DNA of 64,000 nucleotides from Mucilaginibacter rubeus (GTDB lineage: Bacteria > Bacteroidota > Bacteroidia > Sphingobacteriales > Sphingobacteriaceae): positions 310,001-374,000 of the forward strand of contig NZ_BMKD01000001.1 of assembly GCF_014643835.1 (NCBI RefSeq), read 5' to 3'. The position numbers and the translations under genes are program-made. Shown here one piece after another: positions 1 to 64,000 of this stretch; the stretch's first letter is position 1, and each line of letters starts with the position of its first letter. The notes beneath the pieces were generated by a model. It did not search any database, was not told where the DNA came from, and worked only from the letters and a program-made list of their open reading frames with translations.

Positions 1-1340
1 TGCAGGCCGACGCAGCCGTTCAGCTTTATGGCAGCGATAAAACAGTTGACCTGCGCGGCGGCTGGTGCGATGCGTCGGGCGATGTAAGCAAATACTTTTC
101 GCATTTGGCTTATGCTAATTTTATGTCGCCCCAGCAAATACCGTTGGTAACCTGGTCAATGATCAATACAATGCAAACCGCGCCGGGTTTGTTAAATAAA
201 CTGGGGATTTATGATGGCATGATGAATGAAGCACTTTGGGGGGCCGACTACATGATGCGCGCCCTGTCAAAAGACGATTATTTTTACATGATCGTATTCA
301 GCTATTTTAATAAAGATCCTAAAGCCAGGCGTGTTGTAGGGTTAAAAGCAAACAGCGTTACAACAGATGAGTACCAGGCTGCTTTTCGAGAAGGAGGTGG
401 GATGGCTATTGCATCGTTGGCGCGAATCTCGCAACTGAAAAAAGACGGTGACTTTAAGTCGGCGGAATATCTTGCCGCTGCCAAACGGGCTTTCGCGCAC
501 TTGCTGGCAAACAATACCCAATATGATGACGACGGCAAGGAAAATATCATTGACGACTATTGTGCCCTGATGGCTGCTACCGAATTGTGGATTGCTACCG
601 ATAGTTCCCTTTATCGTGATGAAGCCCGAAAACGCGCGCTAAGTTTGAACAAGCGAATGAGCCCCGCGGGGTATTTTATTGCTGACGACGGCGACAGGCC
701 TTTCTGGCACGCAGCAGATGCCGGCTTACCCGTTATTGCTTTATGCAGGTACCTGGATAAGGAGCAAGAAGCTGATCAGCGGTCCGATGCATTATCAACC
801 ATAAAAAAAGCACTGGATTATAACCTGGAGGTAACCGCTAATGTGGATAATCCGTTTGGCTATGCCCGCCAATCTTTTAAGTTTAGGGGTGCTGTAAAAG
901 ATGGCTTTTTTATCCCGCATGAAAATGAAACCGGCTGGTGGTGGCAAGGTGAAAATGCGCGCCTGGGCTCGCTGGCAGCGGCGGCATTAGTAGGCGGGCG
1001 GTTAGTATATCCCGAAAAAGGAGGCTGGGGCATAAAAAGAAAACTGGCAGAGTATGCATCGCACCAGATAGCCTGGATATTGGGTTGTAACCCTTATCAA
1101 ATGTGCTTTATGTACCAGTATGGTAAAAACAATGTGCCTTATATGAGTTCAAATTTCGGCCATGGATCGGGCAAGGGCGGGATTTCTAACGGAATTACCG
1201 GTAAAAAGGAAAACCCCGACGGCAGCGGTATCGATTTTAAAATAAAAGACAACGGCAACGAATGGCGTTGGACAGAACAATGGTTACCTCATGCCGCCTG
1301 GTATTTGCAGGCCGTTACCGCTATGGCTGTGCAGCAATAA
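1..1340 (+). CDS. Glycoside hydrolase family 9 enzyme, 3' part (5' end outside window)
   Basis: The reading frame is open from base 3 to the stop at 1340, so the gene enters from the left and its start is not visible; a TTG at 105 is only an internal codon. The visible part begins just before the GH9 nucleophile/base region: GGWCDASGD matches the family signature GGWYDAGD, which holds the catalytic aspartates. An (alpha/alpha)6-barrel sequence follows. Near the C-terminus HQIAWILGCNPY and NEWRWTEQWLPHAAWYL correspond to the conserved GH9 end; the Glu in the latter is the likely proton donor. GH9 enzymes are inverting endo- or exo-glucanases or exo-glucosaminidases. The substrate cannot be told from this fragment, although a GH20 hexosaminidase lies 2 kb downstream on the other strand. 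Family call is firm, specificity open. Confidence 0.85.
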   Translation, partial: QADAAVQLYGSDKTVDLRGGWCDASGDVSKYFSHLAYANFMSPQQIPLVTWSMINTMQTAPGLLNKLGIYDGMMNEALWGADYMMRALSKDDYFYMIVFSYFNKDPKARRVVGLKANSVTTDEYQAAFREGGGMAIASLARISQLKKDGDFKSAEYLAAAKRAFAHLLANNTQYDDDGKENIIDDYCALMAATELWIATDSSLYRDEARKRALSLNKRMSPAGYFIADDGDRPFWHAADAGLPVIALCRYLDKEQEADQRSDALSTIKKALDYNLEVTANVDNPFGYARQSFKFRGAVKDGFFIPHENETGWWWQGENARLGSLAAAALVGGRLVYPEKGGWGIKRKLAEYASHQIAWILGCNPYQMCFMYQYGKNNVPYMSSNFGHGSGKGGISNGITGKKENPDGSGIDFKIKDNGNEWRWTEQWLPHAAWYLQAVTAMAVQQ

Positions 1341-1433
1341 TTCGGAGCTGTCATTTTTTATACCTCAAATTGTCATATTTACTACCCGGCGCCTTATCTT
1401 CATACTGCTAAGTTTGTATTGAAATTAAAACCT

Positions 1434-2225
1434 ATGGATATGGCACAAACAAATATTGGGGGTAACTATGCCGTTGTTAACGGCCTGAAAATGTATTATG
1501 AAATTCACGGCGAGGGTTTCCCGCTGGTATTAATCCATGGCGGCGGTTCAGATATCGGCGTTACTTTTGGCAGGGTATTGTCGGGCTTTGCGAAAAATCA
1601 CCAGGTAATAGGGGTTGATTTGCAGGCACACGGGCGTACGCCGGACAGGGGCGTACCTACCTCTTTTGAGCAGGATGCTGATGACGTAGCCGCTTTGCTC
1701 AAGCATTTGGATATAAAACAGGCCGATATTATGGGTTTTAGCAACGGAGGTAATACCGCCATGCAAATAGCCATCAGGCATCCGCAACTGGTTCATAAAA
1801 TAGTGATCGCTTCTTCGTTTTATAAACGCAGTGGTTTTGAAGACTGGTTTTGGGATTTTATGAAGAACGCGACCCTTGACAGTATGCCCAAACCTTTGCA
1901 GGACGCTTTCCTCGCCATAAACAATGACCAGGCCGCTTTAGAAGTAATGCATAAGCGTGACCTTCATAGGATGCAGGGTTTTCAGGATTGGAGTGATGAG
2001 GCTATCCGTTCTATCACCATGCCCGCATTAGTTATTGCCGGGGATAAAGACGTGATCAGGCCTGAGCATACGCTTGAGCTATACCGCATGCTTCCCGATG
2101 CCCAACTTTGTATTTTGCCCGCAGGCCATGGCGATTATATAGGTGAGATTAGTGAGGTTCGTGAAGATGGGAACTACCCGGCGGTAACTATCATTGAAGA
2201 GTTTTTAACTAAGGCAAAAGCTTAA
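1434..2225 (+). CDS. Alpha/beta hydrolase
   Basis: A 263-residue cytoplasmic alpha/beta-fold hydrolase with no signal peptide. Visible motifs are the oxyanion-hole segment LIHGGGSD, the nucleophile elbow GFSNGG (family GxSxG), the acid region VIAGDKDVIRPEH and the catalytic His in LPAGHGDYI. The frame stays open upstream to a TTG at 1419, but ATG at 1434 (or 1440) gives MDMAQTNIGG and is the better start. It could be an esterase, epoxide hydrolase or C-C hydrolase; the sequence does not say which. It converges on the LLM oxidoreductase gene: the stop codons overlap by two bases inside a 34-bp palindrome, so both proteins end in TKAKA. An A/T-rich block with TATCTTCA near 1395 may be its promoter. 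Confidence 0.85.
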   Translation: MDMAQTNIGGNYAVVNGLKMYYEIHGEGFPLVLIHGGGSDIGVTFGRVLSGFAKNHQVIGVDLQAHGRTPDRGVPTSFEQDADDVAALLKHLDIKQADIMGFSNGGNTAMQIAIRHPQLVHKIVIASSFYKRSGFEDWFWDFMKNATLDSMPKPLQDAFLAINNDQAALEVMHKRDLHRMQGFQDWSDEAIRSITMPALVIAGDKDVIRPEHTLELYRMLPDAQLCILPAGHGDYIGEISEVREDGNYPAVTIIEEFLTKAKA

Positions 2226-2240
2226 GCTTTTGCCTTAGTT
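2207..2240. terminator. Perfect 34-bp palindrome over the ends of two convergent genes
   Basis: The half-site aactaaggcaaaagctt is followed directly by its exact reverse complement, with the centre between 2223 and 2224. It contains both stop codons and the last codons of both flanking genes, so each strand encodes the same TKAKA ending. As RNA it would fold into a near-loopless hairpin on either transcript; a plausible bidirectional terminator or 3' stabiliser, though there is no long U-tract. Confidence 0.6.
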
Positions 2241-3259
2241 TCTTTACGTACAACAGGTGCAACCCTGGTGCCGTAAAGTTCAATTGCTTTTAAAATATCC
2301 TTGTGCTTGGTAAAGCCCGTAACTAACTGGGCTACGAAACGGGTGTTACCAAAAAGCTCATATTGTTGCATGATCTTGTCGATGGCTTGTTGCGGATCGC
2401 CTACTACCAATGGCCCAAAATCGCGCAGGTACTCAAATTGTTCCCTTGTCATGGGCGACCAGCCCCTGTCTTTGCCAACACGGGTCATGAGGGCTTCATA
2501 GCTTGGATAAAACTCGTCGGCTGCTTGTTGTGAGTTTTCGGCAATATAAAATTGTGAACTGATGGCCAATTGGAGTTTGCTTACATCATGCCCGGCTTTA
2601 GCTGCCGACTCGCGATAAAGCTCAACAAAGGGTACAAAATGTTTTGGCGCGCTGCCCAAAATAGCGATGATCATAGGGAGGTTAAGTGCTCCTGCCCGTT
2701 TTGCTGAGGCAGGGGTTCCGCCAACGCCAATCCAAACCGGAATTTCCTGTTGCAGCGGACGAGGATATACGCCCTGGTTCCGGATTGGTGCCCGGAAATT
2801 ACCCTGCCACGAAACAATTTCCTGCTTGTTGATCTGCAAAAACATTTCGAGCTTCTCGGTGAATAATGCATCATAATCATCCAGGTCGAAACCAAAAAGC
2901 GGGAAAGATTCAATAAAGGAGCCCCGACCGGCTATCATCTCCACGCGACCGCCGGATACCAGGTCGGCAGTGGCGAAGTTTTGAAATGTACGCACAGGGT
3001 CGACCGAACTCAATACTGTAACCGAGCTTGACAGCCGGATGTTTTTGGTAATAGCCGCTGCTGCTGATATCAATATTTCAGGTGCCGAGATCACAAAATC
3101 GGGCCGATGGTGCTCGCCGAAGGCATATACATCTAAACCAACCTCATCGGCCAGCTTTACTTCTTCCAATAACTCCTGAACCCGCTTATGGGCATTTACG
3201 GCGTTGCCGCTCGTCCCATCGGGGTGGATCTCACCAAAGGTGCTAATACCTAATTCCAT
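2222..3259 (-). CDS. LLM class flavin-dependent oxidoreductase (luciferase-like)
   Basis: A 345-residue TIM-barrel protein of the bacterial luciferase-like monooxygenase superfamily. It starts MELGISTFGE; family segments include VGLDVYAFGEHHRPDF, the SAAAAITKNIRLSSSVTVLS strand and VEMIAGRGSFIESFPLFG. Members use reduced FMN or F420 to oxidise small organic substrates; the substrate here is unknown. The start codon lies 3 bases after the stop of the upstream GH20 gene, so the two are probably one transcript. Its 3' end overlaps the convergent hydrolase gene. Confidence 0.88.
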   Translation of the reverse strand: MELGISTFGEIHPDGTSGNAVNAHKRVQELLEEVKLADEVGLDVYAFGEHHRPDFVISAPEILISAAAAITKNIRLSSSVTVLSSVDPVRTFQNFATADLVSGGRVEMIAGRGSFIESFPLFGFDLDDYDALFTEKLEMFLQINKQEIVSWQGNFRAPIRNQGVYPRPLQQEIPVWIGVGGTPASAKRAGALNLPMIIAILGSAPKHFVPFVELYRESAAKAGHDVSKLQLAISSQFYIAENSQQAADEFYPSYEALMTRVGKDRGWSPMTREQFEYLRDFGPLVVGDPQQAIDKIMQQYELFGNTRFVAQLVTGFTKHKDILKAIELYGTRVAPVVRKETKAKA

Positions 3260-3262
3260 GTA

Positions 3263-5590
3263 TCAATAATAAAGATCAGCTGCATTCAACTCTTTCTTTT
3301 CAAAACTTCCCGGAGCAGTAACATATACTTTAAGCGGCGCTACGCGGGGCCTGTACCTGCCGGTTGGCGGTGGCGGCGCGTTGTATATATACTTTACCTT
3401 TATTTGATGAAAACCTTTTGCCAGCGGCAACGCGTATTCAGCTTCTGTTAGCTGTACGCCATCAATAAACAGTTGACTGGCGGCATAATTTGCAAGGGTA
3501 AAGTTATAAGTACCATCGGCCAATATATTCACGTAACCGTCATAAACTACACCAAAATTCGGGTTGTCTTTTTTCAAAGCTTCAGCATCCAGTTTATTGC
3601 TGACAGCCGAATCTTGAGGTGCTGTATAACTAAGCTGATCGGGTGAGGTGAATGTATTTTTTGTCCACCTGTATTTGAGCCCCTGTTTATTAGTCGTGTA
3701 GGTTACCGGAGGTAGTGGCGCTTTATTGTACATCAAAGTGCGGGTGGCGATACTCCTGCGCCCGGATGGTGTAATTACCCTTGTCCTCAATTCCCGTTTT
3801 TCGTTTTGCGGAATGGAGAACATGATAGGCCCCTCATACTGCAAATCGGTATCCAACGGGTCACGGCCGTTTAATGTATAATAAATCTTAGCGCCGGGTA
3901 CCACCGATTTTAGCGTGTAAACAAAATGAGGGCCTACTACCATGGTATCAATTGTTGTCAGCGCAGTGGGAACACGGTAGTTATAATTGATGGCATCAAG
4001 CCTTGCAAAGTGTTTGGCGAGGCGTACTTCTGAAAAGTTTGTATAGTCCTTGTTCTCCGGCTTGCTCCAGGCTACTTCCGAAAGGGCGAATACCCTCGGC
4101 ATGATCTGGTATTGAAGTTTGGCTACGGTAGGCACATACTCCGTCCAAAGGTTGCCCTGGGTGCCTATTACATATTTCTGTTCGTCGGGAGTAAGCTGCT
4201 TTGAAACAGGATCATAATTATAAGTTTCCTCTAAAGTAGCATAACGGCCAAATGATACAGGCTCCTGCGGCGAACTGCTTTGATAATGATCAAAGTAATT
4301 ACCGGTGGTTTGCGGGGTCATGATCACATTATGTTTTTGATGGGCAGCGTTAATACCTCCTTCTTCACCCTGCCAGCTCATCACGGTGGCGTTAGGGGCA
4401 AGACCACCTTCTAATATCTCATCCCAACCTATAATACTGCGGCCTTTGGAATTGATGAATTTTTCTATCCTTTGGATAAAATAGCTTTGCAATTCCTTTT
4501 CATCTTTTAGTCCTTTTTCCTTCATTAAAGCCTGGCAAAATGCCGATTGTTTCCATGGTTCTTTCCCTGCCTCATCGCCACCAATATGGATGTATTTACT
4601 TGGGAAGAGTGCCATTACTTCGGTAAGCACATCCTGTAAAAAGGTAAACGTTTGTTCGGTAGGGCAGTACAAATTATTGATATCGCGCGGGGCTTTTTGT
4701 CCAACAACTGTATCACATTTAAACTCAGGGTAAGCACGTAAGGCAGCTTCGGAATGGGCAGGCATTTCAATTTCGGGGATAACGTTGACATACCTGTCGG
4801 CCGCGAATTTTACTACCTCTTTAATTTGATCCTGGGTATAATAGCCGCCGTAGCTAACCGAATCGGGCCAGTCGCGGTTGCTGCCAAACATGGTTTGCTG
4901 ACGGAATGCACCCACCTGCGTAAGTTTAGGATATTTTTTGATTTCGATACGCCATCCCTGGCCATCAACCAAATGCCAGTGGAAGGTGTTGAGTTTGTAA
5001 GAGGCGATAAGTTCGATCACTTTTTTTACCTGCGGAATGGTGAAGAAATGACGCGATACGTCCAACATCATTCCCCGGTATCCAAAGCGGGGCGAATCTT
5101 CAATTACCGCGCAAGGCAATTTGTAAACGGCTGCGTTTTCAACCGGGAAAAGTTGCAGTAAGGTTTGGATACCGTAAAACAGGCCTGCATCCTTACCAAC
5201 TATGATGATATTACGAGGGGTGATGGTTAGTTTATAACCTTCCGCGGGTAATTTATTGGCTCCCTTTGCAGTTAAGATCAGCCCCCTGCTTTTTGCGGCT
5301 TTAAGCTTTGAATTGTATTTAGTTATTTTAATGTTCAGGTGCCGGGTATCCTGCAGATAGCTTTTTAGCCATAAAACAGCTTTATCTTTCGGATTATCGG
5401 CCTTGATTGCTGTAAGCTGGCTAAATGTAAACGTGCCGCTATTTTTGGTAATGGAAGCAGGGGCAGGGATAATGCCCAAATGTGGATCATCGGTCATAAC
5501 CTGGGCCGATACTTTGTTTGTTTGCCCTGAAAAGATAAAAAAGCTTGCAAACGTGATGAGTTTTGTTAAATAGTGTGCTTTAAAATTCAT
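3263..5590 (-). CDS. Beta-N-acetylhexosaminidase, GH20, with C-terminal accessory domains
   Basis: A 775-residue secreted enzyme that removes terminal GlcNAc or GalNAc from oligosaccharides such as chitin or glycan fragments. The N-terminus carries a hydrophobic signal peptide ending near SAQ (residue 30). A GH20 N-terminal domain (about 35-165) precedes the TIM barrel. HIGGDEAGK holds the catalytic Asp-Glu pair of substrate-assisted GH20 enzymes at about residues 337-338; GYRGMMLDVSRHF and NTFHWHLVDGQGW are barrel signatures. After about residue 520 come a chitobiase-type C-terminal domain (KIYYTLNGRDP) and a PA14-like segment (DGYVNILADGTYNF, LFIDG). It is followed after 3 bases by the LLM oxidoreductase, suggesting an operon. 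Probably periplasmic or outer-membrane associated. Confidence 0.93.
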   Translation of the reverse strand: MNFKAHYLTKLITFASFFIFSGQTNKVSAQVMTDDPHLGIIPAPASITKNSGTFTFSQLTAIKADNPKDKAVLWLKSYLQDTRHLNIKITKYNSKLKAAKSRGLILTAKGANKLPAEGYKLTITPRNIIIVGKDAGLFYGIQTLLQLFPVENAAVYKLPCAVIEDSPRFGYRGMMLDVSRHFFTIPQVKKVIELIASYKLNTFHWHLVDGQGWRIEIKKYPKLTQVGAFRQQTMFGSNRDWPDSVSYGGYYTQDQIKEVVKFAADRYVNVIPEIEMPAHSEAALRAYPEFKCDTVVGQKAPRDINNLYCPTEQTFTFLQDVLTEVMALFPSKYIHIGGDEAGKEPWKQSAFCQALMKEKGLKDEKELQSYFIQRIEKFINSKGRSIIGWDEILEGGLAPNATVMSWQGEEGGINAAHQKHNVIMTPQTTGNYFDHYQSSSPQEPVSFGRYATLEETYNYDPVSKQLTPDEQKYVIGTQGNLWTEYVPTVAKLQYQIMPRVFALSEVAWSKPENKDYTNFSEVRLAKHFARLDAINYNYRVPTALTTIDTMVVGPHFVYTLKSVVPGAKIYYTLNGRDPLDTDLQYEGPIMFSIPQNEKRELRTRVITPSGRRSIATRTLMYNKAPLPPVTYTTNKQGLKYRWTKNTFTSPDQLSYTAPQDSAVSNKLDAEALKKDNPNFGVVYDGYVNILADGTYNFTLANYAASQLFIDGVQLTEAEYALPLAKGFHQIKVKYIYNAPPPPTGRYRPRVAPLKVYVTAPGSFEKKELNAADLYY

Positions 5591-5677
5591 ACAGGCGTGG
5601 ATAATGATGAAAGGATAAATTTAACCATTATCCTATGCTGGAATGGGGCTAAAGCTTATGTAACAAACAATTGACGT

Positions 5678-7588
5678 TTAATCGTAGCCTGCGTAATCCC
5701 ATGCGCTTTGATAGCCGTTTAGCTGTTCCGCATAACTGATCATATCTCCATAAAAAGGAGCATATGCAAGTGTTGAGCTATCACCGATCATTACCAATTT
5801 TTTGCGGGCGCGGGTCATGGCTACGTTCATGCGGCGGATATCGCTCAGGAAGCCTATCTCTCCGTTGGTATTGCTGCGTGTGAGGCTGATGTAAACCACG
5901 TCACGTTCTTGTCCCTGGAAACTATCAATAGTATTCACGGCAATTTTATCAGCATAAATTAGTAACTCCGGTGAATCCAGTAACAATTGGTTTAAAATCC
6001 TGATCTGTTCTTTGTAGGGGGAAATAACTGCTATAGTTGGGAAGTTTTCTGTTGAATAAGATCCAGTGAGTTCGCTTACCAGCTTATGCAAGTGTTTGAA
6101 CAGGAATGAGGCCTCTTCGGGATTCGCCGTACTGGTGCCTTCCTGTTTTTCATCATAACCACAGCCCGCGGTATCAACAAAGCTTATAGGCAAATCGCCG
6201 GGAAATAACAACTGATGGGCAACGATGGGGTGCGCTTTTAACCTGTTGTCATAAAACTGTTTAGATGAAAATCCCATAATGGCTTCATTCATACGGTATT
6301 GTTCTTCGAGCAATATTACCGCTCCGGGGTGGAGGGCAGCGCATTTTTCGAGCAAGGTAGTACTAAGGCCATCTTTGGCTGCCTGTTGCGATTTAATGGT
6401 AGGCGGGAGCTGCAAATGATCGCCGGCAAGGATCACTTTTTGCGCCTTCGATATCGGGATCCAGCAGGCGGGCTCAAGCGCCTGACCGGCTTCGTCGATA
6501 ACCACCGTATGGAATTTTAAATTGCGGATGGTATAATGGTTAGCGCCTACAAGGGTTGCCGTAATTATCTGCGCTTTACCAATCAGGTCCTCCGTAATAA
6601 ATTGTTCAGTTTTATCCACTTCTTTAATGAGCTGGTGGGCTGCATCAAAAAGCGCTTTGCGCTGATCGCGTTCGGCTTTGCCAAAATTACGCTTGTATTT
6701 GTGCGCCATGTTCTTGTACTCTGAAGCCTGCTTTTTAAGCTTTTTAATCTCCTTCATATCGCTATGGGCATTTATCCTGCTATCTAAAGTTAAAGCCATT
6801 AACTTTTCAGATACCCTTGCCGGATTGCCAATGCGGAGTACATTTAAACCTTCATTACTTAACTTTTCGCTTAGCAAATCAACCGCTGTATTACTTGGCG
6901 CTACAACGAGGATCTGTTGTTTGTTTTGTTTTATCAGCGCTTTGATAGCCTGTACAAGCGTGGTTGTTTTACCGGTGCCAGGAGGGCCGTGAACTATGGC
7001 AAGTTCCTGTGCCTCAATTATTTTTTGAACAGCTTGTTGTTGTGAAGCGTTTAAACCATTAAGCGGGTGATGAATTGTTTCGGGGATAAAAGCCGGCGTA
7101 CTTTGCCCGGTTAACAGCCGGGTGAGGTGGCCTTCTTTATGATCATCAACAAGCATGGCAGATAGTTTAAGCGCCTTCTGCATCTCGTCATAGCTATTGT
7201 CATCAAACAGCAGGTCGATGCCAAGCTTGCCGCTCCTGGTCCAGTCGGGCAGCTCGTCGGTGTTCAAAGTTAATTTTAACCGGTTGCCGCCCTGGTACGA
7301 TACTGTGCCGTTTACACGATCGGTTTTAGGATCATGGTTGGAGAACAATGCAGCCGAAGCGCCGAACCTGAACTGGTGACTAAGGTCCTGGTGAGAAGGC
7401 CGTTCCACCTCAACCGTAAGGTAATCTCCGCGGCCTATTTCCGTGCCTTTTATGGCTATGGGGTACCATGTAAGCCCTGCTGCCCGGCGTTCGGCAGTTG
7501 AAGATGTTTCAGTTAGTTTGAGGTAAGCCTGGCGGTCTTCGTCCTGCTCAGTTTGCAGTAAACTGAGCAGTTTTTTAAAATAGTCCAT
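5678..7588 (-). CDS. Superfamily 1 DNA/RNA helicase (IGHMBP2/DNA2-NAM7 type)
   Basis: A 636-residue cytoplasmic ATPase that unwinds nucleic acid. It has an N-terminal OB-like region (about 1-170), Walker A GPPGTGKTTT near residue 204, the QQAVQ Q-motif, Walker B VIDEAGQALEP near 363, LAGDHLQLPPT, the EEQYRMN motif IV, TIDSFQGQERDVVYISLTRS (motif V) and MTRARKKLVMIGD (motif VI). This is the eukaryotic SMUBP-2-like group that is common in Bacteroidota; its role is uncertain but probably DNA repair or RNP remodelling. A box TACCTTTG on the coding strand ends only 4 bases before the ATG, so the mRNA may be leaderless. It has no co-directional neighbour close enough to imply an operon. Confidence 0.92.
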   Translation of the reverse strand: MDYFKKLLSLLQTEQDEDRQAYLKLTETSSTAERRAAGLTWYPIAIKGTEIGRGDYLTVEVERPSHQDLSHQFRFGASAALFSNHDPKTDRVNGTVSYQGGNRLKLTLNTDELPDWTRSGKLGIDLLFDDNSYDEMQKALKLSAMLVDDHKEGHLTRLLTGQSTPAFIPETIHHPLNGLNASQQQAVQKIIEAQELAIVHGPPGTGKTTTLVQAIKALIKQNKQQILVVAPSNTAVDLLSEKLSNEGLNVLRIGNPARVSEKLMALTLDSRINAHSDMKEIKKLKKQASEYKNMAHKYKRNFGKAERDQRKALFDAAHQLIKEVDKTEQFITEDLIGKAQIITATLVGANHYTIRNLKFHTVVIDEAGQALEPACWIPISKAQKVILAGDHLQLPPTIKSQQAAKDGLSTTLLEKCAALHPGAVILLEEQYRMNEAIMGFSSKQFYDNRLKAHPIVAHQLLFPGDLPISFVDTAGCGYDEKQEGTSTANPEEASFLFKHLHKLVSELTGSYSTENFPTIAVISPYKEQIRILNQLLLDSPELLIYADKIAVNTIDSFQGQERDVVYISLTRSNTNGEIGFLSDIRRMNVAMTRARKKLVMIGDSSTLAYAPFYGDMISYAEQLNGYQSAWDYAGYD

Positions 7589-7592
7589 TTTG

Positions 7593-7600
7593 CAAAGGTA
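7593..7600 (-). promoter_or_regulatory. TAccTTTG -7 box abutting the helicase start
   Basis: It matches the Bacteroidota TAnnTTTG consensus exactly and ends 4 bases before the ATG. No convincing -33 TTG is visible at normal spacing. One of five similar cases in the window. Confidence 0.5.
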
Positions 7601-7682
7601 AAGCTTAGGCCCGGCTTTTGTGTAATCACATAAAACACAAAAGGGAACTTGAATTTTTCCTTTTCATATCCCGATTAACAAT

Positions 7683-8327
7683 TTATTGCTGCCAGTTAGG
7701 TGCCGGTTTTGCTTCAAGAGCAATTGTATTCCTTGAAAGCTCTTCATTTATCTTACCCAAAAAATGCCTTGTTAATGGTTTTGAAATAAAGCTTTTAACA
7801 AAGGGGTACGCCTTGGCCCGTTTCTGATCGGCAGGGTCAACAGAGTTTGAAATAATATAAACCGACACAGGTTTTACTAATGAGCTGTAAATGTTATTGA
7901 ATAACTTTAAAAATTCCCACCCATCCATTACCGGCATATCGAGGTCAAGAAAAATAATGTTGGGTATTTCTGCATGTTTATCCCGGTTGTTATATAATGC
8001 TTTGTAAACAGGTTCCGGATCCATATAAAAGCTTGCATTTAACCAATTATCTTTCAATATGATTTTAACCGTTTCATGAAAAATAATGTCATCATCAATG
8101 ATAGCAACCGAACGGTGCCGATCGTCTTTAATAAGATTGAGGATATCTTTTTTGATTTCGATAAGTAACGGAGACAAAAGTTCGGTACCGCATTCAATGC
8201 AATTCAAGGTACGTGATAACGCAACCTCAAGTGGCACTTGTATCGATAAGCAGGTGGCATCGTTATATATGGAGTTTGCGCAGTCTTTATTAAAGCAATA
8301 ACAGGTGATTTTTTCGGTGCTGGCCAT
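7683..8327 (-). CDS. Response regulator with N-terminal cysteine-rich (zinc-ribbon-like) segment
   Basis: A 214-residue protein with two parts. Residues 1-60 carry Cys9, Cys11, Cys16, Cys26 and a CxxC at 43-46 (NCIECGTEL), resembling a zinc ribbon. Residues 73-195 are a CheY-like receiver domain: acidic pocket IIDDD (78-80), phospho-acceptor Asp128 in FLDLDMPVMDG, Ser160 in the switch position and Lys183 in ISKP. There is no DNA-binding or enzymatic output domain, so it is a single-domain regulator with a possible metal- or redox-sensing front end. No histidine kinase is adjacent. It is divergent from the DUF4142 gene across 444 bases. The receiver assignment is firm; zinc binding is inferred. 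Confidence 0.85.
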   Translation of the reverse strand: MASTEKITCYCFNKDCANSIYNDATCLSIQVPLEVALSRTLNCIECGTELLSPLLIEIKKDILNLIKDDRHRSVAIIDDDIIFHETVKIILKDNWLNASFYMDPEPVYKALYNNRDKHAEIPNIIFLDLDMPVMDGWEFLKLFNNIYSSLVKPVSVYIISNSVDPADQKRAKAYPFVKSFISKPLTRHFLGKINEELSRNTIALEAKPAPNWQQ

Positions 8328-8771
8328 AGTGTAAAGGTTTTGTTTAGTAGTTCATTTTAAATTGCCTCAACATTGATGCCCCTTGTTGGTTTGTAGTTAA
8401 ATATTTACAAAGCAGCTTCTATTTTGTTAGGATTGTTAAGGCTTATAAAATTCAATTCCCTAATGCTGAGTTGATTATAATTATGGACTAAAATAGTTGC
8501 ATTTTAACATTTTTATAACTGCAGCTGTTATGCGAATTAATTTAAATATAAAAAAGATTAACTATAAATACAAATGTGTTTTTTATAGCCCAAGTGTATG
8601 TTTAAACTGACAATCCGTTTCTTTTTGAGGCCGCCATCGGCAGTAAAATATTAACTTTAAGTGCCTGTGAACAAGTTGTTTTAAACGATGATTAGATTCT
8701 GAATTTAGACGGAATAAGTAAAAAAACCACTGCGACTTTTTTTTGTTATATTGAAACACTAAACTATTAAC
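8328..8771. other. Divergent intergenic region, AT-rich
   Basis: The 444 bases lie between two divergently transcribed genes. They are strongly AT-rich, without repeats, RNA-like hairpins or a convincing ORF. They presumably hold both promoters; TATATTGA near 8748 resembles a -7 box for the DUF4142 gene. Nothing else is recognisable. Confidence 0.4.
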
Positions 8772-9305
8772 ATGAGCCGATTAACCAGCTTTTTATTATT
8801 CCTATTTGCTTTAGTGATGGCACAATCATGCCAAAGTAACCGGCATGCCAATAATTATAACAAGGCCCTGGTTGATGATAACGGTTTATTATTTATTAAA
8901 AGCGGGGAAGAATCAACCCTCGCCTCTGTAAAAGCATCTGGTTTGGCAATCGCAAATTCAAAAAATCAACGCGTTATTCAGTTTGCCAAGCTCATGATTG
9001 ATGACCATACTATGCTGGCAGATGATTTCAAAAAACTAAGGACCGATAATTTTATTGCCGATTCGGTTGTTATTAGCCCTATGCATCAGCAAATTATTAA
9101 TGATTTGGATACAAAACGTGCCGGCGCGTTTGACAAGGCCTATATCCAAGTGGTTATAAACGATCATACTGAACAAATAGCTTTATACAAAACGGCGGGA
9201 AAAGACCGGAGAAATACGAGCCTTGCCGATTTTGCAAATAAAATGTTACCTGGTTTACAGGCTCATTTAGATACTGCAAAGCTGATTAGCAGTACATTAA
9301 AATAA
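8772..9305 (+). CDS. DUF4142 domain lipoprotein
   Basis: A 177-residue exported protein. The signal peptide ends in a lipobox MAQSC, so the mature protein should start at Cys20 and be lipid-anchored. The remainder is a DUF4142 helical bundle (ferritin-like in shape): ASGLAIANSKNQRVIQFAKLMIDDHTMLADDFKKL and a second helix pair ending DFANKMLPGLQAHLDTAKLI. The function of the family is unknown; it is common in soil bacteria and often linked to envelope stress. The last 9 bases overlap the convergent DUF763 gene. Confidence 0.85.
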   Translation: MSRLTSFLLFLFALVMAQSCQSNRHANNYNKALVDDNGLLFIKSGEESTLASVKASGLAIANSKNQRVIQFAKLMIDDHTMLADDFKKLRTDNFIADSVVISPMHQQIINDLDTKRAGAFDKAYIQVVINDHTEQIALYKTAGKDRRNTSLADFANKMLPGLQAHLDTAKLISSTLK

Positions 9306-10499
9306 CTTTAATTGCTGCTCAACAGGTGGTTTGGCTTTGCCAAAAACGGTACGGCCCCCATATTTCCACGAGTCGTTACGTTCCTTTTCAATAACTTTAT
9401 CAAAGTTGGCATTGGGCGTGAAATCTTTTTCAGCCCTTTCGGCTATTTGGGAAAGGCGTTTGATAGCTTCATTTTTATCGCTGTTGCCCATTTTTGCCTT
9501 TTGAATAGCCGTTTGCAGGGTACTTAAGGTTTCGTCATAAACTTTGGTAGGCACCGGGAATGGGGCGCCATCTTTGCCGCCATGGGCAAAGGAAAACCTC
9601 GCCGGGTCTTTAAACCGGGATGGTGTGCCATGGATCACTTCACTTACCAGGGCCAGCGACTGTAAGGTGCGGGGACCTAAGCCTTGCAGTAATAGCAGAT
9701 CTTCAAAATCTTTGGGTTGTTTTTCATGAGCCAGCCAAAGTACGGCACCAAGGCGTTTCAGGTCGACATCTTTGGCATGTACTTCATGATGGCTGGGCAT
9801 CACCAGTTTACTGATCTCGTTGATCATGATGCCCGGGTTTTCGGCGGCAATCTGCATAACACCATTGCGCGAACCATCCGCTCCCTTATCTGTCATGTTA
9901 AGGATATAGCCGCTGTTTTTACCATAGATAAAAGTATGCGGGTCGTTAACAAATGAGCTTAACTGTTCGGAATGCCAGTGGTATCTGCGGGCCGTACGGC
10001 TTACATCGCTCATGCCTTGCTGAACCACGGCCCATTTGCCGGTGTCGCTTAAAATAAAATTATGGGTATAAAGCTGGAAGCCATCCTGTATGGCGGTATT
10101 ATCAACTTTGGCGCTCAGCTTGCTGCATTTTACCAGGTAATTTGCATCAAGTCCCGTGGTTTGGCCAACCTTAACCAGTTCGGCAGGTGTTTGAGTAGAG
10201 TGTTTACCTTTACCGCCACAAATATAAATGCCCAATTCGCGGCTATGCGGGTTGATGGATTTTTTCAAAGCGCCCATAACAGAAGTGGTTATGCCCGACG
10301 AATGCCAGTCCATCCCCATAACAGCGCCCAAACTCTGAAACCAAAATGGATCACTTAGCCGGCGAAGTACTTCATCCTTACCATAATCCATTACAATGGT
10401 TTCCACCACTGCAAGGCCAAGCTTAGCCATTCGCTCAGCAAGCCATTGTGGTACATAGCCATAATGTAAAGGTAAGTCAGCACTGCCCGATCTCTTCAT
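9297..10499 (-). CDS. DUF763 domain-containing protein
   Basis: A 400-residue cytoplasmic protein of the DUF763 family, recognised from MKRSGSADLPLHYGYVPQWL, LGIYICGGKGKHSTQTP, the repeated SDVSRTARRYHWHSEQ region and LLLLQGLGPRTLQSLALVSE, a helix-hairpin-helix-like piece typical of the family. The biochemical function is not established; the HhH motif suggests nucleic-acid contact. A TAACTTTG box ends 5 bases before the ATG, so transcription may start at or next to the start codon. Its 3' end overlaps the convergent DUF4142 gene by 9 bases. Confidence 0.88.
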   Translation of the reverse strand: MKRSGSADLPLHYGYVPQWLAERMAKLGLAVVETIVMDYGKDEVLRRLSDPFWFQSLGAVMGMDWHSSGITTSVMGALKKSINPHSRELGIYICGGKGKHSTQTPAELVKVGQTTGLDANYLVKCSKLSAKVDNTAIQDGFQLYTHNFILSDTGKWAVVQQGMSDVSRTARRYHWHSEQLSSFVNDPHTFIYGKNSGYILNMTDKGADGSRNGVMQIAAENPGIMINEISKLVMPSHHEVHAKDVDLKRLGAVLWLAHEKQPKDFEDLLLLQGLGPRTLQSLALVSEVIHGTPSRFKDPARFSFAHGGKDGAPFPVPTKVYDETLSTLQTAIQKAKMGNSDKNEAIKRLSQIAERAEKDFTPNANFDKVIEKERNDSWKYGGRTVFGKAKPPVEQQLKLF

Positions 10500-10504
10500 G
10501 CTAA

Positions 10505-10512
10505 CAAAGTTA
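10505..10512 (-). promoter_or_regulatory. TAacTTTG -7 box next to DUF763 start
   Basis: Exact TAnnTTTG on the coding strand, five bases before the ATG at 10499. Confidence 0.5.
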
Positions 10513-10653
10513 GTAAAAAAACAGAACCTTGATGCACTTGATTGAAGGATTTCCTGATATAAATTTGAACCTTGATTGGCCTGATTAACGATTACCTGAT
10601 GGACTGCCTTTATCTATCAAGAAATTCTTAAATCCCCAAAATCATGGTTCTGC

Positions 10654-12564
10654 TTAGTCTTCCTCCGTCTCTCCAACGTACAATTCGTCAATATCGGATG
10701 CGTATTTCTTTTCGATGACCTTGCGTTTGGCTTTCATGGTAGGCGTGATCTCGCCCTCATCCATGCTGAACGGGTTACGTTTTATTTTGAATGATTTGAT
10801 GCGTTCAAACTTAGCCAGTTCATTGCTGTATTTCCTGATGTCGGCGGCTATCCAGTCAACTATTTCTTTATCGTTAATGAATACCTCAGGGCGTTCAAAG
10901 AAATCATTTTGAAGGTTAAAAGTTTCCTGCAGGGTCTCGCGTGCAGGCACAATAATGGCAGCAATATATTCACGTTTATCGCCCACTAAAAATACCTGTT
11001 CAATTTTAGGGCTTTTGAGGTAGGTATTCTCTACCGGAGTAGGGTAGATATTTTTACCATAGGCGTTCACCAGCATATTTTTGAGACGATCAGTAATCTG
11101 AAGGTTGCCGCGGAAAAACCTGCCGATATCGCCGGTATGGAACCAGCCATGCGAATCAATAACAGTGGCGGTTTCTTCGGGCTTGTTCCAGTAGCCTTTC
11201 ATTACGCAATGCCCGCGAACAATGATCTCTCCTTCTTCGGTAAGGGTATCTTCTTTAAAGTTATCGTGTGTTTGGACGCTGTAAATGTGTTTGGTATCCA
11301 CATTCTGGATGGCCACCTCAATACCGGGAATAATACGACCAACGGTGCCATAAATTACCCTGTGACGTTCTGTAACCGCCATTACGGGTGATGTTTCGGT
11401 TAAGCCAAAGCCCTCCAAAATTACAATGCCCAGGTCGCCAAAAAATTCACCGATGTTTTTAGGCAGTGCGCCACCTCCTGATACCATGAATTTCAGCCGT
11501 CCGCCGGTTTTTTCCTTGATCTTGCCGAATACCAGCTTTTCGGCAATTCCGTGCTGCGCCTTTAAAATAACATTAGGCGATTTACCGGCTTCCTGCACCA
11601 GGCGTACTTTTTTACCGATCTCAAATGCCCAAAGAAATATTTTTGTTTTAAGGCCACCTGCCGATGTGCCGCTTTTGATGGCTTTGTCGTGGATGCGTTC
11701 CAGTAATCGGGGTACGCAGCAAAGTATAGTAGGTTTAACCTCGCCCATGTTTTTGGCCAGCAGCTCCAAACTTTGGGCGAAAGCTATTTGTGATCCCCGG
11801 TAAATAGCTATATGGTAAATGGTGCGCTCGAATACATGCGATAGTGGCAGGAACGACAGAAATCTATCAGTTTTTTCAACAAACGGAATCTGAATTAAAC
11901 TATTGATAGCGTTTTGCGTGAGGTTATGATGGGTTAGTACTACGCCTTTAGGTACCCCCGTAGTCCCCGAAGTATAAATGAGGCATGAAGTATCAGTTGT
12001 TAAGATAGCTTCACGTGCGGCATTAATAGCGTGGCGGTATTGCTCCAGCAATTTGCTGCCTTCGGCAATTACGTGGTCAAAGCCAATTACGCCGGCATTT
12101 AAGCTTACCTTATCGCTGAATTTTTCAAAATCATCAAATGCCGGGATCAGGCGAATCAATTCCGGACAGTTGTTTGCCACTTTTAAAACTTTCCTGAACA
12201 GGAAAGGGTTGCCACAGATGATAGTACGAGCCCCCGAATCATTCAGGATATATTCTATCTCATTTTCGGTAAGGGTAGGGTATATGGAGGTATTAACTGC
12301 GCCAATCTGTTGCAGGGCCTGATCGTAATAAACATAGTTAGGCCCGTTTTCGATGATTAATGAAAGCCTGTCGCCCTTCCTGATACCGATATGCAGGAAC
12401 CAGGCCGAAATCGCGTCTATTTTTTCTAAGGCTTCACCGTAGCTGATCTCCACCCAGGTATCTTTAACTTTATGGAGCAGGAAAGTATGATCTAAAGGAT
12501 GAATTTTGGCAACGGTATTGCGAATGAAACTTGGAACAGTTGAAAGCTCGGTATTTTTATTCAT
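10654..12564 (-). CDS. Long-chain acyl-CoA synthetase (AMP-dependent)
   Basis: A 636-residue acyl-adenylate-forming enzyme that activates fatty acids to acyl-CoA. The P-loop-like motif YTSGTTGVPKG lies near residue 200, followed by PLSHVFERTIYH, GFGLTETSPVMAV (adenine binding), WFHTGDIGRF and DRLKNMLVNAYGKNIYP, with a C-terminal lysine in MKAKRKVIEKKY. Length and motifs fit the FadD15/FACL group of AMP-forming ligases. It stands alone on this strand. A TAGATTTG box lies 21 bases before the ATG. Confidence 0.92.
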   Translation of the reverse strand: MNKNTELSTVPSFIRNTVAKIHPLDHTFLLHKVKDTWVEISYGEALEKIDAISAWFLHIGIRKGDRLSLIIENGPNYVYYDQALQQIGAVNTSIYPTLTENEIEYILNDSGARTIICGNPFLFRKVLKVANNCPELIRLIPAFDDFEKFSDKVSLNAGVIGFDHVIAEGSKLLEQYRHAINAAREAILTTDTSCLIYTSGTTGVPKGVVLTHHNLTQNAINSLIQIPFVEKTDRFLSFLPLSHVFERTIYHIAIYRGSQIAFAQSLELLAKNMGEVKPTILCCVPRLLERIHDKAIKSGTSAGGLKTKIFLWAFEIGKKVRLVQEAGKSPNVILKAQHGIAEKLVFGKIKEKTGGRLKFMVSGGGALPKNIGEFFGDLGIVILEGFGLTETSPVMAVTERHRVIYGTVGRIIPGIEVAIQNVDTKHIYSVQTHDNFKEDTLTEEGEIIVRGHCVMKGYWNKPEETATVIDSHGWFHTGDIGRFFRGNLQITDRLKNMLVNAYGKNIYPTPVENTYLKSPKIEQVFLVGDKREYIAAIIVPARETLQETFNLQNDFFERPEVFINDKEIVDWIAADIRKYSNELAKFERIKSFKIKRNPFSMDEGEITPTMKAKRKVIEKKYASDIDELYVGETEED

Positions 12565-12585
12565 TTATATAATCGGATATTAGAA

Positions 12586-12593
12586 CAAATCTA
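12586..12593 (-). promoter_or_regulatory. TAgaTTTG -7 box of the acyl-CoA synthetase
   Basis: Exact TAnnTTTG match 21 bases upstream of the ATG at 12564, at a normal leader distance. Confidence 0.5.
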
Positions 12594-12708
12594 AATCTAT
12601 TTTTATAAAAACAAGCATTGATACGGGTATTTGACAAACTGAACGTGTTTTACTTTGTGATGATGCTGATTTAAGTTAACCTTATTAACTTGGATAAAAA
12701 CATATACT

Positions 12709-13305
12709 ATGAAGATAATTATCATTGGTGCTTCGGGAACTATTGGCAAAAAAGTCACCGAAGCATTGCAAGGCCGGCACGAGATTATAACTGCCGGTTC
12801 TAAAAGCGGTGATTTTCAATTGGATATTACTTCACCCGAATCGATTGAAAGGTTTTATGAACAGGTTGGCCCGTTTGATGCGTTGGCGAGTACTACCGGA
12901 TCGGGGCATTTCGGCCCACTGGCGAGTACAACCCCTGCCGATTTCAAAAAAGGAATTGAAAGCAAGCTACTTGGGCAGATAAATCTTGTACTGATAGGTC
13001 AGCATCATATTAATCCTAAAGGTTCATTTACACTTACTTCAGGTATCCTATCGGAAGATCCGGTTGTAAACGGCGTGAATTTGGGCACCATTAACGGCGG
13101 GCTAAATTCCTTTGTAATAAGTGCGGCCATTGAATTGCAAAGCGGTGTGCGGATCAACGCCGTAAGTCCGGGTGTTGTTGAGGATTCGCCCGGCTATTTT
13201 GAATACTTTCCCGGTCATGAGCCTGTTGCTATGGATAAGGTAGCCAATGCTTATGTTAAAAGCGTGCTTGGGGCCATTACGGGGCAGGTGATAAAGGTGT
13301 TTTGA
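12709..13305 (+). CDS. Short-chain dehydrogenase/reductase
   Basis: A 198-residue small SDR. The N-terminal IIIGASGTIGKKV matches the dinucleotide-binding TGxxxGxG site in the short form seen in small SDRs; SGILSE and the INAVSPGVVEDSP segment (family NxVxPG) follow. The classical YxxxK is not obvious (the NGGLNSFVISAAIEL helix stands in its place), which is normal for the small SDR subgroup that includes YwnB- and CsgA-like proteins. The substrate is unknown. ATG at 12709 is preceded by an A-rich leader. A 15-bp hairpin follows the stop. Confidence 0.82.
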   Translation: MKIIIIGASGTIGKKVTEALQGRHEIITAGSKSGDFQLDITSPESIERFYEQVGPFDALASTTGSGHFGPLASTTPADFKKGIESKLLGQINLVLIGQHHINPKGSFTLTSGILSEDPVVNGVNLGTINGGLNSFVISAAIELQSGVRINAVSPGVVEDSPGYFEYFPGHEPVAMDKVANAYVKSVLGAITGQVIKVF

Positions 13306-13327
13306 TAAGCTTTGTCAAAACCGGAAG

Positions 13328-13360
13328 AGACTTACGAAGTTTTTGAAACTTCGTAAGTCT
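13328..13360. repeat. 15-bp perfect hairpin after the SDR gene
   Basis: The arm agacttacgaagttt (13328-13342) is matched exactly by its reverse complement (13346-13360) around a 3-base loop. No U-tract follows, so it may be a dispersed palindrome rather than a classic terminator. Confidence 0.6.
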
Positions 13361-13528
13361 GGTAATTTCCAAACTTTCCTTATCTTCACTTCATAATTAC
13401 TATCTCCACATATAAAACAAGGGTTGCCTAAGGCCCCGGCCTGTTGATACAGGTTCGGTAACACGCTGCAATTCGCGGCAGTGTTTAGTATTGTCTCAAA
13501 ATTTCTGATCAATTTTATTTAACCGGTA

Positions 13529-14359
13529 ATGAAAATTACTCAAATATTTACTTTGGGCATTTGCTGCATTTTTACGTGCATTGCCCGGGAAGCAAAATCT
13601 CATACCTGTATGGATACCATAACCAATAAACAAAAAGTATTGTCCTTTTATAAACAAATAGTAGGGCAGCGTAAAACAGAGCTGATCCCCGAATTTATAG
13701 CCGAAGATTATAAACAACATAACCCTACCGTTAAGCAGGGGAGGGCAGGCATAACAGAAATGGTCAATTACCTGAAAACTTTACCACCACCGCCCGAAGA
13801 TGCAAAGTCGCCAATTATAAGAGCGATACAGGATGGCGACTTAGTAGTGACTCATCTTGATATTTCATTTTTGGGGAGGCGGATGGCTGTGATCGACCTG
13901 TTTAAATTAAAAAATGGGATGTTAACAGAGCACTGGGATGCTATTCAACCCCTGCCCGATGAAAACGGGAAAACCATAACCGCTACTAACGGCACAACTG
14001 AAATTGACCATAATGCCTCCGTGGAAAATAGCGGGCTTGTTGTTGACCAATTTTACAAGACAATCGTAAACAAACAACCTGGTACTCGGTTTATCGATTC
14101 CGCTTATGTTGAGCATGATGCTTCTGTAATCGCGTCAGGCGTGGGATTGGCAGGCTATCTTTCGGAGCCTAATCGATCTGTTAAAATTCATAGGCTCATT
14201 GCTGAAGGGGATTTCGTGGTAGTTCAATCGCAGTTTAACAAGAGCGGTAAAACGTTTGTGTTTTATGAGATATTCAGGGTATATAATGATAAGATAGCTG
14301 AACACTGGAGTGTGGAGCAGGCTGTGCCCGATGGTGTTAAAGCAGAGGATATGTTTTAG
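13529..14359 (+). CDS. Exported protein with two SnoaL-like (NTF2-fold) domains
   Basis: A 276-residue protein with a hydrophobic N-terminus (ITQIFTLGICCIFTCIA) that looks like a signal peptide. Two SnoaL-type polyketide-cyclase-like domains are in tandem. The first, about residues 35-150, has KVLSFYKQIVGQ, EDYKQHNPTVKQGRAGI and DLFKLKNGMLTEHWDAIQP. The second, about 170-270, has DQFYKTIVN, YVEHDASVIASG and YEIFRVYNDKIAEHWSVEQ. The repeated xxEHWxxxQ ending shows that the domains are duplicates. Members of this family bind or rearrange small hydrophobic molecules; the substrate is unknown. The 5' leader from about 13395 is unusually long. Confidence 0.8.
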   Translation: MKITQIFTLGICCIFTCIAREAKSHTCMDTITNKQKVLSFYKQIVGQRKTELIPEFIAEDYKQHNPTVKQGRAGITEMVNYLKTLPPPPEDAKSPIIRAIQDGDLVVTHLDISFLGRRMAVIDLFKLKNGMLTEHWDAIQPLPDENGKTITATNGTTEIDHNASVENSGLVVDQFYKTIVNKQPGTRFIDSAYVEHDASVIASGVGLAGYLSEPNRSVKIHRLIAEGDFVVVQSQFNKSGKTFVFYEIFRVYNDKIAEHWSVEQAVPDGVKAEDMF

Positions 14360-14365
14360 TAGGCT

Positions 14366-14415
14366 CAGCTGAAAGCTGAAGCCATGTTTTACCGCGGGCC
14401 GGAAGCCCGCGGCAG
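14366..14415 (+). repeat. REP-like palindromic element, copy 1
   Basis: A 50-base unit starting cagctgaaagc and ending in the hairpin ccgcgggc-cggaa-gcccgcgg. It matches copy 2 (59138-59187, opposite strand) at 41 of 50 positions by eye. It lies directly after the SnoaL gene. Confidence 0.7.
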
Positions 14416-14425
14416 ACCGCAAAAC

Positions 14426-14454
14426 AAAAAGAGGCGCTCATCGCGCCTCTTTTT
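14426..14454. terminator. Bidirectional intrinsic terminator
   Basis: Twelve-base perfect arms aaaaagaggcgc / gcgcctcttttt with a 5-base loop lie between the convergent SnoaL and iscA genes, with U-tracts on both strands. Confidence 0.85.
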
Positions 14455-14470
14455 ATATTTTAAGGTTGAA

Positions 14471-14797
14471 TTATACCGAAAAACTTTCGCCGCAACCGCA
14501 TGTGCGACTGGCGTTAGGGTTGTGGAAATTGAAGCCCTTACCGTTAAGGCCGTCAGAAAAATCAAGCTCGGTACCGGCAAGGTACAGGAACGATTTCATA
14601 TCAAGCGCCATACGGATTCCCTGGTCTTCAAAAAACTGATCGCCTTTTTTCTCTTCGTTATCAAAATCAAGATTGTATGATAAACCAGAGCACCCACCGC
14701 CCTGAACAGATACACGCAGGAAATAAGAGGCATCAAGCCCTGCATCCTGCATCAGGTGTTCTATTTTGCTTTTTGCTTTATCAGTTACAGTTACCAT
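14471..14797 (-). CDS. iscA: Iron-sulfur cluster assembly protein, IscA/HesB type
   Basis: A 108-residue A-type carrier that passes Fe-S clusters from the scaffold to target proteins. The three conserved cysteines are Cys36 in GGGCSGLSY and Cys100/Cys102 in the C-terminal CGCGESF. It is the last gene of the iscS-iscU-iscA set, all on the minus strand; a 134-base gap separates it from iscU. Its ATG is preceded by an A-rich leader (aaaaaATG). In other bacteria iscR opens the cluster; it is absent here. Confidence 0.93.
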   Translation of the reverse strand: MVTVTDKAKSKIEHLMQDAGLDASYFLRVSVQGGGCSGLSYNLDFDNEEKKGDQFFEDQGIRMALDMKSFLYLAGTELDFSDGLNGKGFNFHNPNASRTCGCGESFSV

Positions 14798-14931
14798 TTT
14801 TTAAAAGAGTCAAGATTGTTAGATTCAAGAGCCAAGATTTTTCACTCGTCTCTTGCGTACCATGCTATGAAGATTTAAGATACAAAGAAGGGAAAGTCTT
14901 GTTTTCTTGCCTCCTGCATCTTAAAGTCTTT

Positions 14932-15345
14932 TTAGTGATGTACTTTTTCGCTTTCAATTGGCGCTAAGCCGTTTTTAACGCGGAAATCATTGATCGCTGC
15001 TTTGATAGCATCCTCTGCCAAAACTGAACAGTGAATTTTTACCGGTGGAAGGGCAAGTTCTTCAACGATGTCCATGTTGTCGATTTTCATAGCATCGTCG
15101 ATGCTTTTGCCTTTAAGCCACTCGGTAGCTAATGATGATGAAGCGATTGCTGAACCGCAACCGAAAGTTTTAAATTTTGCATCGGTGATAACATTGTTAT
15201 CATCAACCTGGATCTGCAGGCGCATTACGTCGCCGCACTCAGGTGCACCAACTAAACCGGTACCTACTTTGTGGCTGCTTTTATCCAAAGTGCCCACATT
15301 GCGGGGGTTAGTGTAGTGATCGATTACTTTATCTGAATATGCCAT
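14932..15345 (-). CDS. iscU: Iron-sulfur cluster scaffold protein IscU
   Basis: A 137-residue scaffold on which [2Fe-2S] clusters are built from sulfur delivered by IscS. The conserved cluster ligands are Cys37 with Asp39 (APECGDV), Cys63 (FGCGSAIASSSL) and Cys106 (VKIHCSVLA). The chaperone-binding LPPVK motif (residues 99-103) is intact. It lies between iscS and iscA on the same strand. The 111-base gap to iscS is filled with AT-rich word-like repeats. Confidence 0.95.
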   Translation of the reverse strand: MAYSDKVIDHYTNPRNVGTLDKSSHKVGTGLVGAPECGDVMRLQIQVDDNNVITDAKFKTFGCGSAIASSSLATEWLKGKSIDDAMKIDNMDIVEELALPPVKIHCSVLAEDAIKAAINDFRVKNGLAPIESEKVHH

Positions 15346-15455
15346 TTTTTTAAAGTTCTTAAGTAGTAAGTTATAAGTTTTGAGTCTCTTAAACTCTTAT
15401 ATGTCAATTCGCAAATGGTCAATCCGAAACCGAAAATCCCAAATCCGAAATTAAA

Positions 15456-16667
15456 TTAATGTTCTGCCCACTCAATTGAGTTAAGGTCGATACCTTCTTT
15501 AAACATTTCCCATAGCGGTGAAAGGTCGCGCAGGTGGGTAACCGCTTTTTTGGTTACTTCAATTGCGTAATCAACTTCTTCTTCGGTAGTGAAACGACCT
15601 AAGCCAAAACGGATAGAAGAGTGTGCCAGGTCATCAGACAGGCCTAAGCTTTTCAATACGTATGATGGCTCCAATGAAGCAGAGGTACAAGCCGAACCTG
15701 ATGATACAGCCAGATCTTTCATGGCCATCATCAAACCTTCACCTTCAACATATTTAAACGAAATGTTAGCAACATGTGGTAAGCGGTGTTCAACGTTACC
15801 GTTTACATAGCTTTCTTCCAACACGGTTAGCGCTGATTGCAATTTATCGCGTAAAGCTGAAAGGCGTTTTGCCTCGCTTTCCATTTCCTGGCCGCAAAGT
15901 TCGCAGGCTTTACCTAAGCCAACAATACCCGGTACGTTAAGGGTACCTGAACGCATACCGCGCTCGTGACCGCCACCGTCCATTTGGGCTGTAACTTTAA
16001 CCCTTGGTCCTTTACGGCGTACATATAATGCACCAACACCTTTAGGGCCGTATATTTTGTGTGCTGATAAAGCCAAAAGATCAATACCATCAGCATTAAC
16101 GTCAACAGGGATCTTACCAACAGCCTGTACGGCATCGGTCATAAATAATGCACCGTGTTTGTGGGCAATAGCCGAAATTTCTTTAATTGGCTGAATAACA
16201 CCAATTTCATTGTTGCCATACATAATCGATACCAGGATGGTTTCAGGCGTCATTGCCGCTTCTAAAACTGCAAGATCAACAAGACCGTCTTCTTTAACCG
16301 GCAAATAAGTTACTTTGCCGCCCAGTTTTTCAACGTGTTTGCAGGCATCAAGTACAGCTTTATGCTCTGTAACAGTAGTTATGATATGGTTACCTTTCTC
16401 TTTGTACATTTCAAACACCCCTTTAATAGCAAGGTTATCTGATTCTGTAGCACCAGAGGTAAAGATGATCTCTTTTTCAGATGCGCCTATCAATTTGGCT
16501 ACCTGTTCGCGTGCGTAATCAACCGCCTCCTCTGCAACCCATCCAAACGCGTGGTTACGGCTTGCTGCATTACCAAATTTTTCGTTAAAATATGGTAACA
16601 TAGCCTCCAGTACCCTTGGGTCCATCGGTGTAGTTGCATTGTTATCTAAATAAATTGGGATATTCAT
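15456..16667 (-). CDS. iscS: Cysteine desulfurase IscS
   Basis: A 403-residue PLP enzyme that takes sulfur from cysteine, leaving alanine, and feeds IscU. Start chosen at 16667 ([17 protein letters not shown]); the frame stays open to 16706 but that adds 13 atypical residues. The PLP lysine is in [10 protein letters not shown] near residue 201; the catalytic Cys loop [14 protein letters not shown] is near 326. It is the first gene of the isc cluster. TATCTTTG at 16694-16701 gives a plausible promoter with a leader of about 20 bases. Confidence 0.95.
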
Positions 16668-16693
16668 AGTCCTTTTGAAATATATTAACAAAA

Positions 16694-16701
16694 CAAAGAT
16701 A
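16694..16701 (-). promoter_or_regulatory. TAtcTTTG -7 box of iscS
   Basis: Exact consensus on the coding strand 26 bases before the ATG. It is preceded directly by AACTTGCG, the same eight bases that precede the mqnC -7 box. Confidence 0.55.
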
Positions 16702-16777
16702 CGCAAGTTTTTATTGAAATTCAGCTAAATTCCTTCGCAAATAACCAAAGCTGACCAATAATTTACAATATTTGGAC

Positions 16778-17176
16778 ATGAACAAAGTGGAGCACATTGG
16801 CATTGCAGTTAACAGTGTTAAGTTAGCAGGGGAAATCTACTCCAAATTGCTGAATATACCTGTATATAAAACCGAAACTGTAGAGAGCGAACATGTGGTT
16901 ACCGCCTTTCTTCAAAGCGGGCCAAATAAAATTGAATTGCTCGAGGCTCTTAATGATGATAGCGCCATTGCTAAGTTTATAGCTAAAAAAGGGGAAGGGA
17001 TTCATCATATAGCTTTTGAGGTAGATGATATTGAAGCTGAAATGAAACGCCTCGAAAATGAGGGTTTTGTTTTGTTAAATGATAAGCCTAAACAGGGGGC
17101 TGACAATAAACTGGTTTGCTTTGTGCACCCCAAAAGCGCTAATGGGGTGTTGGTAGAGTTGTGCCAGGAGATTTAA
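16778..17176 (+). CDS. mce: Methylmalonyl-CoA epimerase
   Basis: A 132-residue vicinal-oxygen-chelate protein that interconverts (S)- and (R)-methylmalonyl-CoA in propionate metabolism. The metal ligands are visible: His in KVEHIGIAV, His-His in GIHHIAFEVDD and Glu in VLVELCQE. ATG at 16778 is preferred to the TTG at 16772. It is divergent from iscS; no mutase genes are near. Confidence 0.9.
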   Translation: MNKVEHIGIAVNSVKLAGEIYSKLLNIPVYKTETVESEHVVTAFLQSGPNKIELLEALNDDSAIAKFIAKKGEGIHHIAFEVDDIEAEMKRLENEGFVLLNDKPKQGADNKLVCFVHPKSANGVLVELCQEI

Positions 17177-17189
17177 ACTTTAAGCGATA

Positions 17190-18299
17190 TTATTTTGCAG
17201 GTGGGATAATTTTCCTGATCCTGGCATTTTGTTCGTCGCCAACATATATGTTACCGCTGGCATCTACCGCTATGCCATGGGGGTCATTAAATTTAGCCAG
17301 TAAGTTTGCACCATCATAAAAGGCTCTTTCTTTTGTGCCTGCAAGCGTAGTTACCTCGCCACTTGCCGCTATTTTTCTAATCAAGCTTAGGTTATCGGTT
17401 ACATATATGTTTCCGTTTTTATCTACAGCTACACCCAGAGGCCCGTTGAAGGTTGCCGATGTTGAAGCACCGTTGTCAGATCCGGGTGCAAGCTTGCCGG
17501 CAACTGTTGTAACTACCGCGGCGGGGGTTATTTTCCTGATCATATTATTACTATAATCGGCTACATAAATATTATCAGCACCGTCAATAGCTAAGCCTTC
17601 CGGTAACCGAAAATTAGCTTCTGAACCGGTTCCGTCTGCAAAACCGGGGCCCGAATGCACATTGCCTGCAAATGTTGTAACATCCTGTGATGGCGTAATT
17701 TTTCTGATAATGTTATGATTATCTGTTATATACAGGTTGTCGGCGTGGTCAATTGCTATTCCCGCCGGGCCATTAAAGGTTGCTAACGGGCCTTTTCCAT
17801 CGTTAAAGCCTATTACTCCCGAACCTGCAAATGTACTCACAATGCCGTCGGTCGCTATTTTTCTAATTACGTTGTTACCAAAGTCGGCAACAAAAATATT
17901 TCCTTTCGAGTCGAGCGCAATACCTATGGGATTATCAAATTTTGCCGATTTGGCGGGGCCGTTAACCAGTCCGTCCCCCGTCCCGCCCGCCAGCGTAGTT
18001 ACAATGCCTTCGGACGTTATTTTGCGGATAGCATTGTTGCCCTGGTCGGTAACATACAAATTGCCGGCAGCGTCTACCGCTACACCATTAGGGTTATTGA
18101 GTGCTGCATTTCCTCTTAGGCCATCAACATATCCATAAGTGCCATTGCCTGCCAGGGTATAAGTATGTCCCGGAAGGTTTTCTAATTTGGGGTTGTCATC
18201 CGTGCCTGGGGCTGGTTTATCTTTACTGCAGCTAAATAATGCTACAGAAGTTGAAATTCCAATAAGTAATAGAGCAGGAATAAATCTTTTATTATTCAT
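17190..18299 (-). CDS. NHL-repeat lipoprotein
   Basis: A 369-residue exported protein. The signal peptide ends in a lipobox LFSCSKD. The remainder consists of about six NHL beta-propeller repeats, each with the pattern NPxGVAVDAAGNLYVTDQGNNAIRK followed by TLAG. Such proteins form a six-bladed propeller on the cell surface or in the periplasm and usually bind ligands or proteins; no catalytic residue is apparent. It converges on mce with only 13 bases between the stops. Confidence 0.88.
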   Translation of the reverse strand: MNNKRFIPALLLIGISTSVALFSCSKDKPAPGTDDNPKLENLPGHTYTLAGNGTYGYVDGLRGNAALNNPNGVAVDAAGNLYVTDQGNNAIRKITSEGIVTTLAGGTGDGLVNGPAKSAKFDNPIGIALDSKGNIFVADFGNNVIRKIATDGIVSTFAGSGVIGFNDGKGPLATFNGPAGIAIDHADNLYITDNHNIIRKITPSQDVTTFAGNVHSGPGFADGTGSEANFRLPEGLAIDGADNIYVADYSNNMIRKITPAAVVTTVAGKLAPGSDNGASTSATFNGPLGVAVDKNGNIYVTDNLSLIRKIAASGEVTTLAGTKERAFYDGANLLAKFNDPHGIAVDASGNIYVGDEQNARIRKIIPPAK

Positions 18300-18488
18300 G
18301 TTTGTGGATATGGTTCAAGTTTGATTATTAAAACAACAAACAGCCGGTTTTATTGTAGCTATCGTTAAAAAGCTATCAAATAGTGCAGGAGACTGTTTCC
18401 TCAAATATAAATTTTAAACTAAATTGATAGGCATCGTATCTGGTTGATTTTATTTTTAATTTGCTTTTCCAGTTTTCACTTTTATTAT

Positions 18489-18496
18489 TACATTTG
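18489..18496 (+). promoter_or_regulatory. TAcaTTTG -7 box of rpmE2
   Basis: Exact TAnnTTTG 44 bases before the rpmE2 ATG. A TTTG at 18460-18463 is a possible -33 element, with a spacer of 25 that is slightly longer than usual. Confidence 0.5.
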
Positions 18497-18540
18497 CACC
18501 TCTTTTAAGTAAAGTACAGAAGGTAAGTTTATATAATATA

Positions 18541-18789
18541 ATGAAAAAAGATCTGCATCCATCAAACTATAGGTTAGTTGTATTTAAAGATATGTCAAAC
18601 GACTATTCTTTTATCACTAAATCTTGCATCGATACCCGCGAAACCGTTAAATGGGAAGATGGTAACGAATATCCATTGGTTAAATTAGAGATTTCTCACA
18701 CTTCGCACCCGTTCTACACCGGTAAAATGAAACTGGTTGATACTGCAGGTCGTATTGACAAATTCCGCTCACGTTACAACAAAAAGTAA
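18541..18789 (+). CDS. rpmE2: 50S ribosomal protein L31 type B
   Basis: An 82-residue ribosomal protein, [20 protein letters not shown]. It has the [20 protein letters not shown] ending of the L31 family but lacks the CxxC zinc ligands of type A (only one Cys), so it is the zinc-independent type B. It is followed at once by a strong terminator. Confidence 0.95.
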
Positions 18790-18811
18790 TTTTTGTTTAA
18801 TTAATATTTAC

Positions 18812-18842
18812 AAGTCCCGGCTTTGCAGTCGGGACTTTTTTT
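18812..18842 (+). terminator. Intrinsic terminator of rpmE2
   Basis: The stem aagtcccg / cgggactt is followed by an unbroken T-tract. The end of the T-tract overlaps the TATTTTTG box of the next gene. Confidence 0.85.
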
Positions 18843-18849
18843 ATTTTTG
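18842..18849 (+). promoter_or_regulatory. TAttTTTG -7 box embedded in the terminator tail
   Basis: The box ends 4 bases before the ATG of the nucleotidyltransferase-like gene. A TTTG at 18822-18825 inside the terminator stem-loop could serve as the -33 element (spacer 16). This allows a leaderless transcript that starts directly after rpmE2 termination. Confidence 0.4.
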
Positions 18850-18853
18850 CGCC

Positions 18854-20038
18854 ATGGCAATTATCCTTTTTGACGATAACGCACACCATACGCTGTTACC
18901 GCTTACCTATACCCGGCCGGTTGCCGATCTTCGTATCGGGATACTCACCATTGCCGAAAAATGGGCCAGGCATTTAAAAAGCGCTTATTCTTTTCAAACG
19001 CTTGATTACCTAAAGATTAAGTTCCCGGTAAATATTGAAGCTGATAACGTCTTTATCAATGGCGCTGTATGTCCGGATGAAAACCTGGTTGAAGCAATTG
19101 ATAAACTGCAAACCGGGCAGGCGCTTAAATACAACGACCAGTTGATAGCCGTTAAACTTAATGCCGCGGATGCGGAAAGCTTTGATGTTAATGCTGATTT
19201 TGGCGATGTGGCAAGCTATTATAGCCTTTTTGTATCGATCAAATACCCTGAAGATATTTTCAGGAAGAATGACATTGAGCTTCGTAAAGATTTTCAACTG
19301 CTTACTAAAGGACGAACAAGCGCGGCTATAAGTTCAACTAACATTGTTATAGGCGACGATTTTTTTGCTGAAGAAGGTGCTGTTGCCGAATGTTCGACAT
19401 TTAACACAACTAACGGACCGATTTACCTGTCGGCTAATACCGAAATTTGGGAAGGTACCCATATCCGCGGGCCATTTGCCATTTGCGAACATTCGCAGGT
19501 GAAAATGGGGACTAAGATTTATGGTGCTACCACCGTTGGGCCGTATTGCCGGGTTGGGGGCGAAATAAATAATTCGGTAATTTGGGGATATTCCTCAAAA
19601 GGTCACGAAGGCTACCTGGGCAACTCGGTTTTAGGCGAATGGTGTAATATCGGCGCTGATACAAATAATTCCAACCTGAAGAATAACTACGCCGAAGTAA
19701 AACTTTGGGATTACAGTACACAACGTTTCCGTAAAACGGGCCTCCAATTCTGCGGCCTCATTATGGCCGATCATGCAAAAAGCGGGATCAATACCATGTT
19801 TAATACCGGTACAGTAGTAGGGGTAGGGGCCAATGTTTTTGGGGCAGGTTTTCCGCGTAACTTTGTGCCCGACTTTTCATGGGGAGGCGCGCAGGGCTTC
19901 GAAGTTTATTTGATCAATAAAATGTTTGAAACCGCCCAGAAAGTATTCGACCGCCGCGATCACCGTGATTTTGATGAAATCGAACAGAATTTATTAACAG
20001 CCATATTTGAACAGACAGAGAAGTATAGGCAGTTTTGA
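18854..20038 (+). CDS. GlmU-like putative sugar nucleotidyltransferase
   Basis: A 394-residue protein. Start set at ATG 18854 (MAIILFDDNAHHTLLPLTYT); the frame continues to 18737, but that part overlaps rpmE2. The N-terminal TRPVADLRIGILTIAEKW resembles a degenerate nucleotidyltransferase domain. From about residue 180 a left-handed beta-helix of hexapeptide repeats follows (IYLSANTEIWEGTHIRGPF, IYGATTVGPYCRVGG, SVLGEWCNIGADTNNSNL), as in GlmU acyltransferases. Bacteroidota carry this protein widely next to tpiA; its substrate is not settled. It is followed by tpiA after 116 bases that hold an inverted repeat. Confidence 0.82.
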   Translation: MAIILFDDNAHHTLLPLTYTRPVADLRIGILTIAEKWARHLKSAYSFQTLDYLKIKFPVNIEADNVFINGAVCPDENLVEAIDKLQTGQALKYNDQLIAVKLNAADAESFDVNADFGDVASYYSLFVSIKYPEDIFRKNDIELRKDFQLLTKGRTSAAISSTNIVIGDDFFAEEGAVAECSTFNTTNGPIYLSANTEIWEGTHIRGPFAICEHSQVKMGTKIYGATTVGPYCRVGGEINNSVIWGYSSKGHEGYLGNSVLGEWCNIGADTNNSNLKNNYAEVKLWDYSTQRFRKTGLQFCGLIMADHAKSGINTMFNTGTVVGVGANVFGAGFPRNFVPDFSWGGAQGFEVYLINKMFETAQKVFDRRDHRDFDEIEQNLLTAIFEQTEKYRQF

Positions 20039-20043
20039 TTTTT

Positions 20044-20130
20044 GTGAGTGGTTGATTAGGTGAGTGGGGTAATATCACCATTTAATTGAACTTTATGAAC
20101 TACTCACCTAATCAACCCAATCAACCATTC
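20044..20130. repeat. Intergenic inverted repeat built of GGTTGATTAG words
   Basis: Arm ggttgattaggtgagt (20050-20065) is matched exactly by its reverse complement (20102-20117), and a second partial copy follows to 20130. It forms a 16-bp stem with a long loop between the nucleotidyltransferase and tpiA. Confidence 0.7.
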
Positions 20131-20154
20131 ACTAATAAATAAAATAATAAAATC

Positions 20155-20919
20155 ATGAGAAAGAAAATCGTTGCCGGAAACTGGAAAATGAACCTTGATT
20201 ACAATGAAGGTTTAGCTTTATTTTCAGAGATCATCAACATGGTAAAAGATGAGGCTACCGGCACGCAGGAAGCAGTGATCTGCAGTCCGTTCATCCACAT
20301 TCATAGCCTGGTGCAATTGTCAAAAGGTTATAGCAAAATTGCTGTTGGCGCACAAAATGCCCACCAGGAAGAAAAAGGTGCTTACACAGGTGAGATCTCT
20401 GCTAAGATGATTAAATCTACCGGTGCTGCTTATGTGATCGTTGGCCACTCAGAACGCCGCCAGTATTTTGGCGAAACCAATTCTTTGCTTGCCAAAAAAA
20501 CGGATACTGCTTTAAAAAATGATCTTCGCCCTATCTTCTGCATTGGCGAAACTTTGCAGGAGCGTGAAGCCAATACACATTTTGATGTGATCAAAACTCA
20601 GTTGGTAGATGGCATCTTTCACCTTGATGCTGAAGCTTTTGCCAAATTGGTTATCGCTTACGAACCGGTTTGGGCTATTGGTACAGGTGTAACTGCTACA
20701 TCAGCACAAGCTCAGGAAATTCACGAGTTCATCCGTAAAGAAATTGCCACTAAATATAGCCAGGAAGTTGCCGATGCTACTACCATTTTATACGGCGGTA
20801 GCTGCAACCCAACCAATGCTGCCGAACTGTTTGCTCAGCCTGATATTGATGGCGGCCTTATCGGTGGTGCTTCCCTGAAATCGCGCGACTTTACAGATAT
20901 CGTTAAAACATTTAATTAA
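20155..20919 (+). CDS. tpiA: Triosephosphate isomerase
   Basis: A 254-residue glycolytic TIM-barrel enzyme interconverting dihydroxyacetone phosphate and glyceraldehyde 3-phosphate. Substrate-binding Asn/Lys are in AGNWKMN, catalytic His in VIVGHSERR, catalytic Glu in IAYEPVWAIGTG, and the phosphate loop is in ILYGGSCNPTNA and GGLIGGASL. Length is normal. The same direction as prmA and the small membrane protein, but separated by repeat-bearing spacers. Confidence 0.97.
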   Translation: MRKKIVAGNWKMNLDYNEGLALFSEIINMVKDEATGTQEAVICSPFIHIHSLVQLSKGYSKIAVGAQNAHQEEKGAYTGEISAKMIKSTGAAYVIVGHSERRQYFGETNSLLAKKTDTALKNDLRPIFCIGETLQEREANTHFDVIKTQLVDGIFHLDAEAFAKLVIAYEPVWAIGTGVTATSAQAQEIHEFIRKEIATKYSQEVADATTILYGGSCNPTNAAELFAQPDIDGGLIGGASLKSRDFTDIVKTFN

Positions 20920-20923
20920 TATT

Positions 20924-21045
20924 AGATATGAGATTTTAGATATGAGATCTGAGAAAATGCCCAAACTTAATTTCAAACAGAAAGAGGGTTTGTGCTGTTT
21001 ACAAAAAAGTAAACTCTCAAATCTCATATCTCACGTCTCAAATCT
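20924..21045. repeat. Intergenic inverted repeat built of AGATATGAG words
   Basis: agatatgagat occurs at 20924 and again at 20937; the reverse complement atctcatatct is at 21021-21031, with further tctcaaatct words on each side. It occupies most of the gap between tpiA and the next gene. Confidence 0.65.
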
Positions 21046-21054
21046 AACAGAAGC

Positions 21055-21522
21055 ATGAAGCTTTTAAAAGTTCTTTTACCCGTTTTGGTCGACTTTGGCG
21101 TATTTTGGGCGGTTGTATATCTCAATATGCCCGATCACCCTATGCGCATTGGCGAAATTGGTAACGGTAACCTGTACAGCCTCATGGCCTACTTCAGCCT
21201 TTTTTGGCCCTTATTGCTTGCAGATGGAATCCTCACCCAGTACCTGATCATCATACCACTTTGGAATTGGGTTAAACATAAAGGAGCTTCGGCGCGCTTT
21301 ATTGCCGGAGCCTGCATTGCCCTGGTTTGTATATTATTTGCCGGGGCCCTAAGCTATATTATATGGTTGCCCGAGGATGGATATAGCCCCCTGTTTAGTT
21401 TTTGGTGGTATATGACCGAAATACAAGCTGTTTACTGGATTGTTAACTTTGTTGTACTGTATTTACTCGACAGGAAGAGGACAAGCGATAGCGAGCCGGT
21501 TGAACCCGCAGTTGCAGCTTAA
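21055..21522 (+). CDS. Small integral membrane protein, function unknown
   Basis: A 155-residue protein with about four hydrophobic segments: residues 5-25, 45-70, 80-105 and 120-145. No motif that I recognise. It lies between tpiA and prmA on the same strand, 55 bases before the prmA ATG, and may be cotranscribed with prmA. Confidence 0.65.
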   Translation: MKLLKVLLPVLVDFGVFWAVVYLNMPDHPMRIGEIGNGNLYSLMAYFSLFWPLLLADGILTQYLIIIPLWNWVKHKGASARFIAGACIALVCILFAGALSYIIWLPEDGYSPLFSFWWYMTEIQAVYWIVNFVVLYLLDRKRTSDSEPVEPAVAA

Positions 21523-21577
21523 ATTCTCTGCCGGCCGACCGGATTTCTGGTGTGGGTTAACAACGAAAAAAATCAAA

Positions 21578-22414
21578 ATGAATTACTACGAATTATTTTT
21601 TACTACCATCACCACCGAAGATTACCAGCAGGACCTGCTGATAAATGCTTTGGGTGAGATAGGTTTTGATACTTTTGAAGAGCTTGAGCTTGGCTTTAAA
21701 GCTTATATTCCAGAAGGTGTTTTTGACCAGCAGGCGCTTGATGAGCAATTATTACCCTATAAAGATTTGTTCACTTTTAGTTACGAGATAACACTCATTC
21801 CGCAGAAAAATTGGAACGAGGTGTGGGAAAGTAATTTTGAACCTATAGAGATAGGGGATAAGATTTATGTACGGGCAACCTTTCATGAACCTAAACCCGA
21901 GTTTGAATATGAGATAGTGATTGATCCCAAAATGGCATTTGGCACCGGGCATCATCAAACCACAGCTATGATGCTGGGGCTGATGCTTGAAAATGAATTT
22001 GCCGGTAAAAAAGTGCTTGACATGGGATGCGGTACGGGGATCCTTGCTATTATGGCAGCCAAACTGGGTGCCGACGATATCACCGCCATTGATTACGACC
22101 CGGTTTGTTATGAAAGCACTATCGAAAATTCGGCTTTGAATAATGTGGGCAATATCAAACCACTTTGCGGGTCAAAAGAAGTTATCCCGGATGAGCAATA
22201 TGATACCATCCTGGCCAACATCAACCGGAATATTCTTATCGACCAGATGCCGCGTTATGCTGAAGCGTTAAAGACCGATGGCGAGATTTACTTCAGTGGT
22301 TTCTATGAGTCGCCCGACCTGGATATCATTACCGACGAAGCCCGCAAATACGGCCTGAAATACATTACCCATAAAAAAGATAAAGAATGGGTGGCTGCTA
22401 AGTTTATAAAGTAA
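21578..22414 (+). CDS. prmA: Ribosomal protein L11 methyltransferase
   Basis: A 278-residue SAM-dependent enzyme that trimethylates L11. Start at 21578 (MNYYELFFTT); the longer open frame back to 21440 overlaps the preceding gene and is not conserved-looking. Motif I is VLDMGCGTGILAIMAAKLGA; FGTGHHQTTAMML precedes it, as is typical of PrmA; DTILANINRNILI is the family NIxA-like motif. The stop is followed by hairpins that separate it from the convergent NAD(P)-binding gene. Confidence 0.92.
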   Translation: MNYYELFFTTITTEDYQQDLLINALGEIGFDTFEELELGFKAYIPEGVFDQQALDEQLLPYKDLFTFSYEITLIPQKNWNEVWESNFEPIEIGDKIYVRATFHEPKPEFEYEIVIDPKMAFGTGHHQTTAMMLGLMLENEFAGKKVLDMGCGTGILAIMAAKLGADDITAIDYDPVCYESTIENSALNNVGNIKPLCGSKEVIPDEQYDTILANINRNILIDQMPRYAEALKTDGEIYFSGFYESPDLDIITDEARKYGLKYITHKKDKEWVAAKFIK

Positions 22415-22426
22415 ACCCCACCCAAA

Positions 22427-22490
22427 CCCTCCCCTAAAGGGAGAGGGCTTAAGAAGAACGCTTTTAAAAGTCTCCCCCTTTAGGGGGAGA
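22427..22490. terminator. Twin GC-rich hairpins between convergent genes
   Basis: A first imperfect hairpin (ccctcccc / gggagaggg, 22427-22447) is followed by a second with 9-bp perfect arms tctccccct / agggggaga (22471-22490). They lie between prmA and the minus-strand gene and probably terminate both. Confidence 0.6.
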
Positions 22491-22501
22491 TTTAGAGGGG
22501 G

Positions 22502-23143
22502 CTAATACCCTACAGTAAACCTTCTTTTCACAAACTGGTTGTTTTCCAGTTCATCCAATATAGCAACTGCCAAATCTTCTACTGAAATTTCGTGTTCGTG
22601 CTTATCATTAAACACAGGCTCATCTGTACCGGTGCGGTATACACCTGTGCGGGTGCCGGGATGCAGGTGTATGGCCGGGCTCAGGAAGGTCCAGTCTAAA
22701 TCTTCTTCTTTTTTGATAATGTTCAGATAGTCGCGGGCCGCTGTGGCGCCTGTTTTCCATTCGGCAGGGAATTGAGGGCTGTCAACTAATTGTACGCCCG
22801 GAGCAATAAAAAGGCTGCCTGCACCGCCTACAACCAACAGGCGGCTTACACCAGCTTGTTTAGTGGCCTGTTGTATAGCCTCCGACCCTTTAATAAAATC
22901 ATTGTACAGGTTAGGGTTACCCCAGCCGGCGTTAAATGAGTTTACAACAGCATCATGCCCTTTCAATTTTTCGGTTAACTCATCAACGTTATATACATCG
23001 GCAGTTTTGAGTGTTAATTTAGGGTTTTCAATATCTGTTTTCGGGTTACGGGCTATGGCAGTTACCTCGTATCCACGTTGTAATGCTTCGTTTAAAACAG
23101 CTTTGCCTACAAAACCGGTGGCTCCAATTAATGCGATTTTCAT
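22502..23143 (-). CDS. NAD(P)-binding NmrA/YwnB-like protein
   Basis: A 213-residue atypical SDR with the N-terminal dinucleotide site IALIGATGFVGKAVLNEAL and VVGGAGSLFIAPG. It resembles Bacillus subtilis YwnB, an NAD(P)H-binding protein encoded beside an Rrf2-type regulator (YwnA). Here too the neighbour is an Rrf2 regulator, 54 bases upstream on the same strand, and both genes carry the same TGTAA-N9-TTACA operator. Repression by that regulator, with a role in reactive-electrophile or redox stress, is inferred. Confidence 0.82.
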   Translation of the reverse strand: MKIALIGATGFVGKAVLNEALQRGYEVTAIARNPKTDIENPKLTLKTADVYNVDELTEKLKGHDAVVNSFNAGWGNPNLYNDFIKGSEAIQQATKQAGVSRLLVVGGAGSLFIAPGVQLVDSPQFPAEWKTGATAARDYLNIIKKEEDLDWTFLSPAIHLHPGTRTGVYRTGTDEPVFNDKHEHEISVEDLAVAILDELENNQFVKRRFTVGY

Positions 23144-23160
23144 TGTTTTTGCTTTTATAT

Positions 23161-23179
23161 TGTAATTAAATTTGTTACA
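23161..23179. promoter_or_regulatory. Operator TGTAA-N9-TTACA upstream of the YwnB-like gene
   Basis: This inverted repeat lies 18 bases upstream of the ATG at 23143, just downstream of the Rrf2 stop. It has the same half-sites and the same 9-base spacing as the site upstream of the Rrf2 gene. Confidence 0.6.
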
Positions 23180-23196
23180 GTTTGTTTTAAATTTTT

Positions 23197-23604
23197 TTAA
23201 TCAAATTGATTTACAAAATCAAAAATGGTTATGGTGCTTAGTTTTTTGATAATGGCTGCTTCAACCTCATCGGCCAAATGATCAAGGTGAGCTCCAATTT
23301 GCTTACCGACAGGGCAGGCAGGGTTGGGCTTATTTTTAGCCTGGCCTAAAGCCGGCGGCAGTTTTACTGCCTTATAAACATCTGCAAAGGTGATTTTTTG
23401 AGGGGGGAGGGCAAGGCTATAACCGCCGGTTTTACCTTCCTTGCTTTCAATAAGCCCGCAGGCGCGTAATTTGCGCATTTCTTTACGTACCAGAACAGGG
23501 TTTACATTCATACTGCCGGCAACATAGTCAGACGATAATAGCTCGCCCGGCTGTTTGCAAAGCAGGGTTAATACATGGGTTGCTATTTGAAATTGTCCGT
23601 TCAT
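23197..23604 (-). CDS. Rrf2 family transcriptional regulator
   Basis: A 135-residue winged-helix regulator: MNGQFQIATHVLTLL, the recognition region NVNPVLVRKEMRKLRACG and the wing KEGKTGGYSLA. It lacks the three closely spaced cysteines that hold the cluster in IscR; it has Cys16, Cys49 and Cys97, the last in NPACPVG. That pattern is nearer to thiol-based members such as YwnA or HypR. An 8-bp-arm palindrome (23609-23629) directly upstream of its ATG suggests autorepression. Confidence 0.88.
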   Translation of the reverse strand: MNGQFQIATHVLTLLCKQPGELLSSDYVAGSMNVNPVLVRKEMRKLRACGLIESKEGKTGGYSLALPPQKITFADVYKAVKLPPALGQAKNKPNPACPVGKQIGAHLDHLADEVEAAIIKKLSTITIFDFVNQFD

Positions 23605-23608
23605 TTAT

Positions 23609-23629
23609 CTGTAATAAAAAATATTACAG
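23609..23629. promoter_or_regulatory. Rrf2 autoregulatory operator
   Basis: ctgtaata-AAAAA-tattacag is a perfect palindrome with 8-base arms, 4 bases upstream of the Rrf2 ATG. The core TGTAA-N9-TTACA is shared with 23161-23179. Confidence 0.65.
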
Positions 23630-23914
23630 TACAAAAATGAAATTTTAATTTTAAAAAGAAGAATTTTTTGCGCTTTTTTGCGCACTAAATTACAATGGGA
23701 TGAAAATCCAGACCTAAATTACTCGAAAAAAATACCGTGTAGCAGGTATGTTTTAGAATGATTTATTTGCTTTAATTTAAGGGATTTGCCAATCGCAATA
23801 ATTAACTACACTTTAAAATAAAAAATTACGCAAATTAGTTGATAATTAGCGTGATAATAAATATTATTGTAAAGTAATTAACTTTTGCGAAACCTACACT
23901 ATTAATTTAACCAA
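23630..23914. other. Divergent AT-rich spacer between Rrf2 and XRE genes
   Basis: Besides the Rrf2 operator at its left end I see no repeat, hairpin or ORF. TATTATTG near 23864 may act as the -7 region of the XRE gene. Confidence 0.35.
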
Positions 23915-24256
23915 ATGAAAACTCTCGGAAAAAAAATCAGATTATTACGTCATCAAAAGGGGTGGAGCCAGGAGGATGTTGCAAAGAGATTGGATATTTC
24001 AATTCCTGCTTTCTCAAAGATTGAAACAGGGATCACAGATATTAATTTATCAAGGCTTGAGCAGATAGCAAACCTGTTTGAAATGTCAGTAGTTCAGTTG
24101 CTTACATTTAATGATACCGAACAGGATCAGAAATTTGTTAACGAGCTTGAAACCGTTAACAAACGCTTAATGGACCGTGAAACTGAAGTAATCGATTTGC
24201 AGAAAAAAGTAATTGAGCTATTTGAAGAACTTCGACATTCAAAAGTAACCGCATAA
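23915..24256 (+). CDS. XRE-family helix-turn-helix regulator with C-terminal coiled coil
   Basis: A 113-residue protein. Residues 6-62 are a Cro/CI-type HTH (IRLLRHQKGWSQEDVAKRLD, then ISIPAFSKIETGITDINLSRL). Residues 72-110 are a heptad-rich helix (ELETVNKRLMDRETEVIDLQ) that probably dimerises. This small architecture is common in Bacteroidota; targets are unknown. It stands alone, convergent to the next gene. Confidence 0.85.
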   Translation: MKTLGKKIRLLRHQKGWSQEDVAKRLDISIPAFSKIETGITDINLSRLEQIANLFEMSVVQLLTFNDTEQDQKFVNELETVNKRLMDRETEVIDLQKKVIELFEELRHSKVTA

Positions 24257-24263
24257 TTTGGTG

Positions 24264-24280
24264 GCCCGGTTTGGCCGGGC
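24264..24280. terminator. GC-rich hairpin between convergent genes
   Basis: Six-base arms gcccgg / ccgggc around a 5-base loop lie between the XRE stop and the stop codon of the minus-strand gene. Confidence 0.55.
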
Positions 24281-25401
24281 TAATCAAAAATGTAACGCAT
24301 TGTTAAATGCTTTTTGCCAAATGTAGCACCAACTGCTTCGTGGATGGCTATCATTTTGTCGTTAAAATCGCCTACCCAGGATAGTTCAAGCTCATCATAA
24401 CGCTTGAGAGGCAATACATATTCCTTTAATTTTATAAACATCGCCGATTCGAGGCCGTGCTTCTGGTACTTTTGTTTCGTGCCCATCACAATAGCCCGCA
24501 TGCGGGATACCCCTTTCCAGCGGTAGTATAAAAATTTAAGTTTACCTATCAGGTCCAGTTTGCCGTTTAGCGGTTTAAGCATCTGGTTGGCATCGGGTAA
24601 AATGATCATAAAAGATGCTGGTTCATCATCTACATAGGCAAACCAGATCAATTTTTCGTCCATCAGGGGCTTCATTTTTTCGAAGCTTTCCATGATCGTA
24701 TCGTATGTGATAGGAACAAAGTTTTCAAAATCTTTCCATCCATCGTTATAAACCTCAATAAAATCAGCTGCGAATTTTTCTATTTTTTTTATTTCAAAGT
24801 GCCTGAAATCGTATCCGGGCTTTTTTGCTACCCAATTAGCTATTTTGGTAAATCGCTCGGGGAAAGGTTTATGAGCGTCAACATGGTTAGTGATCTGCGC
24901 GTACTGGGTTTTAAAGCCGTACTCATCAAAAAAGGCCTGGTAATACGGATGATTATAGTTCATTCCATAAGAGGGAGGAGTGAAGCCTTCAACCAGCAAG
25001 CCCCAAAAGTTGTCGTTTTCGCCAAAGTTGATGGGGCCGTCCATGGCTTTCATGCCGTTTTCCCTAAGCCAGTTTCTCGCGGTATCAAATAAAAGAAAGG
25101 CAGCTTCTTTGTTATCGGTACACTCAAAAAAACCCATGCCGCCGGTTGGCTGCTCGTAATTGTATGCCTTTTTTTCATTAATAAAAGCAGCAACCCGGCC
25201 AATTAGATGGTCATTGTCATCTGTCAGGATCCAACGGGTACATTTACCATGTTGATGAAAGTTGTTTTTTGCCGGGTTAAATACAGCTTCAATATCATTA
25301 TCAAGCGGGCAAACCCAGTTATCGTCATCTTTATAAATGATGCGGGCCACATCTAAAAAAGCCTTTTTTGTTGCTTTGTCCTTTACTTCTGTTACTTTCA
25401 T
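24280..25401 (-). CDS. YghO-like N-acetyltransferase-fold protein
   Basis: A 373-residue protein resembling Escherichia coli YghO and related GNAT-like proteins. Segments include GRVAAFINEKKAYNY, GGMGFFECTDNKEAAFLLFD, MKAMDGPINFGENDNFWGLLVEGF and ELSWVGDFNDKMIAIHEAVGA, the last resembling a GNAT acetyl-CoA region. The acyl acceptor is unknown. It is followed on the same strand by the acidic protein gene after about 84 bases (transcription order right to left: YghO-like, acidic protein, scpB run in reverse). Confidence 0.75.
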   Translation of the reverse strand: MKVTEVKDKATKKAFLDVARIIYKDDDNWVCPLDNDIEAVFNPAKNNFHQHGKCTRWILTDDNDHLIGRVAAFINEKKAYNYEQPTGGMGFFECTDNKEAAFLLFDTARNWLRENGMKAMDGPINFGENDNFWGLLVEGFTPPSYGMNYNHPYYQAFFDEYGFKTQYAQITNHVDAHKPFPERFTKIANWVAKKPGYDFRHFEIKKIEKFAADFIEVYNDGWKDFENFVPITYDTIMESFEKMKPLMDEKLIWFAYVDDEPASFMIILPDANQMLKPLNGKLDLIGKLKFLYYRWKGVSRMRAIVMGTKQKYQKHGLESAMFIKLKEYVLPLKRYDELELSWVGDFNDKMIAIHEAVGATFGKKHLTMRYIFD

Positions 25402-25485
25402 TTATTGTACGCTACCGGTAGATAATAAAAAAAGCATCCAGAGGCATAGTCTGAATGCTTTGTAAATGTTATGTATTAAAAAGAA

Positions 25486-25680
25486 TTAATAGTCGTCTTC
25501 GTCGTCGTCATCGAATGACTCGTAACCCCTGCCCAGATCATCATCTAATGGTCCGTCAAAATCATCATCATCGTCATCAACTACCTTCTTTTTCACTTTT
25601 GGGTCAAACTCATCATCATCATCAGGATCATTATCTGAGTTTTCGATCTTTTTAGTGTTCGGTTTCTTTGGCGCTCCCAT
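25486..25680 (-). CDS. Small highly acidic protein
   Basis: A 64-residue low-complexity protein rich in Asp, with runs such as VDDDDDDFDGPLDDDLGRGY and a basic N-terminus MGAPKKPNTKKIEN. I know of no assigned function; similar acidic short proteins are frequent in Sphingobacteriaceae. The opposite-strand frame is His-rich only because GAT codons read as ATC/CAT, so this strand is the coding one. It lies downstream of scpB on the same strand. Confidence 0.7.
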   Translation of the reverse strand: MGAPKKPNTKKIENSDNDPDDDDEFDPKVKKKVVDDDDDDFDGPLDDDLGRGYESFDDDDEDDY

Positions 25681-25820
25681 TGTAATGGATTTTATAAATT
25701 AAACTTTGTCAATAATAATAATTAAAATCAGATAAAGAAAAGCGTTTCTAAAATCTTTTACCCTATTGATTCAATAGTAAAAATAATGAAAAATGGTTTT
25801 TTTTAAAACAGAAATTAAAA

Positions 25821-26372
25821 TTATTCTGATTGCTCGCCAATGGTGGCCGTGTTGTTTGTAAAGTCCTTAAGTTGAGGTAATTCCTCAATACTGTTAATGC
25901 CAAAATAGTCCATAAACAAAGCACTTGTACCATAAAGGATAGGTTTTCCGAGCCCTTCTGATTTGCCAATTATAGCTATTAGCTCTTTTTCGAGTAACTT
26001 TTGGATCGAATAATCGCAGTTTACACCCCTGATCTGTTCTATATCGGGCTTAGTTACGGGTTGTTTGTAGGCGATGATAGCCAGGGTTTCCAAAGCGGCC
26101 TGGCTTAGTTTTTTCTTTGACCGTTGCAGCTGCAAAAGGTTAATAACAGCATGATATTCCTTTTTAGTGAGAAATTGATAACCATTGCCAATTTTAACCA
26201 GCTCAATAGCTAAGCTATGATGCTGGTATTTTTCGTGGATCCTGCCTATAGCATCGGTTACTTCTTGTATATCAAAATCGCGCTCAAAAGCAGCCTGGAG
26301 GCAATACATGATCTCCTCCAACCGGATTGCCTGCTCTGATGCAAAAATTAGGGCCTCTATGTATTGTTCCAT
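25821..26372 (-). CDS. scpB: Segregation and condensation protein B
   Basis: A 183-residue protein with two winged-helix domains that works with ScpA and SMC in chromosome condensation. Signature: MEQYIEALIFASEQAIRLEE, LSQAALETLAIIAYKQPVTKPDIEQIRGVN and FGINSIEELPQL. No scpA is nearby. It lies downstream of mqnC on the same strand, separated by a 16-bp-arm hairpin. Confidence 0.93.
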   Translation of the reverse strand: MEQYIEALIFASEQAIRLEEIMYCLQAAFERDFDIQEVTDAIGRIHEKYQHHSLAIELVKIGNGYQFLTKKEYHAVINLLQLQRSKKKLSQAALETLAIIAYKQPVTKPDIEQIRGVNCDYSIQKLLEKELIAIIGKSEGLGKPILYGTSALFMDYFGINSIEELPQLKDFTNNTATIGEQSE

Positions 26373-26379
26373 TTTTAGT

Positions 26380-26433
26380 CAGTGGCAGTTGCAGTTTTTA
26401 GTTGCAGTTATTTTTTTACTGCAACTGCCACTG
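26380..26433. terminator. 16-bp inverted repeat between mqnC and scpB
   Basis: cagtggcagttgcagt (26380-26395) is matched exactly by actgcaactgccactg (26418-26433), with a T-rich loop. It lies between the mqnC stop and the scpB start, and may attenuate or process the transcript. Confidence 0.6.
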
Positions 26434-26444
26434 CTACTAAGGGC

Positions 26445-27569
26445 TTAATAATTTATAACCTGTTCTTCAATTTCAACGGGGATTTCGCGCCACTCGTATC
26501 GCTGGGTACGAAGCTGGGGCTCAAAGCCGGCTTCTTTTATGGATTCCTGGATGCCTTTAGCGGTAAATCTGTGAGGTGCACCGGCTGCGGATACCACGTT
26601 TTCTTCAATCATGATCGATCCAAAATCGTTGGCACCGGCGTGCAAGCAAATTTGGGCAACCTGTTTACCCACGGTAAGCCACGAAGCCTGGATATTTTTA
26701 ACGTTGGGCAGCATAATGCGGCTCAAGGCAATCATGCGGATATATTCGTCGCCGGTAACATTATTGGTAATACCGCGTACTTTACGTAAGAGGGTACCGT
26801 CATCCTGAAAAGGCCAGGGGATAAATGCTATAAAACCATAGTTGCCTTCGGGTTTTTCGGCCTGTACCTCGCGGATCCAAACCAAATGTTCAAAGCGCTC
26901 TTCAATAGTTTCAATGTGGCCAAACATCATCGTAGCTGATGTTGGCAGGTTAAGTTGGTGAGCGGCACGCATTACATCAAGCCATTCCTTACCGCCGCAT
27001 TTGCCTTTTGATATCAGGCGGCGTACGCGATCATTAAGAATCTCGGCACCGGCACCCGGTAATGAATCCAGGCCTGCTTCCTTCATTGCTCTTAGTACCT
27101 CAATATGCGGCATGCCTTCTAATTTAGCAACGTGCGCAATTTCCGGCGGACCTAATGAATGCAGTTTTAATTTCGGATAAAGCTGTTTCAGTTCGCGAAA
27201 CAGGTCGGTATAAAATTTCAGTCCCAGATCGGGGTGATGCCCGCCCTGTAACAGCAGTTGATCGCCGCCGTACCGAAATGTTTCCTCGATCTTCTTTTTA
27301 TAAGTTTCAATATCAGTAATATAGCTTTCCTCATGACCAGGACGGCGAAAGAAATTACAAAACTTGCAATTGGCTATACAAACGTTAGTAGTGTTAACAT
27401 TACGGTCAATTTGCCAGGTAACCTTACCATGCGGAACCTGTATTTTACGAAGTTCGTTGGCTGTGTACATCAACTCGGCAGTAGAGGCGTTGTTATACAG
27501 GTAAACGCCTTCTTCAAGCGTTAAAAAATCAAACCGCAACGCGCGCTGCAACAGATCGGCTGTATTCAT
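26445..27569 (-). CDS. mqnC: Cyclic dehypoxanthinyl futalosine synthase
   Basis: A 374-residue radical SAM enzyme of the futalosine route to menaquinone. The cluster motif is CIANCKFC (CxxxCxxC). LLLQGGHHPDLGLKFYTDLF, DSLPGAGAEIL, SATMMFGHIET and the ASWLTVGKQVAQICLHAGAN / EENVVSAAGA end identify MqnC rather than MqnE. Start at 27569 (MNTADLLQRALRFD); the open frame to 27659 adds an unlikely 30 residues. TATATTTG lies 6 bases before that ATG, which supports this start. Confidence 0.92.
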   Translation of the reverse strand: MNTADLLQRALRFDFLTLEEGVYLYNNASTAELMYTANELRKIQVPHGKVTWQIDRNVNTTNVCIANCKFCNFFRRPGHEESYITDIETYKKKIEETFRYGGDQLLLQGGHHPDLGLKFYTDLFRELKQLYPKLKLHSLGPPEIAHVAKLEGMPHIEVLRAMKEAGLDSLPGAGAEILNDRVRRLISKGKCGGKEWLDVMRAAHQLNLPTSATMMFGHIETIEERFEHLVWIREVQAEKPEGNYGFIAFIPWPFQDDGTLLRKVRGITNNVTGDEYIRMIALSRIMLPNVKNIQASWLTVGKQVAQICLHAGANDFGSIMIEENVVSAAGAPHRFTAKGIQESIKEAGFEPQLRTQRYEWREIPVEIEEQVINY

Positions 27570-27575
27570 ATCACG

Positions 27576-27583
27576 CAAATATA
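27576..27583 (-). promoter_or_regulatory. TAtaTTTG -7 box next to mqnC start
   Basis: Exact consensus ending 6 bases before the ATG, preceded by AACTTGCG as at iscS. This gives an extremely short or absent leader. Confidence 0.5.
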
Positions 27584-27671
27584 CGCAAGTTGGTAATTTG
27601 ATTTTGAGCGCTGTTAAATAATTGACAAAAAAATGTAACGGTGCAAAACAATCGTTCATCTAAAGCATTCT

Positions 27672-27734
27672 CCTTTAGCCTTTAGCCTTTAGCCTTTAGC
27701 CTTTAGCCTTTAGCCTTTAGCCTTTAGCCTTTAG
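27672..27734. repeat. Heptamer tandem repeat (CCTTTAG)9
   Basis: Nine exact copies of cctttag lie between mqnC and the downstream end of the ABC ATPase gene, ending 2 bases before that gene's stop codon. Confidence 0.95.
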
Positions 27735-27736
27735 CC

Positions 27737-29239
27737 TCAAGAAACTACCTTTCCCTTATCCAACCTCAAAACTTTATCAACACTGTTGGGTATTTCATGC
27801 TGATAGTGGGTAACATAAATAAGTGTAACATTACCCAGGCTGCAAATGGTATCAACCAGGTTTTTAAAGTGGAGTTGCTGATGATCGTCCATGCCCTGGC
27901 AGGGTTCATCAAAAATAAGCAGTGCCGGGTTTTTAATGAGCGCCCGGGCCAGCAGACAGAGGCGTTGTGCACTTGCCGGGATGTTTTTGAGCAATACGCG
28001 GGCGTACTTTTCAATTTCCAAAGCTTTCATCCATCGTAAAGCAATTTCTGCACGGTCTTTATTGCTTGGCCTGAACAAGCCAAGCGTGTCGTAATAGCCC
28101 GACTCGATTACCTGCAAACAGCTATTATCAGTAGGGAAGTATTGATGCAGTTCGGGCGATACGAAGCCGATTTTTTTTTTGATATCCCAGATGCTTTCGC
28201 CTGTCCCGCGTTTTTTATCAAATAAAACAATGTTGTTAGCATAAGCCTGTGGGTTATCTCCGTTGATTAAGCTTAGCAACGTTGATTTGCCTGCCCCGTT
28301 AGGGCCCAACAAAGCCCAATGTTCTCCAGGGTTAATCTGCCAGTTTACATCATCCAGCACCACCTTATCGCCATACTTAATGTGTACCTGATCCATTTTT
28401 ACAATGTGCTTGTAAGCGGTCGGGTTTTTATCGATGTTGAGTAAGGCATTCAACTCGTTGGTATCAATCGTATCGCTTTTATCCTGCTCAAAAAGTTCTG
28501 CTTTAAAATCCTGTTTGGGGCTTTCGTGTATAATAACCCCTTTGCTTAACACGGCGACATGGGTAATAGCAGTTGGAATTTCATGGATGGAGGTGGCTAT
28601 TATGATGTTAATACCTGATACCATGATCTGCTCAATAATGCCATTAAATTCTTCACGGGTTTTTACATCCAGGCCGGTTAAGGGGCTGTCGAGCATTAAT
28701 AATACGGGATTTTTAAGCAGGGCGGCTGCCAGCATCAAGCGTTTGGTTTCGCCGTTTGATAGTTTGATGATCTGTTTATTGAGCAGTGGTTCGAGCCGTA
28801 ATAATGAAACCACTCTTTCAAATGTCCAGAATGTACCGGTGCCGGGAAAGTGTGGTATCGTATTAAGATAATCTGCAACCGTAAGCGCATCTTCCGAATC
28901 GGAAGAATTATAGCGTTGCTGGTAGTAGAAATCAGTAGTGTTTGAAAGGTTGCGGAAATGATGTTTAGGCTCAACCAGTGCTATAAGCTTATGTGGCGTG
29001 GCAATATCATTGGCCTTGAAAAATTTGGAGTAATCATTCCAGAAATGATAAACTATTTCGCCGCCTGTGATATTAAAACGCCCGGCTATGGTTTGTAGCA
29101 GGGCACTTTTCCCCGATCCGCTTTCGCCGATAAGGGCCCAGCTTTCGCCTTTGTTTATATTAAAGCTTAAGCCGGTAAATAATGTTGTGTTTAAAAAACG
29201 TACAGTTGCTTTATTTATTGATAGAAGTGCATTTGTCAT
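27737..29239 (-). CDS. Tandem ABC ATPase (ModF-like)
   Basis: A 500-residue cytoplasmic protein with two fused ABC nucleotide-binding domains and no membrane segment. Domain 1 has Walker A GESGSGKSALLQ near residue 38, signature KLSNGETKRLML and Walker B PVLLMLDSPLTGLD. Domain 2 has Walker A GPNGAGKSTLLSL near 310, a weak signature NIPASAQRLCLLA and Walker B PALLIFDEPCQGMD. The layout matches ModF/YlmA-type proteins, whose role is not clear. No permease gene is adjacent. Confidence 0.88.
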   Translation of the reverse strand: MTNALLSINKATVRFLNTTLFTGLSFNINKGESWALIGESGSGKSALLQTIAGRFNITGGEIVYHFWNDYSKFFKANDIATPHKLIALVEPKHHFRNLSNTTDFYYQQRYNSSDSEDALTVADYLNTIPHFPGTGTFWTFERVVSLLRLEPLLNKQIIKLSNGETKRLMLAAALLKNPVLLMLDSPLTGLDVKTREEFNGIIEQIMVSGINIIIATSIHEIPTAITHVAVLSKGVIIHESPKQDFKAELFEQDKSDTIDTNELNALLNIDKNPTAYKHIVKMDQVHIKYGDKVVLDDVNWQINPGEHWALLGPNGAGKSTLLSLINGDNPQAYANNIVLFDKKRGTGESIWDIKKKIGFVSPELHQYFPTDNSCLQVIESGYYDTLGLFRPSNKDRAEIALRWMKALEIEKYARVLLKNIPASAQRLCLLARALIKNPALLIFDEPCQGMDDHQQLHFKNLVDTICSLGNVTLIYVTHYQHEIPNSVDKVLRLDKGKVVS

Positions 29240-29336
29240 AACTTAGCCAGTAGAGTAGCGTGTAAATGTACTCATCTGAGTTAAAGCCATAAAAAATTTT
29301 TGTGGATTTATGGCGCTTGCTATCCTTCTCCTGTAA

Positions 29337-29561
29337 TTAAGCCGTGCGTTTTAAGGTTTCAGTTGTAGCCGGTATTTCATTGGCCTTTTTGTTAAGCCGG
29401 TTCCAGGTGGCAAAGTCGATAGTGAGCGCTTTTACAAAATTTTTGCAGCTCTTGTTAGGGCATGTAAGTACCCAATATTTTTTATGCTGTTCAACATGGG
29501 GCCTGTTACCGCATTTAATGCAGTTTTCACATTGAATGTTTGGTTGTACCGGTATTATCAT
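29337..29561 (-). CDS. Small zinc-ribbon-like protein
   Basis: A 74-residue protein with Cys11, Cys14 and Cys17 (QCENCIKCGNRP) and a second pair in LTCPNKSCKNF. The spacing fits a compact four-cysteine metal site. The function is unknown. ATG at 29561 is the only start giving the first Cys pair. It is upstream of the ABC gene, 97 bases away, on the same strand. Confidence 0.6.
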   Translation of the reverse strand: MIIPVQPNIQCENCIKCGNRPHVEQHKKYWVLTCPNKSCKNFVKALTIDFATWNRLNKKANEIPATTETLKRTA

Positions 29562-29921
29562 AGTTGGTTGGAGATAAATTGTTAATAAATTATTTTATGC
29601 TAAACCAGCACACCTGCTGTGGCCAGCCGGTGTAAACATGTAACCTTCTATAAATTATTGATATGTTTAATTGGTTTATAACTTATGTATATGAACGCTT
29701 TATGGCAGTGTTTGGTTTTAAAAATTTGAGATTATTTAGAAAATATTTCGAAGATTAAATTCCGGTTAAAGGCGGCAGTTTATTTATCCCCCCGGAAGCA
29801 TTTTGTATATATACCTATACAGTTAACCAGCTTAATATCCTGTTATCGAAATTGGTTTTCGACAATAAGCCTGAGGTTAAAAAGGCCTGATTATTGCATG
29901 CCTTTTTATCAAACATTAACC
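29562..29921. other. Divergent intergenic region, 360 bases
   Basis: AT-rich sequence between the divergent zinc-ribbon and small lipoprotein genes. An imperfect hairpin (caataagcct / aggcctgattattg, about 29862-29895) lies near its right end. No ORF, operator or repeat is evident otherwise. Confidence 0.35.
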
Positions 29922-30089
29922 ATGAAAAACGCACACTTTTTATTATTCATTTTTGCCTTATTAACTATGAGCGGGTGCTCGGTTATAGGCGATATTTTTA
30001 AAGCCGGGGCAGTAACCGGTATCATAGCTGTAATAATTGTTATCGCTATTATTATTTGGGTGATCTCTTTATTTAGAGGGAAAAGCTAA
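29922..30089 (+). CDS. Small lipoprotein with one transmembrane segment
   Basis: A 55-residue peptide. The start at 29922 (MKNAHFLLFIFALLTMSGC) gives a signal peptide with lipobox MSGC; the upstream ATG at 29898 would add 8 residues before it. The rest, from AGAVTGIIAVIIVIAIIIWV, is a hydrophobic helix with a short basic tail. Function unknown. The next gene (DUF2383) follows after 82 AT-rich bases. Confidence 0.65.
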   Translation: MKNAHFLLFIFALLTMSGCSVIGDIFKAGAVTGIIAVIIVIAIIIWVISLFRGKS

Positions 30090-30171
30090 TTTTCATTTTG
30101 GATTATTTTTTATATAATTAATTAAACAATTTAATTTTAAAGGGGTTGATATTATATAAAAACATCTAATC

Positions 30172-30627
30172 ATGGAAAATACACAAGCAACCGTAGAGAT
30201 TTTAAATGATCTGATACAGATCAACAATGACAGGATTGAGGGCTATCAACGCGCCTCAAAAGATTTGAAGGATGGCGATACCGAACTGAAATCGCTTTTT
30301 ACAAGGTTTATTGGCCAAAGTCAGGGTTACAGGCTTGCTTTGGGTACAGAGGTTAGTGCTTTTGGAAAAGACATTGAAACCAGCACAACTACCAGCGGCA
30401 AAATACACAGGGCCTGGCTTGATGTTAAAGCCGCGTTTACCGGGCATGATACCCACAACGTACTGGAGGAATGCGAATTTGGTGAAGATGCCATTTTAAA
30501 AGCATACCGTACCGCGCTTGAAGACGAAAATTTACCGGCCTACCTGCGCGAAACGATCAGCCAGCAGGAAAGTGAACTGCTTGACGCTCATGACGAGATT
30601 AAAGCCCTGCGGGATACTGTTCACTAA
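30172..30627 (+). CDS. PA2169-like four-helix-bundle protein (DUF2383)
   Basis: A 151-residue cytoplasmic helical protein of the PA2169/DUF2383 family: ATVEILNDLIQINNDRIEGY, RFIGQSQGYRLALGTEV and YLRETISQQESELLDAHDEI. Family members are ferritin-like bundles of unknown function, often stress induced. It has its own terminator. Confidence 0.85.
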   Translation: MENTQATVEILNDLIQINNDRIEGYQRASKDLKDGDTELKSLFTRFIGQSQGYRLALGTEVSAFGKDIETSTTTSGKIHRAWLDVKAAFTGHDTHNVLEECEFGEDAILKAYRTALEDENLPAYLRETISQQESELLDAHDEIKALRDTVH

Positions 30628-30654
30628 ATTTATTGATAACTAATTAACCACCGG

Positions 30655-30682
30655 GGGGCAGTTTTATAACTGCTCCTTTTTT
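30655..30682 (+). terminator. Terminator of the DUF2383 gene
   Basis: ggggcagtt / aactgctcc stem (one G-T pair) with a run of T after it. Confidence 0.75.
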
Positions 30683-30706
30683 ATGATTACTGTTAAGCGG
30701 TTGGTT

Positions 30707-31150
30707 TTATGGTTGAGGGATAATGTTTATATTTTTAACTTGCCAGCTATTTTTCTCGGCCCAGTCACCATCAGTATACAACATTTTAACTTCCCAGGCT
30801 GATTGTTCCATTTTGCCACTATCGTTCTCAATTTTTACTGTTGATTGTACCTCGTAGCTATTAATTGTTGTATCAATAACCGATTTAAAACTGTTGTTAG
30901 GAAAAACCGCTTTTTGAGGTTGTTTCAGCTTTTCCTTTACAAATAATTTTGCCATGGTAAAAGCTTCCTTTGCAGTTGGTTTACGGTTAAGATGAATTGT
31001 GCTGTTTTTACTTATGCCAAGCACTACAATAATAAATGTTATCGCAAAAACTATGGCAAAAAGGGTAGCAGTGCGTATATGCGGATGGCGGTGCCAGCCA
31101 ATACTTTTACGCTCCTCGGCACTAAGCGTTTTCCATTCAGAATATTTCAT
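30707..31150 (-). CDS. Hypothetical single-pass membrane protein
   Basis: A 147-residue protein. Residues 1-27 are polar and basic, residues 28-47 (ATLFAIVFAITFIIVVLGIS) form one membrane helix, and the remainder (about 55-147) would be periplasmic, with VKEKLKQPQKAVFPNN and SWQVKNINIIP. I do not recognise a family. It shares a terminator region with the neighbouring repeat lipoprotein. Confidence 0.6.
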   Translation of the reverse strand: MKYSEWKTLSAEERKSIGWHRHPHIRTATLFAIVFAITFIIVVLGISKNSTIHLNRKPTAKEAFTMAKLFVKEKLKQPQKAVFPNNSFKSVIDTTINSYEVQSTVKIENDSGKMEQSAWEVKMLYTDGDWAEKNSWQVKNINIIPQP

Positions 31151-31211
31151 ATTTTATTATGTATCACATTAAGCAATACCAATAGAAATTGTTTGGCGGT
31201 TTTGAGCAAAA

Positions 31212-31248
31212 AAAAAACGCCTCCGGAAAACCGGGGGCGTTTTTTTTA
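31212..31248. terminator. GC-rich bidirectional-looking terminator
   Basis: acgcctccgg-aaaa-ccgggggcgt with A-runs before and T-runs after lies downstream of the minus-strand repeat lipoprotein. Confidence 0.8.
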
Positions 31249-31263
31249 ACATAAAAAGTTAAA

Positions 31264-31470
31264 TTACTTTTTAGTAGTGTCTTTTTTAGTGGTGTCAGCT
31301 TTAGTAGTATCAGCAGCCATTTTAGAAGTGTCAGCTTTAGTAGTATCAGCAGCCATTTTAGAAGAATCAGCTTTAGTTGAATCAGCAGCAGAAGATGATG
31401 ATGAACCTTTACAAGCAGCGAAAGAAACAGCGATAGCTAAAGCTAAAAAGCCTAATTTGAAATTTTTCAT
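31264..31470 (-). CDS. Repeat lipoprotein 1 (KADTTK/SKMAADTTK repeats)
   Basis: A 68-residue exported lipoprotein. Start at 31470 (MKNFKLGFLALAIAVSFAAC); the longer frame to 31539 would put 23 residues before a standard signal peptide and would overlap the promoter motif. After the lipobox FAAC the mature chain is low complexity: five serines, then repeats of SKMAADTTKADT, ending DTTKKDTTKK. DNA positions 31292-31327 and 31328-31363 are identical 36-bp copies (12 codons). It is paralogous to the next upstream gene. The ECF-type site at 31508-31537 points at it. Function unknown; a surface spacer or stress lipoprotein is a guess. Confidence 0.75.
   Translation of the reverse strand: MKNFKLGFLALAIAVSFAACKGSSSSSAADSTKADSSKMAADTTKADTSKMAADTTKADTTKKDTTKK
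31292..31363. repeat. Perfect 36-bp in-frame tandem duplication
   Basis: Two identical 36-base units inside the lipoprotein gene, each encoding 12 residues. They provide a substrate for slippage or recombination without frameshift. Confidence 0.9.
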
Positions 31471-31507
31471 GTTTAATTTTTTTAATAAGTGATTTAATAG
31501 TTTACAG

Positions 31508-31537
31508 CTTAATACCAGAAATAAAAAAAGGTAACCC
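31508..31537 (-). promoter_or_regulatory. Putative ECF sigma promoter of repeat lipoprotein 1
   Basis: On the coding strand this reads GGGTTACC-N14-GTATTAAG, 38 bases before the ATG. It is identical in both blocks and spacing to the site at 31896-31925. Confidence 0.7.
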
Positions 31538-31648
31538 ATAATTTTGAAAAAAAATTACAAGTCACCTTTTTTATTGATGGATAACTAAAAAATCAATAGA
31601 AAAAGATTAAAAATGATATTTAACTACTTTCTATCTTATCAGAAATAA

Positions 31649-31852
31649 TTATTTCTTGGTGGTGTCTTTTTTAGTAGTATCAGCAACAACTTTAGTAGTG
31701 TCAGTTTTAGTAGAGTCAGTAACAACTTTAGTTGAGTCAACTACAGTAGTTTTAGTAGTATCACCTTCAGTTTTTTTAGAGTCACCGTTACAAGCTGAAA
31801 AAGAAGCTGCCAGAACTAATGCTACGAATGCTAATTTAAATGTGTTTTTCAT
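31649..31852 (-). CDS. Repeat lipoprotein 2 (DSTK/DTTK repeats)
   Basis: A 67-residue lipoprotein, MKNTFKLAFVALVLAASFSAC, with a lipobox FSAC. The mature part is Asp/Thr/Lys/Val-rich: DTTKTTVVDSTKVV, TDSTKTDTTKVVADTTKKDTTKK in sequence. The last ten residues DTTKKDTTKK are identical to those of repeat lipoprotein 1, so the two are tandem paralogs. Its own ECF-type site lies at 31896-31925. It is divergent from the sigma factor gene. Function unknown. Confidence 0.75.
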   Translation of the reverse strand: MKNTFKLAFVALVLAASFSACNGDSKKTEGDTTKTTVVDSTKVVTDSTKTDTTKVVADTTKKDTTKK

Positions 31853-31895
31853 TTTCTTAATTTTTAAAATGTTAACGTTTTGTGATCGTTTGTTA

Positions 31896-31925
31896 CTTAA
31901 TACGCATTAGTTGAAAAGGTAACCC
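31896..31925 (-). promoter_or_regulatory. Putative ECF sigma promoter of repeat lipoprotein 2
   Basis: Coding strand GGGTTACC-N14-GTATTAAG, 44 bases before the ATG. ATGGGTTACCTTTT is shared with the site of repeat lipoprotein 1. Confidence 0.7.
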
Positions 31926-32028
31926 ATAAAAATTAAACCTTTGTAAATTCCATAGGGTTTGTAGTTTACGTACCGGTTTTTGCAAGCGGTTTTTTTATTG
32001 CAGATTTGCCTGCATAGTTTTTAACATT

Positions 32029-32058
32029 GGGTTACCTTGTTTACCTGCCGGTATTAAC
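32029..32058 (+). promoter_or_regulatory. Putative ECF sigma autopromoter, distal
   Basis: GGGTTACC-N14-GTATTAAC on the plus strand, 124 bases before the GTG of the sigma gene. Confidence 0.65.
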
Positions 32059-32150
32059 GTTAAATTAATGCAGCACACAATTGTTACAGGTAATGAAATG
32101 TAATGCCAATGTTATTAATTTATTTTAGTTTGATTTTTTTTGATAATAGT

Positions 32151-32180
32151 GGGTTACAATTTGACCTAAATAGTATTAAG
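32151..32180 (+). promoter_or_regulatory. Putative ECF sigma site, proximal, touching the start codon
   Basis: GGGTTACA-N14-GTATTAAG ends 2 bases before the GTG at 32182. If it is a promoter, the transcript would start at or inside the annotated start, so this copy may instead be regulatory or mark a different translation start. Confidence 0.55.
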
Positions 32181-32181
32181 A

Positions 32182-32751
32182 GTGAATAAAGACTTAAAAG
32201 CTTCGGCTCCAACAGATAGTGAAATAGTTCTTGGAATACTTAATAACTCGGAAATAGTGCTGAAGAGGCTCTACACAACTTATTTTCCGATGATATTACA
32301 GTTGATCATTAACAACAATGGCGATGAGGATGACGCGAAGGATATTTATCAGGAAGCCATTATCGTTCTTTACAATAAAATTAAAGCGGGTGATTTTGAG
32401 CTAAACAGTAAGCTTAAAACATATATATACTCAGTTTGCCGGCGGCTTTGGCTTAAAAGGCTGAGCCAAATGAACCGATATGGTGGTGACATCAGGGACT
32501 TTGAAGAACACTTACCCGTTGAAGAAGAAATTGATAACCATAACGACAGGGATATCCAGTTTGGTAAAATGGAGAGTGCGCTCCAGTTATTAGGCGAACC
32601 CTGTAAAACCATTATGGAAGATTTTTATATAAAAAACAGATCGATGCAGGAGATCTGTGAGCGGTTTGGCTACACCAATGCGGATAATGCCAAAACGCAG
32701 AAGTACAAATGCCTGCAAAGGCTGAAGAAACTATTTTTTCAGCAGAAATAA
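32182..32751 (+). CDS. ECF RNA polymerase sigma factor
   Basis: A 189-residue sigma-70 family protein of the extracytoplasmic-function type. Region 2 is NSEIVLKRLYTTYFPMILQL with DEDDAKDIYQEAIIVLYNKI (the DAxDxxQE-like segment); region 4 is ALQLLGEPCKTIMEDFYIKN and SMQEICERFGYTNADNAKTQKYKC. The start is a GTG, since the first internal ATG would remove region 2.1. The protease-bearing membrane protein follows after 12 bases, so the pair is one operon. Four copies of a candidate recognition site surround it, two upstream of itself, implying autoregulation (inference). Confidence 0.9.
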   Translation: MNKDLKASAPTDSEIVLGILNNSEIVLKRLYTTYFPMILQLIINNNGDEDDAKDIYQEAIIVLYNKIKAGDFELNSKLKTYIYSVCRRLWLKRLSQMNRYGGDIRDFEEHLPVEEEIDNHNDRDIQFGKMESALQLLGEPCKTIMEDFYIKNRSMQEICERFGYTNADNAKTQKYKCLQRLKKLFFQQK

Positions 32752-32763
32752 GGAGATCAAGAG

Positions 32764-33855
32764 ATGAGTGATAACCAACTAACAGAATTTATTGAACGGT
32801 ACCTCGACGGTAGCATGACCGCCGAAGAACGTGTTCAATTTGAGCTGCTTCGCAAAAACGATGCGGCTGTTGAAAGTAAAGTTACCGAACACATTAAATT
32901 TATAGGCTTACTGAAGCAATATGGCGAACGCCTTGAGCTTGAGAATCGCTTAAACGCCATTCATAATGAAATTGATGTTCATGCGCTGAAAGAGGAAGTA
33001 ATGATCCATCCGGTATGGATTGTGCGCATGTGGCGTAATCATCATTCAAAAATATCGGTAGCCGCTTCAATTGCGATCTTTGGCGTTTTGACTATCCTGA
33101 TCCTGACAGGTAAGCTGAATAATGATAAGTCAAAATATCAGCAACTGAGCGAAAAGATCAACAACATGGAGAAAACGGTTGCTCAGATAGGCCATGGACG
33201 TACTCCGGTAAAACCCAAAATAACCAGGACACCAGCTAATTTCAGGGGCACCGGTTTTGCGCTTACATCAAATGGTTACCTGGCTACAGACTACCATGTT
33301 ATTAAAAATGCTGATTCGGTTTATGTGCAGAATGCCGCGGGCGAATCATTTCATGCTAAGGTTATTTATACCGAACCACAGTATGACCTGGCTATTTTAC
33401 AGATCAATGATCCATCATTTAAAAACCTTGGCCCTATACCATATAACGTTAAAAGGGCCGAAGGTGATCTTGGAGAGAGCGTATACACACTCGGTTACCC
33501 GGCCGATAATATGGTTTATGGAGGAGGTTATTTAGCATCGGCAGCAAATTATTCGGGCGATACTACCGAATATGTAATTTCTGTTCCGGTAAACCCCGGC
33601 AATTCAGGTGGACCATTACTTGATGAAAAAGGAAACGTGATAGGTGTTATTACCGCGCGTCAAACCCAGGTTGCAGGTGCGTATTTTGCTAAAAAATCAA
33701 CTTACCTGTTAAAAGCGATACAAAATATCCCAACCGATTCATTATCGAAAACGCTTAATTTGAATACTAAGAATAAATTAGCTGGATTAAGCCGTACTCA
33801 ACAGAGTAGCAAACTCAAAAATTATGTGTTTATGGTTAAAGTGTATAACCAGTAA
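32764..33855 (+). CDS. Membrane-tethered anti-sigma-like / trypsin-like serine protease fusion
   Basis: A 363-residue protein with three parts. Residues 1-95 are cytoplasmic and helical: TEFIERYLDGSMTAEERVQF resembles the start of Bacteroidota anti-sigma factors. Residues 97-115 (ISVAASIAIFGVLTILIL) are one membrane helix. A short coiled coil (YQQLSEKINNMEKTV) leads to a DegP/HtrA-like S1C protease domain, about 158-325. The triad is His178 (TDYHVI), Asp208 (YDLAIL) and Ser281 (PGNSGGPL), all present. There is no PDZ domain. The gene directly follows the sigma factor, so a role as its membrane anchor/anti-sigma factor with a periplasmic sensor protease is inferred. Confidence 0.82.
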   Translation: MSDNQLTEFIERYLDGSMTAEERVQFELLRKNDAAVESKVTEHIKFIGLLKQYGERLELENRLNAIHNEIDVHALKEEVMIHPVWIVRMWRNHHSKISVAASIAIFGVLTILILTGKLNNDKSKYQQLSEKINNMEKTVAQIGHGRTPVKPKITRTPANFRGTGFALTSNGYLATDYHVIKNADSVYVQNAAGESFHAKVIYTEPQYDLAILQINDPSFKNLGPIPYNVKRAEGDLGESVYTLGYPADNMVYGGGYLASAANYSGDTTEYVISVPVNPGNSGGPLLDEKGNVIGVITARQTQVAGAYFAKKSTYLLKAIQNIPTDSLSKTLNLNTKNKLAGLSRTQQSSKLKNYVFMVKVYNQ

Positions 33856-33898
33856 TCATCAATAGCCCACTCAATAAAAATTAATATATTAAAATGAG

Positions 33899-33927
33899 AA
33901 GAGACACCGTGAGGGGTCTCTTTTTTT
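33899..33927 (+). terminator. Terminator of the sigma/protease operon
   Basis: agagacacc / ggggtctct stem followed by seven T. Confidence 0.7.
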
Positions 33928-33945
33928 GTTTGACAATAGTGTCAC

Positions 33946-34033
33946 GTCATTGCGAGGAGGAACGACGAAGCAATCGCATACCGTACAGGGCGGTCATGCT
34001 TCCGTGCGGTTGCCGCGCTACGCTCGCAATGAC
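33946..34033. repeat. Dispersed repeat with GTCATTGCGAG ends
   Basis: An 88-base element with 11-bp inverted ends gtcattgcgag / ctcgcaatgac and the inner gaacgacgaagcaatcgca. This is a widely known dispersed repeat type in Bacteroidota and other bacteria (general knowledge). Confidence 0.85.
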
Positions 34034-34047
34034 ATAATAATTGTTGT

Positions 34048-35250
34048 TTACCTATCCACCTCGCCTAAAACAAAGTCGATAGAACCTACAATTGCTATCA
34101 AATCGGCAATTAATACACCCTTGGATAGCTCGGGCAGCACCGAAAGATTATTAAAGCTTGGCCCGCGGGATTTTACACGGGTTGGGATCTCTGATTTGCC
34201 GTCTGTAATAAAATAAAAGCCAAGTTCGCCTTTGGCGCCTTCGCAGCGTACATAATAATCCTGTGCTTTAGGAATTGTTTTGCGGGGCATTTTAGCACGG
34301 GGATCAAAATCAGGCGTACGTTTCAATTCTTTCTGCAAACGGTCAAGGCATTGTTCAACTATTCTTAATGATTGCTCAATTTCATCAACACGTACCTTGT
34401 ACCTGTCCCAGCAGTCGCCAACTTTGCCCATCAGGCCCTGCCCAATCGGGATTTCAAAATCAATTTCAGGATAGGCCGAATAATTATCAATCCGCCGCAA
34501 ATCCCATTTTAAGCCCGATGCGCGTAACATAGGGCCCGAGCAACCATAGTTAATAGCTACATCAAGCGGCAAAACGCCCACGTTGGCTGTGCGCGAAATA
34601 AATACCTGGTTGTCGGTAAGCAATTGGTTTAGCTCAACCATTTTAGGTTTAAAATACTCCACAAAATCCCGGCAGCGTTCTTCAAAGCCAACCGGCAGGT
34701 CATAAAATAAGCCGCCTACCCAAATGTAATTGTACAGCATACGAGAGCCCGACGCCCACTCCAGCATCCCCATAATATGCTCCCGGTCCCTGAAACACCA
34801 CAGGAAAGGGGTAAAGGCGCCTATATCAATGCCGTAAGTGCCAATGGCTATCAGGTGCGATGCTATGCGGTTTAGTTCGCAAACCAGCACACGGATGTAC
34901 TCCACACGCTTAGGAATATCCTTGTCAATACCCATCATCCGTTCAACACCCATTACAAAGGCGTGGCTGTTGTTCATAGAAGCCAGGTAATCCATCCTGT
35001 CGGTAAAAGGGATGGTTTGTTGGTAAGTTAATGATTCGGCATGTTTTTCAAAGCAACGGTGCAGGTAGCCAATATGGGGGATCACCTCTTTTACTATCTC
35101 GCCATCGGTAATTAATTCCAGGCGTAAAACCCCGTGAGTTGAGGGGTGTTGCGGACCTACATTAAGTACCATATCCTCAACGCTGGCCCCAGCTATCTTT
35201 TTATTGTACCTGAGGAGTGCTTCTTCGTATTTGGGGTTTGTAATGACCAA
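34048..35250 (-). CDS. nuoD: NADH-quinone oxidoreductase subunit D
   Basis: A 400-residue subunit of complex I that forms part of the quinone site. Signatures: [57 protein letters not shown]-like [18 protein letters not shown], and the C-terminal [20 protein letters not shown]. The only start giving a full N-terminus is a TTG at 35250, as the frame closes 12 bases further upstream. nuoC lies 187 bases upstream on the same strand; nuoA and nuoB lie 7 kb away on the other strand. Confidence 0.95.
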
Positions 35251-35251
35251 T

Positions 35252-35279
35252 TTTATATCCGGTTAAATTTATATCCGGT
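35252..35279. repeat. 12-bp direct repeat upstream of nuoD
   Basis: tttatatccggt at 35252-35263 and again at 35268-35279, next to the TTG start of nuoD. It could be an operator or a local duplication. Confidence 0.6.
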
Positions 35280-35437
35280 CATATATTGCTTGGGGCATAT
35301 TGCCGGATACCAAAAATCAGCTTTTTTTTTTATTTATGGGCTACTTTCGCTGTAAAAATGAAGTAAACAAAGCTGTTATTTAATAGCCTGCCTTTGGCTC
35401 ATTTTGCTCCGTTAATGCCAGGAAAGTTTATTGGAGG

Positions 35438-35935
35438 TTAATCTATCCTGATGCCTTTGTAAAATTCAGCGTTCTGGTAATCTTTCCGTAAAGGGAAACC
35501 TTCCCAATCATCGGGCAGTAAAATCCGGCGAAGATCAGGGTGGCCTTCAAAGTAAATCCCCAGCATGTCATAGGCTTCGCGCTCATGCCAGTCGGCAGTG
35601 CGGTAAACAGGGGTCACGCTTTTAAATTCGGGCAGTTCATTACTTTCTTTTGGATGGGCTTTGCTTATTTTTAAAGTAAGCTGTGTTTTATAGGGGATTG
35701 ATGCCAGGTGATAAACCACACCATAGCGGTTTGTTTCGTCATTATAATGCACACCGCTCAGGCTCGACAGGAAATCGAAATAAGTTTTGGGATTGTTCCG
35801 CAATTCCAGGCATACGGCCGCAATATCATCAGGGTTAATTAACAAGGCGGGTTGCAGACCGCCTGTTTCTTCGCCGGTAATTACGGTATCACCAAGTTTT
35901 TCGGTGAGCAGGTTTTTAATATCATCAAAACTCAT
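35438..35935 (-). CDS. nuoC: NADH-quinone oxidoreductase subunit C
   Basis: A 165-residue 30-kDa-type subunit of complex I. Family core: YKTQLTLKISKAHP, SVTPVYRTADWHEREAYDMLGIYFEGHPDLRRILLPDDWEG (given here as two adjoining conserved blocks, WHEREAYDMLGI and LRRILLPDDW). ATG overlaps the pdxH stop in ATGA, so translation is coupled to pdxH. Confidence 0.95.
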   Translation of the reverse strand: MSFDDIKNLLTEKLGDTVITGEETGGLQPALLINPDDIAAVCLELRNNPKTYFDFLSSLSGVHYNDETNRYGVVYHLASIPYKTQLTLKISKAHPKESNELPEFKSVTPVYRTADWHEREAYDMLGIYFEGHPDLRRILLPDDWEGFPLRKDYQNAEFYKGIRID

Positions 35936-36579
35936 GGTGCAAGGCGTACTTTTTTCCAGGTTTTTTTATCAGTTTTTTTATACAGGATGCGGTCGTGCAT
36001 GCGGCTTGGCCGGCCTTGCCAAAACTCAACCAATTGCGGGTTTAAGATATATCCACCCCAATACGATGGTTTAGGCACTTCCTTATCAGCATATTCGGCT
36101 TCCAGTGCGTTCCACTTTTGCTCCAATGCATCGCGGCTTTCAATTTCCTGGCTTTGGGGAGATACTATTGCGCCAACCTGGCTGCCTTTAGGGCGCGAAT
36201 GGAAATATTTTTCAGACTCTTCTTTACTTACTTTTTCAATAGTACCTTCAATACGCACCTGGCGCTCAAGGCCTCCCCAAAAAAATGTTAGCGCGCCCTG
36301 CGGGTTCTTGGCAATCTCTTTGCCCTTGCGGCTTAAGTAGTTGGTAAAGAATATAAAACCGCCTGCATGAAAGCCTTTTAAAAGTACAATCCGTGCCGAA
36401 GGTTTACCGGTTACGGTGGCAGTTGAAAGCGTCATGGCGTTGGGTTCATGCAATTTTGCCTCCAAAGCTTCGTTAAACCATTGTTCAAATTGTTTAATAG
36501 GATCGCCCTTAGTGCTGTTTTCTGATAGGGTAGAGGCACTATAATCCTGCCTTAAATTTTGTATTTCCTGCTGATTCAT
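35932..36579 (-). CDS. pdxH: Pyridoxamine 5'-phosphate oxidase
   Basis: A 215-residue FMN enzyme making pyridoxal 5'-phosphate. FMN- and substrate-binding segments: PSARIVLLKGFHAGGFIFFT, SRKGKEIAKNPQGAL, VRIEGTIEKVS, GSQVGAIVSPQSQ and the C-terminal WQGRPSRMHDRI. Complete length. It lies upstream of nuoC with a 4-base overlap, an unusual partner for a complex I gene. Confidence 0.95.
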   Translation of the reverse strand: MNQQEIQNLRQDYSASTLSENSTKGDPIKQFEQWFNEALEAKLHEPNAMTLSTATVTGKPSARIVLLKGFHAGGFIFFTNYLSRKGKEIAKNPQGALTFFWGGLERQVRIEGTIEKVSKEESEKYFHSRPKGSQVGAIVSPQSQEIESRDALEQKWNALEAEYADKEVPKPSYWGGYILNPQLVEFWQGRPSRMHDRILYKKTDKKTWKKVRLAP

Positions 36580-36688
36580 TTTAATGCAAACTTACAAATT
36601 AATTAAACCGTATATAATGATGTAAATCATTATTCGTAATTGAACATATTTTTACTATGCTTGTTACGTAATTAAACAGCTAAACTTT

Positions 36689-37252
36689 ATGCTTAGTCCA
36701 ATAGCGGCCGCGGCAGGCCATTTACTTATTTCGGAACCCTTTATGATGGATCCGAATTTCAGGAGATCAGTAATCATTTTAACAGAATACTCTGCGGAGG
36801 GAGCCATGGGCTTTATCCTGAACCATCAAAGCGAATATTTATTGGGCGATGTATTGCCCGATGTATCATACTCCGAAATGCCTGTTTATGAAGGCGGCCC
36901 GGTAGCCAAAAATACATTGCATTTTATCCATTGCGCGCCCGATAAAATAGAAGGCGGCATTGAAATAGCCGATGGCCTTTACTGGGGCGGCGATTTTGAG
37001 CAGGTGAAATATTTAGTATCCAATTACCAGTTAAGTACCGAAGAAATTAAATTTTTTGCCGGATACTCTGGTTGGACACCGCAACAGCTTGATGAAGAAG
37101 TAAAAGATGATAGCTGGATAGTAACCGATAAATTTGATATAGAAACACTGTTCACCCTCGATGAACAAAATCTTTGGCGCCAGGTGGTGATCAGCCTCGG
37201 CCAGCGCTATGCCCACATCGCCAATTTTCCTGAAAATCCGGCGTTGAATTAA
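36689..37252 (+). CDS. YqgE/AlgH family protein
   Basis: A 187-residue protein of the YqgE/AlgH (DUF179) family: GHLLISEPFMMDPNFRRSVI, GAMGFILNHQSEYLL, YEGGPVAKNTLHFIH, FFAGYSGWTPQQLDEEVKDD and SWIVTDKF. Function is not settled; AlgH was named from alginate regulation in Pseudomonas. Divergent from pdxH and convergent with purE, separated by nested hairpins. Confidence 0.92.
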   Translation: MLSPIAAAAGHLLISEPFMMDPNFRRSVIILTEYSAEGAMGFILNHQSEYLLGDVLPDVSYSEMPVYEGGPVAKNTLHFIHCAPDKIEGGIEIADGLYWGGDFEQVKYLVSNYQLSTEEIKFFAGYSGWTPQQLDEEVKDDSWIVTDKFDIETLFTLDEQNLWRQVVISLGQRYAHIANFPENPALN

Positions 37253-37256
37253 GGTG

Positions 37257-37387
37257 AGTGATTAGAGGTTGGAGATTAGAGGTTAGACTATAATATTTAG
37301 AAATGAGAAAAGGCCATAATTTACTACGGCCTTTTCTCATTTAACTTGTATAAGCTTGAGCCAACTAATCTCCAACCTCTAATCACT
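37257..37387. terminator. Nested double hairpin between algH-like gene and purE
   Basis: Outer arms of 23 bp (37257-37279 and 37365-37387, starting agtgattagaggttgg) match perfectly. Inside them a second hairpin has 15-bp perfect arms aaatgagaaaaggcc / ggccttttctcattt (37301-37315, 37328-37342). The outer right arm runs across the purE stop codon. The inner hairpin is a plausible bidirectional terminator. Confidence 0.8.
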
Positions 37388-37879
37388 ATCTTCCATTTCC
37401 CTTGCCGACTCCTCCACTTTCTTTTTAAGGTTTTCTTTAAAATCGATAAGGTTTTTCACGAGGTACTCATCTCCTGTTGACAGGATCTGTGCAGCGAGAA
37501 TCCCGGCGTTTTTGGCTGCGTTTAAGGCTACTGTTGCTACCGGGATGCCGTTTGGCATTTGTAATATGGATAGGATGGAATCCCAGCCGTCAATAGAGTT
37601 GCTTGATTTTACCGGTACGCCAATCACCGGCAGGTGGGTTAATGAGGCTACCATGCCCGGTAGGTGGGCTGCACCGCCGGCTCCGGCGATGATCACTTTA
37701 ATACCCCTGTCGGCAGCGGCACGGGCGTAGCTAAACATCCTATCGGGCGTGCGGTGGGCCGATACCACGGTTATTTCATATTCAACGCCTAATTCGGCTA
37801 AAACATCAGCAGCATCCTGCATTACATTTAAATCGGATTTGCTGCCCATTATAATGGCGACTTTCGTAGTGTTGTTCAT
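37379..37879 (-). CDS. purE: N5-carboxyaminoimidazole ribonucleotide mutase
   Basis: A 166-residue class I PurE of de novo purine synthesis, converting N5-CAIR to CAIR. Motifs: [51 protein letters not shown] and [12 protein letters not shown]. Start at 37879 (MNNTTKVAI); the frame to 37900 reaches into a repeat. purK is upstream on the same strand, separated by the frameshifted small gene. Confidence 0.95.
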
Positions 37880-38316
37880 AGTTAATGGTTCATAGATCAT
37901 GGTTCATGGGAAGATCAGCTATATGGAGTTTTTTAACGCCGTGATCATTTTTACCAATACTTCATAATCAGCATAAAAAATTTTAACGTTTTCTTCAGCG
38001 ATATAGTTTCTTCTCTTTGCAATAAAAAGACAGCTTACCACTTCAATGCAGATCTTAGTGAATAACCTAAAAAGACCTTAAAAACTGCTTTACTCTGTCC
38101 AGTTGATCCTTCAGCGATATTCAGAACAACAGAATCAGCCGCACGTTTTATCTGTGATGTTAAAATATAAATTTCTTCTTTCGGAAATGTTTTCGTTAGT
38201 TGATTTATTTGTTCATCCAAGTCCATAGCTCTCTGCCAAACCTGAAGGTCCTCAAATCTAAATGCCATCTGTTTTACTATGAACTATGATCTATCAACTA
38301 TGAACTAATTAACTAA
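37880..38316. repeat. Word-type inverted repeats flanking the small broken gene
   Basis: agttaatggttcatagatca at 37880 on one side and the inverted counterpart atgaactatgatctatcaac at 38278 on the other bracket the four-helix gene. The match is imperfect, with iterated ttcatag / ctatgaa words. Confidence 0.45.
37919..38268 (-). pseudogene. Four-helix-bundle protein (S23/IVP family), frameshifted
   Basis: The frame from 38268 reads MAFRFEDLQVWQRAMDLDEQ to LGYSLRSALKW and stops after 77 residues. The missing end is intact in the next frame: EVVSCLFIAKRRNYIAEENV, then KIFYADYEVLVKMITALKNSI, stop at 37919. One inserted base near 38042-38048 (SALK becomes SAIEVV) would restore a normal protein of about 116 residues. 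So it is a one-base deletion or a sequencing error. The family was first seen inside 23S rRNA intervening sequences and is common as a free-standing gene in Bacteroidota. Confidence 0.85.
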
Positions 38317-39448
38317 TTACCTTTAAAGTTTTCTGCACAAACCGTGCCTTTTCAATCGCTTTTTCACGATCTGCGTCAACAATAGTGACGTGGCCCATTT
38401 TCCTGAAAGGCTTGGTCAGCGCTTTGCCGTAAAGATGAATATATACTCCCGGTACTTTCAAAATCTTTTCGATACCCTGGTAAATAGCAGGGCCTTCGTA
38501 ACCGGCTTCACCTAAAACGTTCACCATAATGGCGTTGTTAAGGCAGGCTGTATCGCCCAAAGGCTGATTAAATATCGCCCTCAAATGCTGCTCAAATTGT
38601 GATATCACATTGCCTTCAATAGTTTGGTGACCACTGTTATGCGGGCGCGGGGCAAGCTCATTCACCAGGATGCGGCCTTGCTTATCTAAAAACATTTCAA
38701 CCGCCAGCAAGCCAACAATTTTAAGACTATCGGCAATCTTTTTAGCTATTTGTTCTGCTTTTTGTTGGATGGCGAATGGAAGGGTAGAGGGAGCGATCAA
38801 AAACTCCACGAGGTTGGCTTTAGGGTTGAACTCCATTTCAACCATCGGGAACGTGCTGATCTCGCCGTTTTCATTACGGGCAACAATTACAGCAATCTCT
38901 TTTTCAAAATCTATCCATTGCTCAATCAGGCTCGGCTCTTTAAAAGCGCCGGCAAGGTAACTTTCATCAATTACTTTGTATACGCCTTTGCCGTCATAGC
39001 CATCCTTACGTAGTTTCTGGATATAAGGAAACGGGATTAAACTTTGTTGTAGCTGTTGGGGTGATGATATGATCTGGAAATCGGCAGTAGGGATATCGTT
39101 TTCCTTGAAAAATTGCTTCTGCAAACCTTTATCTTGAATCAGCCTGATAATGCGGGATTGCGGATAAACCAGTACACCCTCTTTTTCAAGCTGTTCAAGG
39201 GCGTCAACGTTAACCTTCTCTATTTCAATGGTAAGCAGGTCGACAGTTTTACCAAAGTTATAAACGGTTTCATAATCACCCAATGAGCCTACGGTAAACT
39301 CGTCACACAGTTTGCGGCAAGGCGCTTCGCGGTCCGGATCAAGAATTTTAACAGTAACATTATAGTTTATGGCTTGCTGTATCAGCATACGTCCTAACTG
39401 TCCGCCGCCTAAAATACCCAGTTTTAAATCTCCGTAAAATGCTTTCAT
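38309..39448 (-). CDS. purK: N5-carboxyaminoimidazole ribonucleotide synthetase
   Basis: A 379-residue ATP-grasp enzyme carboxylating AIR with bicarbonate. Motifs: KLGILGGGQLGRMLIQQAIN, FPYIQKLRKDGYDGKGVYKV, IEQWIDFEKEIAVIVARN, LLAVEMFLDKQGRILVNELAPRPHNSGH (the metal-binding VNELAPRPHNSGH). It precedes purE, consistent with a purKE unit. Confidence 0.96.
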   Translation of the reverse strand: MKAFYGDLKLGILGGGQLGRMLIQQAINYNVTVKILDPDREAPCRKLCDEFTVGSLGDYETVYNFGKTVDLLTIEIEKVNVDALEQLEKEGVLVYPQSRIIRLIQDKGLQKQFFKENDIPTADFQIISSPQQLQQSLIPFPYIQKLRKDGYDGKGVYKVIDESYLAGAFKEPSLIEQWIDFEKEIAVIVARNENGEISTFPMVEMEFNPKANLVEFLIAPSTLPFAIQQKAEQIAKKIADSLKIVGLLAVEMFLDKQGRILVNELAPRPHNSGHQTIEGNVISQFEQHLRAIFNQPLGDTACLNNAIMVNVLGEAGYEGPAIYQGIEKILKVPGVYIHLYGKALTKPFRKMGHVTIVDADREKAIEKARFVQKTLKVIS

Positions 39449-39513
39449 ATTTGAAGATGCAAGTTTAGCCTAAATCTTTCAAAAAGCCTATAAATGCTTT
39501 AAACAACAATGGT

Positions 39514-39903
39514 TCAACGTCGTTTTTTGGTCATTAGATAATAGAAAACGCTGTGTACTATGATAAAACTAATGGCCGTAATAAAGTAAAGCGTTTTGTT
39601 TTCGGGGTTTAGCTGTAAACGGAAGGCGGTAATGACAAATACAACAGAGCCCGAAAAATAAAGCACCAGCCTTATAGACAGATTGTTGTAATACGCCGGG
39701 TTGGCTAAAAACAACATGGGTAGGGTCATTATTAAAATAAAGATGTTGAGTAAAGCCACGCTTTCGGACAAGGAGGGGAGTATCCCGTTTAGGTCCTGGC
39801 TTACACCTTTGTACTGCAGCGAGTAATAAACCGCACTTGCTACAATAGATATGATTACCGAAAAAAGAAAAGTTTTGAAAAGTTGCCTGGCGAGTGCCTT
39901 CAT
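39514..39903 (-). CDS. Hypothetical four-helix membrane protein
   Basis: A 129-residue protein with about four hydrophobic stretches: FKTFLFSVIISIVASAVYYS, LLNIFILIMTLPMLFLA, LVLYFSGSVVFVITAF and LYFITAISFIIVHSVFYYLM. No recognised family and no motif. It stands alone upstream of nothing clearly related. Confidence 0.6.
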   Translation of the reverse strand: MKALARQLFKTFLFSVIISIVASAVYYSLQYKGVSQDLNGILPSLSESVALLNIFILIMTLPMLFLANPAYYNNLSIRLVLYFSGSVVFVITAFRLQLNPENKTLYFITAISFIIVHSVFYYLMTKKRR

Positions 39904-40097
39904 AGTGATATTTTATTGATATGTGGTACCGCTAACTGTGCAGTACATTATTATGTGCAAAGTAACGCATCGGGATGCAAACTGCCCTAATCCCAATGTC
40001 ACAAATTGAAGATACCTGCAATCTGTTGAGCTTGGGAAGCGATGTCTTGAATCTTGTATCCTGAAGTCTTGATTCTGTTATTATCTTTACGCCGCTT

Positions 40098-40979
40098 ATG
40101 AAAGTATCCGGTTTTACCTTTATCAGGAACGCTGTACGTAATGATTATCCCATTGTTGAGGCCATTACATCCATATTACCGCTTTGCGATGAATTTATTG
40201 TAGTAGTAGGTAACTCTGATGACGGTACCCGGGGATTGATCGAGGGCATCAACTCGCCGGCTATAAAAATCATTGATTCGGTTTGGGATGAATCATTGAA
40301 GGAGGGAGGGAAGGTTTTCGCTGCCGAAACAGATAAGGCTTTTGCAGCGATATCAGCTGATGCCGACTGGTGTTTCTATATCCAGGGCGACGAAGCGGTG
40401 CATGAAAAATATCATCCCCTTATTAAAAAGGAAATGCATGAAGCTTTAAATAAATCAAATATTGAAGGCTTGCTGTTTAAATACCTGCATTTTTATGGTT
40501 CATATGACTATTACGGGCATTCAAGGCGCTGGTACCGCCGCGAGATCCGTTTGCTGAAGAATATTAAAGGGGTTCATTCATATCGCGATGCTCAGGGGTT
40601 TAGGCTTGATGATCGTAAGATAAATGTAAAGCTTATTGATGCTTATATATACCACTATGGCTGGGCAAAGCCACCACAAGGGTTAACCCATAAGGTGCGT
40701 AACTTTAATAAGTTTTATCACGACGAAACCTGGTTTGCTGAACACTTGCCCGAAACCTATGAGTTTGATTATGGCAATGCAGATCGCCTGATCCGCTTTA
40801 CCGGCACGCATCCGGCAACCATGCAAAAACGAATAACAGCTACTAACTGGAATATCGATTTTGACTCCAAAAAACTAAGGGCTGGTATGGACTTCCGCCG
40901 TAAGGCACTGCAAAAGATTGAAGACCTTACGGGCTGGCGCGTTGGTGAGTACAGGAATTATAAGATAGTGGAGCGGTAG
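40098..40979 (+). CDS. Glycosyltransferase family 2
   Basis: A 293-residue GT-A fold protein without membrane segments: VSGFTFIRNAVRNDYPIVEA at the N-terminus, the nucleotide-sugar region EFIVVVGNSDDGTRGLIEGI, and DADWCFYIQGDEAVHEKY (the DxD-like acidic site near residue 100). Sugar donor and acceptor are unknown. An upstream TATCTTTA at about 40080 resembles the -7 box. Confidence 0.82.
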   Translation: MKVSGFTFIRNAVRNDYPIVEAITSILPLCDEFIVVVGNSDDGTRGLIEGINSPAIKIIDSVWDESLKEGGKVFAAETDKAFAAISADADWCFYIQGDEAVHEKYHPLIKKEMHEALNKSNIEGLLFKYLHFYGSYDYYGHSRRWYRREIRLLKNIKGVHSYRDAQGFRLDDRKINVKLIDAYIYHYGWAKPPQGLTHKVRNFNKFYHDETWFAEHLPETYEFDYGNADRLIRFTGTHPATMQKRITATNWNIDFDSKKLRAGMDFRRKALQKIEDLTGWRVGEYRNYKIVER

Positions 40980-41470
40980 TTAAAAAACGCTATTAAAAAT
41001 AGGTATTTACACTCATAACTTTGGTGGCGCTATTTTGTCAGCGCTATTTCTAACCGGCGCGGTCAATATCAAAAAAATCCAAAAAGGCTTAAAAAATGGC
41101 AAAATAAAAAGGGTGTTTTAGCCCGTATGTGAAACCAGAAGCGCTTACTCCTTAAAGTTTTAATTGTTGATAATTAGATATTTAACAGTGTTTCGTGTAA
41201 AATATTATGTATTTGATAATCAATGTGTTTCATTTTTAAAGCGTTCCGCGTTTTCACTCTCAAAAAATGGAACAGTCCTCTTTTTTAAAAAAGAACGCCG
41301 GGCTTTTTTTTTATTTTTTTTTGGAGAATCAAAAAATTGGGACACCCGATTTGTTACAATTGAGAGGGGGATTTCCCGGTATCACCGAACGTCGGCAAAT
41401 GAATTATAGTGGCAGGTTAGTTGGTAAAATAGCATCAACGAAATCAGCGCGATCACAAAAAAATCAACGG
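40980..41470. other. Long intergenic region
   Basis: The 491 bases hold homopolymer-rich sequence with T-runs near 41281-41330. Two overlapping frames (41164-41409, 41267-41605) have no start context, poor composition and no recognised domain; I treat them as spurious. No repeat or RNA is evident. Confidence 0.4.
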
Positions 41471-42685
41471 TCATATGTTCTGCGCTATCACAAAACCGCT
41501 TGCCCAGGCCCATTGAAAATTATAGCCCCCAAGCCAGCCGGTAACATCCACACACTCGCCGCCAAAAAACAACCCGGGGACTTTCTTAGCTTCCAGTGTT
41601 TTTGACGAAAGCTCATCTGTAGATACACCGCCGCGCATTACTTCGGCCTTGTCATAACCTTTATCGCCGGCAGGTTTTACCTTAAAATCATGAATGAGGG
41701 TGCTGATATTTTCTATGTCGGCTTTGGTGAGCGATGCCATGTTTTTTTCGGCCGGGAGTTTATCGCTTAAAGCTTCGGCAAACTTGCGGGTATATAGCGA
41801 TGCGATATAAGCCAGCAGCATTTTTTTGCCGTTGGTTTCCTTTTCCTGTTGGATCAGGCCGGCAATATTTTGATTGGGCAGGAGATCGATGTTAATGGAT
41901 TCTCCTGGTTTCCAATAGGAGGAGATTTGTAATATGGCTGGTCCGCTGAGGCCCCAGTGGGTAAATAGGATGTTTTCTTCAAAGCTTGCCCTATCGTTCC
42001 AAACCCTACAAAAAATGCTATTGCCTGATAATTGCTCATACCAGGGCTGGTCTTTGCCGGTAATGGTAAGGGGCACCAGGGCAGGGGCGGTGTCGGTAAC
42101 TTTTAAACCAAAATTGCGCGCCGTTCGGAGTCCGAAATCGGTAGCACCCATTTTGGGGATGGGCAAACCGCCGGCAGCCATCACTACACTGGCAGCGCTT
42201 ATATATTCCTGTTTGCCGTTAACTTCGGCCCGAACTGTAAAACCATCGTCAGTTTTTTCTACCATTTTAACTTCGGCATTTACCCAGATCTCCTGGCCAA
42301 GGTCATCGCACAGGTTGGTGAAAACTTCAACCACATCTTTGGCTTTATCGCTTACCGGGAAAAGCTGGCCCAGCGTTTTTTCTTTACCGCTGATGCCATA
42401 AGTTTCAAAAAAGCTAATGGTATCATCAACCGTCCATTGTGAAAAGGCTGATTTACAGAAGTGTGGGTTTTGCGAAATAAACTGCTGATCGGTAGCGTAA
42501 AGGTTGGTATAGTTACAACGCCCGCCGCCACTGATGAGTATCTTGGCGCCAACCCGGTCGTTTTTTTCAAGTACCAGTACCCGCTTGCCTAAAAAGCCGG
42601 CTTGTACGGCACACATGAGGCCGCATGCGCCTCCGCCAATTATTATAGCGTCAAAATCTGTTTGTTTTACTAAATTTGTACTCAT
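41471..42685 (-). CDS. FAD-dependent oxidoreductase, HI0933/BaiN family
   Basis: A 404-residue flavoprotein. Start at 42685 ([19 protein letters not shown]). FAD-binding IIIGGGACGLMCAVQAGFLG, EKNDRVGAKILISGGGRCNYTN (typical of HI0933-like proteins), VVMAAGGLPIPKMGATDFG and the end GLFFGGECVDVTGWLGGYNFQWA. The substrate is unknown; some members reduce bile-acid intermediates. The start codon overlaps that of nuoA in the sequence CATG. Confidence 0.9.
   Translation of the reverse strand: MSTNLVKQTDFDAIIIGGGACGLMCAVQAGFLGKRVLVLEKNDRVGAKILISGGGRCNYTNLYATDQQFISQNPHFCKSAFSQWTVDDTISFFETYGISGKEKTLGQLFPVSDKAKDVVEVFTNLCDDLGQEIWVNAEVKMVEKTDDGFTVRAEVNGKQEYISAASVVMAAGGLPIPKMGATDFGLRTARNFGLKVTDTAPALVPLTITGKDQPWYEQLSGNSIFCRVWNDRASFEENILFTHWGLSGPAILQISSYWKPGESINIDLLPNQNIAGLIQQEKETNGKKMLLAYIASLYTRKFAEALSDKLPAEKNMASLTKADIENISTLIHDFKVKPAGDKGYDKAEVMRGGVSTDELSSKTLEAKKVPGLFFGGECVDVTGWLGGYNFQWAWASGFVIAQNI
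42671..42678 (+). promoter_or_regulatory. TAaaTTTG -7 box next to nuoA start
   Basis: Exact consensus ending 5 bases before the nuoA ATG and lying inside the first codons of the divergent flavoprotein gene. Confidence 0.5.
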
Positions 42686-43283
42686 GACGGATGTTTCGCA
42701 AATATCAGAATTTGGAAAGATACTCATCTTTATTATTACTGGGATAATAATGGTGTGCGTGATATTTTTTATCAACAAACTTTTGGCCCCCAATAATCCC
42801 AACGCCGAAAAATTAAGCTCATACGAATGTGGCGAAGAGCCTACCGGTAATGCCTGGTTACCCTTTAATCCCCGCTTTTATGTGATAGCGCTGGTTTTCC
42901 TGCTTTTTGATGTGGAGATGGTGTTTATTTTTCCCTGGGCAACCGTATTTGGCAGTCATGAGCTTGCAGCACAAGACGCACGCTGGGGCTGGCTTTCACT
43001 TGCCGAAATGTTTGTGTTTTTGGGCATCCTGATTATAGGTTTAGTATATGTTTGGCGCAAAGGCGACCTGGACTGGATCAAGCCAACCCCGATTGTGCCG
43101 CATACCGATGTGCATATTCCGCCATCCTTGTACGAACAGTTGAACCAGGAACAAAGCAGTTTTACAGTAAAAGCTTTCAACGCTGATACAGTATCAACTG
43201 CAACTGCAACCGCCACTCCCTCACCAGAACCAGCCCGCAAACCTATGTTTAAGCCAACTTTTAAAAAGCCTGCAAATGAGTAA
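42684..43283 (+). CDS. nuoA: NADH-quinone oxidoreductase subunit A
   Basis: A 199-residue complex I subunit with three membrane helices (about 12-32, 64-84 and 105-125). Conserved: [35 protein letters not shown]. Start at 42684; a longer frame to 42534 overlaps the divergent gene. The C-terminal tail from about residue 131 is long and Ala/Thr/Pro-rich ([17 protein letters not shown]); NuoA is commonly nearer 120-140 residues. It overlaps nuoB by 8 bases. Confidence 0.93.
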
Positions 43284-43758
43284 CGATATAACCAGTGAGA
43301 ACGGTGGTGTAGTGGTAACCAAAATGAACGATCTGCTCAACTGGGCACGTTTATCCTCATTATGGCCGCTAAGTTTTGGAATAGCTTGCTGCGCCATTGA
43401 AATGATGGGCTCTATGGCCTCCACCTATGACCTCGATCGTTTTGGTGTTTTCCCGCGCCCATCTGCCCGCCAGGCCGATGTAATCATTATTGCAGGTACC
43501 GTTACTTTTAAAATGGCCGAACGCATTAAACGCCTGTATGAGCAAATGCCTGAGCCTAAATATGTGATTTCGATGGGCTCATGCTCTAACTGCGGCGGGC
43601 CATACTGGCAGCATGGCTACCATGTGGTAAAAGGCGTTGACCGGGTGATCCCGGTTGATGTGTATGTACAAGGCTGTCCGCCAAGACCGGAAGCCTTAAT
43701 TGGTGCTATTTTAGAATTGCAGAAAAAAATTGAGGGGGAGCGTTTGATAAAAGCCTAA
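43276..43758 (+). CDS. nuoB: NADH-quinone oxidoreductase subunit B
   Basis: A 160-residue complex I subunit that carries cluster N2 next to the quinone site. The N2 ligands are present: tandem cysteines in [23 protein letters not shown] and [10 protein letters not shown]. It overlaps nuoA by 8 bases, so they are co-translated. nuoC is not downstream: the next gene is a small hypothetical protein. Confidence 0.96.
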
Positions 43759-43768
43759 TATCACCGTT

Positions 43769-44056
43769 ATGTTTGGCTGGCGAAAAGAAAGAAAAACAAA
43801 GAGTCGGATATTGACACTGATAAATTTGGCTGAGCAGTTAGGTTTAAATGAAAAGGATATAACGAATGCCAAAGAATGTCTTGAATATAACGAATTGGAA
43901 TTAAGCTTTGACTGCGTGATAACCCAAATTCATGAATATGATGTTGCGATAAACAAAGCGTTTTATTCAATGGCAACTGCTATTGCAAACGAGTTGAAAC
44001 TGCCAGCTAATGAATACGATTTCTTGATTCCTTTAATAAAAAAGGAACTCTCTTAA
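43769..44056 (+). CDS. Small protein resembling MafI-type immunity proteins
   Basis: A 95-residue helical protein: ILTLINLAEQLGLNEKDITNAKECLEYNELELSFDCVI (described in two parts, LGLNEKDITNAKECLEYNEL then SFDCVITQIHEYDV). The pattern LNEKDIxxAKExLEYNExxLxFD resembles MafI-family immunity proteins of polymorphic toxin systems. No toxin gene lies beside it. It starts 11 bases after nuoB. Confidence 0.55.
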   Translation: MFGWRKERKTKSRILTLINLAEQLGLNEKDITNAKECLEYNELELSFDCVITQIHEYDVAINKAFYSMATAIANELKLPANEYDFLIPLIKKELS

Positions 44057-44085
44057 CTTTACCATCTAATCTTTATTTGATCCTT

Positions 44086-44538
44086 ATGAAAGTCCTGCTC
44101 GTTCTCATCATAAGTTTTATCCTTACGACCGTTATTTCCCGTCTATTTGTTGACGACTGGAATATTATGCTTAGCGGTAATGTAGCCATGATGCTGATGC
44201 TTTGGTTTACCTCATTGGGGCATTTTATGTTTACCAAAGGGATGGTTATGATGATGCCTTCCTTTATCCCGTTTAAAGGAGCGTTAGTTTATTTAACCGG
44301 GATAATGGAAATAGTTCTCGGCGCTTTGCTGGTGGTTAACGCTACAAGGCATATAGCAGGGATTATCTTGCTTGTTCTGTTTGTGGTCATGCTGCCTGCT
44401 AATATCAATGCAGCCATGAAGCATGTGGATTTAGAAAAAGCTACTTATGATGGCAGCGGTCCGGGTTACCTTTGGTTTCGGATCCCTTTACAATTGTTGT
44501 TCATAGCCTGGATATTATATTTTTCAATCGGGATTTAG
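44086..44538 (+). CDS. DoxX-like integral membrane protein
   Basis: A 150-residue protein with about four membrane helices (2-20, 27-45, 62-85, 90-110 and a final one at about 130-148). Start at ATG 44086; the frame back to a TTG at 44077 adds three residues. Layout and the short Gly/Ser/Met loops resemble DoxX-like proteins. Function unknown. Confidence 0.65.
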   Translation: MKVLLVLIISFILTTVISRLFVDDWNIMLSGNVAMMLMLWFTSLGHFMFTKGMVMMMPSFIPFKGALVYLTGIMEIVLGALLVVNATRHIAGIILLVLFVVMLPANINAAMKHVDLEKATYDGSGPGYLWFRIPLQLLFIAWILYFSIGI

Positions 44539-44585
44539 TTGGTGATTTTTAAGGATATAGATTATCTTTAAGCGATTAACCAATT

Positions 44586-45494
44586 ATGAAAAAAATAACC
44601 CGAAAGCTGCTGGTCATTACGATTAGCACCCTATCTATATCGGTCTGTGCACAAACATCAAGTCCTAAACAGCCATTTTTCCCAAAAGGCAGCTTATTGT
44701 ATGGTGATGTTAATTATGCCGGTGATACCTTAAAAAAACACTTATTAGATGTTTATCTGCCTCCGGTAGTCAAAGAAAGCTATCCGGTTATTATCTGGAT
44801 CCATGGTGGCGCCTGGATGCTGAATGATAAATATGCCGATATGGGCTATATGCAAAAAACTGTTCAGGGTTTTATTGATAATGGTTACGCTGTGGCCTCT
44901 ATTGATTACCGCTGGAGCACTTCTGCACCATTTCCGGCACAGATCCAGGATTGTAACCAGGCTGTTGAATTTCTTTATCAAAACGCATCAAAATATAAAC
45001 TCAACAGGGATAAGTTTGGGGTGATTGGTTTTTCGGCCGGAGGGCATCTGGCATCGTTACTTGCTTTATCCAATAACAATAATATTAAAGAGTTTTATCC
45101 CAACGGAAACAAACCTCATTTTAAAATAAAACTGGCGCTTGATTTTTACGGGCCGTCAAATTTCCTGTCGCTTAAAGGTACCGATGTTAACGATCCTAAG
45201 AGCCCGGTTAACCTCCTGCTTGGCGCTTATGCTATTGAGCGGCCCGATCTGGCCAATATAGCCAGTCCGGTTACTTATGTTGATAAAAACGATCCGCCAT
45301 TTCTCATTGTTCAGGGCGAAAAGGATGAATCGGTCAATTACACCCAATCGGTTTTGCTGAGTTCATACCTTAAACTTGCCGGTGTTAAAAATGAACTTAT
45401 TATTGTACCCAACGCGCCTCATTACGGGGTAATGCTTGATGCCGAAGAGATCAGGAAAAGAGTGTTTTATTTTATGGATGAATATCTGAGGTAA
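44586..45494 (+). CDS. Secreted alpha/beta hydrolase (BD-FAE-like esterase)
   Basis: A 302-residue esterase with a signal peptide (KLLVITISTLSISVCAQ). The oxyanion motif VIIWIHGGAW, nucleophile GFSAGGHLASLLALS, acid in VQGEKDESVNY and His in NAPHYGVM are all visible. The family (COG0657, BD-FAE type) deacylates polysaccharides or esters; no sugar genes are close enough to confirm the substrate. Confidence 0.85.
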   Translation: MKKITRKLLVITISTLSISVCAQTSSPKQPFFPKGSLLYGDVNYAGDTLKKHLLDVYLPPVVKESYPVIIWIHGGAWMLNDKYADMGYMQKTVQGFIDNGYAVASIDYRWSTSAPFPAQIQDCNQAVEFLYQNASKYKLNRDKFGVIGFSAGGHLASLLALSNNNNIKEFYPNGNKPHFKIKLALDFYGPSNFLSLKGTDVNDPKSPVNLLLGAYAIERPDLANIASPVTYVDKNDPPFLIVQGEKDESVNYTQSVLLSSYLKLAGVKNELIIVPNAPHYGVMLDAEEIRKRVFYFMDEYLR

Positions 45495-45614
45495 TAATCA
45501 GATCAACTGATTAAAATGGAAGTTACGCTCCTAAAGCTAATAGGTAAAAAATATGTTTCATACACAATTTATCGAATCCTAAAAGCATAAATTTACGCTT
45601 TTGTAATTTCTGCC

Positions 45615-46100
45615 ATGTTAAAAAAAGAAAACCCGAGAAAGAAAAGTAAACTTGTCAATATCCTGTTCGCCGGGTTTATAACGGGTACGCTTGATGGACT
45701 TGCAGCCATGATCCTGAACTATAAAGTAAACCCTGGTGTTATTTTTAAGTTTATTGCCAGCGGGGCCTTTGGACCGGCGGCCTTTGCAGGCGGGGCCGAA
45801 ATTATAGTTGCCGGGGTTATTTTTCATTATGTGATAGCTTTTCTATTCAGCGCGGTATTTTTTCTGCTGTATCCCTTTTTTTATAACGGACTGCGCAATA
45901 AATATTTCGTGGCTGTTGTTTACGGGATAGCTGCCTGGCTCATAATGAATTTAGGAGTTGTCCCTTTGAGCAAAATAACCATGAAGCCGGGATATCATAT
46001 CCCGGTAAGTACTATTCTGACCGGGATGTTAACGCTGATAATTTGTGTGGGTTTACCCGTAGTTTTCATTGCCGATAGGGAAAACCAGAAATCCAAATAG
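45615..46100 (+). CDS. Hypothetical membrane protein (DUF1440/YagU-like)
   Basis: A 161-residue protein with about four membrane helices: ILFAGFITGTLDGLAAMI, AEIIVAGVIFHYVIAFLFSA, FVAVVYGIAAWLIMNLG and STILTGMLTLIICVGLPVVF. The arrangement resembles YagU-type proteins, but this is weak. Followed after 2 bases by the acetyltransferase gene, so probably an operon. Confidence 0.65.
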   Translation: MLKKENPRKKSKLVNILFAGFITGTLDGLAAMILNYKVNPGVIFKFIASGAFGPAAFAGGAEIIVAGVIFHYVIAFLFSAVFFLLYPFFYNGLRNKYFVAVVYGIAAWLIMNLGVVPLSKITMKPGYHIPVSTILTGMLTLIICVGLPVVFIADRENQKSK

Positions 46101-46102
46101 TT

Positions 46103-46645
46103 ATGATTGGAATGCATTTTTTAAATACCGACCGTTTGGGCTTACGCGGATTACTTGAGTCGGACGCCCTGCAAATATTGGCTCTCCGCTCCAATGTCGA
46201 AGTGAACAAACACCTTGACCGTGCTGCTAATACCACTGTTGATGAAGCGTTATCATTTATTAAAAAGATAGAGGATATTGTGAGTAATAACGAAGGTTTT
46301 TATTGGGCTATAACCTTAAAAGACAAGGATGAGCTGATAGGAACCATTTGTTACTGGAACCTGAATGCTGCCAATAAAAGTGCAGAAATAGGTTATGAAC
46401 TTCACCCGGATTATCATGGGCAGGGCTTCATGCAGGAAGCCATTTCAGCGGTTTTGGCCTTTGGTTTTAATGATCAGCATTTTGAATTGATAACTGCCTG
46501 CCCGAAACAAGGGAACGAAAGTTCAGTGAAGCTATTAAAAAAGACAGGCTTTTCACTTGCCGGAGATTTTACGGACGAGGAAACTAAAAGTAAATATCTT
46601 GATTTTAGATTAACCAAAGCTGACTATTTAACAAGATCATCTTAA
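46103..46645 (+). CDS. GNAT N-acetyltransferase (RimJ/RimL type)
   Basis: A 180-residue acetyltransferase: NTDRLGLRGLLESDALQIL at the N-terminus, IGTICYWNLNAANKSAEIGY, HPDYHGQGFMQEAISAVL (acetyl-CoA loop Q/RxxGxG/A) and NESSVKLLKKTGFSLAGD. The acceptor is unknown. It shares a terminator with the convergent fasciclin gene. Confidence 0.88.
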   Translation: MIGMHFLNTDRLGLRGLLESDALQILALRSNVEVNKHLDRAANTTVDEALSFIKKIEDIVSNNEGFYWAITLKDKDELIGTICYWNLNAANKSAEIGYELHPDYHGQGFMQEAISAVLAFGFNDQHFELITACPKQGNESSVKLLKKTGFSLAGDFTDEETKSKYLDFRLTKADYLTRSS

Positions 46646-46646
46646 C

Positions 46647-46677
46647 GAAAAACCCGGTTGTTGAGGCCGGGTTTTTC
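46647..46677. terminator. Bidirectional terminator
   Basis: gaaaaacccgg / ccgggtttttc, 11-bp perfect arms with U-tracts on both strands, between the GNAT and fasciclin genes. Confidence 0.85.
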
Positions 46678-46709
46678 ATGGATTTAAAATTAAACTAAGT
46701 ATTTTGTGA

Positions 46710-47300
46710 TTAAGGCATCATGATGCCATTAATGCCATGTACAACACCATTGCTGGCCTCGGTGTCAAATGCGGTAACCAACACTGCATTGCCTTTGGCA
46801 TCGGTGATCTGCAAATTGCTTTTATCATTTACAGATAAATGCAATGTTTGCCCGTCGATGGTTTTCAGGTCGGCTTTGCCTTTGCCTGCACCTAAGGCCT
46901 TAATGATATCGGTTTTAGTGTATTTACCTGCTACCACGTGATATTTCAGTATCGGAGCAAATTTAGCCGGATCTTTCATTAGGGCATCAAATTGTGCTTT
47001 TGGCAATTTACTGAAAGCTACATCATTGGGCGCAAATATGGTGAACGGGCCGGCTGCCTGCAATGTTGGCTCAAGCTGAGCTGATTTTATTGCAAGGGCC
47101 ATTGGCGCGTAGTTAGTTGAAGTTGCCATTACGCCAACCACATCGCCAGATGCGGCAGCTGTAGAAGTGGCTGCAGGAGCAGCAGTTGTTTTAGCAGTGT
47201 CCTTTTTGGTTGTATCCTGTGTTTGGGCTATTGCCTTGTTTGATAAGAAACCAATAGCTAATGAAGCAACGGCTATTAAAACTGACTTTTTCATGTTCAT
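46710..47300 (-). CDS. Fasciclin (FAS1) domain protein
   Basis: A 196-residue exported protein with a signal peptide (SVLIAVASLAIGFLSNKAIAQ). After it a low-complexity linker, QDTTKKDTAKTTAAPAATST, leads to a FAS1 domain from about residue 55: FTIFAPNDVAFSKLP, LKYHVVAGKYTKTDI, LHLSVNDKSNLQITDAKGNA and SNGVVHGINGIMMP. FAS1 proteins mediate adhesion. The DTTKKDT stretch matches the tails of the repeat lipoproteins at 31 kb. No sigma-type motif is found upstream. Confidence 0.9.
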   Translation of the reverse strand: MNMKKSVLIAVASLAIGFLSNKAIAQTQDTTKKDTAKTTAAPAATSTAAASGDVVGVMATSTNYAPMALAIKSAQLEPTLQAAGPFTIFAPNDVAFSKLPKAQFDALMKDPAKFAPILKYHVVAGKYTKTDIIKALGAGKGKADLKTIDGQTLHLSVNDKSNLQITDAKGNAVLVTAFDTEASNGVVHGINGIMMP

Positions 47301-47618
47301 CTTTCTTTCTGTTTTTTTAGTGAATTAAAATGTAATGAGTAGTCGTTTTTATCGATATAAATTAATTAAGAGTTATTTATTTGGTGAATTACTATAGTTT
47401 AATAACTTTTAATTACGTAAAATAGTTTTGATTTATTAACATTTGTGCTTAAACACGTGATGTTCAGGAAGAAAAAAAGAGGGGAGGGTAGCAGATTTGA
47501 GACGCAAGATTTGAGATTAAGCGTTTTGGGAAAAGTAAATTATGCATCCCTATAAACAGAAACGACCACCCTGATGTATCAGGTAGTCATCTATCCGTTT
47601 GCCGCTTGATAAAGAGAT
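47301..47618. other. Intergenic region with iterated TTTGAGA words
   Basis: A 318-base AT-rich spacer. gcagatttgagacgcaagat and gatttgagattaagcg (about 47490-47520) resemble the intergenic word elements elsewhere, and cctgatgtatcagg (about 47572-47586) forms a small hairpin after the minus-strand gene. Nothing else is recognisable. Confidence 0.4.
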
Positions 47619-48302
47619 TTATTGCCGGGCTTTTTGCAATTCGTCAAATTTTGCAATGAGCTTATCGATACTCTTAAGATTGTATTTATGCTCATGGATC
47701 TGATCGACCAAGTCGGGTTGATCGCCCATGATATCACTCATGATATCTTCAAAATTTTCGTCGGTAAGGCGTTTCATGCCAGCAGTAGTTTCGCCGTAAT
47801 AGTAGGTTGTTTTTGAACTGCCGCCCCGGCCACCGCCGCCGCCAAGGTTAATGCCGATGCCGCCGCCAATTCCGCCGCCGTAACCACCGCTTCCGTAGCC
47901 TGCTGAGATCCCCGGTGTAATACCAAAGCCACTGCCTCCCCCGCCTTTGCCGCCCTTTGCCATGAACAGTTTCACTGGCTCATCAAGCACCACTTTTACA
48001 AAGTCGGTTTCTTCCTTGGTCCACGATTCGTTTGCCGGGGCGTGTGCCACAACAAAGCTGTCCTGACCAACAACATACGATCTTAAGTCGCTGGCGCTTA
48101 ATTTATATGGATTAGTTTTTTCGTTTTCCTTAAACTCAATGAAACCTTCGCCTTTTATTGGCCCTTTTCCTGAAGGATTAGCGCGGATCAGCCCGGTTTC
48201 GCGGTTGCCCTTTACATCAGTAAAGCTACCCTGTTGCCATTTTTGCGATTTTGCTGATACAAAACACAGCATGAAAAATAAAATGATTAAAATTGAGCGC
48301 AT
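47619..48302 (-). CDS. Exported glycine-rich hypothetical protein
   Basis: A 227-residue protein; start at 48302 (MRSILIILFFMLCFVSAKS) gives a signal peptide, while the frame to 48335 does not. The region near residues 130-190 is glycine-rich (GGKGGGGSGFGITPGISAGY, GGGIGGGIGINLGGGGGRGG). Both flanks have predicted helices or strands; no family is recognised. Divergent from the threonine aldolase gene. Confidence 0.7.
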   Translation of the reverse strand: MRSILIILFFMLCFVSAKSQKWQQGSFTDVKGNRETGLIRANPSGKGPIKGEGFIEFKENEKTNPYKLSASDLRSYVVGQDSFVVAHAPANESWTKEETDFVKVVLDEPVKLFMAKGGKGGGGSGFGITPGISAGYGSGGYGGGIGGGIGINLGGGGGRGGSSKTTYYYGETTAGMKRLTDENFEDIMSDIMGDQPDLVDQIHEHKYNLKSIDKLIAKFDELQKARQ

Positions 48303-48351
48303 AACGAGTTCTGAATTCTGATACAAAGAACGCAAATTTTAACTTTTTAAT

Positions 48352-49365
48352 ATGATCACTGTTGATTTCCGAAGCGATACTGTAACCAAGCCAACCCCAG
48401 GCATGCTTGAAGCTATGTGGAGCGCCAAAGTAGGGGATGATGTTTTTGGCGAAGACGAAACCATAAATGCCCTTGAAGCTAAAGCTGCCGCTATGTTTGG
48501 TATGGAAGCTGCTATTTTTTGCCCATCAGGCACCATGACCAACCAGATAGCTATCAAATGTTTTACCCAACCGCTTGATGAACTTATTGCCGATCAAACC
48601 GCACATGTTTACAGGTACGAGGGCGGGGGCATTGCTTTTAATTCGGCAGTATCAACCCGGTTGTTGAATGGTTACCGGGGCATCCTTACGCCCGAAATGA
48701 TAGAGCCGGAAATCAATGCTGAAAACATCCATTACCCGCATACCAGTTTGGTGGTGCTCGAGAACACGGTTAATAAAGGCGGCGGCAGCTGCTACACGCT
48801 TGAAAATATCAAACCTATTGCCAACCTCTGCCGGGAGAAAGGTTTAAAACTTCACCTTGATGGTGCCCGGATCTTTAACGCGCTTACGCATACCGGTGAC
48901 GCTGCGGTTGAGTATGGCAGATATTTTAATGGTATTTCGGTTTGCCTGTCAAAAGGATTGGGTGCACCCGTAGGCTCAGTTTTATTAGCCGATAAGGAAA
49001 CTATTAAATATGCACGCCGCATCCGTAAAGTGTTGGGTGGTGGTATGCGCCAGGCGGGCTTTTTAGCTGCCGCGGGGATTTACGCGCTTGACCATCATGT
49101 TGAACGCCTGAAGATAGACCATGCCCATGCGCGTATTCTGGGTGAGGAACTGGGCCGATTGCCATGGGTAAGCGATGTAATTCCGGTTGAAACCAATATT
49201 GTTTTATTTGATACGGTTGAACCGGCTGCTGCGGTGCTTGCCAAACTTGCAGACAAAGGCATTAGGGCAAGCGATACAGATAAAAACCGGATCCGCTTTG
49301 TAACTCATTTAGATGTACATGCCGAACAGGTGGAGTATACAATAAGGTTATTAAAGGGGTTGTAA
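48352..49365 (+). CDS. ltaE: Low-specificity L-threonine aldolase
   Basis: A 337-residue PLP enzyme splitting threonine or allo-threonine to glycine and acetaldehyde. Motifs: VDFRSDTVTKPTPGM, GDDVFGEDETIN, GMEAAIFCPSGTMTNQIAI, LHLDGARIFNA and the PLP lysine in SVCLSKGLGAPVGSVL near residue 200. Full length. Confidence 0.93.
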   Translation: MITVDFRSDTVTKPTPGMLEAMWSAKVGDDVFGEDETINALEAKAAAMFGMEAAIFCPSGTMTNQIAIKCFTQPLDELIADQTAHVYRYEGGGIAFNSAVSTRLLNGYRGILTPEMIEPEINAENIHYPHTSLVVLENTVNKGGGSCYTLENIKPIANLCREKGLKLHLDGARIFNALTHTGDAAVEYGRYFNGISVCLSKGLGAPVGSVLLADKETIKYARRIRKVLGGGMRQAGFLAAAGIYALDHHVERLKIDHAHARILGEELGRLPWVSDVIPVETNIVLFDTVEPAAAVLAKLADKGIRASDTDKNRIRFVTHLDVHAEQVEYTIRLLKGL

Positions 49366-49544
49366 ATTTAGATGGCTTGCCAACACCATTGTACTGATTG
49401 ACATTTATTTAATACATACTTAATAGTTAAAAAACTTTGAGAATGTGACCGTTTTATATTTTTTCAAACATTTTTAATTTCTTTACAGTTATACGTTGGT
49501 TTCATCGATATAATTATTAATGCTGCAAATACTGCGAATTTTAT

Positions 49545-49552
49545 AATATTTG
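49545..49552 (+). promoter_or_regulatory. AAtaTTTG near-consensus -7 box of the PUL sigma factor
   Basis: One mismatch from TAnnTTTG, 20 bases before the ATG at 49573. Confidence 0.35.
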
Positions 49553-49572
49553 CGGCAACCATACATTAGCCT

Positions 49573-50169
49573 ATGTTTGAATTTACTCAATCAAATGAGA
49601 AGGAACTGCTTTTGCAAGTGGCTCAGGGTAATGAGTTTGCTTTTCGTCAATTGTTTTCTGTTTATCACCAGCGTTTAGGCGTTCATATCTTGCGTATAAC
49701 CCATTCTGCTGAACTGGCTGAAGAGGTTGTACAGGATGTGTTTATGAAGATCTGGATGACCCGCGAAACGCTTACGGCGGTTGATAATTTTAAAGCTTAC
49801 CTGTTTGTAATTTCAAAAAACCATGCTTTAAACTGTTTGCGCAAAGTTGCCCGTGAGCAGATGCAGCTTAAAAAGTTGGAAGAAACCCGCATTGTACCTT
49901 TTAATGCCGAAGTTCAGGAAACAGATCATTATTATAATTTGATTGATGAGGCCATTGATCAGCTGCCGCCTCAGCAGCAGAAAGTTTACCTCATGAGCAG
50001 GCATAACCGCTTAAAGTATCATGAGATTGCCGATGAGCTCGAGCTATCCCGCGAAACCGTCAAGAAATACCTTCAAATTGCCACCTCATCCATAAAAGAT
50101 TATGTGCATGAACATATGGAGGCGATAGCGTTAGTAATGGCGCTGATTCATTTTTTTTATTTTTTTTAA
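49573..50169 (+). CDS. ECF sigma factor of the SusCD locus
   Basis: A 198-residue ECF sigma factor: EFAFRQLFSVYHQRLGVHIL (region 2.1), AEEVVQDVFMKIWMTRETL (region 2.2-2.4), DQLPPQQQKVYLMSRHNRLK and HEIADELELSRETVKKYLQI (region 4). The hydrophobic C-terminal tail (LVMALIHFFYFF) is odd for a soluble protein but usual in this Bacteroidota group. The FecR-type anti-sigma gene follows after 99 bases. Confidence 0.93.
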   Translation: MFEFTQSNEKELLLQVAQGNEFAFRQLFSVYHQRLGVHILRITHSAELAEEVVQDVFMKIWMTRETLTAVDNFKAYLFVISKNHALNCLRKVAREQMQLKKLEETRIVPFNAEVQETDHYYNLIDEAIDQLPPQQQKVYLMSRHNRLKYHEIADELELSRETVKKYLQIATSSIKDYVHEHMEAIALVMALIHFFYFF

Positions 50170-50268
50170 AAAGTAATACCCCCTTTTTTAATCTCACAGG
50201 TGTCATACATATGAGATCTGCCCAACTCACTGTAGCCAATTATACAGTTATACTGAAAAACATTTACT

Positions 50269-51462
50269 ATGAGCGAACTTTACGCCCGGCTTGATTATTT
50301 GTTTCACACTTATTATAATGGCACTGCTACGCCAGCTGAGCGCGATGAATTATTTGAGATCATCAACTCATCGGCAACCGATGCGGAGCTTGCATCGCTC
50401 ATACATCATGCCTGGGATAAGCTTGACGATCATGGGCCGCTTTTTGACCGCTCGAAAAGCGAGGATATGCTCATGCAGATTTTAAGAACTAATCCCGAAC
50501 AATCTGTTGCTGCACCGGTAAAGAATAATAACCTCCCCTGGAGAAGGTTAGGGGTTGCCGCTTCACTTTTATTACTTGTTGGGTTCGGCGCTTACATTTA
50601 CAGCAATCAAAAAAAGCTGGTTATTGAAAAAAAAGACATTGCCAAAATTCATCCTAAAAATGATGCTTTGCCTGGTGGCAACAAAGCAATTTTAACATTG
50701 GCCAATGGCAAAACTATTACGCTTGACAGTGCGCAAAACGGCCTGCTGGCGCAACAGGGTACCACCCGGATCAATAAAACCCGCAACGGTCAGCTGGTTT
50801 ATGAAACCGGTACTAATGTTGATGCTCCGGTAATAAATACTGTTTCAACTCCGCGTGGCGGTCAATACCAGTTGGTTTTGCCGGATGGGAGCAAGGTTTG
50901 TTTAAATTCGGCATCATCATTAAGCTTTCCAACCAGGTTTACGGGCAAAACTCGTGAGGTCACCATCACCGGCGAAGCTTACTTTGAGGTTGCCAAAAAT
51001 CCGCAGATGCCTTTCAGGGTTAAATCCGATAACACTACAGTTGAGGTTTTAGGTACGCATTTTAATATCATGGCCTATAATGACGAGGCCGAAATGAAAA
51101 CCACATTATTAGAAGGATCAGTAAAAATAAGTAACGGCACTGCAATCGGCATTTTAAAACCCGGACAGCAGGCTGTACTCAATAAAGCAGGCAAGCTCAA
51201 AGTACTTAACGATGTTGATGTAGATGATGAAATAGCCTGGAAAGACGGCATTTTTCAATTCAGGGATGCGGGGATAGATGCCATTATGAGGCAGGCTGCC
51301 CGTTGGTATGATGTTGAGGTGGCCTACGAAGGTAAAATACCACAACGAGAATTTACAGGCCGAATCTCCCGAAACGTAAAAGCATCTCAATTAATGAATA
51401 TGCTTGGTTATGCCGGGGTAAAATTTAAAATTGAGGATAAGCGCATTACCATACAACAATAG
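50269..51462 (+). CDS. FecR-type anti-sigma factor
   Basis: A 397-residue regulator. Cytoplasmic N-terminus about 1-88, membrane helix about 91-110 (LGVAASLLLLVGFGAYIY), then the periplasmic FecR domain (STPRGGQYQLVLPDGSKVCLNSASSLSFP) and a DUF4974 C-terminus from about residue 325 (AIMRQAARWYDVEVAYEG, FTGRISRNVKASQLMNML). It relays a signal from the STN-bearing SusC receptor to the preceding sigma factor. Classical cascade order: sigma, FecR, SusC, SusD. Confidence 0.94.
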   Translation: MSELYARLDYLFHTYYNGTATPAERDELFEIINSSATDAELASLIHHAWDKLDDHGPLFDRSKSEDMLMQILRTNPEQSVAAPVKNNNLPWRRLGVAASLLLLVGFGAYIYSNQKKLVIEKKDIAKIHPKNDALPGGNKAILTLANGKTITLDSAQNGLLAQQGTTRINKTRNGQLVYETGTNVDAPVINTVSTPRGGQYQLVLPDGSKVCLNSASSLSFPTRFTGKTREVTITGEAYFEVAKNPQMPFRVKSDNTTVEVLGTHFNIMAYNDEAEMKTTLLEGSVKISNGTAIGILKPGQQAVLNKAGKLKVLNDVDVDDEIAWKDGIFQFRDAGIDAIMRQAARWYDVEVAYEGKIPQREFTGRISRNVKASQLMNMLGYAGVKFKIEDKRITIQQ

Positions 51463-51586
51463 CATAATTATTATACCTACTATATTAAGCAACCAATTGT
51501 TAACAATTTAAACAACCCTATGATGGAAGAAATACCTGAGATAAGTTAGCCCGACCCTTGGGATCAAATTGGTAAAACGGTTTATC

Positions 51587-51667
51587 ATGCGTTCAAACAT
51601 GTGTATCAAATTCCAAAACCAGCATATGAAAAAACCGGGAAGTATTCGCAGTACTTTCCCGGCATAA
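51587..51667 (+). other. Possible leader peptide with overlapping hairpin upstream of susC
   Basis: A 26-codon frame from ATG 51587, with an internal ATG at 51626 giving MKKPGSIRSTFPA. Its end overlaps a stem (ccgggaa-gta / tac-tttcccgg, 51635-51662). It lies in the 274-base spacer between FecR and SusC genes. Coding status is uncertain. Confidence 0.35.
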
Positions 51668-51736
51668 ACATCTGGGTCCCAAATTTCTACAATCGATGAA
51701 TTGAAAGTTAATGTTTAACCCAAACTCTACAAACTT

Positions 51737-54700
51737 ATGAATTTTAATTCTAAGGCCACGCCTATGGCATGGCCTCAATTACGCAAATTTATATTGGCCA
51801 TGAAGCTAACTGCCTTTATTATAATTGCGGCCCTTACCAATGTGAGTGCCAAAAGTTATAGCCAGATAGTTACTTTGCACCAAAAAAACACTACCGTTGA
51901 AAAAGTACTCCGCTCAATTGAAAAACAAACAGGCTATCATTTCATGTATGATAAGCAGGATGTATCAAAGGCCGGAGCAATCAACATTGAAGTTGCAAAC
52001 GTATCTATAGAGAATGCGCTTGATCAATGCTTTAAAGATCAGCCGCTTACCTACAAAATTTTTGATCAAACCATTGTTGTTAAAAAGAAGGATGAGCCTG
52101 TTGTGTCGCAGGTAGCTGTTGCCCCAATTAAAGTAACGGGTACAGTAAGCGATGCCAAAGGCCCTATCCCTGGTGTTACGGTTAAGGTTAAAGGTACCAA
52201 TGTTGGTGTACAAACTGACATTAATGGTAAATATACCGTCAACGCGCCTGATGCCAACGGAACACTGGTATTTACATTTATAGGATATACAACCCAAAAT
52301 GTGCCTATTGGCGGCAGGAGCCAGATTGATGTTGTATTGGCAGAAGAACCAAAAGCATTGAGCGAGGTGGTTGTGGTTGGTTACGGTACCGCAAAAAAGG
52401 TCGACCTTACCGGTTCGGTAGGTAGCGTAGGTGCAAAGCAATTGCAGGAGCGCCCGCAAACCAATCTTGAGCAGGAATTGTCTGGTAAAATTGCCGGCGT
52501 AAACGTATCAAGTAACTCAGGTGCACCGGGTGGCGCAACCAAAATCCGTATCCGTGGTTACAGCTCCATTAATACCAACACCGATCCGTTATATGTTGTG
52601 GATGGTGTGGTTTGGACAGAAGGTGGTAACGCCATTAACCCTAATGACATTGAAACTATCGACGTACTGAAAGACGCATCATCAACAGCTATTTATGGTA
52701 CCCGTGGTGCAAACGGCGTAATTTTGGTTACCACCAAAAGAGGTAAAAAAGGCGGTACCATTTCTTACGATGCCTATATGGCGGTAAATCATATGTTTAA
52801 GGAGATACCCGTTCTTAACTCAAAACAGTTTATGCAGATTGAGGATGTTTCTTACGCCAATATCAAAAAATATGACCCTACCGGCTGGGCTGCGGGCGAC
52901 TATACCGACCGTAACCCGGTAACGCAAAGAACAGCCCTTATCGGTAAACTGTTCGATCAAAATTTAAATCCATTATATGACGTTGACTGGCAAAAAGCTA
53001 CAACCCGTACTTCGGTAAGCCAAAACCACAACGTTGCATTTACCGGCGGCGCCGAAAATGTAAACTATGGCTTGTTTCTGAACTATGCTGATGACGAAGG
53101 TATTATCCTCAATAGCTACCTGAAACGTTATAATGTGCGTTTAACGGTTGACAACCAGATAAAACCATGGGTAAAAGTTGGGGCTACATTAAACTACAAC
53201 TACCAGGATGGCCGCAACCAGGATCAGGGCACAGGCGGTAACAACATCCCGCGTATGTTAATTGAGATGGTGCCTTTTATTCCTGTCAGATATCCCGACG
53301 GAACCTACGGCAAACGTACCGATTACCCTAACCTTGAAGGCGGTGATAATCCGGTAGCACAAGCTAACGAAATTCAATCTCTTACCCGCAACCGTATCTT
53401 CAGCGGTAATGGTTATTTGAATTTAAATCTGTTGCCAGGTTTGGAATTCCGCAGCGTTTTGGGTGTAACTACATCTGCCAATTATAACCCGGCTTCTCAA
53501 AGCGGGCTTGTTGGCGGCCCTGTTGCAGGACAAAGCTATAGCTCGGCCTCGATAGAGGAGTTTAACAGGACGTTTTGGCAATGGCAAAACTATTTTACCT
53601 ACAACAAAACCTTTAACAAGGTACATACTATAAACCTTGTTGCAGGTGCCGAACGTCAAAACTATCAGCAACTTCGTTTAAAAGGATCAACAGGTACATT
53701 GTCTGACGATTTTTATGAGTATTATAACTTATCTGCTGGTATTGTACCTAACAAACCAGAGTCTGATTATGATGCATGGCAAATGCAGTCGTTTTTTGCC
53801 AGATTGAACTATAACTACAACGAGAAATACCTGTTAACTTTAACGGGGCGCGAAGACGGCTCCTCACGATTTGGTACTAACAAAAAGTACGGCTTTTTCC
53901 CTTCTGCGGCATTTGCATGGCGCGTATCTCAGGAAGATTTCTTAAAGGATAATAAAACTATATCAGATCTGAAATTGAGGCTGAGCTACGGGTTAACCGG
54001 TAACTCCGAAATTGGTGAATATCGCTCGCTCGCAAATATTAATACAGTTGGCTACGCCTTTGGCGGCAACAGTGCGGTAGGTACCACGCAAACCTCGATA
54101 GGTAACGAGGATTTGCAATGGGAAAAAACCGCGGAATATGATTTAGGCTTTTCATTGGGCTTGTTTAACAATCGTTTAAACATTGAAGCAGATGCTTATC
54201 TGAAAAAGACAAAGGCATTGCTTTTAAATGCACCGCTGCCAGAAACAAGCGGTTTTCAAACCGTTTATAAAAATATAGGTAAACTGCAAAACAAAGGTGT
54301 CGAATTCACGATCAATGCTACTCCTATAAAAACACAGGATTTCACCTGGAACTCAACCTTTAATATTTCATTCCTGAAAAACAAGATCCTGCAGTTAGGT
54401 GCATCTAATGATGATATCTTCCTTGCTCCAACCTTCCTTTCGCAATTTAACCTGATGCGGGTTGGTCTTCCGGCCGGTAGTTTTTATGGTTACAAAGTGC
54501 TTGGAACATGGGGAACTGCTGAGGCGACCGAAGCTGCTAAATATGGCTTGTTACCAGGTGACCTGAAAATACAGGATACCAATGGCGATGGCAAAGTTAG
54601 CGCTGACGACAAAGTGGTATTAGGTAAATCAATACCTGATGGTTATGGTACTTTCAGCAACAACTTCCGCTACAAAAACGTTGACCTGGGTGTTGATCTG

Positions 54701-55138
54701 CAATTTAATTACGGTAATCAAATCATGAACCTTACCCGCCACTCGGGCCAGGACCGCACTGGTCAGGCAAACAGCTATGCTACCGTACTTAACGCCTGGA
54801 CACCGACTAACCAAAACACCAGCATTGCCGAAAGCAGGCCCGCTTATGTACGTTATCAAACCGAAATTTATTCAACCAAAGTTGAAAGCGGTAATTTTAT
54901 TCGCGGCAGGGCGGTAACACTTGGTTATACTTTTAATGACAATATTCTTAAAAAGTTAAAGTTAAGCCGTTTAAGGGTTTATGCGCAGGCACAAAATCTG
55001 TTCCTGATAACCAAATACACAGGTTATGATCCAGAGGTATCAACATACAATGCCTCAAGCAACTTCACCCAGGGTATCCAGTTTTATGATTATCCAAAAC
55101 CACGTACTTTCCTGTTAGGTGTTAATGTTAGTCTTTAA
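51737..55138 (+). CDS. SusC/RagA-like TonB-dependent outer membrane receptor with STN domain
   Basis: An 1133-residue glycan importer. Signal sequence about residues 15-40 (FILAMKLTAFIIIAALTN). An STN signalling domain (QKNTTVEKVLRSIEKQTGYHF) interacts with the FecR protein. Then a carboxypeptidase-regulatory-like domain (VTGTVSDAKGPIPGVTVKVK), plug (VVVVGYGTAKKVDLTGSVGS; GVNVSSNSGAPGGATKIRIRG; SSTAIYGTRGANGVILVTTK) and the beta-barrel with an intact C-terminus. It partners the SusD protein encoded directly downstream. Confidence 0.97.
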   Translation: MNFNSKATPMAWPQLRKFILAMKLTAFIIIAALTNVSAKSYSQIVTLHQKNTTVEKVLRSIEKQTGYHFMYDKQDVSKAGAINIEVANVSIENALDQCFKDQPLTYKIFDQTIVVKKKDEPVVSQVAVAPIKVTGTVSDAKGPIPGVTVKVKGTNVGVQTDINGKYTVNAPDANGTLVFTFIGYTTQNVPIGGRSQIDVVLAEEPKALSEVVVVGYGTAKKVDLTGSVGSVGAKQLQERPQTNLEQELSGKIAGVNVSSNSGAPGGATKIRIRGYSSINTNTDPLYVVDGVVWTEGGNAINPNDIETIDVLKDASSTAIYGTRGANGVILVTTKRGKKGGTISYDAYMAVNHMFKEIPVLNSKQFMQIEDVSYANIKKYDPTGWAAGDYTDRNPVTQRTALIGKLFDQNLNPLYDVDWQKATTRTSVSQNHNVAFTGGAENVNYGLFLNYADDEGIILNSYLKRYNVRLTVDNQIKPWVKVGATLNYNYQDGRNQDQGTGGNNIPRMLIEMVPFIPVRYPDGTYGKRTDYPNLEGGDNPVAQANEIQSLTRNRIFSGNGYLNLNLLPGLEFRSVLGVTTSANYNPASQSGLVGGPVAGQSYSSASIEEFNRTFWQWQNYFTYNKTFNKVHTINLVAGAERQNYQQLRLKGSTGTLSDDFYEYYNLSAGIVPNKPESDYDAWQMQSFFARLNYNYNEKYLLTLTGREDGSSRFGTNKKYGFFPSAAFAWRVSQEDFLKDNKTISDLKLRLSYGLTGNSEIGEYRSLANINTVGYAFGGNSAVGTTQTSIGNEDLQWEKTAEYDLGFSLGLFNNRLNIEADAYLKKTKALLLNAPLPETSGFQTVYKNIGKLQNKGVEFTINATPIKTQDFTWNSTFNISFLKNKILQLGASNDDIFLAPTFLSQFNLMRVGLPAGSFYGYKVLGTWGTAEATEAAKYGLLPGDLKIQDTNGDGKVSADDKVVLGKSIPDGYGTFSNNFRYKNVDLGVDLQFNYGNQIMNLTRHSGQDRTGQANSYATVLNAWTPTNQNTSIAESRPAYVRYQTEIYSTKVESGNFIRGRAVTLGYTFNDNILKKLKLSRLRVYAQAQNLFLITKYTGYDPEVSTYNASSNFTQGIQFYDYPKPRTFLLGVNVSL

Positions 55139-55163
55139 TTAAAAAATGTTAAAACATCATATT

Positions 55164-56666
55164 ATGAAATTTAACTTTAAAAAATACAGGGTAGGTGGTT
55201 TGTTACTTATCCTTGCTGCTGCTACAGGCAGTGGTTGCAAGAAATATCTTGATGAAAAAAATAAAAGCAACTTTGTTAAGGATAATTATTTTGTCAGTTC
55301 AAACCAGGCTTTAACCTTTGTAAACGGTTTGTACAACGTAATGTATTTTTTTCAAAATGGAGATGCTTATGGTGAAAGTCCTTTTATTACATTGGAGTTG
55401 TTTGCCGGCCATGCCACTTCGTTAGGACAGAGCGTAAACAATGGTAACGTGATCCATCAGCGTACCGATGCAGTTAATCCTGGTTTTGAAACAGTATGGT
55501 ACAACTGCTACAAGGGGATTGCCAATGCAAACCTTGCCATTGAAAAGATCCCCGGCATATCACCAATGGATGATGGCTTAAAAAAGAAACTGATAGGTGA
55601 AGCTTACTTTTTCAGGGCATTTTATTACTACCACCTGGTACGTTTATATGGTGATGTTCCGCTGATTACCGCGTCGCAAACAGTGAGCAGCCCTGATCTG
55701 TATCCTTCACGTACACCTGTGGCCGATGTTTATAAACAAATCATCAGCGATTTGCAGGCAGCCGAAGAATCAGGTATGCCGAATACTGATGCAAGCGGTC
55801 GCGTTTCATTGGGGGCTGTTAAAACCTTATTGGCCAGCGTTTATTTAACAACAGCAGGCTTCCCGCTAAAACAAACCGAAAACTATGCTAAGGCAGCATC
55901 AGAAATTGAGCCTGTTTTAGGCTGGTATTCTTTGTTTCCTGATTATGCATTCCTGCATGATAATGCGCACAAAAATCAGCAGGAATTAATATTCCAGATT
56001 AATTACCTGGTAGGCACTCAGACTAATGCTATCCCTCAGTTAACTATTCCGTTTAACCTGTTGGTTGGTGCATATGGAGATCACCTTGGCGCTATGATCC
56101 CTACCAATCAGTTTGTGGCAAGTTATGAGGCGGGCGACCTGCGTACACAGGAGCGCCAGTTTTATTTCTCAAGCTATCCTCAATACGGTAACCCAGGCAA
56201 CATCATTCAGTTTGGTGAACATGCACTTTATAAATATTTCCATGTTGAAAGTGCTGCTCAAAGCGGTCGAAGTGATGAGAACTGGACTTTATTGCGTTTG
56301 CCCGAAGCTCAGTTGATCTATGCTGAAGCAACTAACGAGGTGAGCGGGCCAACTGCTGAAGCTTATGCCGCTGTTAATGCTATCCGTGCACGCGCTAAAC
56401 TTGCGCCATTGAGTAATTTAACCAAAGATACCTTCCGCCAGGCAATCTGGAGGGAGCGCTACCATGAACTCGCTTATGAAAATAAGGCATACTTTGATAT
56501 GCAGCGTACCCATATGGCCTACCTGCCGCAATCAAACACTTTTGCCGACCCTACCGCTTCGCAAACAGAGCAGGGCGTAACCTTTAAAACTCAATATTAC
56601 CTGTGGCCTATACCACAGCGTGAAATCAGCACTAACAGTAAATTAACCCAAAATCCGGGTTGGTAA
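55164..56666 (+). CDS. SusD/RagB-like glycan-binding lipoprotein
   Basis: A 500-residue surface lipoprotein forming the lid of the SusC channel. Start at 55164 (MKFNFKKYRVGGLLLILAAA), lipobox GSGCKKY. TPR-like N-terminal part (YNVMYFFQNGDAYGE, GEAYFFRAFYYYHLVRLYGD) and the RagB C-terminus (RARAKLAPLSNLTKDTFRQA, LWPIPQREISTNSKLTQNPG). It lies 25 bases after the susC-like gene. Confidence 0.96.
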   Translation: MKFNFKKYRVGGLLLILAAATGSGCKKYLDEKNKSNFVKDNYFVSSNQALTFVNGLYNVMYFFQNGDAYGESPFITLELFAGHATSLGQSVNNGNVIHQRTDAVNPGFETVWYNCYKGIANANLAIEKIPGISPMDDGLKKKLIGEAYFFRAFYYYHLVRLYGDVPLITASQTVSSPDLYPSRTPVADVYKQIISDLQAAEESGMPNTDASGRVSLGAVKTLLASVYLTTAGFPLKQTENYAKAASEIEPVLGWYSLFPDYAFLHDNAHKNQQELIFQINYLVGTQTNAIPQLTIPFNLLVGAYGDHLGAMIPTNQFVASYEAGDLRTQERQFYFSSYPQYGNPGNIIQFGEHALYKYFHVESAAQSGRSDENWTLLRLPEAQLIYAEATNEVSGPTAEAYAAVNAIRARAKLAPLSNLTKDTFRQAIWRERYHELAYENKAYFDMQRTHMAYLPQSNTFADPTASQTEQGVTFKTQYYLWPIPQREISTNSKLTQNPGW

Positions 56667-56690
56667 TTGTATAATGCAAATAATACACTT

Positions 56691-56720
56691 AAAAGACTGG
56701 CTATATCAAGCCAGTCTTTT
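56691..56720 (+). terminator. Terminator after susD-like gene
   Basis: aaaagactggc / gccagtctttt, 11-bp perfect arms with T-tract, between the susD-like gene and GH92. A TATATTTA box follows at about 56719, so GH92 may also have its own promoter. Confidence 0.75.
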
Positions 56721-56769
56721 ATATTTACGGCTTGGTAAAACGTTTCATCAAAAATCAAATATTTAAACA

Positions 56770-59049
56770 ATGAAAAAAGCCCTGGTACTTATCACATCAG
56801 TGTTGTTGGCGTCCGGTACTTTTGCTCAGCAGGTAAATAAGGTTACCGATCCTGTTGAATACATCAATCCGTTGATGGGTACCGACTCGCACTACGACCT
56901 TTCAAATGGTAACACTTATCCCGCTATTGCCCTTCCCTGGGGGATGAATTTCTGGACACCGCAAACCGGTGTTATGGGCGACGGATGGGCGTATACTTAC
57001 GATGCGCACAAGATCCGCGGTTTTAAACAAACCCACCAGCCATCACCATGGATGAACGACTACGGGCAGTTTGCCATTATGCCGGTTACCAAACATGCAG
57101 TAGTAGGCCAAAATAAAAGGGCAAGCTGGTTCTCGCACAAAGCCGAAACTGCCAAACCATACTATTACAGTGTGTACCTGGCCGATCATGATGTAACTAC
57201 CGAAATTACTCCAACTGAGCGTTCGGCACAGTTCAGGTTTACTTATCCTAAAACTGATAGCTCCTTTATCGTTATTGACGCACTGAACAAAGGCTCATAC
57301 GTAAAGATCATGCCCGATCAAAAGAAGATTGTAGGCTATTCAACCAAATATGCGCGCGGCCCGCTTAAAAACTTTAAAAACTATTTTGTTATTTATGTGG
57401 ATAAGCCAATCACCTATGCACATACTTTCGGCGATACTACGCAAGCTGATGGCCTGGAGCTAAAAGCTGAACATGCAAGCGCTCTGATAGGTTTTAAAAC
57501 TACGCAAGGCGAAAAGGTTCATTTGCGCGTAGCTTCATCATTCATCAGCATTGAACAGGCCGAGTTGAACCTGGAGCGTGAGCAGGGTAAAGACAGCTTT
57601 GATGTAACTTGTCAAAAGGCAAAAGCTGTTTGGAACAAAACCCTAAACCACCTGCAGGTTGAAGGCGGCTCTGTTGATCAGATGCGTACCTTTTACTCAT
57701 GCTTTTACCGCATGGTATTTTTCCCGAACAAATTGTATGAGATAGATAAGGATAACAAGATTGTACACTATAGCGCATCGACAGGTAAAGTATTCCCGGG
57801 TTATAAATTTGCCGGTACCGGCTTTTGGGATACCTTCCGGGCGCTATATCCCTTCCTGAACCTGGTTTATCCATCCATCAATAAAGAAATGCAGGAAGGC
57901 CTCATTAATGATTATAAAGAAGGTGGTTGGTTGCCTGAGTGGTCGAGCCCGGGGTATTCTGCGGTGATGATCGGTAATAATTCGGCTTCGGTGGTTTCTG
58001 AGGCTTATTTGAAAGGTTTACGCGGGTATGATATCAGTACTTTGTGGGAAGCTTTGGTGCACGGCGCAAATAATGCCGGTCCGCAGGCTACAGGCAGAGA
58101 GGGAGTTGAGTACTATAACAAATTGGGTTACGTGCCTTACGATGTTAAGATCAATGAAAACGCAGCCCGTACTTTAGAGTATGCATATGATGATTTTGCG
58201 ATTTATAAATTAGGCAAGGCACTGGGCAAACCCGAATCAGAGATTGGCATTTATAAAAAACGTGCCATGAACTATAAAAACCTGTTCGATCCGGAAACAA
58301 AACTGATGCGTGGTAAAAACCAGGATGGTACTTTTGAAAAACCATTCAGCCCGTTTAAATGGGGTGATGCCTTCACCGAAGGTAATAGCTGGCATTACAG
58401 TTGGAGCGTTTTCCAGGATATGCAGGGCCTGATTGATTTAATGGGCGGACGTCAGAAATTTATTACCAAGCTGGATTCGGTATTTAGCATGCCACCGGTG
58501 TTTGACGATAGCTATTACGGCGAGACCATTCATGAGATCCGCGAAATGCAGATCATGAATATGGGGCAATACGCCCACGGCAACCAGCCTATTCAACATA
58601 TGATTTACTTGTACAATTATGCAGGTGAACCATGGAAAACCCAGTTCCATGTGCGTGATGCTATGGAGAAGTTATACAAAGCTACTCCGGATGGTTATTG
58701 TGGCGATGAGGACAATGGCCAAACATCGGCATGGTATGTGTTCTCGGCTATGGGCTTTTACCCGGTAACTCCGGCCAGTGATCAGTACGTTTTGGGTACA
58801 CCACTGTTCAAGAAAATTACGCTAAATCTTGAGAATGGTAAAAAGGTAGTGATCAATGCAGCTAACAACAGTCCGGCTAATAAATATATCAATACGTTAA
58901 ACGTTAACGGCAAGCCATATGATTTAACCTGGTTAAGCCATTCGGAACTTAAAAAAGGAGCGGTACTTAACTTTAATATGGCTCCTCAGCCTAATAAGGC
59001 AAGAGGCGTGAAGGTAAGTGATGTTCCATATTCGTTGAGTACGGAGTAG
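56770..59049 (+). CDS. GH92 alpha-1,2-mannosidase
   Basis: A 759-residue exo-alpha-mannosidase with a signal peptide (ALVLITSVLLASGTFAQ). GH92 signatures: VEYINPLMGTDSHYDLSNGN, GFKQTHQPSPWMNDYGQF, FAGTGFWDTFRALYP, TEGNSWHYSWSVFQD (with the catalytic-acid Glu) and GDEDNGQTSAWYVFSAMGFY. GH92 enzymes remove alpha-mannose from N-glycans or yeast mannan by calcium-assisted inversion. It is the enzyme of the SusCD locus, so the locus probably targets mannose-rich glycans. Confidence 0.95.
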   Translation: MKKALVLITSVLLASGTFAQQVNKVTDPVEYINPLMGTDSHYDLSNGNTYPAIALPWGMNFWTPQTGVMGDGWAYTYDAHKIRGFKQTHQPSPWMNDYGQFAIMPVTKHAVVGQNKRASWFSHKAETAKPYYYSVYLADHDVTTEITPTERSAQFRFTYPKTDSSFIVIDALNKGSYVKIMPDQKKIVGYSTKYARGPLKNFKNYFVIYVDKPITYAHTFGDTTQADGLELKAEHASALIGFKTTQGEKVHLRVASSFISIEQAELNLEREQGKDSFDVTCQKAKAVWNKTLNHLQVEGGSVDQMRTFYSCFYRMVFFPNKLYEIDKDNKIVHYSASTGKVFPGYKFAGTGFWDTFRALYPFLNLVYPSINKEMQEGLINDYKEGGWLPEWSSPGYSAVMIGNNSASVVSEAYLKGLRGYDISTLWEALVHGANNAGPQATGREGVEYYNKLGYVPYDVKINENAARTLEYAYDDFAIYKLGKALGKPESEIGIYKKRAMNYKNLFDPETKLMRGKNQDGTFEKPFSPFKWGDAFTEGNSWHYSWSVFQDMQGLIDLMGGRQKFITKLDSVFSMPPVFDDSYYGETIHEIREMQIMNMGQYAHGNQPIQHMIYLYNYAGEPWKTQFHVRDAMEKLYKATPDGYCGDEDNGQTSAWYVFSAMGFYPVTPASDQYVLGTPLFKKITLNLENGKKVVINAANNSPANKYINTLNVNGKPYDLTWLSHSELKKGAVLNFNMAPQPNKARGVKVSDVPYSLSTE

Positions 59050-59090
59050 CCCCCTAACCCCTGAAGGGGGAACAATGGTGGATATTTTAA

Positions 59091-59129
59091 TAACAACCAA
59101 GGCGAGGTAAATCCTCGCCTTGGTTGTTA
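59091..59129 (+). terminator. Strong terminator after GH92
   Basis: taacaaccaaggcgagg / cctcgccttggttgtta, 17-bp perfect arms with a 5-base loop; it closes the PUL transcript. Confidence 0.85.
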
Positions 59130-59137
59130 AACGTCTA

Positions 59138-59187
59138 CTGCCGCGGGCTTTCAGCCCGTGGTGAACCATCGTGTCTGCTTTCAGCTG
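59138..59187 (-). repeat. REP-like palindromic element, copy 2
   Basis: Inverse orientation relative to copy 1 at 14366-14415, the same length, 41 of 50 positions alike by eye. The hairpin ccgcgggctttcagcccgtgg marks one end. Confidence 0.7.
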
Positions 59188-59236
59188 ACGTAAAAACAAA
59201 ATCCGAAATCGAAAATCCCAATTCCGAAATCAAGAA

Positions 59237-59851
59237 TTAATGCCATTCTTCCCGGTACACAAATTTGGGCATTTGCCAGTTATATTTAATAGAAAGTAAA
59301 CGTAATGCAAGACCAATAATACAAGCTATTACAATTGCCACTCCATTGGGGGCACCCATATGTTCGAGACCTAAATAGCATGCCCCAGTTACAATGGATG
59401 CACTGGCGTAAACCTCCTTACGGAACAGCAAAGGTACTTCATTACACAAAACATCGCGAAGCACACCACCTGCACAGCCAGTTATCATGCCGCTTAGCAA
59501 AATGATAAGCCATGGCAGATCAATCTGCTCAGCTATCTGGCAGCCTATAATAGTAAATACTACCAATCCCAAAGCATCCAGGTAAAGAAACAGCGTTTTC
59601 ATTTTGGTCATGAGGCGTGCGATGATGGCGGCCAATATCGCTGCTGCTGCGGTAATCACTAAATATTCGGGATGTTCGACCCAGCTCATGGGGTAATGAT
59701 TAAACAATATGTTGCGAACGGTGCCGCCGCCTAAAGCTGTAACCCAGGCTATGATACAAACACCAACCCAATCCATATCCCGGCGCCCGGCTGATAATGC
59801 CGCTGTCATTGCTTCGGCAATAATGGCTATAATGTAGAGAATGTGAAGCAT
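59237..59851 (-). CDS. Trimeric intracellular cation channel (TRIC, UPF0126) family protein
   Basis: A 204-residue membrane protein with about seven helices in two related UPF0126 halves: EAMTAALSAGRRDMDWVGVC with TALGGGTVRNILF, then YLDALGLVVFTIIGCQIAEQ with GMITGCAGGVLRDVLCNEVP. The paired GGGTxRD/GGVLRD motifs are typical. Bacterial TRIC homologs conduct monovalent cations. Not part of the PUL. Confidence 0.88.
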   Translation of the reverse strand: MLHILYIIAIIAEAMTAALSAGRRDMDWVGVCIIAWVTALGGGTVRNILFNHYPMSWVEHPEYLVITAAAAILAAIIARLMTKMKTLFLYLDALGLVVFTIIGCQIAEQIDLPWLIILLSGMITGCAGGVLRDVLCNEVPLLFRKEVYASASIVTGACYLGLEHMGAPNGVAIVIACIIGLALRLLSIKYNWQMPKFVYREEWH

Positions 59852-59906
59852 ACAGGTAGTGAAGGGTTTATTTATACGCCAATATAATAAACCTTTATTG
59901 AATATG

Positions 59907-61142
59907 CTATAGTTCTCCCTTAGCGGGGGGCGGTTTCATCCAGTCCTTTCCTTCCGTAAAGCGGGCTACCAGCATGGCAGCAGCCGTATCGCCGGTTGCA
60001 TTCAACAATGTGGCCATTGGGTCAACCAGCGTACCAATAATAATGGCAGGAGGGAGCGCTTCGGGCGGAAAACCATAGGCCGAAATAAAAAGCAGCTCAC
60101 CAATATAACCGCCATTGGGTATACCGCCTTCAACCAGGCTTACTAAAACTGTCATAGCAAGGGCTATGATTATAGTTTCAGCGTTGTCAAAGCTTTTACC
60201 AAACAGCGCGAAAACTACAGCCATTTTTACTATTGACGAAATGCTTGAACCATCTTTGTGCAAAGTGCCACCAAGCGGAATGGTAATATTGGCAATAGCA
60301 TCAGAGATGCCCATTTTTTTTGCGGCATCCAAATTTGCCGGTATGGTGGCAATGCTGCTGCAAGTTCCTACTGCTGTAGCCGATGGTATAATATTATTTT
60401 TCCAGTATCGCTTAAACGCGCTAACGCCACCTGCGATAAAAGCATACAGACTGAATATCGCAAGGTAATAAAAAGCACCTACTCCATAATATAAAGCCAT
60501 TGATCGGGCATAACCGCCAAATAATTGCGGACCGAACACACCAACCTGGTAAGCAAAATAAGCACCCAAACCAATTGGGCCAATCCTCATAATGAGGATG
60601 AATATATTTTTGAACACCTCATTGCCGCTGTGTAAAAAAGCTGCAAATGCTTTGCCTTTTTCGCCTGCATGCAGTGTAGCAAAGCCGGTGATCACGGCAA
60701 AAATGATCATGGCCAGCATGCTTTTGCGGGATAACAGCTGGTAAAATTCGCTGGTGGTAAAAAGGCTGGTTAGCTGATCGCCAAAAGGTTTTTTGGTGAT
60801 GGTTTCGGTAATGGGGCTGGCCACCAGGTGCTGATGGATTGGGAAGATCCAAATAGCTATAATGGTAACCATAGCAGCTACTAAAACAGTCGACACAAAT
60901 ACCAGTGAAGTAACGCCCAGCAGTTTCCCCAGCCTTTGTGAGCTGTCTAATGCAGCAATAGCCGATGCTATGGCAAAGAAAACCAGCGGCACAACGGCAG
61001 TGAACAGCAGGTTCAGGAAAATATCACCGATGGGTTTGAGCACGGCTACTTTGTCGCCTAAAACAGCTCCGGCGATACTGCCAATGATAATGCCTGTTAT
61101 TAATAGGATGATGCCTTTGTAGTTTTTAAACCAGCTGTTCAT
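59907..61142 (-). CDS. Dicarboxylate/amino acid:cation symporter
   Basis: A 411-residue DAACS-family transporter (GltP/DctA type) with about eight helices and two re-entrant loops. Start at 61142 (MNSWFKNYKGIILLITGIII); the frame to 61229 adds 29 non-conserved residues. Hallmarks: ATAVGTCSSIATIPANLDAA (serine-rich HP1), LGGTLHKDGSSISSIVKMAV and LVDPMATLLNATGDTAAAML. It imports acidic amino acids or C4-dicarboxylates with Na+ or H+; the exact substrate is unknown. Confidence 0.9.
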   Translation of the reverse strand: MNSWFKNYKGIILLITGIIIGSIAGAVLGDKVAVLKPIGDIFLNLLFTAVVPLVFFAIASAIAALDSSQRLGKLLGVTSLVFVSTVLVAAMVTIIAIWIFPIHQHLVASPITETITKKPFGDQLTSLFTTSEFYQLLSRKSMLAMIIFAVITGFATLHAGEKGKAFAAFLHSGNEVFKNIFILIMRIGPIGLGAYFAYQVGVFGPQLFGGYARSMALYYGVGAFYYLAIFSLYAFIAGGVSAFKRYWKNNIIPSATAVGTCSSIATIPANLDAAKKMGISDAIANITIPLGGTLHKDGSSISSIVKMAVVFALFGKSFDNAETIIIALAMTVLVSLVEGGIPNGGYIGELLFISAYGFPPEALPPAIIIGTLVDPMATLLNATGDTAAAMLVARFTEGKDWMKPPPAKGEL

Positions 61143-61261
61143 TGTGCTAAGATAATTAATTTGTGCAGCGCAGAGGCATGGTAATATGTCTTCGCGGTTT
61201 TGAATTTTGCTAATATCAGTATCCCTCAAATTAATATATTAGCGCCTATTATAAATACTGA

Positions 61262-61837
61262 ATGCAAGTAGAACAAGCCGGGGACTTTATCCTCGACAAA
61301 ATAAAGAAAGAACTCCCCGAACATTTTCATTACCATAATGCTGATCATGCGCTTGATGTTTATACTGCTGCAAAACAAATTGCGACGGGTGAGGGGATAA
61401 TCGAAGACGAATTGGAGCTATTACTTACGGCCGTTTACTATCATGATTCAGGTTTTTTGTTCGGCCAGGTGAATCACGAGGCTGGTTCATGCAAAAATGC
61501 TAGGCAATATCTGCCTGATTTTGGTTATACGAGTGACGAAATTGAGCAGGTTTGCGATATTATTATGGCAACCAAAATGCCGCAAAACCCTCACAATCAT
61601 TTAGGCCAGATAATTTGTGATGCTGATTTAGATTATTTGGGCCGAAATGATTTTTTTATCCTTAGTAAAAGGTTATTTTCGGAACTTGTAATTACAGATC
61701 ACCTTGAATCGGAATTGGAGTGGGACAGGCAGCAGGTGAAGTTCCTGCAAAGCCATCATTACTTCACCCAAACAGCACTCAGGCTCAGGGCTGAAGGTAA
61801 AAACGAGCATTTGAAAATTATCACAAAAAAAATTTAA
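61262..61837 (+). CDS. HD-domain phosphohydrolase
   Basis: A 191-residue protein with an HD metal site: HFHYHNADHALDVYTAA, TAVYYHDSGFLFG (the HD pair) and ICDADLDYLGRND. Likely a nucleotide or cyclic-nucleotide phosphohydrolase. The YitT gene follows after 12 bases. Confidence 0.82.
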   Translation: MQVEQAGDFILDKIKKELPEHFHYHNADHALDVYTAAKQIATGEGIIEDELELLLTAVYYHDSGFLFGQVNHEAGSCKNARQYLPDFGYTSDEIEQVCDIIMATKMPQNPHNHLGQIICDADLDYLGRNDFFILSKRLFSELVITDHLESELEWDRQQVKFLQSHHYFTQTALRLRAEGKNEHLKIITKKI

Positions 61838-61849
61838 ATACTGCTATTA

Positions 61850-62728
61850 ATGACACAACCGGGTTTAAAAATTGAAGAAATTTTGAAAGACGTAGTCACA
61901 GTAATTATCGGCATTTTATTCTGTGGGTTCGCCCTAAAAGGTTTTTTAGTACCTAACAGTTTCTTTGATGGCGGGGTAACCGGTATTTCTCTTCTTCTTC
62001 ACGAGCTGTATCATTTCAACATAGCTTATGTAATCATCATAGCCAACATCCCTTTTATTATCATGGGCATGTTCCAGGTTAATAAATCATTTGCACTAAA
62101 AACGCTTGCTTGTGTAATTGGACTTGGCTTATGTTTACAATTTATAGAATACCCAGTAATAACTCAGGATAAACTATTGGTGTCTATTTTTGGTGGCGTA
62201 TTTATGGGCCTGGGCGTGGGGCTATCCATTCGTGGAGGGTGCGCGTTGGATGGTATCGAGATATTAGCTTTATACACCTTAAAACGCAGTAGTTTCACCA
62301 TTAGCGAAATTATTTTAGGTATCAATATTATTATTTTCCTGATAGCAGCCGTTGAGTTGGGTTTACAAACAGCATTATATTCTATTTTAACTTATTACAC
62401 TGCATCACGAACAATAACGTTTGTAATAGACGGATTAGAGGAGTATACGGCTGTAAATATCATTTCGGGCCAAAGTGAGATTATTAAAGAAAGACTGGTT
62501 ATGGAACTCGGTCGCGGGATCACCATTTACAAAGGTGAACGTGGCTTTATGAAAGAAAGTTTTGATGTTCATCAACCGGTTGATATCATCTTTACGGTAG
62601 TAACCCGTTTGGAAGTACGCAGGTTAAAAAACCTCGTACATGGCATTGACCCAAAGGCATTCGTTTTTACAAGTAGTATTAAAGAAGCCGCAGGCGGAGT
62701 GTTGAAGAAGAAGGTAAGGGATCATTAA
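61850..62728 (+). CDS. YitT family membrane protein (DUF161 with DUF2179)
   Basis: A 292-residue protein with about five to six membrane helices. DUF161 part: GFALKGFLVPNSFFDGGVTG, VGLSIRGGCALDGIEILALY. The cytoplasmic DUF2179 end starts at about residue 200 (SGQSEIIKERLVMELGRGIT, SFDVHQPVDIIFTVV). Function unsettled. Operon with the HD gene. Confidence 0.88.
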   Translation: MTQPGLKIEEILKDVVTVIIGILFCGFALKGFLVPNSFFDGGVTGISLLLHELYHFNIAYVIIIANIPFIIMGMFQVNKSFALKTLACVIGLGLCLQFIEYPVITQDKLLVSIFGGVFMGLGVGLSIRGGCALDGIEILALYTLKRSSFTISEIILGINIIIFLIAAVELGLQTALYSILTYYTASRTITFVIDGLEEYTAVNIISGQSEIIKERLVMELGRGITIYKGERGFMKESFDVHQPVDIIFTVVTRLEVRRLKNLVHGIDPKAFVFTSSIKEAAGGVLKKKVRDH

Positions 62729-62780
62729 TTGGAAGTTCTAAGTATTTAGTTTCAAGTCATAAGTCGTTTACCGCGAAAAA

Positions 62781-62813
62781 CAGCAATGCCATCCCAAAAG
62801 GATGGCATTGCTG
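62781..62813. terminator. 14-bp perfect hairpin terminator
   Basis: cagcaatgccatcc / ggatggcattgctg with a 5-base loop; on the minus strand it is followed by a T-run, so it fits the minus-strand cyclase gene and may serve both. Confidence 0.75.
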
Positions 62814-62832
62814 TTAAATAACAAAGCTGCTT

Positions 62833-63013
62833 CGGGTTTAGCGGAGCGTAACCCGGAGTGGGCATTACTTAAGCTTCCAGTTTAAGCGCAAAAGATTAGA
62901 ACACCAACAACGGCCAATTCTTGCCATGTGTTCGTTATCTATAGTTTAAGTGATGGGATGGATGAAGTTGGAAACTTCAATGATGCTACACGGGTTACAC
63001 TATGCTAAACCCG
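62833..63013. repeat. 181-bp element with imperfect inverted ends
   Basis: cgggtttagcggagcgtaacccg (stated by position 62833-62855) and 62991-63013 are inverted copies at 20 of 23 positions. Each arm is itself an inverted repeat. No ORF inside; a MITE- or BIME-like unit. Confidence 0.5.
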
Positions 63014-63028
63014 CGGTAGTTATTTTTA

Positions 63029-64000
63029 TTAATCAATCACCTCGTAAATCTCAACCGGCTTTAATTTATTCTTCAAACTTACTTCGCCAATTTTAGTAAG
63101 GGCGAAAGAGCCTTTTGCCTGCTCATAAACATCGGCGCTTACAATGATCTGGTTGGCTTGTGCCACGGTTTGGAGGCGCTGGGCCAGGTTAACCGCATCG
63201 CCAATTACTGTATAATCGAGCCGCTTTAATGTGGCCGAACCAATATTGCCTGAGATCATCTCGCCCGAATTGATACCGATAGAAACAGAAGGCTTGAAAG
63301 TTTTATCACCCGCCTGGATTTCATCGGCCTCGTGCATTTTATCGCGAACAGCGAGGGCTGCGTCAATAGCGCGGTCAAGGTGATATTCACCGCGGAAAAC
63401 GGCCATTACGGCATCACCCATAAACTTATCAATATGACCGTTTTGGGCAATGATCTCCTGTACCATTACATCAAAGTACTTATTGATCATACCTACAACC
63501 GTATTGGCGGCAACATGCTCGGTTATGGCGGTAAAGCCGCAGATATCAATAAATAGCACAGTTGCCTCGATAGTTTCATTACTCAAAAGGCTGTTCTCAA
63601 ACTCCTTATGGGTCATGAAGTTAAGTACATTTTCATCCACATACATCCGCAGGATATTGTTCTCCTTAATGGCCTGCATGGTTTTCTTAAGTTCGATAAC
63701 GTGTTGTAAAGTTTTCTCAATAGTAATGTCAAGATCTTCGAAGTTTACCGGCTTACAAACAAAATCAAATGCGCCGCGGTTCATGGCCGTGCGGATATTA
63801 TCCATATCGCTATATGCAGAAACCATCACTGCTTTTAATATAGGATTAGCATCGGGCAGTTTGGTAAGCAGGGTTAGTCCATCCATTTCCGGCATATTGA
63901 TGTCGCTTAAAACTACATCAATATCGGGGTGGGAGGCCAGTTGAGTTAATGCTTCAAAACCATTTTGGGCAAATACAAATTCATACACGCCTTCCCGTAT
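63029..64000 (-). CDS. Response regulator / class III adenylate cyclase (start outside window)
   Basis: The frame runs off the right edge, so the N-terminus is missing. The visible part starts in a receiver domain (FVFAQNGFEALTQLASHPDI; phospho-Asp in VVLSDINMPEMDG; CKPVNFEDLD). A coiled linker follows (LQHVIELKKTMQAIKENNIL). The cyclase domain has the metal aspartates in LFIDICGFTAI and GHIDKFMGDAVMAVF, and DYTVIGDAVNLAQRLQ with the transition-state Asn/Arg. A signal-controlled cAMP-producing enzyme is expected; its kinase is not in view. Confidence 0.9.
   Translation of the reverse strand: MREGVYEFVFAQNGFEALTQLASHPDIDVVLSDINMPEMDGLTLLTKLPDANPILKAVMVSAYSDMDNIRTAMNRGAFDFVCKPVNFEDLDITIEKTLQHVIELKKTMQAIKENNILRMYVDENVLNFMTHKEFENSLLSNETIEATVLFIDICGFTAITEHVAANTVVGMINKYFDVMVQEIIAQNGHIDKFMGDAVMAVFRGEYHLDRAIDAALAVRDKMHEADEIQAGDKTFKPSVSIGINSGEMISGNIGSATLKRLDYTVIGDAVNLAQRLQTVAQANQIIVSADVYEQAKGSFALTKIGEVSLKNKLKPVEIYEVID

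Follow-up and report, generated by a model that had tools for sequence, protein, structure and literature searches.

A candidate autoregulated envelope-stress switch in Bacteroidia: an ECF sigma factor paired with a likely anti-sigma/protease fusion

Why do an ECF sigma gene and two small lipoprotein genes share one promoter motif at this locus, and what would hold such a sigma factor in check? The features concerned (Table 1) lie in the window, which is the whole 64-kb stretch of DNA analysed here. The sequence-only reading had described four copies of a bipartite motif, each facing an adjoining gene, and had found no other by eye. Re-checking the letters confirmed all four as exact and correctly placed, facing the two small lipoprotein genes once each and the ECF sigma gene twice, with no other strict copy in the window. 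Strict GGGTTAC-N15-GTATTAA occurred 4 times in the 64-kb window versus 0 times in 100 dinucleotide shuffles, and a chance motif was rejected on this count. When up to three mismatches were allowed, the sole extra match in the window was at 24504-24533 (3 mismatches), giving a weak total (5 found vs 1.85 expected; 5 of 100 shuffles reached 5). The motif ended 37 nt before the start codon of lipoprotein B, 43 nt before that of lipoprotein A, and 123 nt (distal) and 1 nt (proximal) before the sigma GTG at 32182. Lipoprotein B, whose gene contains a 36-base coding repeat, is started at 31539 in the mechanical list of open reading frames; the likely start is 31470, because the longer frame would cross the promoter. 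No structured RNA was detected at 30000-35000 (no Rfam match at gathering score). The idea that the -35 box of lipoprotein B is a terminator arm of lipoprotein A was rejected as not general, since a second arm was present before 11 of 144 GGGTTACCTTTT sites.

Table 1. Positions of the genes and promoter motifs in the window, with the basis for each assignment.
Feature	Position	Strand	Basis
Small repeat lipoprotein B, 68 aa	31264..31470	-	MKNFKLGFLALAIAVSFAAC + D(S/T)(T/S)K repeats
Promoter motif, lipoprotein B	31508..31537	-	GGGTTACC-N14-GTATTAAG; relatives arranged alike
Small repeat lipoprotein A, 67 aa	31649..31852	-	MKNTFKLAFVALVLAASFSAC + DTTK/DSTK repeats
Promoter motif, lipoprotein A	31896..31925	-	Strict motif match; relatives arranged alike
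Distal promoter motif, sigma gene	32029..32058	+	Second, distal site in 26/80 related loci
Proximal promoter motif, sigma gene	32151..32180	+	-10 abuts GTG start; in 80/80 related loci
ECF (group 4) sigma factor, 189 aa, GTG start	32182..32751	+	TIGR02937, PF04542
Membrane partner, 363 aa	32764..33855	+	PF13365, predicted structure, fold match, triad, sigma-neighbour profile

The sigma factor matched TIGR02937 (sigma70-ECF) at 68.7 bits over residues 28-183 (cut-off 42.9), in agreement with ECF group 4. Pfam PF04542 covered region 2; there was no separate Pfam match to region 4 at E 0.001, and the sigma profile retrieved nothing from solved-structure sequences at E <= 1e-5. The gene directly downstream, after a gap of 12 nt, encodes the membrane partner, and a partner frame followed the sigma gene in 79 of 80 related loci; in the remaining one (L013) the sequence ends too soon. 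The partner consists of a cytoplasmic anti-sigma-like helical domain (residues ~1-80), a membrane helix (~97-115), an HtrA/DegS-type serine protease domain (~159-310; H178, D208, S281) and a conserved C-terminal strand. Hydropathy and a predicted model of moderate quality (pLDDT 76.5, pTM 0.55) both supported helix 97-115, consistent with a membrane anti-sigma layout, and the model placed N-terminal helices at 3-15, 20-32 and 34-69. When 2,434 ORFs drawn from 32 loci were ranked with a profile of residues 1-99, 30 sigma neighbours took the first 30 places, 8 of them without a protease; the lowest three of the 30 had E values of 0.012-0.33. Matches to zf-HC2 were sub-threshold and seen in 9 of 26 members (best E 0.013), the best sub-threshold match of the window partner's N-terminus was Hemerythrin (E 0.0027), and a comparison of this domain with solved-structure sequences returned no anti-sigma structure and nothing meaningful. 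The last three results speak against this assignment; on the profile shared with sigma neighbours, the N-terminus is very probably the anti-sigma domain. The protease-bearing membrane partner of the sequence-only reading is more exactly described as a likely anti-sigma/protease fusion.

Several results bear on what the protease does. PF13365 was matched at 80.8 bits (Pfam), the fold search ranked the DegS protease domain first with HtrA1 and Deg1 close behind, and the H-D-S triad was intact in all 102 sequences (80/80 family rows and 22/22 from other families), in agreement with a protease fold. The score for the NCBIfam DegS family TIGR02038 was 60.7 bits against a cut-off of 422.95. Pfam found no PDZ domain in the window partner, nor was one present among the listed 25 of 53 families matched by partner relatives at E <= 1; therefore DegS-type activation cannot apply as such. 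All 12 genomes examined for TIGR00054, which we take to be RseP, scored above its cut-off. We consider it somewhat favoured that the protease takes part in sigma release, rather than being merely a sensor or effector. The competing explanation, less probable yet substantial, is that an envelope effector protease (quality-control or processing) or a ligand-sensing fold is carried on an anti-sigma factor, while another site-1 protease frees sigma. The missing PDZ match would fit this, as would partners with the same N-terminal domain but no protease and further, weaker protease-domain matches in the family genomes; against it stand the complete conservation of the triad, its linkage to sigma and promoter, and DegS as top fold match. 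The triad alone cannot separate site-1 from effector action.

The arrangement was then compared across Sphingobacteriaceae, using the best 80 of 233 confirmed relatives (0.797 Mb in total). With spacers of 15-16, 228 sites were found in the 80 loci: 80 sigma-proximal (one in every locus), 26 sigma-distal, 120 lipoprotein and 2 other, a lipoprotein site being one with an ATG within 115 nt that opens a 30-129 aa frame with a lipobox-like string. The 2 sites scored as other were lipoprotein starts by eye, so every one of the 228 faces either the sigma gene or a gene for a small repeat lipoprotein, which favours the sequence-only reading. The 100% box conservation at lipoprotein sites follows from the way these rows were selected, and only the sigma-proximal test is free of such selection: reading back 22 bases from the -10, with no -35 demanded, gave GGGTTAC in 79 loci, and the 80th had a 16-base spacer. 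Five of the 80 loci had no lipoprotein site (L027, L037, L068, L073 and L074), with some upstream DNA covered. The nearest relative scanned, G001 (7.1 Mb), contained 5 exact sites, 4 at the corresponding locus and the fifth before a gene for a 100-aa hydrophobic protein; its one-mismatch sites were hardly enriched (3 vs 1 for the reversed pattern). Across 49 genus genomes there were 156 sites vs 2 for the reversed pattern, with 2 genomes lacking a strict site, and across 151 family genomes 295 vs 7. A strict site was present in 131 of 137 family genomes with the partner vs 0 of 14 without it (P ~2e-15 ignoring kinship, hence only indicative, with partner presence as proxy for sigma presence); the 6 partner-bearing exceptions had N16 sites (4) or AGGTTAC sites (2). 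Together with the envelope-type targets, these counts support the candidate sigma regulon with repeat-lipoprotein output put forward from the sequence alone.

The simplest reading is autoregulation, and the adjoining sigma itself is highly likely to be what reads the motif. The pairing rests on co-occurrence and position, and G001 encodes at least 2 further relatives of the window sigma, so that the motif might be read by something else, be it a second ECF sigma or an activator that binds DNA, with the sigma gene as a mere target. This is unlikely, given that the motif was absent from all 14 family genomes without the partner and that the -35/-10 spacing and direction are fixed. Moreover, among 10 related sigma loci without a protease partner, scanned with a pattern looser than the strict one, a site was present at the sigma gene in L166 only, and in L168 one lay 445 nt ahead of the sigma reading frame.

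The start codon of the sigma gene was 3-4 nt past GTATTA in 71 of 80 loci; starts in relatives were taken as the first in-frame ATG, GTG or TTG past the box and are candidates only. Against the model, if the geometry of E. coli sigma-E applied, the proximal promoter would place the first transcribed base within the GTG codon or past it. GTG starts were not confined to loci with a close box-to-start distance, which lowers somewhat the odds of a leaderless proximal transcript, as predicted from the promoter position; we put them at even. The combined reading, in which a one-chain RseA-DegS is found class-wide in Bacteroidia with a sigma translated from leaderless mRNA and a promoter abutting the start, is tentative and falls below even odds. 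If true, the switch would set its own translation mode, and the distal promoter would give a leadered transcript in 26 of 80 loci.

Beyond the locus, sites recurred before envelope-type genes in G001 and other genomes, as expected of the proposed regulon. Recurring targets were DUF4294, DUF2459, DUF4349 and small membrane proteins. Some off-locus sites fell within long genes or straddled them (3 of 17 for one set; 4 of 16 for another, one doubtful) and others preceded housekeeping-like genes (L218, L223 and L232), as chance would give. The module was also found in 8 other families, making nine with Sphingobacteriaceae. In these other families, scanned with patterns looser than strict GGGTTAC-N15-GTATTAA, all 22 inspected protease-partner loci carried the motif, with a less strict -10, next to the sigma gene or the lipoprotein gene, at the sigma gene in 21 and at a divergent small lipoprotein in 18. 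Judged by sequence, the system is not peculiar to the window genome and is spread over class Bacteroidia. An origin of the four copies by recent duplication in place, each lipoprotein gene being copied along with the DNA ahead of it and no functional regulon resulting, would fit the similar, tandem lipoproteins A and B and their low-complexity repeats, but is contradicted by inter-box spacers that differ while the boxes stay constant, by conservation over genera and families, and by sites at unlinked genes, and is very improbable.

Based on these results, we propose an autoregulated envelope-stress switch of Bacteroidia in which sigma is held by a one-chain "RseA-DegS" partner (probability about 0.8). 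The sequence evidence is direct for the motif, the genes faced, the conservation, the partner protease and its intact triad. The sigma factor would read GGGTTAC-N15(16)-GTATTAA as a -35/-10 pair, twice before its own gene, before the adjoining lipoproteins and, in relatives, before a few distant envelope-type genes. At rest, the N-terminal domain of the partner would hold sigma at the membrane. Upon a signal, which is probably an envelope signal, the periplasmic DegS/HtrA-type domain would cut the periplasmic stalk of its own or a neighbouring subunit, RseP-type intramembrane cleavage would follow, and the freed sigma would amplify itself and fill the envelope with small lipoproteins.

The envelope-stress pathway of E. 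coli consists of sigma-E, RseA, DegS and RseP. The roles of DegS and RseA are treated in PMC8103513. The present system resembles this pathway in its ECF sigma, probable membrane anti-sigma, DegS-type protease and an RseP-type protease in the genome, and, as predicted, in autoregulation and envelope output. It differs in that the window partner joins an anti-sigma-like and a protease domain on one chain with no PDZ found, in its promoter boxes, and in an apparently very small target set. As described in PMC13114119, EcfO-Reo of Bacteroides/Phocaeicola, with NigD lipoproteins, is induced by antibacterial toxins and in the gut, and is likewise a Bacteroidota ECF sigma/anti-sigma pair with surface lipoproteins among its outputs. 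Compared by description, Reo reaches from cytoplasm to cell surface, whereas the window partner has the appearance of a protease-bearing protein of the inner membrane, and the lipoproteins of the window module are 60-110 aa repeats. Dma/Das (ECF21) of Bacteroides thetaiotaomicron, dual-membrane-spanning anti-sigma systems (PMC13088901, main text), are similar as Bacteroidota ECF/anti-sigma pairs acting on the outer membrane but differ, from that description, in partner architecture; a word search of that main text found no promoter motif. In Porphyromonas gingivalis, SigH (PG1827; PMC5607195) and the lipoprotein PG1828 have neighbouring numbers, adjacency being judged by locus number only. Window lipoproteins A and B scored weakly for the PG1828 family (PG1828_fam_lipo, NF050142; 28.8 and 29.1 bits, cut-off 50). 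In a survey of 30 PG1828-family loci, 4 (L182, L193, L194 and L195) were within 1.5 kb of such a sigma, all window-type modules, and the four top scorers (L177-L180) were not. Given these sub-cut-off scores and this survey, we rejected the PG1828 module as the same system.

Full-text literature searches, which mostly leave out subscription papers and so offer no proof of novelty, yielded no description of the GGGTTAC motif or of an anti-sigma/HtrA fusion among the matches listed; GGGTTAC with "sigma factor" gave none on Bacteroidota promoters, by title, among the matches listed. Added here to the sequence-only reading are the likely anti-sigma/protease fusion, the taxonomic spread of the module, and a sigma start so near the -10 that the mRNA may be leaderless. 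According to one survey (PMC7406223), only 6% of Bacteroidetes ECF sigma factors have class I anti-sigma neighbours, which leaves the control of the majority to be explained. The pair described here, present in nine families, has a promoter that can be read from sequence, what looks like a small set of targets and, as a proposed mechanism, a protease switch, and DUF4294, DUF2459, DUF4349 and the tiny repeat lipoproteins gain a candidate shared regulator. The module probably represents a little-known envelope-damage response of these bacteria, and the question of envelope stress becomes testable in harmless soil bacteria.

The sequence-only reading had claimed four copies of GGGTTAC(C/A)-N14-GTATTAA(G/C), and all four were found at the positions it gave. 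The strict form of this predicted promoter, GGGTTAC-N15-GTATTAA, matched 4 times in 64 kb, leaving no fifth copy, as that reading had also held, and 0 times in 100 dinucleotide-preserving shuffles of the window. Each copy is aimed at an adjoining gene, again as proposed: the two leftward copies at small lipoprotein genes and the two rightward copies at the ECF sigma gene. The sigma protein scored 68.7 bits against the ECF superfamily model (cut-off 42.9), with its closest relatives in Mucilaginibacter pineti and Mucilaginibacter sp. OK283 (93% identity). In the partner, PF13365 (80.8 bits) marks a trypsin-like domain, and both lipoproteins have a signal peptide with lipobox followed by D/S/T/K repeats. 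Downstream of lipoprotein A, a terminator-like hairpin, AAAAAGGTGAC...GGGTTACCTTTTT, has the -35 box of lipoprotein B as its right arm; given this double role, the box may serve both lipoprotein genes. Among relatives, a comparable second hairpin arm lay ahead of 11 of the 144 such sites.

Features of the sigma locus and its surroundings (window coordinates)
Feature	Position	Strand	Remarks
Possible small lipoprotein	29898-30089		63 aa, by eye; upstream of DUF2383 gene
DUF2383 protein	30172-30627	+	PF09537, 96.5 bits
Lipoprotein B	31264-31470	-	68 aa
Site of lipoprotein B	31508-31537	-	37 nt to start codon
Hairpin	31525-31571	-	
Lipoprotein A	31649-31852	-	67 aa
Site of lipoprotein A	31896-31925	-	43 nt to start codon
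Sigma-distal site	32029-32058	+	123 nt to start codon
Sigma-proximal site	32151-32180	+	1 nt to start codon
Sigma-own promoter sub-class	32151-32180		basis: relatives' spacers
Lipoprotein promoter sub-class	31508-31925		basis: relatives' spacers
ECF sigma gene	32182-32751	+	GTG start
Partner gene	32764-33855	+	363 aa
Partner C-terminus YVFMVKVY	33826-33852		

We compared the best 80 of 233 confirmed relatives from a public-genome scan (Mucilaginibacter, Pedobacter, Daejeonella, Solitalea and kin). The sigma-proximal site was kept in every one, as GGGTTAC-N15/16-GTATTA directly ahead of the sigma gene, which supports the earlier proposal. When the -35 position was read from the -10 box and its place alone, GGGTTAC appeared in 79/80 loci and was shifted by one in the last. 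The 0.797 Mb of these loci held 228 sites: 80 sigma-proximal, 26 sigma-distal, 120 lipoprotein and 2 unassigned by script, both lipoprotein starts by eye, although the frame of one is broken. By script, 74/80 loci had one or more lipoprotein sites, the other six being L016, L027, L037, L068, L073 and L074; upstream of the sigma gene, the L016 sequence stops after 289 bases. The lipoprotein repeat arrays are free to vary among relatives, whereas the promoter is not. Counting the first G as 0, the 79 sigma-own promoters, GGGTTACNATT, have A at 8 (92%), TT at 9-10 (100%) and AA shortly before the -10 box, at 18-19 (96-99%). In the 119 lipoprotein promoters the sequence is GGGTTACCTTTT (C 96%, T 95-100%), and another T run follows at 16-18 (72-80%).

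The nearest comparison genome, G001, which shares 36% of the window's sampled words, held 5 strict sites in 7.1 Mb, 4 of them at the sigma locus. Tolerating one mismatch added 3 sites versus 1 for the reversed pattern. Across the genus, the strict motif occurred in 47/49 genomes (156 sites versus 2 reversed), and across 151 genomes of the Sphingobacteriaceae there were 295 sites versus 7 reversed. It occurred in 0/31 genomes of other families, with variants in some, such as G060, G065 and G075. The partner (E below 1e-40, a few matches clipped by contig ends) was found in 137/151 family genomes. Strict sites were present in 131 of these 137 versus 0 of the 14 without it; in the other 6 partner-bearing genomes the promoter has either a 16-base spacer (4) or AGGTTAC (2). 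Among the 14, of which 6 are under 90% complete, 11 gave a weak match only (the protease part in 6 cases, among the matches listed) and 3 none.

A sigma profile search of 198 genomes of the class (E <= 1e-25) found relatives in 67, 61 of them outside the family, and we read one locus each from 32 of the 61, mostly top scorers. A protease partner was present in 22/32 loci, spanning 8 families (f27, f12, f36, f62, f49, f41, f22, f17). In all 22, GGGTTAC sites lie next to the sigma gene or a divergently oriented lipoprotein gene (sigma gene in 21, small lipoprotein in 18), with -10 forms including GTATAAA, GAATTAA and GTATTAA. In contrast, among the 10 loci without a protease partner, a site at the sigma gene occurs in L166 alone; the L168 site lies 445 nt upstream, and L171 has a -35 without a -10. 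A looser pattern, GGGTTACC-N13-15-GNATWAA, gave 47 matches in the 32 genomes versus 4 for its reverse.

Off-locus sites were read in the 49 genus genomes (17 among the matches listed, 3 within long genes), in further family genomes (14/16 among the matches listed, leaving out G189 and G208, plus one more; none within an ORF of at least 60 aa) and in the 32 outside genomes (16/16; 4 inside or across long frames). L231 is doubtful as an inside-gene case because a lipoprotein-like start lies 16 nt further on. Downstream of the motif we found DUF4294 (Pfam on L103 and L213; by eye on L209, L211, L212 and L217), DUF2459 (L099, L100; L229 in another family), DUF4349 proteins with a lipobox (L219; L228 in another family), a small membrane protein starting with K-HPI (L097, L106, L109, L220, 94-109 aa; L107 by eye) and, by eye, further repeat lipoproteins (L207, L208, L214, L221, L225, L226, L227, L233). 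Finding the same target families behind the motif in separate bacterial families is difficult to explain by chance. Sites with no clear gene, or ahead of genes that we take to be UvrA-like (L223), Ppx-like (L232) and GlyA-like (L218), are probably noise. The sole off-locus exact site in G001 (L005:1501-1853, G001:C31) is followed after 21 nt by the gene of a 100-aa hydrophobic protein; L110, L111 and L112 have similar sites with no clear gene behind.

Taking the first in-frame start after GTATTA, 71/80 family loci start at 3-4 nt (70 GTG; L088 TTG); in 9 of these the scored start was a TTG at 1 nt, and an in-frame GTG lies at 4. The other 9/80 start at 13-18 nt (6 GTG, 2 ATG, 1 TTG), and none of the 80 falls between the two classes. 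Six divergent family loci again have GTG a few bases past the box. Outside the family, in 21 loci with a scored start and with distances measured past the last base of the 7-base box, ATG lies at 9-19 nt in 15, a candidate GTG at 2-3 nt in 4 (L146, L153, L160, L164), TTG at 7 nt in L151 and GTG at 17 nt in L162. This mostly two-peaked spacing is consistent with leaderless translation in the close class, but canonical geometry would put the 5' end there within or past the start codon, which speaks against it.

In an alignment of 26 partners, a conserved N-terminal region is followed by a membrane helix and then the protease. An AlphaFold2 model (mean pLDDT 76.5, pTM 0.55) placed helices at 3-15, 20-32 and 34-69, a long helix at 84-114, a weak stalk, a mostly confident protease barrel from residue 159 and a C-terminal strand at 355-361. 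The strongly conserved C-terminus, YVFMVKVY, is modelled for the most part as a strand following the protease domain. The DegS protease domain was the top-ranked solved match, with HtrA1 and Deg1 close behind; a PDZ domain was looked for in the partner and not found. The triad H178, D208 and S281 is intact in 80/80 family sequences, the window included, and 22/22 others. The zf-HC2 likeness of the N-terminal domain is marginal (9/26 members, best E 0.013), and for the window's own N-terminus Hemerythrin scored equally well, also below cut-off. Against 2,434 ORFs of 32 loci, the N-terminal profile gave 30 matches (8 without protease; weakest three E 0.012 to 0.33; first non-neighbour 0.68), all adjoining a sigma gene, as expected of a sigma-binding domain. 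TIGR00054, which we take to be the RseP-type protease, matched in 12/12 genomes tested.

The individual parts (ECF sigma, membrane anti-sigma, HtrA protease, lipoproteins) are of known kind; neither their combination in a single partner nor the promoter or the spread appeared among the matches listed in text searches of open-access papers, which cover part of the literature. We infer that the sigma factor reads the motif promoter and that the N-terminal domain of the partner holds it. In E. coli, DegS and RseP act on RseA, which serves as the model for the proposed cleavage order. An envelope signal would lead the protease to cut the stalk on its own chain or that of its trimer neighbour, and RseP would complete the cleavage. 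Autoregulation would then amplify the sigma factor, and many small lipoproteins would be produced.
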